DNA of 25,311 nt from a virus. The stretch is from the IMG/VR virus record IMGVR_UViG_3300020187_000194, positions 1 to 25,311 of that record; one strand, 5' to 3'. The position numbers and the translations under genes are program-made. A model generated the notes under the pieces. That model was not told the origin of the DNA and did no database searches. It saw only the letters and a list, made by a program, of their open reading frames with translations. Each line of letters opens with the position of its first letter. Position 1 is the stretch's first letter. Below, piece by piece: positions 1 to 25,311 of the stretch.

Positions 1-423
1 CTTTTCCATACCTCCATATCCAATACCATTCCAGTAATAGAAATCAGCATAAGGTAATTCCTCATCTTCTAAGAATTCAGGTAAGTAAAGCATATCATCA
101 TTTACTTTAAATAACCATTCTATATCGTTTTCTTTACAATGATCAAATATAGCACCATCTAGATCTAATGTACCAAATGTATGCCCTCTATTTACGTCTA
201 AATCGATAAATTTAACATTTTTATAATGGTTTAACCATACATTGTGATGACGATGTCTTAATTCGTCAAATGCGTAATTTGCTGCTACAATAATACCTTC
301 GAATTCATCAAATATTTTTTTATTTGTAAAAATATATTCTTCTAGTGAATTTAATTTTGTATCGCTGGATATATGTGTTGCTATACCCACATGACTTTTA
401 CTAATTAGTTCTAATTTATTCAT
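1..423 (-). CDS. Glycosyltransferase-like protein, N-terminal part (cut by window edge)
   Basis: An open frame of 141 codons begins with ATG at 423 and runs off the start of the window, so the C-terminus is missing. The visible part has alternating strand and helix segments typical of a GT-A fold. These include 'FEGIIVAANYAF', then 'FIDLDVNRGHTFG', then 'DIEWLFKVNDDMLYL'. The last resembles the metal-binding DxD region of family 2-like glycosyltransferases (K-V-N-D-D), and the N-R-G-H-x-x-G stretch resembles the loop before it. The start overlaps the preceding 49-aa gene by 8 bases (ATGAATAA), which implies translational coupling. In phages such enzymes modify virion proteins, DNA bases or host surface glycans; the target here is unknown. 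The fold assignment is by eye from a partial sequence. Confidence 0.5.
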   Translation of the reverse strand, partial: MNKLELISKSHVGIATHISSDTKLNSLEEYIFTNKKIFDEFEGIIVAANYAFDELRHRHHNVWLNHYKNVKFIDLDVNRGHTFGTLDLDGAIFDHCKENDIEWLFKVNDDMLYLPEFLEDEELPYADFYYWNGIGYGGMEK

Positions 424-565
424 TTCTATTGTTTAAGTTGTTTAAATATTCTTGTCTTTTATCACACCCACAGTCTTCCTTGCTTATGAATTTGTATAAT
501 AACCATTGTATTCCTGTATAATAAGTTATTCTTTCTATTATATCTCCTAGTTTAAAATCTTTCAT
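416..565 (-). CDS. Small Cys-containing phage protein, 49 aa
   Basis: This short gene reads from ATG at 565 to TAA at 416-418. It begins MKDFKLGDIIERITYYTG and ends near CGCDKRQEYLNNLNN. The pattern, a G-D-I-I-E-x-I helix with a T-G-I turn followed by C-G-C-D-K-R, resembles a small protein I recall from Bacteroidetes phages ('LGD-x-IE...TGI...DCGCDxRK'). Its function is unknown. It overlaps the upstream 76-aa gene by 14 bases and the downstream glycosyltransferase-like gene by 8 bases, so it is part of a tightly packed operon. The two cysteines could bind metal, but a single C-x-C pair would need a partner. No Shine-Dalgarno sequence is visible. Confidence 0.7.
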   Translation of the reverse strand: MKDFKLGDIIERITYYTGIQWLLYKFISKEDCGCDKRQEYLNNLNNRNE

Positions 566-782
566 ATAAGTCTGTTCTATTGGGTTTTCTTGTTTTATCT
601 GGATCTACTTTACGTTGTCTTACTCGTTCAGCTGCTTTATCTGCTCGTTTTTGTTCTAATTCTAATTGTTTAGCATTCCACAATTCAAATGTCTCTTCAT
701 ACTTACCCCTCTGTTCCTCGAGTGCTTTCATAACTTTTTTTTTATTCTTTATTTTTTGTCTTCTTTTGTAATAAGATTCCAT
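552..782 (-). CDS. Small charged helical protein, 76 aa, unknown function
   Basis: This gene encodes a very basic and highly charged protein. Residues 1-16 are rich in Lys and Arg, and residues 20-55 (EEQRGKYEETFELWNAKQLE and onward) are predicted by eye to be one long helix or short coiled coil. Its ATG overlaps the stop of the 2-oxoglutarate oxygenase gene by one base (TAATG), a clear sign of operon coupling, and that supports the start at 782. I do not recognise the family. The composition would fit a nucleic-acid-binding or structural accessory protein, but that is inference only. An opposite-strand frame over the same bases is hydrophobic and looks like a shadow. Confidence 0.65.
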   Translation of the reverse strand: MESYYKRRQKIKNKKKVMKALEEQRGKYEETFELWNAKQLELEQKRADKAAERVRQRKVDPDKTRKPNRTDLYERF

Positions 783-2002
783 TATATCATTCTAATATGC
801 GATTTTTTCTTTGGCTTTGGTTTATCTGCTATTTTATAATGTACGTAAAAATTAATGTAACTCCAACCTTTAAATGGTTTTGTTCTACCATGTTTTTGTC
901 TAGCGCCTTCATAATATAATGATTGTCCTGCTTTCAATTCTATAGGATACATTTTAGTATTCTCTAATTCTAATTCAATTGGCCAATCTTCATCTTTATA
1001 ATATGTTACACTAAAAGATACTTGATGTGTATCTTGTCTATCCCTATGAGATTTTAATACAGCTCCATGTTTATATTCTCTTAAACCATATATAAATGTA
1101 GGTTCTAATTTTTGACCTGATAAACGTTCAGCAATAGGAAGATATATTTCATGTATTTTATTTCTTACATCAACATAATCATCAAGTGAATATACTTCTG
1201 ATTGCCCATTAATTTCTGTTATACCTGTTTCTATTTTACTATTACCTTTCTCTTGCATCATAATAGTAGTAAGCATATTAGTTACCTCTTGAGGTGTGTC
1301 TATAACATGATATTCTGCATTACTAAATTTAGGTGGTAGCCCTTGTTGCTCAGTCATATACTCATTATATAAACGCGTATCTTCCTCATAATCAAACACA
1401 TTTTCACGTGCCCAAAATGTTAAAATATATTTTTTACCTACTTTAACTTCATCACCTGAATGTTTAGCTCTAATATCAGGTTCACCTTTATCATTTAAAT
1501 TATCCCATTTAATTGCTGTACCAGTAAAAGGCATAAATGATTCATTTAGATTAGGGAATGATGTTGATCCACCTTCTAAATCAAAATTAAGATATACCAT
1601 TAATGTTTTAACTCTATTACCTGATGCTAAACCAAATTTAATTAAGTTAGCAGCATCAAATCCATCTTGATGAACATCGAATTTACCTCCTTTATGATAT
1701 AATTGTGCTTGTACAGGTTCTATATTATTGAAATGTATACCTAATTCCTTAGCTACCTTTTTCTTTAGGTTAATAACCATTTTATCACAATCACATAACG
1801 CTACTGTCTGAGATATTCTAGTATTATTTGTTGTTATTTTACCATCTACACCTATTGTAGAATCTATTTTATCTGATTTATCTATCAGCTCTACAAATTT
1901 AGCTGCTTCATCAAATGTTATAAACTGAGGTATTAATTCTAGATTGAAGTCACTATTTGACGTCTTTCCCATTATTGCTTTTATTGAATCGTTTTTTTCC
2001 AT
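782..2002 (-). CDS. Tandem double 2-oxoglutarate/Fe(II)-dependent oxygenase
   Basis: A 406-aa protein with two consecutive 2OG-Fe(II) oxygenase domains. Domain 1 (about residues 90-200) resembles prolyl 4-hydroxylase. It has the iron ligands H111-x-D113 in 'DVHQDGFD' and a distal His at H181 in 'AKHSGDEV', with K190 and K191 near the usual 2-oxoglutarate-binding position. The core strand 'MVYLNFDLEGGSTSFP' is typical. Domain 2 (about 300-392) has H319-x-D321 in 'KSHRDRQD' and H371 with R373 in 'QKHGRTKPFKGW'. Both triads look intact, so both may be active. Such enzymes hydroxylate proteins or nucleic-acid bases using 2-oxoglutarate and O2; the substrate is unknown. An in-frame ATG at 1972 after an A-rich leader is an alternative start. 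The C-terminus is Lys/Pro-rich. Confidence 0.85.
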   Translation of the reverse strand: MEKNDSIKAIMGKTSNSDFNLELIPQFITFDEAAKFVELIDKSDKIDSTIGVDGKITTNNTRISQTVALCDCDKMVINLKKKVAKELGIHFNNIEPVQAQLYHKGGKFDVHQDGFDAANLIKFGLASGNRVKTLMVYLNFDLEGGSTSFPNLNESFMPFTGTAIKWDNLNDKGEPDIRAKHSGDEVKVGKKYILTFWARENVFDYEEDTRLYNEYMTEQQGLPPKFSNAEYHVIDTPQEVTNMLTTIMMQEKGNSKIETGITEINGQSEVYSLDDYVDVRNKIHEIYLPIAERLSGQKLEPTFIYGLREYKHGAVLKSHRDRQDTHQVSFSVTYYKDEDWPIELELENTKMYPIELKAGQSLYYEGARQKHGRTKPFKGWSYINFYVHYKIADKPKPKKKSHIRMI

Positions 2003-2108
2003 TGTCGTAATTTATTGGTAAATCATTGTTTATTAAATAATTAGCATAATCAACATCTATAATAGTTCCTTTAGGTGTTGGTTTAGCCTTAGGCTTTAGT
2101 CTTATCAT
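1953..2108 (-). CDS. Small basic protein, 51 aa, unknown
   Basis: I chose the ATG at 2108 (MIRLKPKAKPTPKGT), two bases after the stop of the upstream membrane-protein gene, over an in-frame ATG at 2135 that would overlap that gene by 26 bases. The protein starts with a Lys/Pro-rich stretch, followed by 'IIDVDYANYLINNDLPINYDNGKKRF'. Its 3' end overlaps the start of the oxygenase gene by 50 bases if that gene starts at 2002, or 20 bases if it starts at 1972. I do not recognise a family. A genuine gene is likely because it fills the gap between two good genes in the same operon. Confidence 0.5.
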   Translation of the reverse strand: MIRLKPKAKPTPKGTIIDVDYANYLINNDLPINYDNGKKRFNKSNNGKDVK

Positions 2109-2109
2109 T

Positions 2110-2367
2110 TTATTTTTTCGTTTTGGTTGTGTCATTTTGTAACTCTTTAAGGTATGCTCTTACCTGTTGTCTGATATATTTTCTATATTGAGGGTTCATT
2201 TCTTTAAATACATCATATACTTCATCCCTTACTCTGGATTTAGTAAATACAAATGTAATTTTTCTATAACCAAATTTTTTAATTTGTTCCCATTTAAAAT
2301 ATATAATTGTTCCTAATACTGATAATACTGAGGTTGCGGCTACAAATAGCCAATACGTTGTTTCCAT
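2110..2367 (-). CDS. Small single-span membrane protein, 85 aa
   Basis: Residues 5-24 (TYWLFVAATSVLSVLGTIIY) form one clear hydrophobic transmembrane segment. It is followed by a positively charged cytoplasmic-type tail of about 60 residues (FKWEQIKKFGYRK and 'YRKYIRQQVRAYLKELQ'), which suggests the N-terminus faces out. The stop of the sigma-like gene abuts the ATG with no gap, so the two are probably cotranscribed. It lacks the features of a typical holin with two or three spans, although a one-span holin or spanin-like role cannot be excluded. The function is unknown. Confidence 0.6.
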   Translation of the reverse strand: METTYWLFVAATSVLSVLGTIIYFKWEQIKKFGYRKITFVFTKSRVRDEVYDVFKEMNPQYRKYIRQQVRAYLKELQNDTTKTKK

Positions 2368-2943
2368 TTATTTTAGTTTTTGTTTTAATTTATTTAGTGC
2401 TTTTTTTATATCCTTACTCAATTGTTGCTGGTGTATTTGTGTTTTATTGCTTATATCTTCTATACGATTTTGTTTAAAGTAATGTTCATCAATCAAATAC
2501 CTATCATAGAAATCAAGTGATGCAATTGCTTCACTTAAACCTTCTAATTGCATACTCCATTTATCTTCAGCATCAGGGTTAACATTACCAATCATTTTTG
2601 AATAATCAAAATCAGGTATTAATTCCCTGTGTTTGTACATTCGCATTCTATATTTTCTGTAAAAAGGAGATGTTGATGATTTGACTGATAGCGCCATACA
2701 CCTTGTTAAATATTTCTCTAGTGATGGTGCATTCTTGCTGGGTGTAGTAACAATTGTATATTGTTTATCAAGGTCTAATTTGTAGAAGTATTCTATTATA
2801 ATGGCAAGCAAGTCGGCTGACCAAGAGTCAGCCATGTAAGAACAAATCTTCTCTGAATTCATAACCAAGGCTGGATATAGTCTAGTAATTTCTTTATCTA
2901 TTATAACCTTTTTTTGATTGTCTCCCATTTCTTGCTTTTCCAT
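2368..2943 (-). CDS. Sigma-70-family-like transcription factor, 191 aa
   Basis: The protein has the size and layout of a short (ECF-like) sigma factor. An N-terminal helical region contains 'ITRLYPALVMNSEKICSYMA' and 'SADLLAIIIEYFYKL', in the place of sigma region 2. A C-terminal region contains 'AIASLDFYDRYLIDEHYFKQ', then 'RIEDISNKTQIHQQQLSKDI', then a basic helix. This matches the region 4 pattern: helices ending in a helix-turn-helix that reads the -35 element. Several Bacteroidetes phages carry such divergent sigma-like proteins, so a role in switching host RNA polymerase to phage promoters is plausible. Region 2 is weak by eye. The alternative is a helix-turn-helix regulator without sigma activity. 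ATG at 2928 (MGDNQKK) is another possible start. Confidence 0.5.
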   Translation of the reverse strand: MEKQEMGDNQKKVIIDKEITRLYPALVMNSEKICSYMADSWSADLLAIIIEYFYKLDLDKQYTIVTTPSKNAPSLEKYLTRCMALSVKSSTSPFYRKYRMRMYKHRELIPDFDYSKMIGNVNPDAEDKWSMQLEGLSEAIASLDFYDRYLIDEHYFKQNRIEDISNKTQIHQQQLSKDIKKALNKLKQKLK

Positions 2944-2959
2944 TGCTGTTTATGTATTG

Positions 2960-3000
2960 TTAATATACGAACCGGGTTATACGTATACACGGGATTTTCG
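2960..3000. promoter_or_regulatory. Possible operator: palindromic segment upstream of the sigma-like gene
   Basis: The short gap between the sigma-like gene and the upstream gene carries a perfect 10-base palindrome (TATACGTATA) flanked by repeats of ATACG and CGGG. Such a symmetrical, locally G+C-rich patch directly 5' of a regulatory gene could be an operator or promoter element. No -10 or -35 consensus is obvious. This is inference from position and symmetry only. Confidence 0.2.
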
Positions 3001-3014
3001 AAACATTATATGTA

Positions 3015-3548
3015 TCAGAACTCCCAACCCATAGCATCAAATTCATTTGCCTTTATTTCTCTACGTTGTGATTCTGTTATTCCAGTAAGTGGATTAGGTC
3101 TATCAGGTTTTGTAAACGTATCAAACGTATCAACCCTCGTATCACCTCCATTTCCATTCCCATTATCATCATCATTATCATTGTCATTATCATTGTCATT
3201 ATCATTGACGAAACGGTCTCGTATAATTTCTAACGGTGTCGTTACGGTATCGTTCGATGTCGTTACGGTATCGTTATTTGTTTTAACGGTATCGTTTAAT
3301 TTTTGACGATTACGTTTACCTATTTTTTTCATATTATCAGATTTCTTTTGATACATTTCAGCATCTTTGTCTAATAAGAATTCCATACTCGTCCAACACA
3401 TTTTTAGCATTGGGGTTGTTAATACTATTTCTTCACCATTTTGGTATCGAAATAAATTCATTAAAATTGTTCCTTGTTCTTCTGGGGATAGTAATTCCAT
3501 TTGCTTCCTCCAGCTGTTGTAGATGTAAAATCTTTTCTTGTTTTCCAT
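3015..3548 (-). CDS. DUF6291-like phage protein with NDTV and ND repeats
   Basis: The first ~95 residues match the DUF6291 layout found in phage replication-associated proteins. It has an aromatic start (KRFYIYNSWRKQMELLSPEE), then 'GTILMNLFRYQNGEE', then 'MLKMCWTSMEFLLDKDAEMY', then a Lys/Arg/Asn-rich linker. These proteins often stand where DnaD/replisome-organiser genes occur. The C-terminal half is unusual: four near-copies of an NDTV unit, then a run of alternating Asn and Asp that becomes Asn-Gly. It ends with a short conserved-looking tail (GITESQRREIKANEFDAMGW), which may be the binding part of a replication protein. ATG at 3548 follows an A-rich leader and has no Shine-Dalgarno sequence. 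Confidence 0.6.
   Translation of the reverse strand: MENKKRFYIYNSWRKQMELLSPEEQGTILMNLFRYQNGEEIVLTTPMLKMCWTSMEFLLDKDAEMYQKKSDNMKKIGKRNRQKLNDTVKTNNDTVTTSNDTVTTPLEIIRDRFVNDNDNDNDNDNDDDNGNGNGGDTRVDTFDTFTKPDRPNPLTGITESQRREIKANEFDAMGWEF
3158..3308 (+). repeat. Tandem repeats inside the DUF6291-like gene
   Basis: Two repeat types lie next to each other. From about 3158 to 3209 there is a six-base microsatellite of the form CATTAT/CATTGT, which encodes the Asn-Asp run on the minus strand. From about 3235 to 3300 a longer unit containing CGGTATCGTT occurs four times in diverged form and encodes the NDTV units. Such tracts can vary in copy number by slipped-strand mispairing. Confidence 0.8.
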
Positions 3549-3661
3549 TGTTATTTATTATTAAAAGGTAAAACCCAAAACTAGGCTGGTGAGAGACAGA
3601 CACTAGTAATGGGTTCTTAATATATTGTAATACAGCTCTCACTCTGTTCATATTATACATA

Positions 3662-3692
3662 CCAATATAAGAAACTTTTTGTACGAAGCCAA
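3662..3692 (-). promoter_or_regulatory. Bacteroidetes-type promoter candidate
   Basis: On the minus strand the -33 element TTGG (bases 3689-3692) is followed after 19 bases by TATATTGG (3662-3669). The latter matches seven of eight positions of the flavobacterial -7 consensus TAnnTTTG. It lies about 115 bases upstream of the DUF6291-like gene and just downstream of the terminator-like hairpin, the right place to start the non-structural operon. The match is one sequence long and not proven. Confidence 0.4.
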
Positions 3693-3717
3693 GTTATTTT
3701 TTAGAGAAGAAAGTGAT

Positions 3718-3745
3718 GAGCAATACCTGTGGCGGGGTATTGCTC
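3718..3745. terminator. Strong hairpin, probable terminator after the fibre/lectin genes
   Basis: The arms GAGCAATACC (3718-3727) and GGTATTGCTC (3736-3745) are perfectly complementary over 10 bp, with an 8-base loop. On the minus strand the hairpin follows the lectin gene by about 100 bases and is followed by CATCACTTTCTTCTC, a pyrimidine-rich but not pure T tail. On the plus strand it is followed by TTAGTTTTGTT. It may work in either direction, or it may be an RNA-stabilising hairpin. Confidence 0.6.
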
Positions 3746-3847
3746 TTAGTTTTGTTCATAGCTCAACTAATTTCACCTTAAAAACAATAAATATAAATCA
3801 AATAACATGATTAATATAAGTAAGGTATTTGGCTAAGCCACGCTATT

Positions 3848-4669
3848 TTATACAGTTGGTGCTGCTGTTTTATAAGGATGTGTTACTGGTAAATCTCCTT
3901 CAGTTCCCCATTTCCAAGCTAAGTATCCTTCTACTTTTTGATAAGTAGCATCTGTAACCTCAAAATTAAAAAATACTAACTCATTAATTCTACCTGCAAA
4001 GTTATAATAATTACCACTAAACCTTCCAAGAGCAAAACCAAAATTACCCCCAACCTTAAGATCGGTTGTATTGGTATTAGTGGCTATATATTCTCCTCCA
4101 TTTAAACTAACTAATTTCCCAGCTGCTCTATTTAATCCTGTAATTACAGCATCTTGGGTAGTTGAATAAGCAGGTATAGTTTTATCTAAATCATTTGCGA
4201 ATTGACCTAATCTAAGTCTAGTACTGTTATCATATCCTAAGTGTATTACACCATTTGGATTTCCACCAGTTCCCCCACTAACAGCCCCAACAACTTGATT
4301 TTGAGTTTGGCTGTTATATCTTGCATGATGACCAATAATAGCATATTTAACACCACAAATTGCAGTACCTAAAGCTTGTTGATCTAAAAATCCATATCCT
4401 CTAGCTGAAGAACCAAATGTACCCAATTCAATAGAATTAAGTCCATTAACTAATGCTGTAGCATATGTAGGGTTAAAACTACCTGTTTGTGTAGCAGTAT
4501 AACCATTTCCACTTTTATCATCCCAAGCTGTTACGTCAGTTCCACTTAGTGTAACAGTACTTGCGTCAGCGGCATCATACCAAGCTGTAGTAGTAATATC
4601 TGCTGGTGTCCATAATGTTGCTCCACTTGGTTGTGCTCCTAATAATGATATTCCTGTGCTTATAAACAT
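3848..4669 (-). CDS. Concanavalin A-like (LamG-type) lectin-domain virion protein
   Basis: A 273-aa protein. After about 15 N-terminal residues a jelly-roll domain starts with 'WTPADITTTAWYDAADASTV' and 'VTAWDDKSGNGYTATQ', the usual opening of LamG/concanavalin-A-like domains in marine phage structural proteins. It continues through 'NSIELG' and 'LNGGEYIATNTNTTDLKVGG'. It closes with 'AGRINELVFFN' and 'VEGYLAWKWGTEGDLPVTHPYK', the standard C-terminal signature 'EGYLAxKWG...LPxxHPYK'. The domain binds glycans, so this is probably a decorating or receptor-binding protein displayed near the fibre encoded just upstream. It is the last gene before the hairpin at 3718. The start follows an A/T-rich leader. 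Confidence 0.8.
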   Translation of the reverse strand: MFISTGISLLGAQPSGATLWTPADITTTAWYDAADASTVTLSGTDVTAWDDKSGNGYTATQTGSFNPTYATALVNGLNSIELGTFGSSARGYGFLDQQALGTAICGVKYAIIGHHARYNSQTQNQVVGAVSGGTGGNPNGVIHLGYDNSTRLRLGQFANDLDKTIPAYSTTQDAVITGLNRAAGKLVSLNGGEYIATNTNTTDLKVGGNFGFALGRFSGNYYNFAGRINELVFFNFEVTDATYQKVEGYLAWKWGTEGDLPVTHPYKTAAPTV

Positions 4670-4689
4670 AAATTACGTTATATAATTAA

Positions 4690-7020
4690 TTAGCTATAAT
4701 CTTGTGTAGCGTTTGTTAATAATGTAGTTCCATCGTATGATACACATGATAGTATATCAATTGCATTTGCTGTTGTTGTTAATGTTGGTGCAGTTCCTCC
4801 TGGGAATTTAAATTCAGGATCAAATGTTATTGTACCACCACCTGCAGCATTTTGTGTTATTTGAATATTTACTACTTGTCCTTTATTTATACCAACAGGT
4901 ACTAAGTGAGTATTTCCTGCATCAGCAGCAATTTCAAATGTATTTGATTCCTGTAATTGTATAGATGCTGTATTACTTATTACTGTTTCTGTTACAACAT
5001 TATTTAATGCTGAACCTGTAAGAACAAGTCCTGGATTTTCTGTACTTCCACCTGCAGGGATTCTAATTCCTCCACTTACTACTTCTAAATTTGGAACATA
5101 TACTGTTTCATTTTTAGTAGCTGTTATATTTTTACCACCTAGAATTGCTGAGGCTGTAACTGCTGTTGATATTGAATTATTTTGTCCTCCTATAATTCCT
5201 GAAAACTCTGCACCTGGACTACTTACAGAATTATTATTACCACCTAGTAAATACGTTCTAACACCTTGTAGTGATTGTTGATAACCACCTAATATTACTG
5301 ATGTATCTGCGTTTGTTATACTAGCTGCTGCTGATGCAAATATACCTGAGAATCCACTATTAATAGTATTTCCTTCTCCACCTGCAATAACTGAAGTATC
5401 TCCTGAAACTGTATGTCCTGTACCTGATAAAACAGCTGCATCTGTACTATTAACTGTATGATTTGATCCTAATGCTGCTGCTGCTCCTGCAACTAATGTA
5501 TTTGAACCATTTTGTTGACCTGCACTTAATGGACCTCTTATTGCTGTTGATCCTGTTACTACTAATGAACCTGTAATTTCTGCTGATCCTGTAAATGGGA
5601 AAGCAGATCCTCCTCCACCTCCGGCAGCCCATTCAATTCCACCATTAGCATTAGATGTTAATACTTGTGCTGATGAACCAGTACTTGCAGTAGAATCATA
5701 TAGATTTACTTGTCTTGTGTTTATTTTTCTTTCAATAATAGGAACGAATGCTGAACCAGAATACATTTGTAATGCCATCTTATCATCATCCATTCTTATT
5801 GCTATACCTGTATCCAGAGATGTATTTGCAAATGTTATACTACCTGTTTCGTTTATATTTTCATGTTGATATCTTGCACTTCTACTACCTCTATCTAACA
5901 TTATCCAATCTCCATTAGATTGGTTTGTTTTATCTATTTTAAATTGGGAACCAGCACCACCTTGACCTACAAATATCTCTAAGTCTCTTTCAGCTTTGAT
6001 TTGCATGTTAGTAGCTGTTTGTGATTTGATTATACCAACATTAGAACCTTCAAATGTTAATGTAGGTCCATCATTATATGAAGATTGTGCATCATCTCGT
6101 ATTACTAATGTTGCATTAACTCCTGGTTCATTTCTTGAAACAATCATTGAACCTGTAACACCTAATGAACCTGTAATTTCTGCTGAACCTGTGAATGGGA
6201 AAGCATCTACTGCTCCTGCTATAAAAGAAGCTGTTAAAGCATATGATGAACTTATTGCGTTATTTACTACTAATGAAGATGACGGTACTGCTTGCGGTAC
6301 ACCATTTGAATCACCTAACCATAAATAATCTTCTTGTATGTTTGGTAAATCATTTGATCTACCAATAGCTGATACAACTATTTCTCCGTTATTTGAATTA
6401 ACTCTACCAATTATACCTACGTTTTGTATGAGGTTAGTTCCTGTTGGTTTAACGTTTGTAAATCCTCCACCTACATCAACGTATATTGTATCTCCAGTTG
6501 ACGGAGTGGTTAAACCAGTAACTGTGTCTATGTTATTAAAATCTCCTGAGTTAATGATAAATACTCTATCATTATTAACTGCATCTTCTAATACTAAACC
6601 AATTGATGGCATTTTAGTTGGATCTGAAGCATCTGCTTTTAGTACTTCAGGTAAATCTTGTCCAGCATTATAACCACTAATATATACAGGATCTCCTTTA
6701 GTTAAGGTTTCTTTTACTATAACGGGAAATTGTAAGGTATCAGCATGTAAAGCATTATCTGCTTCTTCTGAGAATAGGGCATATGATGAACTTATTGCGT
6801 TATCTGCGTTTAATGCGTGTGATGATGATACAGCATAACTAGAACTTATCGTATTATCTGCGTTTACTGCGTGAGATGAACTAATAGAATAACTAGCTGA
6901 TATAGGTATAAATTCTGTACCTGTCGCTGTAGCTAATACGTTGAAAGCACCGCTTGCGCTTGTCTGTACTAAGTTTTGAAATGATTGACTTATATAAAGT
7001 CCTGATAAATCTTGTGCCAT
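4690..7020 (-). CDS. Tail fibre / receptor-binding structural protein, 776 aa
   Basis: The N-terminal 25 residues (MAQDLSGLYISQSFQNLVQT) likely attach to the virion. Residues ~45-90 carry repeated SSSYA/SSSHA units separated by NADN. Residues ~100-235 form a globular domain with 'GDPVYISGYNAGQDLPEVLKA' and 'GLVLEDAVNNDRVFIINSGD', common in marine phage fibres. 'FPFTGSAEITGSL' occurs twice. The segment at about 510-660 has 'AAALGSNHTV', 'AVLSGTGHTV', 'SVIAGGEGNTI', 'VILGGYQQSL' and 'SGIIGGQNNSI', a spaced G-G-x-x-N-x-I pattern. This resembles the left-handed beta-roll of YadA-type trimeric adhesin heads. The C-terminal ~90 residues form a beta-rich end domain (IQLQESNTFEI and 'GGTITFDPEFKFPGG'). 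It ends one base before the connector gene. Confidence 0.8.
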   Translation of the reverse strand: MAQDLSGLYISQSFQNLVQTSASGAFNVLATATGTEFIPISASYSISSSHAVNADNTISSSYAVSSSHALNADNAISSSYALFSEEADNALHADTLQFPVIVKETLTKGDPVYISGYNAGQDLPEVLKADASDPTKMPSIGLVLEDAVNNDRVFIINSGDFNNIDTVTGLTTPSTGDTIYVDVGGGFTNVKPTGTNLIQNVGIIGRVNSNNGEIVVSAIGRSNDLPNIQEDYLWLGDSNGVPQAVPSSSLVVNNAISSSYALTASFIAGAVDAFPFTGSAEITGSLGVTGSMIVSRNEPGVNATLVIRDDAQSSYNDGPTLTFEGSNVGIIKSQTATNMQIKAERDLEIFVGQGGAGSQFKIDKTNQSNGDWIMLDRGSRSARYQHENINETGSITFANTSLDTGIAIRMDDDKMALQMYSGSAFVPIIERKINTRQVNLYDSTASTGSSAQVLTSNANGGIEWAAGGGGGSAFPFTGSAEITGSLVVTGSTAIRGPLSAGQQNGSNTLVAGAAAALGSNHTVNSTDAAVLSGTGHTVSGDTSVIAGGEGNTINSGFSGIFASAAASITNADTSVILGGYQQSLQGVRTYLLGGNNNSVSSPGAEFSGIIGGQNNSISTAVTASAILGGKNITATKNETVYVPNLEVVSGGIRIPAGGSTENPGLVLTGSALNNVVTETVISNTASIQLQESNTFEIAADAGNTHLVPVGINKGQVVNIQITQNAAGGGTITFDPEFKFPGGTAPTLTTTANAIDILSCVSYDGTTLLTNATQDYS
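5562..6205 (-). repeat. Repeated segments within the fibre gene
   Basis: The 44-base stretch at 5562-5605 recurs at 6162-6205, exactly 600 bases away, with only two mismatches; both copies encode the FPFTGSAEITGS module. A second pair, 6239-6263 and 6779-6803, is identical over 25 bases and 540 bases apart, and encodes AISSSYA. High DNA identity in an otherwise variable gene suggests recent duplication or recombination between modules. Confidence 0.8.
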
Positions 7021-7021
7021 A

Positions 7022-7642
7022 TTATATTGTGTTTTTATTTGGTCCTGGAGGTGGATATGATGGATATGCTGAATCTACAATTGGTAAACCTGATCTTTGA
7101 GCTAAGTCTAAATAAACTGCTCTTGTATTACGTTGCATTACGATTGGTGATCTGTATTGCGAACCATAATCAGGAATAAATTGATATAATTCTGTGTTTT
7201 CACCTAATTCAGGAAACAAATTGTATTTCTCGTTTAAGTATCTAGATAACTGATCTGAATAGAATTGTTGTTTGTTAAATATAGATTGACGTTTAGTATC
7301 ATACATTGTTTTATCAACATTAACACTATTCTCTCCGCCCGTAGGGGTAAGTAATCCATTATTTCGCGTTCTAACGTAAACATTTTCCGTTATGTTATAT
7401 AGTGAAGCATAAATTAATGCTGGTTGAATATAATCATCTACTAATGTTTGATATGACCCTGATAAACTGTTGTTATCGATTTTCTCTATCAATGTATTGT
7501 ATAGTATTGTACCCATAATTGGTTGCATAACTATATCTTGTGCCTCACGTATTGCATTAACCATTAATGAATCATCTACTGATTCGTTTATATCACTAAA
7601 TGCACGTACTTTTGCTTCGCTAATTAATAAAGTTGTAGTCAT
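7022..7642 (-). CDS. Head-tail connector / head completion protein
   Basis: A 206-aa protein encoded directly after the portal gene. Its N-terminal half has the pattern of Bacteroidetes phage connector proteins: 'TLLISEAKVRAFSDINESVDDSLMVNAIREAQDIVMQPIMG' followed by 'LYNTLIEK' and a helical 'LVDDYIQPALIYASLYNITE'. These all-helical proteins form the ring under the portal that receives the tail. The middle 'FNKQQFYSDQLSRYLNEKY' is another long helix, and the C-terminus is Pro/Tyr-rich (YPSYPPPGP). One base separates it from the stop of the portal and one from the start of the fibre gene. The role is inferred from fold pattern and position. Confidence 0.65.
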   Translation of the reverse strand: MTTTLLISEAKVRAFSDINESVDDSLMVNAIREAQDIVMQPIMGTILYNTLIEKIDNNSLSGSYQTLVDDYIQPALIYASLYNITENVYVRTRNNGLLTPTGGENSVNVDKTMYDTKRQSIFNKQQFYSDQLSRYLNEKYNLFPELGENTELYQFIPDYGSQYRSPIVMQRNTRAVYLDLAQRSGLPIVDSAYPSYPPPGPNKNTI

Positions 7643-7643
7643 A

Positions 7644-8891
7644 TTATTCTGTTATTGGTGCGTCGTTATCTATTTGTTGTTCTAATACTGCTTCATCTTG
7701 TACATCTGTATCTTGTGATGTTACAATTTCTTCTTCACCTGCCTCATCATATTCAAATAATGGGTTTTTCTGAACAACACCTAATGTTAATTCACCATAA
7801 TTGAATTCTAGTAATCCATCAAACACAGCTAATATACTTTGTTGAAATGGTAATACTACTGTATTTAAAAATAATCTATATGCTGTCTCAATTTCCTCAG
7901 CGTTTGAACCGAGTCCTACGTTAGATTTAATACCTAAAAGCATTGGTGATGTAATACGGTGAGATGTAAGTATCTTTTGTGATACAACGTCATTTAACGT
8001 AGTATAATAATCATCAGCGCCATTTTGAGGTATTGGTGTTATGTCTGGTTTTAAACTTGGATCAGCAACATCCATATAAAGCATGTTACCTGCATTACTA
8101 GTACCTTCATACTGTAAGCGTAACATATTTTCTATAGCCATTCTTTCTTCATCATTTGCATTTGTATAAGTTGTAATTGCAAGTGATGGTGCTAAACCAT
8201 TTTTAATGTTAGATATATGAAAGTTATCAACCTCCTGATCTAGGTCAATTACTTTAGAACCACCTACATAATCAGGTAGTGGATAATATTGTTGCCCAGG
8301 TCTGTATGGGTTATGATACAACAACTGCTTTGGCTCATCAGCGCGCTTCTCTAAGTTAAATGCTGGTAATTGAGGTAATTTTTTGTCGTCTTGTTCGATG
8401 TTATAATTCCAAATAGGTTTCCACTCATTTGAAATATAATATCCTGGTATTTTGTTTCTATCGTCTTTTTCCATAGCACGAACGTGACTAAAGTCTACGT
8501 GATAGATTTCTGCTATACGGCTTCTATCTCTTGAGTATATAATCTCTAAAGCATATCCACCAAATAATTTATAATCTAAAGCTACTTTTCTAAAGATATC
8601 ATTCCATGATTCTCCTTCTCCGTTAGCACGCTTTAGTATTTCTTCATTTTCTGTTACTAATCCATCACCTGTAATTGCTTGTACAATACTGTTGATACAT
8701 GAAGCATGAATTGAAGATTGATTGTATAATGAAATTAAATATTCTGGATACTGATTATCAGCTCCAAATTTCATGTATTTAGGGCAATCGATATGATCTT
8801 CCCTATATGGGTTTGTATCTCTGTCATATCCGTTATTTACGGCAAATGATTCTTTTTTAATAGACGAGAAATTGAATTTATTGTTTTCCAT
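7644..8891 (-). CDS. Portal protein
   Basis: A 415-aa protein forming the dodecameric DNA gateway of the capsid. Typical portal features are visible in order. 'YMKFGADNQYPEYLISLYNQSSIHASCINSIVQAITGDGL' is the N-terminal wing with the conserved surface-helix region. 'FRKVALDYKLFGGYALEIIYSRDRSRIAEIYHVDFSHVR' is the core sheet, and 'LLYHNPYRPGQQYYPLPDY' the P-loop-like stretch. The clip and stem follow ('DDYYTTLNDVVSQKILTSHRITSPMLLGI'), then 'SNAEEIETAYRLFLNTVVLPFQQSI', the crown-side helix. The C-terminus is acidic. The length agrees with compact Bacteroidetes phage portals. It overlaps the upstream 160-aa gene by one base. The odd feature is location: it sits downstream of the capsid and tail-tube genes, about 16 kb from terL. 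Confidence 0.85.
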   Translation of the reverse strand: MENNKFNFSSIKKESFAVNNGYDRDTNPYREDHIDCPKYMKFGADNQYPEYLISLYNQSSIHASCINSIVQAITGDGLVTENEEILKRANGEGESWNDIFRKVALDYKLFGGYALEIIYSRDRSRIAEIYHVDFSHVRAMEKDDRNKIPGYYISNEWKPIWNYNIEQDDKKLPQLPAFNLEKRADEPKQLLYHNPYRPGQQYYPLPDYVGGSKVIDLDQEVDNFHISNIKNGLAPSLAITTYTNANDEERMAIENMLRLQYEGTSNAGNMLYMDVADPSLKPDITPIPQNGADDYYTTLNDVVSQKILTSHRITSPMLLGIKSNVGLGSNAEEIETAYRLFLNTVVLPFQQSILAVFDGLLEFNYGELTLGVVQKNPLFEYDEAGEEEIVTSQDTDVQDEAVLEQQIDNDAPITE

Positions 8892-9373
8892 TAGTTTTGA
8901 TAGGTATTAAATGTTCCATTTTCGTTACTGGATACATAATCAGTTATATCTGGTTCGTTATTACCTGTTACCCATACTCTTTCAGTATCGATAAATCCAC
9001 CATCTACTTTTTTATCAAAGTATTCAGAAAAGATGTTCCATATATAGTCTGCTCTTGCAATTGGAAATGCATTATTATCAGCCCATCTTAGTGCTGTACT
9101 ATTCCAAATTGCAGGATCGAATGTTTCAATCCATGGTGATATATCTGCAAACCATTGTCCTGATGCTGTTGGTGCTAAATCTTTACTAGATTCTACTAAT
9201 ATCCATCCGTCACCACCTTGAGTTTTATTAGATATAATACTACCTGATATTTCCCATTTTGATTGATCATAACTACTAGTTAATGAATAAAGTACTTCTG
9301 ATGCGCTAACCGTTCTGTTAACCCATAAGGCGTTTGTTTCTTCTCCGCTTGAACTATAGTTTAATCTAATCAC
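8891..9373 (-). CDS. Unknown virion-associated protein, 160 aa (GTG start)
   Basis: The frame opens with GTG at 9371-9373; no in-frame ATG is seen upstream before the terminator hairpin. The N-terminus 'MIRLNYSSSGEETNALWVNRTVSASEVLYSLTSSYDQS' reads as a beta-rich structural domain. 'WILVESSKDLAPTASGQWFADI' follows, and the end is acidic and Asn-rich. I do not recognise the family. It is the first gene after a terminator-like hairpin and its TAATG overlaps the portal start, so its expression is tied to the portal group. A portal accessory or decoration role is possible, but there is no direct evidence. Confidence 0.6.
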   Translation of the reverse strand: MIRLNYSSSGEETNALWVNRTVSASEVLYSLTSSYDQSKWEISGSIISNKTQGGDGWILVESSKDLAPTASGQWFADISPWIETFDPAIWNSTALRWADNNAFPIARADYIWNIFSEYFDKKVDGGFIDTERVWVTGNNEPDITDYVSSNENGTFNTYQN

Positions 9374-9413
9374 AGATATAAATATGTTTTTATTGTAAAA
9401 TAATCCTAAAATA

Positions 9414-9438
9414 GGGAGTAGAGCTAATGTCTACCCCC
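9414..9438 (-). terminator. Probable terminator after the capsid/tail-tube operon
   Basis: The arms GGGAGTAGA (9414-9422) and TCTACCCCC (9430-9438) pair with a single mismatch around a 7-base loop. On the minus strand the hairpin follows the tail-tube stop by about 25 bases and is followed by TATTTTAGGATTATTTT. On the plus strand it is followed by TTTT. It ends the scaffold-capsid-tube transcript and would let those genes be expressed more highly than the portal group. Confidence 0.65.
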
Positions 9439-9463
9439 TTTTCTAGAAATAATATTTGTATTA

Positions 9464-10009
9464 TTAGGATACAGTGATCCCTGTTAATACTCCACTTAAG
9501 CTAGATCCACTTACTTCACTTGCTGGAAACGGCTCGTCTCCTGTAAATGTTAGTGTGTATCCATTAAGATCTCCAAAAGCTGTCCCGGTTTGTCCAGTTC
9601 CACCTGATAATGTCATACCGTTTTCTTGACCAATGTAGAAAAATTGTCCTACACCACCATCTTCGGTACCATTATTCGTTTGAACTATCATTTTAAGGTC
9701 TGGATTTTGAGCCAATACCTTAACTTGATTACGAGTTGACGACTGTAGTTTTTGGAATGGTGCGTTTACTACTTGTTCGTAATAAACAGTTCCATTTTCA
9801 ATACTACTGTTAATAGTTTCTGTAAAGTCACCTGTGTTTTTAGCTAATTCAAATAAGAAGAATTCACCTGATCCACTAATGTCTGTTATTAAACCATTAT
9901 CTGCGCCTGTTACTGAAACAACTGAACCACTTAAAATATAAATTTGACGTAGACCTCCCATGTTGTCTCTACAACCTAGTTGAAATCCACTTGTAATATC
10001 ACATGCCAT
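9464..10009 (-). CDS. Major tail tube protein
   Basis: A 181-aa protein with the pattern of Bacteroidetes siphovirus tail tubes. The start MACDITSGFQLGCRDNMGGL has a paired-Cys opening. 'RQIYILSGSVVSV', 'FFLFELAKNTGDFTETINSS' and 'ENGTVYYEQVVNAPFQKLQS' form the central sandwich. The tail 'VKVLAQNPDLKMIVQTNNG', 'FFYIGQENGMTLSGGTGQTG' and 'FGDLNGYTLTFTGDEPFPA' is the usual C-terminal half. Such proteins stack as hexameric rings around the tape measure protein. The location directly after the major capsid gene, 36 bases away, suits a very abundant product. The absence of a sheath gene in the window argues for a non-contractile tail. Confidence 0.85.
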   Translation of the reverse strand: MACDITSGFQLGCRDNMGGLRQIYILSGSVVSVTGADNGLITDISGSGEFFLFELAKNTGDFTETINSSIENGTVYYEQVVNAPFQKLQSSTRNQVKVLAQNPDLKMIVQTNNGTEDGGVGQFFYIGQENGMTLSGGTGQTGTAFGDLNGYTLTFTGDEPFPASEVSGSSLSGVLTGITVS

Positions 10010-10045
10010 AATTTTTGAGTTTTAGTTGTTAATAATCGGTTAAGC

Positions 10046-10996
10046 TTAGGCTAAATCGTTAGACACGTAATAAGCTGGGTGTCCAATTTGAGTTCCTAAT
10101 TTGTTTCTTAGTCTGTATTTGATTGAATCAGAGTTGATATCATACCATAGTTGGTAGTTACTTGTATCTGAAGTTAAATCACATCCTACGTACATATCTG
10201 ATGCAGGTCCTAATACTACTCTTTCTGAGTTTCTTAATCCCCATCCACCTACGATTACTACGTTTGGATATCCTGGTAATGGCACTTCATAGTATCCACC
10301 TCTTGACTTCACAGTTGTTGGGTCAAAATGGAATAAGTTTTGAGTTGTCAAACCATTGATGATTCTTTGGAATACTGAGATACCACAGAAGAATGTTAAA
10401 TCTGGAGCATCTGCTACGTTAGCATCGATACTAGAGATCATTCCTGTTAATTGCTCGTATGCAGTTGATCCTGTAATTGCAGTTGCAGACGTACCTGTTG
10501 CTACGTTTACATTTGCAGTTGATCCAGAGATCAATTTCTTGAATCCATCAGCTTCAGCTGTTACAGTTGAACCTGCAAATTCAGCTCCACCTACTGCGTT
10601 CCAGATAAAGTCATCATTTGATTGTTGAGCTTTTGCTACTAATTCAGTAGTTAAGTCATTTAATAAGCTGAAAGTCTCTTCATAAGATCCTTCAGGTAAT
10701 GCACTAATACCTAAGTATTTTTGTGTTAGTGTTTGAAGATTCCAAGCATCATATGCTGTTCTCTTCGTAACAGTAATGTTTCTTTGAGAAAATACTGCTG
10801 AACCAGAAGGAGTAGTTACTGCATCTCCACCTTGGAAATACGGATCTACTGCTACTTTATTTAATGGCTCTTGGTATTTTATTCCTTCTTGAATACTTAC
10901 GTACTCAGCTGTATTACCTTTGTATACAGTTTGAAGTAAAACTTTACCTGCTACTTCGTTGTTAAAATCGCCTAAAGCGGCTACATTTAATCCCAT
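10046..10996 (-). CDS. Major capsid protein
   Basis: A 316-aa protein located directly after the scaffold gene. The start 'MGLNVAALGDFNNEVAGKVLLQTVYKGNTAEYVSIQEGIKY' is the N-arm. 'FSQRNITVTKRTAYDAWNLQTLTQKYLG' follows, then a helical stretch 'FSLLNDLTTELVAKAQQSNDDFIWNAVGG' (spine helix) and the A-domain. The end is 'YPNVVIVGGWGLRNSERVVLGPASDMYVGCDLTSDT'. This corresponds to HK97-fold capsid proteins of flavobacterial phages. Codon use is visibly richer in G+C than in the neighbours, as expected for a highly expressed gene. The leader AAACTAAAACTATT before ATG contains no Shine-Dalgarno sequence. Confidence 0.85.
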   Translation of the reverse strand: MGLNVAALGDFNNEVAGKVLLQTVYKGNTAEYVSIQEGIKYQEPLNKVAVDPYFQGGDAVTTPSGSAVFSQRNITVTKRTAYDAWNLQTLTQKYLGISALPEGSYEETFSLLNDLTTELVAKAQQSNDDFIWNAVGGAEFAGSTVTAEADGFKKLISGSTANVNVATGTSATAITGSTAYEQLTGMISSIDANVADAPDLTFFCGISVFQRIINGLTTQNLFHFDPTTVKSRGGYYEVPLPGYPNVVIVGGWGLRNSERVVLGPASDMYVGCDLTSDTSNYQLWYDINSDSIKYRLRNKLGTQIGHPAYYVSNDLA

Positions 10997-11026
10997 AATA
11001 GTTTTAGTTTAATTTTGTTAGTTTAA

Positions 11027-11773
11027 TTATTTTTTAGACATTTTTTTCAACATAGCGTTGAAACGTTTGTCTGATTTTGTTGTTGATTCCACTTTCGCGA
11101 ATTTAACATTTGGTATAGTTTTTGCTGCTGCTGGTTCTGCTGAAAAAGATGCCATTTTGTCTTTCATCGACTTCATTTCGTCCTCGATTACGGCCATTTT
11201 AACTTTGATATCTTCTTTCATTTCCTCAACTTTCGCTTCAACTACTTCTCCAATTAGCTCAACAACGTCTTCAAGTTTAATTTCACTTAAACCCTCGCCT
11301 TCAATATCAGCTTTTTCGTCTTTAATTCCGTCTAGATATCCTTCCTCTTCAGCATCAGTTCTAGCGTCCATTTCATCTTCTTTAGATGCGAATGCGCCTT
11401 CATCTGACTTATCACCTTTCTTAATTAATTCCTTAGCTTGTGGGTCTTTGTCTTCTTCAACCATCTTGTCTTCCGACTTTAGATCTGCTGAACCTTCACC
11501 TTTTGCGTCTGGGTATTTAAGACCCGTGATTTTAGAGTCTTTGTCTAGAATAAATTGGATACCAGATGATGATACGTGCTCTCCTTCAGGTGCTTTAACC
11601 ATTTTTCCATCTTTGTCCTCTATAAATAGAGTTTGTCCGATAGCAAATTTGCCAGCCTCTTCGTTAGATACTTTAGAACCATCTTCAAGTTCCGCTTTAT
11701 CGAATTTTTCAACGTTTGCCTCTACTAAATTAAAGTGTTGCTTTACTAACTCTTTTAATTCATTTTTAGTCAT
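11027..11773 (-). CDS. Capsid scaffold protein
   Basis: I use the ATG at 11773 (MTKNELKELVKQHFNLVE, 248 aa). The longer frame begins with GTG inside a hairpin, whereas ATG 11773 has an A/T-rich leader. A domain of about 85 residues with 'KAELEDGSKVSNEEAGKFAIGQTLFIEDKDGKMVKAPEGEHV' is characteristic of scaffold proteins in Bacteroidetes phages. It is followed by a strongly acidic Glu/Asp/Lys region and a coiled coil (VVELIGEVVEAKVEEMKEDI and onward). The basic C-terminus (KRFNAMLKKMSKK) is typical of the capsid-binding end of scaffolds. It directs shell assembly and is removed before packaging. A plus-strand frame of similar length is a Ser-rich shadow. Confidence 0.8.
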   Translation of the reverse strand: MTKNELKELVKQHFNLVEANVEKFDKAELEDGSKVSNEEAGKFAIGQTLFIEDKDGKMVKAPEGEHVSSSGIQFILDKDSKITGLKYPDAKGEGSADLKSEDKMVEEDKDPQAKELIKKGDKSDEGAFASKEDEMDARTDAEEEGYLDGIKDEKADIEGEGLSEIKLEDVVELIGEVVEAKVEEMKEDIKVKMAVIEDEMKSMKDKMASFSAEPAAAKTIPNVKFAKVESTTKSDKRFNAMLKKMSKK

Positions 11774-11798
11774 AGTAAAAAAATTAATTGATAATAAT

Positions 11799-11819
11799 GT
11801 AGTCACCTAATGCGACTAC
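11799..11819 (-). promoter_or_regulatory. Leader hairpin upstream of the scaffold gene
   Basis: GTAGTC (11799-11804) pairs with GACTAC (11814-11819). In the minus-strand transcript the hairpin is followed by ATTATTATC and, after a few bases, by a T-rich leader ending in ACT before the ATG at 11773. It lies in the 150-base gap that must also hold the promoter for scaffold-capsid-tube, because two terminator-like hairpins lie upstream. It could stabilise that highly expressed mRNA or act as an attenuator. Confidence 0.4.
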
Positions 11820-11926
11820 TTATCGATACATATACTTCTTCACTTCCTTTACAAAATCTGTTGGCTTCTGTTGAGAGAGTTTGTATGTTGCATACGTATA
11901 ATGGAATAACAATAAAATATAATATT

Positions 11927-12475
11927 ATGAGTGTAAAAGTAAATGAAAAAGGTGTATGGCCTAAAGTGTGTTGTGGTTGTGAAATTGAATTAAATCCCGG
12001 TGTAAACTGTTATTTATCAATGTATAAACGTGGTTCTTACAAATGTAAGTCATGTAAAAAACAACAATCAAAAGTAGAACATAAGAGATATTGGGAAATG
12101 CCTTCTTATAGACAAAAGAAAGCTGATTATATAAAGGAATACCATGATTCAGATGGTGCTGGAGTGTATGCCATATATGAGAATGATGAATGTATTTACA
12201 TTGGTGAATCTCAAAAAGTTAAATCACGTATAACTAGTCATTTCTCTAAGCATATCAAATCAAATACTGAAACCTACCAACAACCAATCCAATTAGATTT
12301 AAAGAAAGGTATACTTGATAGAACTAAATTATCTTATGATATACTTGAGCAAGTAGATGACAAATTAATACGTCAAACACGTGAAACACATTATATAAAA
12401 GAGCATATCGCCAAGCATGGTGAAGCGCCTAGATATAACATTTATAAAACGAGTAAAAAAAGAATGGCGTCCTAG
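11927..12475 (+). CDS. GIY-YIG homing-type endonuclease with zinc-finger N-terminus
   Basis: This is the only plus-strand gene. I start it at ATG 11927 (MSVKVNEKGVWPKVCCGC, 182 aa) because the upstream in-frame ATG at 11810 lies in the scaffold leader. Residues 15-43 carry CCGC...CKSC, a likely zinc ribbon for DNA recognition. Residues 79-110 carry GIY-YIG core motifs: G-V-Y (79-81), Y-I-G (91-93), and R101 in 'KVKSRITSHF'. The downstream part has 'TRETHYIKEHIAKHGEAP', possibly holding the catalytic Glu. Free-standing enzymes of this type copy themselves into intergenic sites of related phages. Its position, opposite to its neighbours and bounded by hairpins, fits a mobile insertion. Confidence 0.8.
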   Translation: MSVKVNEKGVWPKVCCGCEIELNPGVNCYLSMYKRGSYKCKSCKKQQSKVEHKRYWEMPSYRQKKADYIKEYHDSDGAGVYAIYENDECIYIGESQKVKSRITSHFSKHIKSNTETYQQPIQLDLKKGILDRTKLSYDILEQVDDKLIRQTRETHYIKEHIAKHGEAPRYNIYKTSKKRMAS

Positions 12476-12487
12476 GATAGGGCGCCA
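12465..12487 (-). terminator. Terminator-like hairpin overlapping the endonuclease stop
   Basis: TGGCGTCCT (12465-12473) pairs with AGGGCGCCA (12479-12487) over nine positions including one G-U, with a 5-base loop. On the minus strand the stem is followed at once by TTCTTTTTTT, a classic intrinsic terminator. It overlaps the plus-strand endonuclease stop codon at 12473-12475, so the end of that gene may itself supply the terminator. It would stop transcripts from the tail operon before they run antisense through the endonuclease. Confidence 0.7.
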
Positions 12488-12534
12488 AACTTAATAGAGA
12501 AGAACTCTCTTAACAATAAAAAAAATATAATAAA

Positions 12535-12557
12535 CGATCACAATGGAAACATGATCG
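12535..12557 (-). terminator. Terminator-like hairpin after the tail/protease operon
   Basis: CGATCA (12535-12540) pairs with TGATCG (12552-12557), extended by possible G-U pairs in the loop. On the minus strand it is followed by TTTATTATATTTTTTTTATTG. It lies 15 bases beyond the stop of the 47-aa gene and probably ends the long terL-to-protease transcript. A second terminator-like hairpin follows at 12465. Confidence 0.6.
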
Positions 12558-12571
12558 CCTATAAATATATC

Positions 12572-12715
12572 CTATTCTTTATTTTCCCACTGTTGTAAGC
12601 ATACCACGAAGCGTTGTTTTCCATCTGGAAATTCATTTTTCATTGTTGTGTCTCTGATACATCTACTTAAAAATGTATCTTTGTCTTCCTTTAAGTTTGG
12701 TTTAGCTAGTGGCAT
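12572..12715 (-). CDS. Small conserved phage protein, 47 aa (protease companion)
   Basis: I choose ATG 12715 (MPLAKPNLKEDKDTFLSRCI). It overlaps the end of the protease polyprotein gene by 14 bases. The short sequence has the layout 'MPxxKPN...EDKxxFxSRC...M..EFPDxKQRxxVCxxxW'. I recognise this as a widespread small phage motif usually found beside or fused to prohead-protease or Mu-F-type proteins. The two conserved cysteines (in SRC and VCL) may bind metal. It is the last gene before the terminator-like hairpin at 12535. Its exact function is unknown, but the association with head maturation genes is established by context. Confidence 0.7.
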   Translation of the reverse strand: MPLAKPNLKEDKDTFLSRCIRDTTMKNEFPDGKQRFVVCLQQWENKE

Positions 12716-14633
12716 AATCGTATTCTTTAGATTGTATAATTGTTTTATCAGCAAATATTCCCTCAACACTAAAGCCTTTTACTGCCCCTGTCTTGATATA
12801 TTTGTCCCATATATCTTTACTGTTTACTTTATAGATACCAAACCAACTACCTTTAGTTAATTCGTATCCATATGAGTTTGATTTATCGTTTTGTGGATCT
12901 GTTACTAACCAGGATTCTACTAATGTTAAATCATCAATCGATTTATCTGGATCATGTTCTATATTTACTGAATCAATTAATTTATTTTTCATCAGTTTAT
13001 ATGATAGTTTTTTAATACCCTCAGCATCGAAGAATACAAAGTATTTATTTCCTTCTTCATCAAACCTAGGTATTAATTTATCTGCAACCATTAATGGTCC
13101 AGCTAATTCATATTTGTCTTTACTAATGCTAAATTGAAATTGTCCTTCAGGTACACCTGCATCTATTTCAGCTTGTGTTCTTGCTTTAGGTGATACTTGA
13201 CCTGCTTGTTGTGCTCTAGGTCCACCTAATATTTCTTCTAATATAGGATTTTTTACAGCACGTTTATTATTTGTATCTTCTTTTTTAAAGAATTTCTGTA
13301 CCCATGAATGTCTACAATTATATGATCCTTTATATGTGAATATATCGTATGTAGAAAATTCATCATTAGCACCAAATAATGACATTTTATTTATGTCTTC
13401 TAGTCTATATAATAAATCAAGGTTTAGTACTTGTCTACAGAATGTTCTATTTTTAGAATCTCTAGGTCCATTATATTTGTATAGTACTTTAAATTGTGAA
13501 GTATCTTGTAATGAACCATCATCTGGATTTGAATCGCTACGTTTTACAGCGAATTCAGCGTATAACGAGTTATTAAATTCATCTTCATCAATTTCTACCC
13601 ATCCATCCGCATCATTATCTTCTGTGTTTTTACCCACTGATTTTAATGACTTAAGTAATTGTGCTTTTTGATCTTCAGTAAAGTTATCAAAATGTTTTTC
13701 TGTATGAAATTCTAATGGTTTAGATTCCTCAGTTTTTTTTAACATTTTATCTGTTGCCTCTGTATGTGTTTTACAAGGCATATAATAAGTTGTACCACCT
13801 ACTTCATGTGTATGAGTACCTCCACAACCAATGTTATTAGCCATTTGTAATGCTTGATTTTCATTTACAAATACTGGTATACCATCTATGTCTTTGATAT
13901 CATTGAAGTCTTCTGGTTTATTTATTTTACGTAGTCCTTTAGTATATTGTCCTACTTTTTGTCCTGATGCTAATTGAACTATTGCTAATGGATTATCTTT
14001 AGTAGGTTTAAATTCAAATGATGTACCTGGTATTTTAACAGTACCTTGTACTTTAATATCTTTAATTTGTCCTCTAGATCTAGATTTATCTTTAGTTTTA
14101 CCTGCAAATCCAAATGATACAAAATCACCTACTTTAAAACCATCTGCTTGTGCTACAAATCGTCCCATTTCTGACATTATAATATCTGCATTATTATCTT
14201 TTAGTTCGCCTGCCATTCGTAATTTCTTAGTTGCCCAAGGTAATGCTGCAGGTCCTCCCCATAGTAAATAACTGATGTAACCACAGGCATTATAGTCGCT
14301 TCGTTTAACTGCTAAATCATAGTTATCCTTTTGACGCATTAGGAATGATCTCATTCGCTTAATTGTCTTAATAGATATCTTTTCACCATTAGCAAGTTGC
14401 TGAGCACGAACCTTACCTACCTGAGTAGCGCATTTATTCCCATTCTCTTTGTTTCGCTTAATACCTTGTTTCGCTGCTTTAATTGCTGCCTGAGGGTAGT
14501 CATTATATGTTTCGAATTTCTGGGCGCTGAAATATTGGAAGTCTAATTCAATCGCTGGTTCAGCAACTAACGCTACTGCATCAATCCCCTCGAATTCATT
14601 ATCTTCGTCTATTGTTAATTTTACTACTTTCAT
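12702..14633 (-). CDS. Multi-module prohead maturation polyprotein: XkdF-type protease with Mu-F-like region
   Basis: A 643-aa protein whose modules I read in this order. Residues 1-42 match the usual XkdF-type protease N-terminus ('VKLTIDEDNEFEGIDAVALV...PAIE..F.YF'). Residues ~45-140 hold the 'GEKISIKTIKRMRSFLMRQ...YLLWGGPAALPWATKKL' module common in phage head proteins. Residues ~160-235 form a small SH3/Tudor-like barrel (VGDFVSFGFAG...NPLAIVQLASG). Residues ~270-300 have 'GTHTHEVGGTTYYMPCKTH'. Residues ~380-465 resemble the Mu gpF C-terminal region ('YKYNGPRDSKNRTFCRQV...GSYNCRHSW'). Residues ~500-640 are the XkdF/Peptidase S78-2 domain, with likely catalytic H560 (NIEHD) and S574 (LVESW). 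It probably cleaves the scaffold during capsid maturation. Confidence 0.75.
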   Translation of the reverse strand: MKVVKLTIDEDNEFEGIDAVALVAEPAIELDFQYFSAQKFETYNDYPQAAIKAAKQGIKRNKENGNKCATQVGKVRAQQLANGEKISIKTIKRMRSFLMRQKDNYDLAVKRSDYNACGYISYLLWGGPAALPWATKKLRMAGELKDNNADIIMSEMGRFVAQADGFKVGDFVSFGFAGKTKDKSRSRGQIKDIKVQGTVKIPGTSFEFKPTKDNPLAIVQLASGQKVGQYTKGLRKINKPEDFNDIKDIDGIPVFVNENQALQMANNIGCGGTHTHEVGGTTYYMPCKTHTEATDKMLKKTEESKPLEFHTEKHFDNFTEDQKAQLLKSLKSVGKNTEDNDADGWVEIDEDEFNNSLYAEFAVKRSDSNPDDGSLQDTSQFKVLYKYNGPRDSKNRTFCRQVLNLDLLYRLEDINKMSLFGANDEFSTYDIFTYKGSYNCRHSWVQKFFKKEDTNNKRAVKNPILEEILGGPRAQQAGQVSPKARTQAEIDAGVPEGQFQFSISKDKYELAGPLMVADKLIPRFDEEGNKYFVFFDAEGIKKLSYKLMKNKLIDSVNIEHDPDKSIDDLTLVESWLVTDPQNDKSNSYGYELTKGSWFGIYKVNSKDIWDKYIKTGAVKGFSVEGIFADKTIIQSKEYDYATS

Positions 14634-14652
14634 ATTTTATGTTTATATTGGG

Positions 14653-14680
14653 TTAAAGAAGGTACGAAAAGTATCTTTAA
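14653..14680 (-). terminator. Hairpin between tape measure and protease genes
   Basis: The arms TTAA...AGGTAC and GTATCT...TTAA pair with a 3-base bulge and one G-U, giving a weak stem in the 60-base gap. On the minus strand it is followed by CCCAATATAAAC, without a real T run. It may be a processing or stability hairpin rather than a terminator. Confidence 0.3.
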
Positions 14681-14693
14681 TATCCACGTTATT

Positions 14694-16496
14694 TTATCCA
14701 CTTATTTGTCTTCGTGCTCCTAATTTAGCTTCTGCTTCTTGATTTGATGTTATATCCCCTGATATTACGTATGCTTGTACCGCACTATTGTCTACATTAG
14801 TTTCAGGATTAGTACCAATGTCTATATTTGCTGATGGTATAGTTGGTGCTGAACTAGCTCCTCTAGGTAATGTAGGTGCACCACCAACACTTCCTCCACC
14901 ACTATCAGAATTTTTAATTTGTGATATACTTTTAGCTGCTCCAGCAATAGATCCTGCTATACCTAAACCTGCTGATACAGTGTTAATAGTAACCCAAGGT
15001 TGACCTGCTGTAATTGGAGATGCTAATACTGCTTTTGCATTCGCAGCTGCTGTACTAGAAATAATTTGTCCTATACTAGCTGCTTGTTGTGCTACTACTG
15101 CTGCGATTTGTAATTCCTTACTTTCACCTGCTAATTGACCTAATAATTGTCCAAATTGACCTACTAAACCTATATATGCTGATTCTAATTGTGCTTTACC
15201 ATCAATTTCAGCCATTTTAGCATCAATAGCATCTTGTGCTTCTTGATCAACGATTGCTTTTTGATTAGCCTTATCGTTTAATGCTGCTTCAGTTTTTACT
15301 TGTGTATAATAATCTCTTACTGCTTGTATTGCTTCTTCATCAGCACCTAATTCTTCTAATTCAGCTAATTTACGTTCCTCATCTAATTCAGCTTTTGCTA
15401 ATTCAGTTTCTGCATCACGTTCCTCTATCATGTTAAGGAATTCCTGCTTTATATCATCAATAGTTTTTAATCTATCAACTTCAGCTTGTGCTAAACGTTC
15501 TGTTTCAGCCTTTTCCTCATCTAATTTCTTTTGTGCTGCTGCTTCGTCTTCTGCCTTTTGTTTTTCCCTAGCTGCCTTACGTTTTGCTCTTCTATCTGCT
15601 GCTGCTTTATCACGAATATCTTGTGCAGCTTTAAGTTGTGCTGCTTCAAATGCTGCTGCATCTGCTTCTGCATCTTTTCTTTCCTGACTACCTTCTAATG
15701 TTAATGACGTTAGTAAACGTTGTTTTTCGCGTTCAATTTCTACAGTCGATTCACCTGCTGCTTTACGTACTTTAAGCTCATTATCAATGTCTTTGACACG
15801 TTGTTCTGATGCTGCTTTAGCTGCTGCTGCTGCTTTTTCTTCTGCTGTAGCTGTTAGACCTAATGCTTCACCTACTGATGTAACTAATCCTTTAAAGAAC
15901 TGGAATACTTTATTTACAGCCTCAAATTTATCTTTTAATGCAATTACTAAACCAACTAATGTTGTAATTGCTAATATTGTTAAACCAATTGGATTTGCAG
16001 CTAATATAGCGTTAAATGCTCGTTGTGCTAGATTTAATACTTTTTGTCCTGCAGCAAATAATTTTGCTTTTGTACCTGCTACAGTAAAGTTTTTAGCTAA
16101 TTTACCTACACCTTCAGATACATCTTTTATACCCATACCAAATGCAATTGCATTGGTTGCTTGTGCAGTTAATTTATCAAATTCTTCTGATTCAATACCT
16201 AATAGTCCTACAGCACCAGTCAAACCAGCTACAGAACCTGCTACAACTTTAATTGCACCATCTGCTACTTCTAGTTTTTTATCTAATGTAAAGCCTTCAA
16301 CTGTTTGCTGTGTTGCAGCTAATTCTTTATTTAACTTCTGAATATTACCAGCTGCCTTATCAAATGCTGCACTACCAACACCTACTTCCTTAATTTCCTG
16401 ATTCAGTTCATTAAGTTCCTGTTCTATTTGCTGAATCGTTCTTGATGAAGCTCCAGCATTTACATTAATGTCGTAATTTATAGTTTGTGTTGCCAT
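14694..16496 (-). CDS. Tail tape measure protein
   Basis: A 600-aa protein. The N-terminus begins 'MATQTINYDINVNAGASSRT', then heptad-rich coiled coil at residues ~20-70. Hydrophobic segments follow ('GSVAGLTGAVGLLGIES' and 'ILAANPIGLTILAITTLVGLVIAL', ~165-190), as usual for tape measures that insert into the host membrane. From ~215 to ~430 comes a long Ala/Lys/Glu coiled coil. The C-terminal region has Gly-rich hydrophobic stretches (SAGLGIAGSIAGAAKSISQI) and ends with 'VQAYVISGDITSNQEAEAKL', a common tape measure ending. The length sets tail length; by the usual 1.5 Å per residue it implies a short siphovirus tail near 90 nm. A shared AATAAATATTTATT box lies just 5' of the ATG. Confidence 0.85.
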   Translation of the reverse strand: MATQTINYDINVNAGASSRTIQQIEQELNELNQEIKEVGVGSAAFDKAAGNIQKLNKELAATQQTVEGFTLDKKLEVADGAIKVVAGSVAGLTGAVGLLGIESEEFDKLTAQATNAIAFGMGIKDVSEGVGKLAKNFTVAGTKAKLFAAGQKVLNLAQRAFNAILAANPIGLTILAITTLVGLVIALKDKFEAVNKVFQFFKGLVTSVGEALGLTATAEEKAAAAAKAASEQRVKDIDNELKVRKAAGESTVEIEREKQRLLTSLTLEGSQERKDAEADAAAFEAAQLKAAQDIRDKAAADRRAKRKAAREKQKAEDEAAAQKKLDEEKAETERLAQAEVDRLKTIDDIKQEFLNMIEERDAETELAKAELDEERKLAELEELGADEEAIQAVRDYYTQVKTEAALNDKANQKAIVDQEAQDAIDAKMAEIDGKAQLESAYIGLVGQFGQLLGQLAGESKELQIAAVVAQQAASIGQIISSTAAANAKAVLASPITAGQPWVTINTVSAGLGIAGSIAGAAKSISQIKNSDSGGGSVGGAPTLPRGASSAPTIPSANIDIGTNPETNVDNSAVQAYVISGDITSNQEAEAKLGARRQISG

Positions 16497-16502
16497 ATAT
16501 GC

Positions 16503-16516
16503 AATAAATATTTATT
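16503..16516. promoter_or_regulatory. AATAAATATTTATT palindrome upstream of the tape measure gene
   Basis: A perfect 14-base palindrome lies 6 bases upstream of the tape measure ATG. The same 14 bases plus the next T occur at 25084-25097, 5 bases upstream of the frameshift gene's ATG. It may be a regulatory or translation-enhancing box; Bacteroidetes genes use A/T-rich leaders instead of Shine-Dalgarno sites. Confidence 0.4.
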
Positions 16517-16919
16517 TGAACAAGTCTATTCTTGTCATTATTTTTTGTTTAAACCTTTCATGTCCTCCTATTGTGCTCATGTCTAATGACAAATAGTGGT
16601 CTTTTAGCGCTTGATACGTTTTAATTTTAACTACTAACCCATCTACAATAACTGTATCGTAATCAGGTAAATCGCGATTAAATACGTCAATATACACACC
16701 GTTAATTCTGTATCCTGCTTGCCTCATTCCAAAGGCATTTTTAGGTGTTATTACAACATCATCCTGTATTGATAATAATTTATCATCAGGTAAATCAACT
16801 ATAATATCTATTTCTTTATGGTTATAATCGTCAAGCAAACCATGTAAATACAAAGCCAAACTTCCACATATAATAAACTCACCAATTTGAAATTTTAATA
16901 TTTTAATTATTTCCCTCAT
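16512..16919 (-). CDS. Nucleotidyltransferase-fold protein, 135 aa
   Basis: The start ATG at 16919 gives a one-base TAATG overlap with the upstream tail gene; a longer in-frame start at 16937 would overlap by 19 bases and is less likely. The sequence shows the minimal nucleotidyltransferase (MNT/pol-beta-like) pattern: 'FIICGSLALYLHGL' with G19-S20, 'KEIDIIVDL' with acidic E36-x-D38, and a third acidic residue in 'GVYIDVF' (D78). All three positions appear intact, so it may transfer a nucleotide to a protein or small molecule. Known relatives include HEPN-MNT toxin-antitoxin components and AbiEii-like enzymes, but no HEPN partner lies next to it. Its position inside the tail operon is unusual. 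Confidence 0.65.
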   Translation of the reverse strand: MREIIKILKFQIGEFIICGSLALYLHGLLDDYNHKEIDIIVDLPDDKLLSIQDDVVITPKNAFGMRQAGYRINGVYIDVFNRDLPDYDTVIVDGLVVKIKTYQALKDHYLSLDMSTIGGHERFKQKIMTRIDLFK

Positions 16920-19519
16920 TAACAGGCATTTGTACAAACTCCTCCAATAACAAATCCTCCTGATCCTGCAGTTCTAACAATTGTAGCTGGTTGAACACAA
17001 GCAGTACTACTACCGAAATCTGATTCCTGTATAATATCTGGTGTACCATCACAACATAAGAAACTAAATTCTACAAATGCTCCAGATCCTCCACTAGCAT
17101 AGAAATCTACTTCTCTACATACTGTAGGTGTTGGTGTTGGAGTTGGTGTTGGTGTAGGAACCGGTGTTGGTGTAGGTGTAGGAGTAGGCGTAGGAGCTGG
17201 TGTTGGACTCGGTGTTGCTGGACCTGCAGTTGTTACATCATTAAACACTGGATATAGTTTAAGTAATTCTACTTTTACTACATCTGGTTCTTGTAAATTA
17301 AATCCTGATATTTTATTAATTCTATACTGTTGATCACGTATAGTTACTTTATCATTTAATCTTATATTTTTATATTCTTCTGGTGTGAAGTATAAATCTA
17401 ATGTTACTTTTTTACTTTCATTCCAATATAATCCTGCTATATAATTTGCCCAATATGCTTCATAAGCTGTTTGTGCTACATTTTCTGCTACATCATATGG
17501 TGAACCATTAGGAATAAATTGCGTATACGAATTATCAAAATGTAAATTAAATAAATTTAATAAATTACCTAATCCTGATACATTTGCTATTGTAGCATAA
17601 GAACCACCTGTATAAGCAGTTGATTGTCCTGGATTACCAATATAGATAGTACCATCAGCAGCATTTGTAGTTGCAATACCTGCTAATTTATATCCTATAC
17701 GTGGTTTAAAATTAAATGACTTTAATCCTGAATTATCAAATTTGTATAAATGAGGTATATAATCATCACTTACACTTAAATTATATGTTGGGTTACCATC
17801 TGCTGTTATCGATCCAGATGCTAACATTGTACCCATTACTACGGGTGCAAAGAATGTTTTAATTTTTCTTGTACCTTGAGGTACTGTACTGTTTGATACT
17901 AATTGTACTGTACCAAATGGTAAGTTAGGTTGGTTATCTTGTGTTACAACATCAAATCTTGATTTATCACCACTATTACCTATAAATGTTTCTTTATTTT
18001 GATCTGCTAATGGTGTTGATATTGATATTCTTTTAGCTTCATCAAATTTATCTGTCCAATTTACCTCTCTACCTGTTATCATCCATGTATCAAATGGTTC
18101 AATTGATATACTTTGGTTTTGATTTGGTGTTGGAAAAGCAACCATATTAAATTGCTCTAAAAATCCTTTAAATAAATCTAATGTTTTAGTATTACCATCA
18201 AATTGTTCTGCCATATCAATAGGCGAATTTTCAAATGACGTAGGTGTTCCTATAATATTAAAGAATGTATCTGCTGAATCATATATTGTAGTTGCTGCAA
18301 CAGTACCTGATTGGAAATTCTCAAATTGTAGAATCATCTCTAATGTATCATTCACATTTAAATTAGGTATACTGAATGCTCCATCTTGTACTACACGTTG
18401 ATTAGAAGTATAGTCATTTGGACCTACAAAATATCTTACACTACCACCTCCACCTGCGGGCGTTACTTTTACACCTGTTCTATATTTAGCTCTATTATTA
18501 CCTACAGTAGATACTTTAACATCAAAATCAGTTGAAAATTGTACGTTATAAGCACCTGCTAATGGTACAACATATCTGTGTGTTGGGTCAGCAAAGTTAG
18601 AACTTGGATCAAATGTCTCTAAATGTTCAATTGTTAATTCATATTGTGCAAATCCTGCTTGTGATGCAATTGCTTGATTACCTGATAATGAAGATGATAC
18701 TTGTTCATTTGATGCTCCTGCAGATGTAGGACCTAAGTTATCTTGTGATTTAGCTAACACATAAACATTTTTAAATGCCTCTGTTTCTAAATTAGCAAAT
18801 GATGATGTATAAGTAAATCCTGCTTGATCACACATTACATCTAATAATTCTTTACCTCTAATTGCTGGTAATAATTGTTGATATTGTAATGGTGTTTTTT
18901 CATTATCAATACTACCTGTAGCATCTGTAATACCACTAAATTGTATGAATGGTAATGAACCACTTGGATTTAATATGTTATATTCTTCTTGTCCATCATT
19001 TCCATAATCAACTAAAGGATAATATACAGCACCTGATAAAGGTAAATCACCTAAATCGGCTGATTGCGACCATGAACCTGTAATGTATTCTACGGATAAA
19101 TTGTGATTTAACGCACTAAAATCCCCATCAACGACAAATGCACCATCTAAATTACTTGTGAATTGTATTGCTTGATCTACAACGCTAACTTTGTATGTAA
19201 CATAACCATCCATACTAGTTATTATTTCTTGTAGTTGCATATTACCTGCTAGTATCTCATCTCCATCTAATAATACTGCTGCTCCAATAAAATCATATAA
19301 TGCTGGAGTATCTGTAGCTCCTATGTCATATGCATTTTTAAAGAATACATTATTTTTCTTTGTGCCTGGTAAATCAAATGTTTGAGAACCAACACCGAAT
19401 AATACTCCAATTCTGGAATTATCGAATGCTGATATATCTAAACGTAGTGGAATGTTAGAATCTATATCTAAATCCGTTACTACATTCTCATATGTTACTC
19501 TTAATACTAGATCTCTCAT
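16919..19519 (-). CDS. Large tail-tip/baseplate-type protein with Pro-Thr linker and Cys-rich end, 866 aa
   Basis: The N-terminal 150 residues match a tail protein type well known in Bacteroidetes phages: 'RLDISAFDNSRIGVLFGVGSQTFDLPGTKKNN' ('F.LPGTKxNN'), then 'AAVLLDGDEILAGNMQLQEI' and 'TYKVSVVDQAIQF'. The large middle is beta-rich with 'LLDVMCDQAGFTYTSSFANL' and 'LDLFKGFLEQFNMVAFPTPN', which resembles baseplate-hub or tail-associated proteins. 'TFIGNSGDKSRFDVV' follows. 'SKKVTLDLYFTPEEYKNIRL' and 'NDKVTIRDQQYRINKISGFN' read as a concluding domain. Residues 767-799 are a Pro-Thr repeat linker. Residues 800-866 form a small domain with six cysteines, probably exposed and receptor-facing. Its start overlaps the previous gene by one base. 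Confidence 0.75.
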   Translation of the reverse strand: MRDLVLRVTYENVVTDLDIDSNIPLRLDISAFDNSRIGVLFGVGSQTFDLPGTKKNNVFFKNAYDIGATDTPALYDFIGAAVLLDGDEILAGNMQLQEIITSMDGYVTYKVSVVDQAIQFTSNLDGAFVVDGDFSALNHNLSVEYITGSWSQSADLGDLPLSGAVYYPLVDYGNDGQEEYNILNPSGSLPFIQFSGITDATGSIDNEKTPLQYQQLLPAIRGKELLDVMCDQAGFTYTSSFANLETEAFKNVYVLAKSQDNLGPTSAGASNEQVSSSLSGNQAIASQAGFAQYELTIEHLETFDPSSNFADPTHRYVVPLAGAYNVQFSTDFDVKVSTVGNNRAKYRTGVKVTPAGGGGSVRYFVGPNDYTSNQRVVQDGAFSIPNLNVNDTLEMILQFENFQSGTVAATTIYDSADTFFNIIGTPTSFENSPIDMAEQFDGNTKTLDLFKGFLEQFNMVAFPTPNQNQSISIEPFDTWMITGREVNWTDKFDEAKRISISTPLADQNKETFIGNSGDKSRFDVVTQDNQPNLPFGTVQLVSNSTVPQGTRKIKTFFAPVVMGTMLASGSITADGNPTYNLSVSDDYIPHLYKFDNSGLKSFNFKPRIGYKLAGIATTNAADGTIYIGNPGQSTAYTGGSYATIANVSGLGNLLNLFNLHFDNSYTQFIPNGSPYDVAENVAQTAYEAYWANYIAGLYWNESKKVTLDLYFTPEEYKNIRLNDKVTIRDQQYRINKISGFNLQEPDVVKVELLKLYPVFNDVTTAGPATPSPTPAPTPTPTPTPTPVPTPTPTPTPTPTVCREVDFYASGGSGAFVEFSFLCCDGTPDIIQESDFGSSTACVQPATIVRTAGSGGFVIGGVCTNAC
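17123..17221 (-). repeat. Pro-Thr-coding hexanucleotide repeat
   Basis: Variants of GGTGTT/GGTGTA on the plus strand repeat about 15 times and encode residues 767-799 of the 866-aa tail protein. Third bases vary, which shows selection on the protein linker. The tract can nevertheless change in length by slippage. Confidence 0.85.
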
Positions 19520-21627
19520 TATGTTCTACTTCTTGGTTTATTTGAAAACTCATACTCAATTTCTACTTGGTATTTTTTCTGTCCTTTTTTATTTGTCTTA
19601 TATCTAAATGCACTATTAGTTATGTTAATAGGTACAAATGTATCTTCAACTTGTAACATTACATTTGGTGATATGAATAATTCTTGATAGAAATTCTCTA
19701 TCGCAAAATCACCATAGAATGAACTATGTACACCTGCAATATAATCAGTGCTAATTTTATATTTGTAGTTTTGTTTTAAATAATATTGTTCAAATCCTCT
19801 ATTGTATGGTGAATAAAGTGATGTTGCTGAATTATAATCGCTATTTACTTTCTGAAATTCATTACGTTCATTTATTACAGCATTTTTATTTGTTGTAGTA
19901 TTTAATCCTATAAAATCCCATACACCCCATTTATTAATGAATGCAAAGTTACTTCTAGTTTCCCAATCACATGGTTCATCACGTTTCCACCAATTGATAG
20001 ATCCTTGATTTAATTGTAATTGTAAGAAATTCCATTGTGGATCATCACCATCTATACCAGGTAAATTACCTGGAAATACGGGACCAGAGCAAAACGGTAT
20101 ATCAGCACCACTACCCTGTTGCGTTAAGTATGGTGATAATGTCGTTAATGCTGGTCCTGTAAACTTTACTGATGATTGTATTTCACCTGTTTCTTGTGAA
20201 CCAGATTCTGGTGAAAAATAATATAAATGTACTGCGTATGCTCTATCTGTTGTATCAGTAGGTGATATAGATCCTGATATATTAAACCATGATACTATAC
20301 CTAAATCATTTTCAGATACTGTTCTAAATCTATTACCTCCATTAACTGCCAAGTTATCAAATATACGATCATTAGTTAATTGTTCTCGTTGATATTGAGG
20401 CCAATTAGTTAATATCGCTTTAAAATTGTTATTTCCTGTATATGATGGGTTTGATGATGTAAAGTTAATTCTAACATCTTGTGCATTAAAATTAAACGAT
20501 GCATAACTACCTGTATCTGGAGGTGCTATAAATGGTACTTCACCTAAATTAAAATCTTGTTCTGTAGGATATACTTCTAATACTTGTCCTACCTGTGTTG
20601 TAAATGCTGTATTTGATACTACTTGAAATGCTACATCAGTAGCATAATTAGATGTGTTATGAAATTGTCCTGGAAATACAGGATAAGCACCTGATCCTAC
20701 TTGTACTGGAGCAGTTGAACCTATTCTACTATTATAAGCAAATTGAAATACTGGAGGATTAAATGATGATGTTGGTATACCATTTACTCTACATCCGTAT
20801 ACTACACCTGTACTACCTGTAAATGATGCTGTAATTAATACTTCACCAAATCCACCTGAACCTGACACATCTGATATATCAATAACCATTTGTTGATTAC
20901 TCATATCATATACCTGTAATGATGCTCTTGCATCTGCTGAAGGTACACCTGTACCACTGTATACTTCTAAATCATACATTCCATTACCTGTAGTAATTTG
21001 ACCAGGTACTGATGCTGAATAACTAAATGATCCTGATCCTCCAAAACCACCTGCTGGTACTGATCCATTAACTCTTAAATTTACATCTACATAATTTGGT
21101 GCTGCTGCTTCATAAACATAGAAATTAAATGATCCTGTTCCTGATGGTGTATATGCAGGTGATGCTGATGATGATAATGCGAATCCTTCATTCCATGGTT
21201 CCCATGTCATTCTACCTAATACTAAATCACTACCTGATACTGCAGGATCTCCTACACCACCATCTCCATCATATATTATTACTGAAGATGAAGGTGATGT
21301 ACCATATTCTTCACCAAATTTAACTTTAAATTGTTTGTATGAATTTATAGGATTATCTCCATATCCTATTGATGCAGTAGGTTCTTGTATATATAATGTA
21401 TCATCTACTTGTAATTGTGGTCTAATAGGTACAGCAACATTGAATATAGCATGACCAGCTGAATTAGCAGGTTGTTTTACTCGCTGTATTAAATTACCGT
21501 TATAATCTAGAATATCACAAACAAATTTATATTGTGGTAATGAAAAATCTTCAGTTGTTATACTATATAATAGTTTAGTATAAACTGTATTTAACTGTGT
21601 AGGTTCTTGTAGTATTGATACGCTCAT
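19519..21627 (-). CDS. Tail structural protein, larger paralogue (702 aa)
   Basis: This protein is a clear paralogue of the 485-aa product encoded next upstream. Shared landmarks, in the same order, are 'PQYKFVCDI' against 'AQFKLVTDI', 'FKVKFGEEYGTSPSSSVIIY' against 'FLIIMGEEYADSPSGSIVQY', and 'NFAFINKWGVWDF' against 'RFAFINKYGVMDY'. The end has 'FVPINITNSAFRYKTNKKGQ' against 'FVPINIKNASYTWRTNKFKQ', and 'KYQVEIEYEFSNKPR' against 'LYQYDLKWELSNTAE'. Relative to the shorter copy it has an internal Ser/Gly-rich insertion (about residues 155-420) of beta-sandwich-like repeats. By context, between tail completion genes and the 866-aa protein, it is probably a tail-tip or baseplate component. The family is not known to me by name. 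Confidence 0.65.
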   Translation of the reverse strand: MSVSILQEPTQLNTVYTKLLYSITTEDFSLPQYKFVCDILDYNGNLIQRVKQPANSAGHAIFNVAVPIRPQLQVDDTLYIQEPTASIGYGDNPINSYKQFKVKFGEEYGTSPSSSVIIYDGDGGVGDPAVSGSDLVLGRMTWEPWNEGFALSSSASPAYTPSGTGSFNFYVYEAAAPNYVDVNLRVNGSVPAGGFGGSGSFSYSASVPGQITTGNGMYDLEVYSGTGVPSADARASLQVYDMSNQQMVIDISDVSGSGGFGEVLITASFTGSTGVVYGCRVNGIPTSSFNPPVFQFAYNSRIGSTAPVQVGSGAYPVFPGQFHNTSNYATDVAFQVVSNTAFTTQVGQVLEVYPTEQDFNLGEVPFIAPPDTGSYASFNFNAQDVRINFTSSNPSYTGNNNFKAILTNWPQYQREQLTNDRIFDNLAVNGGNRFRTVSENDLGIVSWFNISGSISPTDTTDRAYAVHLYYFSPESGSQETGEIQSSVKFTGPALTTLSPYLTQQGSGADIPFCSGPVFPGNLPGIDGDDPQWNFLQLQLNQGSINWWKRDEPCDWETRSNFAFINKWGVWDFIGLNTTTNKNAVINERNEFQKVNSDYNSATSLYSPYNRGFEQYYLKQNYKYKISTDYIAGVHSSFYGDFAIENFYQELFISPNVMLQVEDTFVPINITNSAFRYKTNKKGQKKYQVEIEYEFSNKPRSRT

Positions 21628-23084
21628 TATCTTCTTGTTTCTGCTGTGTTACTTAATTCCCATTTCAAATCATATTGATATAATTTTTGTTTGAATTTAT
21701 TGGTGCGCCAAGTATAACTAGCGTTTTTTATGTTTATAGGAACAAATCCATTTTGTATTGCTGCACGTTCCTCAAAGAAATTAGTTTTATTTAGGTTTAA
21801 TTGATTATTCAATGAATCACTTTGTATGAATACACTTGGTGATTCTATTAATTCAGTTAACCAATCTGCATATTCTTGATCTAAATAATCAGTTGTTACC
21901 TCAAATTGATCAGTGAACATAGTAGCATATGTGTCTTTTCCACGTTTATTAGCGTCAAATATCGCTCCATCTGTATCACTCAATGTATTCCATGGTAATT
22001 GAGGTTGCGTGTAGTCTTTACGTGTTATTTTAGCTGATTTTTTTACTGGATTGTTTACATTATAATAATCCATTACTCCATATTTGTTTATGAATGCAAA
22101 TCTAGTTCTACCTTTAATTCGTCTTGTTTCATCTTCATCTGGATATTCTTTAGCTAAATTTTGATCGTAGTAATAACAAGGTTCTCTATATATCTCAACT
22201 ACACGATTATCACCTGATATAAAATCAAAATCAAATCTTAAGTATGTCCAATCACCATTATGAATGTATGATGCTGCTGATGAATCAGATGCTGATATAT
22301 TTGCAGGACCAATTCCTATATGATGTAATGGCTCTAATGCCGCTGTAAATACTTGTGTTGTATAATAATTTGAATCATTAAATACTTGTACATTAGTTGA
22401 TCCACTGTATAATGACACATCTACAAAATTTATACCTTCATTATATTGACCATCTGTAATTAATGATATAGTTTCCCAATCATAATCATGTGCCTTTTTA
22501 GTTGATGTACCTCCAGCATTAATAATTCCACTTAATGTAAAGTTAGGATCATTAGTTAGAAATGGAGTATTTTTAGTTGTTGTTAATCCTTGATCTACCA
22601 TTGACCATTTATCTCTAGGCCAATCATAAGATAAGTTACTTAATTCGTTTACTGCAGGTATTAATGTACCTAATTTATCTGCTGAACCACTAAATGATGC
22701 TGTAAATGCAGGTTCGCCTGCTAATCCATTTCCATTATATTGTACAATTGATCCACTAGGAGAATCAGCATATTCCTCTCCCATTATAATTAAAAATTGT
22801 GCAGCATTTGTAAATGAACCAACGCCACCTACTGTGTACATTGGCGTATCATACGTTAGATAATCGCTACAAATAGATGCTATGTCTATCATACACAAAC
22901 TAGCACTTGGTGCTGTTTTAATACGAGTTAAACGTGATGTAGATCTTTGAGGAATATAGATATCTGTTACTAATTTGAATTGTGCTGCTGATGCAGATGG
23001 AGATGTTACAACAAAAGGTAAATTATTTGTCGTAGCATTAACTGCGAATGGTGATGATTTTAAATCTAAGCTATTTACTGCCAT
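21627..23084 (-). CDS. Tail structural protein, smaller paralogue (485 aa)
   Basis: The smaller member of a tandem paralogue pair. It shares N-terminal, 'GEEYADSPSGSIVQYNGN', 'FAFINKYGVMDYYNV' and C-terminal 'FVPINIKNASYTWRTNKFKQ' regions with the 702-aa product encoded next. It ends directly against that gene by a one-base overlap of stop and start. The core looks beta-rich with a few aromatic motifs (DWTYLRFDFDFISGDNRVVEI). It lacks the large Ser/Gly-rich insertion of its neighbour. The likely role is a tail or tail-tip structural protein; two related subunits may form a mixed ring or alternate positions. Confidence 0.65.
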   Translation of the reverse strand: MAVNSLDLKSSPFAVNATTNNLPFVVTSPSASAAQFKLVTDIYIPQRSTSRLTRIKTAPSASLCMIDIASICSDYLTYDTPMYTVGGVGSFTNAAQFLIIMGEEYADSPSGSIVQYNGNGLAGEPAFTASFSGSADKLGTLIPAVNELSNLSYDWPRDKWSMVDQGLTTTKNTPFLTNDPNFTLSGIINAGGTSTKKAHDYDWETISLITDGQYNEGINFVDVSLYSGSTNVQVFNDSNYYTTQVFTAALEPLHHIGIGPANISASDSSAASYIHNGDWTYLRFDFDFISGDNRVVEIYREPCYYYDQNLAKEYPDEDETRRIKGRTRFAFINKYGVMDYYNVNNPVKKSAKITRKDYTQPQLPWNTLSDTDGAIFDANKRGKDTYATMFTDQFEVTTDYLDQEYADWLTELIESPSVFIQSDSLNNQLNLNKTNFFEERAAIQNGFVPINIKNASYTWRTNKFKQKLYQYDLKWELSNTAETRR

Positions 23085-23085
23085 A

Positions 23086-23586
23086 TTATGTTATTGTTGC
23101 TCCAGCTGATGTTGCTGCAGCATTAATGTCTATTATAATATCCTTTTCAATTCCCGCTGTTAGTGCTGCTGTACCAAAATTAGCAGCTGCGTTTTCAATT
23201 GACTCCATTATAAATGGTTTTTTGCTATATTTTTTAACACCTCGTTTTTCTATGCTTTTTGCTATTGCAAATGCAAATGATTTAGGTGATTTAAATGTTG
23301 ATGGTATTGGTATTTTTTTACGTTTAATCCATCCTTCAATAGGACGAATAGGAGGCATTCTACCTGCACGTCTACCTGGTCCACCATCTTCTAATAGTTC
23401 ACCATACCATAACATTGATACTTGTAATACTTCCTGATCTTTCTTCTTAATAATATTCTGAGTAATAGATCTAGCTAAATCACCTGTATTGACAGATTTA
23501 TTCTCAAACAATTGATTTTGCATTTCATCAATTATTCGTTGACCAAAGTCTTTAAGTGCTATGTCTGTATTCTCAGTTGTCTCCAT
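23086..23586 (-). CDS. HK97 gp10-like head-tail joining / tail completion protein
   Basis: A 166-aa protein with the HK97 gp10-like layout: an N-terminal helix ('LKDFGQRIIDEMQNQLFENK'), then 'VNTGDLARSITQNIIKKKDQE', then 'VSMLWYGELLEDGGPGRRAG'. 'MPPIRPIEGWIKRKKI' follows, then a C-terminal helical part ('FAFAIAKSIEKRGVKKYSKK' and 'PFIMESIENAAANFG'). Members bridge the head completion ring and the tail tube during assembly. The motif 'P..PIE.WI.RK' is especially typical of phage versions. It is one base away from the 485-aa gene's start and directly follows the 152-aa gene with no gap, which supports one operon. Confidence 0.7.
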   Translation of the reverse strand: METTENTDIALKDFGQRIIDEMQNQLFENKSVNTGDLARSITQNIIKKKDQEVLQVSMLWYGELLEDGGPGRRAGRMPPIRPIEGWIKRKKIPIPSTFKSPKSFAFAIAKSIEKRGVKKYSKKPFIMESIENAAANFGTAALTAGIEKDIIIDINAAATSAGATIT

Positions 23587-24045
23587 TTATACTTTAGGAA
23601 AATTACAGTAATCATAAATACCACTTTCTGTATATTGTATTGTAGCTACAAAGCCATATACTCTATCCATAAATGCTTCTAATGTTGGTGTTATACTCTG
23701 TATATCATAAGATACACCTTTAGATTGATTATCACTAGGCGGTCCCCAATTCATGTAACCTCCAAAATCATATAATGTTTGTTCCATCTTAGACATTACT
23801 GCCTCAGGTGATTGGGTACTTAATTTAGGAACATCTAAAGCATATAATTCAAATGCTAATATTCTTAAACGTGTGTCTTGTGAGTATCCAGGTGATTGTA
23901 ATGGTCTTAGAAAAACATAAGGATACTTTATATTTTGTGATGATGAATCTAAAAAATCGATACTACCGAAGGCAAATGAATTTACATACTCATGTGCATC
24001 AGCAGCTGATCTAAATGTTTGTACTATGTTTTCTAATGATGTCAT
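23587..24045 (-). CDS. Tail terminator/completion-like protein, 152 aa
   Basis: The sequence resembles the small alpha/beta proteins that cap the tail tube in Bacteroidetes phages: 'FRSAADAHEYVNSFAFGSID' near the N-terminus, then 'IKYPYVFLRPLQSPGYSQDT', 'LAFELYALDVPKL', and the helix 'EAVMSKMEQTLYDFGGYMN'. 'RVYGFVATIQYTE' forms the last strands. The arrangement (helix, YP strand, 'D-V' strand, long helix, 'W' loop, final strands) matches tail terminator/neck proteins. It begins one base inside the previous small gene (TAATG overlap) and ends exactly where the gp10-like gene starts. Confidence 0.6.
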   Translation of the reverse strand: MTSLENIVQTFRSAADAHEYVNSFAFGSIDFLDSSSQNIKYPYVFLRPLQSPGYSQDTRLRILAFELYALDVPKLSTQSPEAVMSKMEQTLYDFGGYMNWGPPSDNQSKGVSYDIQSITPTLEAFMDRVYGFVATIQYTESGIYDYCNFPKV

Positions 24046-24224
24046 TACTCTTCTATTTTAGTTTTCTTACTTGGTTTTACTGCATCAGGATCTCCTGCTG
24101 CTATACAGTCTTTAACCAATGATAATTGACTCATTAGTTGTGCTGCTATTCTGTTTGCATCAAAACCAGCTATATGTCTTTTCCATACTTCTCGTCTATC
24201 TGCTTTGTTACAATTACATGCCAT
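24045..24224 (-). CDS. Small Cys-containing phage protein, 59 aa
   Basis: This gene runs from ATG 24224 to TAA at 24045-24047. The sequence starts MACNCNKADRREVWKRHIAG, continues 'FDANRIAAQLMSQLSLVKDC' and ends Lys/Glu-rich. The C-N-C opening and one later Cys may bind a metal. It fills the gap between the frameshift gene (7 bases upstream) and the 152-aa tail gene (one-base overlap), has the usual A/T-rich leader, and has codon use like its neighbours. I believe it is real. I recall small proteins starting MACNC in Bacteroidetes phages but know no function. Confidence 0.75.
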   Translation of the reverse strand: MACNCNKADRREVWKRHIAGFDANRIAAQLMSQLSLVKDCIAAGDPDAVKPSKKTKIEE

Positions 24225-24230
24225 AATTTA

Positions 24231-25078
24231 TTATTTTAGTTTAATTCGATTTCTACGTTGTTTTTCTGCTTGTGCTTCTAATAATCTATAATCTTTATCT
24301 ATTGCCAAGTAGTTTAAAACAAAATTAATATTTAATTTAGTGATACTAGCTTCTCCTGTGATATCGAGTATGTTTGTTTTGGCGAGCGAATATAATGTCG
24401 CAAACCATCCCCAATGTGAGTCAAAGCTTCCAGTGTCTGCCTCGTTAGTACTTCCCTCATCTTGTCCGTCTTCACTGTTTTTAAAGAGCTGAGAGAATTT
24501 ATCCAGTGTAAGTTGGCGGTGCTTAAAAAAAAATTCAATGCTCCTAAAGCAAATCCTGCTGGTAAATCTTTCATTACCTCAGCATCAACATATCTTTCAT
24601 CATTGTTATACTCTGTTACAGTATACCATTTAAATACGTTATCTACCTTGTTTTGCATTAATTGAACATTATGTTTTGCCTTAAATTTTAACTTATCAAA
24701 TCTGTGATTAACCACAGGTCGATATAATACCGCCATTATCTCATGTAAGTTTTTATTTGGCTCTTTACATAGTGTTTCTAAATCAATAAATTCACCCATA
24801 GACATAGTTGAGATATCTACATAACCATAATTTGTACCTTTGTGTTCCCACATAGGATAAAATTTAGCTGTAGCATCTACTCGTTCACTAAAGTCTTTAC
24901 CGACCTTACCTAAATCGCTTATTGCCCATGTTTTAATTTCTTCCTCAGGTATATCAGTGAACACATGAATTGTTCTAATCATCTTACCTAATTCAGATAA
25001 ATGCTCTAAGTTTTGTAGTTTTTGAAATCTATCAATTGACAAATACTCAGGTATTTCTATATTATAATTCTTCTTCAT
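24231..25078 (-). CDS. Tail-assembly-chaperone-like protein, full-length product through a -1 shift (282 aa)
   Basis: In the -1 frame after the slip at 24524-24533 the sequence remains coding for 97 more codons to TAA at 24231-24233. The added part has an acidic linker (NSEDGQDEGSTNEADTGS) and then 'FDSHWGWFATLYSLAKTNIL', 'ITKLNINFVLNYLAI' and 'DYRLLEAQAEKQRRN'. The 'WGWFATLYSLA....D' and 'LNIN..LNYLA..KD' patterns fit the conserved C-terminus of a Bacteroidetes phage protein family. Frame-0 residues 1-185 supply the matching N-terminus, 'MGEFIDLETLCKEPNKNLHE' and 'IMAVLYRPVV'. So the 282-aa fusion looks like the ancestral protein. Either the ribosome shifts at the T9 run or one base is lost/added there. 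The tail-assembly-chaperone role is by analogy only: no tape measure gene follows directly. Confidence 0.6.
24332..25078 (-). CDS. Unshifted product of the same gene, 248 aa
   Basis: Reading straight through the T9 run gives a 248-aa protein. Its first 185 residues are shared with the 282-aa form. The last 63 (from 'STANLHWINSLSSLKTVKTD' to 'SISQEKLVSLN') look like out-of-frame translation: the same bases make far more typical protein in the -1 frame. Length and start (ATG 25078 after the AATAAATATTTATT box, 37 bases after terL) are otherwise normal. If the shift is programmed, this is the major form. If the run contains a sequence error, this form does not exist. Confidence 0.5.
   Translation of the reverse strand: MKKNYNIEIPEYLSIDRFQKLQNLEHLSELGKMIRTIHVFTDIPEEEIKTWAISDLGKVGKDFSERVDATAKFYPMWEHKGTNYGYVDISTMSMGEFIDLETLCKEPNKNLHEIMAVLYRPVVNHRFDKLKFKAKHNVQLMQNKVDNVFKWYTVTEYNNDERYVDAEVMKDLPAGFALGALNFFLSTANLHWINSLSSLKTVKTDKMREVLTRQTLEALTHIGDGLRHYIRSPKQTYSISQEKLVSLN
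24524..24533 (-). other. Slippery site: T9 run ending in T-TTT-TTA
   Basis: The minus strand reads, in frame, AAT TTT TTT TTA AGC. T-TTT-TTA is the same heptamer as the HIV-1 gag-pol slippery site, and T-TTT-TTT overlaps it. A -1 slip re-reads base 24524 and enters the long downstream frame. CACTG then CAGTG arms lie downstream and could form a weak stimulatory stem. This is a candidate, not a demonstrated, site. Confidence 0.55.
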
Positions 25079-25083
25079 ATACG

Positions 25084-25097
25084 AATAAATATTTATT
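25084..25097. promoter_or_regulatory. AATAAATATTTATT palindrome upstream of the frameshift gene
   Basis: An identical copy of the 14-base palindrome found before the tape measure gene, here 5 bases upstream of the ATG at 25078 and in the 37-base gap after terL. The sharing of position and sequence between two late genes suggests a functional box, although A/T-rich chance similarity cannot be excluded. Confidence 0.4.
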
Positions 25098-25115
25098 TTT
25101 ATTAAAATCGAGGTG

Positions 25116-25311
25116 TTACATTACCCCGAACCTTGGTTTTGTTTGTCTAGCAGCTGGACTAATATACATTTTATTTGATTGTATTTCGTTTCTAGCCTTA
25201 TTTGCTAACATTAAACTATCAACTATATCATCATGTAATCCATTTTGGTGTGTAAATGATAATTTACCATTATTAGATAATTTGTAAGTATACAATGATA
25301 ATTCTTTATAT
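25116..25311 (-). CDS. terL: Terminase large subunit, C-terminal end (cut by window edge)
   Basis: The frame enters from the right edge and ends at TAA 25116-25118, giving 64 residues. 'YKELSLYTYKLSNNGKLSFT' followed by 'HQNGLHDDIVDSLMLANKAR' is the standard end of the terminase RNase-H-like nuclease domain. The HDDIVDSL sequence carries the last metal-binding Asp of the nuclease triad. The following 25 residues (NEIQSNKMYISPAARQTKP) form a short tail. The enzyme powers DNA packaging and cuts concatemers at the portal. The ATPase half lies outside the window. Only the last piece is visible, but the motif is very characteristic. Confidence 0.85.
   Translation of the reverse strand, partial: YKELSLYTYKLSNNGKLSFTHQNGLHDDIVDSLMLANKARNEIQSNKMYISPAARQTKPRFGVM

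Follow-up and report, generated by a model that had tools for sequence, protein, structure and literature searches.

The window, that is the whole stretch of DNA that was analysed, is the IMG/VR contig IMGVR_UViG_3300020187_000194 of 25,311 bases, which belongs to a marine bacterial virus. On its minus strand, next to the gene of the terminase large subunit (TerL), lies a gene in which two reading frames overlap from a run of nine Ts (T9) onwards. The features of this locus are as follows.

24332..25078, minus strand: frame-0 open reading frame (ORF) of 248 aa, consisting of an N-terminal domain (residues 1-184) and a 64-residue frame-0 tail
24527..25078, minus strand: N-terminal domain, common to all predicted products (alignment A1 and hundreds of further relatives)
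24525..24533, minus strand: T9 run, the recoding site, with the frame-0 codons AAT TTT TTT TTA (from the sequence; at least nine Ts in 406/406 relatives with a -1 junction)
24231..24533, minus strand: -1-frame segment including its stop codon, with an acidic linker and a helical C-terminal domain (HWGWFATLYSLA...)
24332..24526, minus strand: frame-0 tail lying over the -1 segment, dual-coding (substitutions in the overlap are redistributed among the codon positions)
25116..25310, minus strand: C-terminus of TerL, directly upstream and cut by the contig end (phrog_24361, terminase, E=0.0016)
24045..24224, minus strand: small downstream gene of 59 aa (from the sequence; present in 8/107 representatives)
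23086..23586, minus strand: HK97-gp10-like tail completion/neck protein (Pfam PF04883, E=0.0005, at its cut-off; phrog_5, E=0.0017)
14694..16496, minus strand: probable tape-measure protein, ~7.7 kb downstream (phrog_3336, E=0.002)

On the sense (minus) strand the run is embedded in ...GCA TTG AAT TTT TTT TTA AGC..., and beyond it the -1 frame stays open for 97 codons until a TAA at 24233-24231. The predicted product depends on how many Us are read: nine yield the 248-aa protein, ten a fusion of 282 aa and eight a protein of 184 aa that stops immediately after the run. The preliminary description of this DNA, which had reported the T9 at 24525-24533, the 248-aa frame, the 97 open codons of the -1 frame and the 282-aa fusion, is borne out by the sequence in these respects. 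Its statement that either 8 or 10 Ts would restore one frame holds for T10, which joins both halves in one frame as T7 also does, but T8 leads to a stop.

Searches were performed with each half separately and gave homologues of both, after which profile searches added several hundred. In alignment A1 of the N-terminal domain (15 sequences), the relatives are 21-91% identical to the window. Of the loci collected first (n=21), the most distant of which had 26% identity, 21/21 contained a run of exactly nine Ts. Among the junctions in which the halves stand in a -1 relation (n=406, a count that includes overlapping fetches of some contigs), 355 contained T9, 50 contained T10 and one contained T12, whereas none had fewer than nine Ts; locus L154 is counted as T9. 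All 144 representatives (<70% identity) showed T9 or T10. The set of 406 takes in loci from flavobacterial genomes and the isolated Nonlabens phage P12024S; a T9 is present in the isolated Nonlabens phage P12024L as well. Queried with the window sequence itself, the phage collection gave no match at the DNA or the protein level, and the isolates were found through distant family members, their proteins being ~26-33% identical to the members used as queries. The DNA of the representatives (859 kb) contains just 13 other runs of at least nine Ts on the same strand. Set against these 13 runs, the 406 relatives that preserve a -1 junction with nine Ts or more exclude chance, and the pattern of conservation indicates that the recoding site at the T9 run is real and programmed.

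The preliminary description had allowed for a homopolymer error as the cause of the split, and had proposed to ask whether homologues are fused in one frame or carry a slippery run at the same point. The run was present at the junction in each of the 406 relatives with a -1 relation. A single relative (L092) lacks the T run and has both halves in one continuous frame, a natural fusion that would make the long form only; its fused ORF starts at about locus position 3660. This relative is what could be expected if the gene were truly single-framed and the shift were an indel due to sequencing, assembly or phase variation. However, the same -1 junction occurs in 406 relatives from many assemblies, in two isolated phages and in bacterial genomes, and selection acts on both frames of the overlap (see below). 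A sequencing or indel error, which is extremely improbable, was therefore rejected, since the relatives keep the junction as well as the run.

Dual coding of the overlap was assessed in 62-65 pairs of relatives. The third position of the -1 frame received 39% of the substitutions in the overlap versus 57% in the region where only the -1 frame is read. The difference, overlap minus -1-only, was -0.18 (bootstrap 95% interval -0.22 to -0.14). Because the -1 third-position share is lowered in the overlap, frame 0 must be selected beyond the run. To judge from these substitutions, frame 0 past the T9 is under purifying selection and both frames of the overlap are selected. The earlier claim that frame 0 loses its protein-like character at the T9 was thus mistaken. 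The frame-0 tail measures 60-66 codons in many relatives and 22-103 overall. Whether an early stop is selected in the frame that is read from eight Us was examined as well, and no such selection was seen.

A frameshift of one nucleotide backwards could be made by the ribosome or by the RNA polymerase. Classical programmed -1 ribosomal frameshifting of the lambda G/GT type, which is known for tail assembly chaperones (PMC5009743, PMC3711429), would take place here at T TTT TTT or T TTT TTA, the extra Ts being kept by coding constraints. In every representative junction the slippery heptamer T TTT TTT was present in frame, in agreement with the X XXY YYZ pattern. Ribosomal slipping at this heptamer requires seven Ts, and an eighth is explained by the Phe/Leu that is kept in the -1 product. 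The ninth T is not predicted in this way, yet it was missing in 0/406 junctions and was placed differently by clade. The codon phases observed were NNT TTT TTT TTN, NTT TTT TTT TNN and TTT TTT TTT TCA, and never a T8. In the 144 representatives the ninth T came from a preceding NTT codon only in 73, from a following TTN codon only in 65 and from both in 6. None of them had neither, where ~33 would be expected if the two were independent, a figure that is inflated by relatedness. The tree of these representatives contained 9 phase changes; 3-4 of the 5 well-supported independent pairs were compensatory and 0 contrary, a comparison that is underpowered (p about 0.125). The pattern of the ninth T favours, without proving it, selection on the total length of the run, which is what polymerase slippage predicts. 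Programmed transcriptional slippage requires a conserved A or T homopolymer of about nine or more, and T runs of nine or more were found in 406/406 junctions.

Elements that could stimulate a ribosomal shift were looked for on both sides of the run. Downstream RNA structure was not detected in 70-base windows of 107 representatives (mean folding z -0.04). Upstream, Shine-Dalgarno-like matches were commoner than in control windows. Codon-level tuning of such a sequence was not found, the relevant upstream Gly codon being used at the background level; for this reason the excess looks like a consequence of the conserved Leu-Gly-Ala motif. The ninth T argues against the ribosomal shift, and so to some extent does the lack of both downstream structure and codon-level tuning.

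Runs of nine As or nine Ts make bacterial RNA polymerases slip, whereas for the ribosome of Escherichia coli U_UUU_UUU is only a weak site (PMC5009743). In many genomes, A/T runs are avoided from a length of nine nucleotides upwards (PMC1088944). Since some slippage occurs already at T7/T8 in E. coli (PMC6260861), nine is not a universal threshold for it. Taken together, a run that never falls below nine Ts, occurs in several phases and has neither downstream structure nor codon-level Shine-Dalgarno tuning agrees with transcriptional slippage no less well than with a ribosomal -1 shift. Against slippage it can be argued that both T TTT TTA and T TTT TTT are valid ribosomal -1 heptamers, that the phase switches are few and that T9 runs elsewhere in these contigs are not clearly avoided. 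With all this considered, transcription is somewhat favoured over translation as the level of recoding. That a tail-assembly-chaperone-like gene is expressed here through programmed recoding, most likely by slipping of the polymerase on the T9, has a slightly better than even probability in our estimate, whereas the classical ribosomal shift is plausible at a lower probability. The preliminary description had proposed a ribosomal slip at the heptamer; the heptamer is indeed there, but slippage of the polymerase is no less likely, given the strict presence of at least nine Ts across phases and the absence of a clear stimulator.

The frame-0 product was modelled by AlphaFold2 with a mean pLDDT of 84.8, the N domain being of good confidence; most blocks up to residue 190 scored 86-98, while the final 18 residues stayed below 50. 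The model of the -1 segment was helical and of low confidence (mean pLDDT 66). This C-domain model was too uncertain for a fold search, and the search of the PDB (Foldseek, VIA-align) returned no usable match. In BFVD, some annotated tail assembly chaperones were matched weakly by fold; nearly all BFVD matches were uncharacterised phage proteins, including one from the Nonlabens phage P12024S. Neither half was assigned to a named family by Pfam and PHROGs, and no significant match to a known chaperone was found there. phrog_32199, of unknown function, matched 31/74 members, and one member had a marginal match to Phage_TAC_7 (E=0.049). The Flavobacterium phage 6H was tried as a relative and not counted, as its match was a weak structural one without a T9 run. 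In this phage (L262 10352-10927, minus strand) a possible C-domain-like ORF follows in another frame, interrupted by a stop and with a T6 only.

Chaperone genes of this kind are recognized by overlapping frames, a common N domain, a -1 shift, a location in the structural module of a tailed phage and a place just upstream of the tape-measure gene. All of these except the last were found at the sequence level. A chaperone of the G/GT type would further be expected to bind the tape measure and the tail-tube protein and to be missing from virions. The gene order TerL, recoded gene, HK97-gp10-like tail completion protein, large tail-region proteins and probable tape measure is common to many relatives; TerL is also the neighbour in the Nonlabens phages. 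In the 12 relatives listed, a tape-measure homologue lies ~4.7-8 kb downstream of the T run. The ~7.7 kb in the window had been put forward as a sign that the role may differ. This distance is correct, but it is common to the family and is by itself no argument for a different role. The recoded protein could be a head-tail connector or another assembly factor, in keeping with the position of its gene directly after TerL and ~7.7 kb from the tape-measure gene and with a chaperone family match that is not significant. This is unlikely, because the two-product architecture with an acidic linker and a helical C domain is typical of chaperones, and tail-completion and tail genes are co-located as they are with chaperone genes. 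The two nested products, the linker, the C domain and the position between TerL and the tail module suggest that the gene most likely encodes a G/GT-like tail assembly chaperone, by analogy of architecture and position and not by homology. In this the earlier proposal of a programmed -1-type site with a short and a long product in a chaperone-like gene is supported.

The lambda gpG and gpGT proteins use a GGGAAAG-type heptamer, and the chaperone site of phage P2 E/E+E' is T TTT TTG. As in lambda, a short and a -1-extended product with a common N domain are predicted from a tail-module gene, the long form carrying a small C-terminal domain. The present site differs by its nine or more Ts and by the selected frame-0 tail of 64 residues; moreover, the gene adjoins TerL, far from the tape measure, and a sequence relationship to gpG/gpGT was not detectable. 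The P2 tail chaperone gene resembles it in that the site of the -1 shift is rich in Ts, whereas here nine or more Ts are kept across codon phases, again without a detectable sequence relationship. In Shigella mxiE, Thermus dnaX and IS elements, a stretch of some nine As or Ts within the gene allows the polymerase to produce frame-shifted mRNAs (PMC5009743, PMC1088944). For those cellular and transposon genes there is evidence of slippage, whereas here it is inferred from sequence. The nearest named counterparts are gp38/gp39 of P12024S and gp40/gp41 of P12024L (Inhavirus), a homologous gene after TerL with a T9 and a -1-frame C domain. They are distant in sequence and are annotated as two separate hypothetical proteins, the shift not having been recognized.

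If the RNA polymerase slips on the T9, the majority of the transcripts would have nine Us and give the 248-aa protein. A minority with an extra U would give the 282-aa product, in which the N-terminal domain is joined to the C-terminal domain from the -1 frame, and transcripts with one U fewer would give the bare N domain of 184 aa. If lambda G and GT are taken as the model, the tape measure would be bound by the N domain, and tail-tube subunits would be brought in by the C-terminal domain. The ratio of the two products would then be set by the slippage rate.

Control of the chaperone ratio in tailed phages is a textbook case of ribosomal frameshifting. We judge it an even chance that, in a large and widespread phage family of flavobacterial type, this ratio is instead set by polymerase slippage at T9/T10, with an unslipped product that has its own selected, overlap-encoded tail. 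An open-access keyword search, of incomplete coverage, found no paper that describes a tail chaperone of a phage as being subject to transcriptional slippage. With nine Ts or more preserved in hundreds of divergent phages, this family would offer a natural test of whether the two-product solution has evolved through the polymerase. The annotation of the isolated phages is also corrected: the two halves, now listed as separate hypothetical genes, belong together. In the deposited genomes of P12024S and P12024L (L261 11995-12689 and L423 595-1289, respectively) the gene appears as two hypothetical proteins and the frame transition was missed.

Three other features of the window were observed. 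At 9464-10009, beside the probable capsid gene, a protein of 181 aa is encoded that is tail-tube-like by eye; phrog_19091, a family of unknown function, is all that it matches significantly. An ORF at 3015-3548 contains a long Asp-Asn repeat (NDNDNDNDNDNDDDNGNGNG). A second nine-base homopolymer is located at 735-743, where the plus strand has a T9, so that the minus-strand ORF 552-782 reads it as A9; this may be a further site of slippage or a product of chance.
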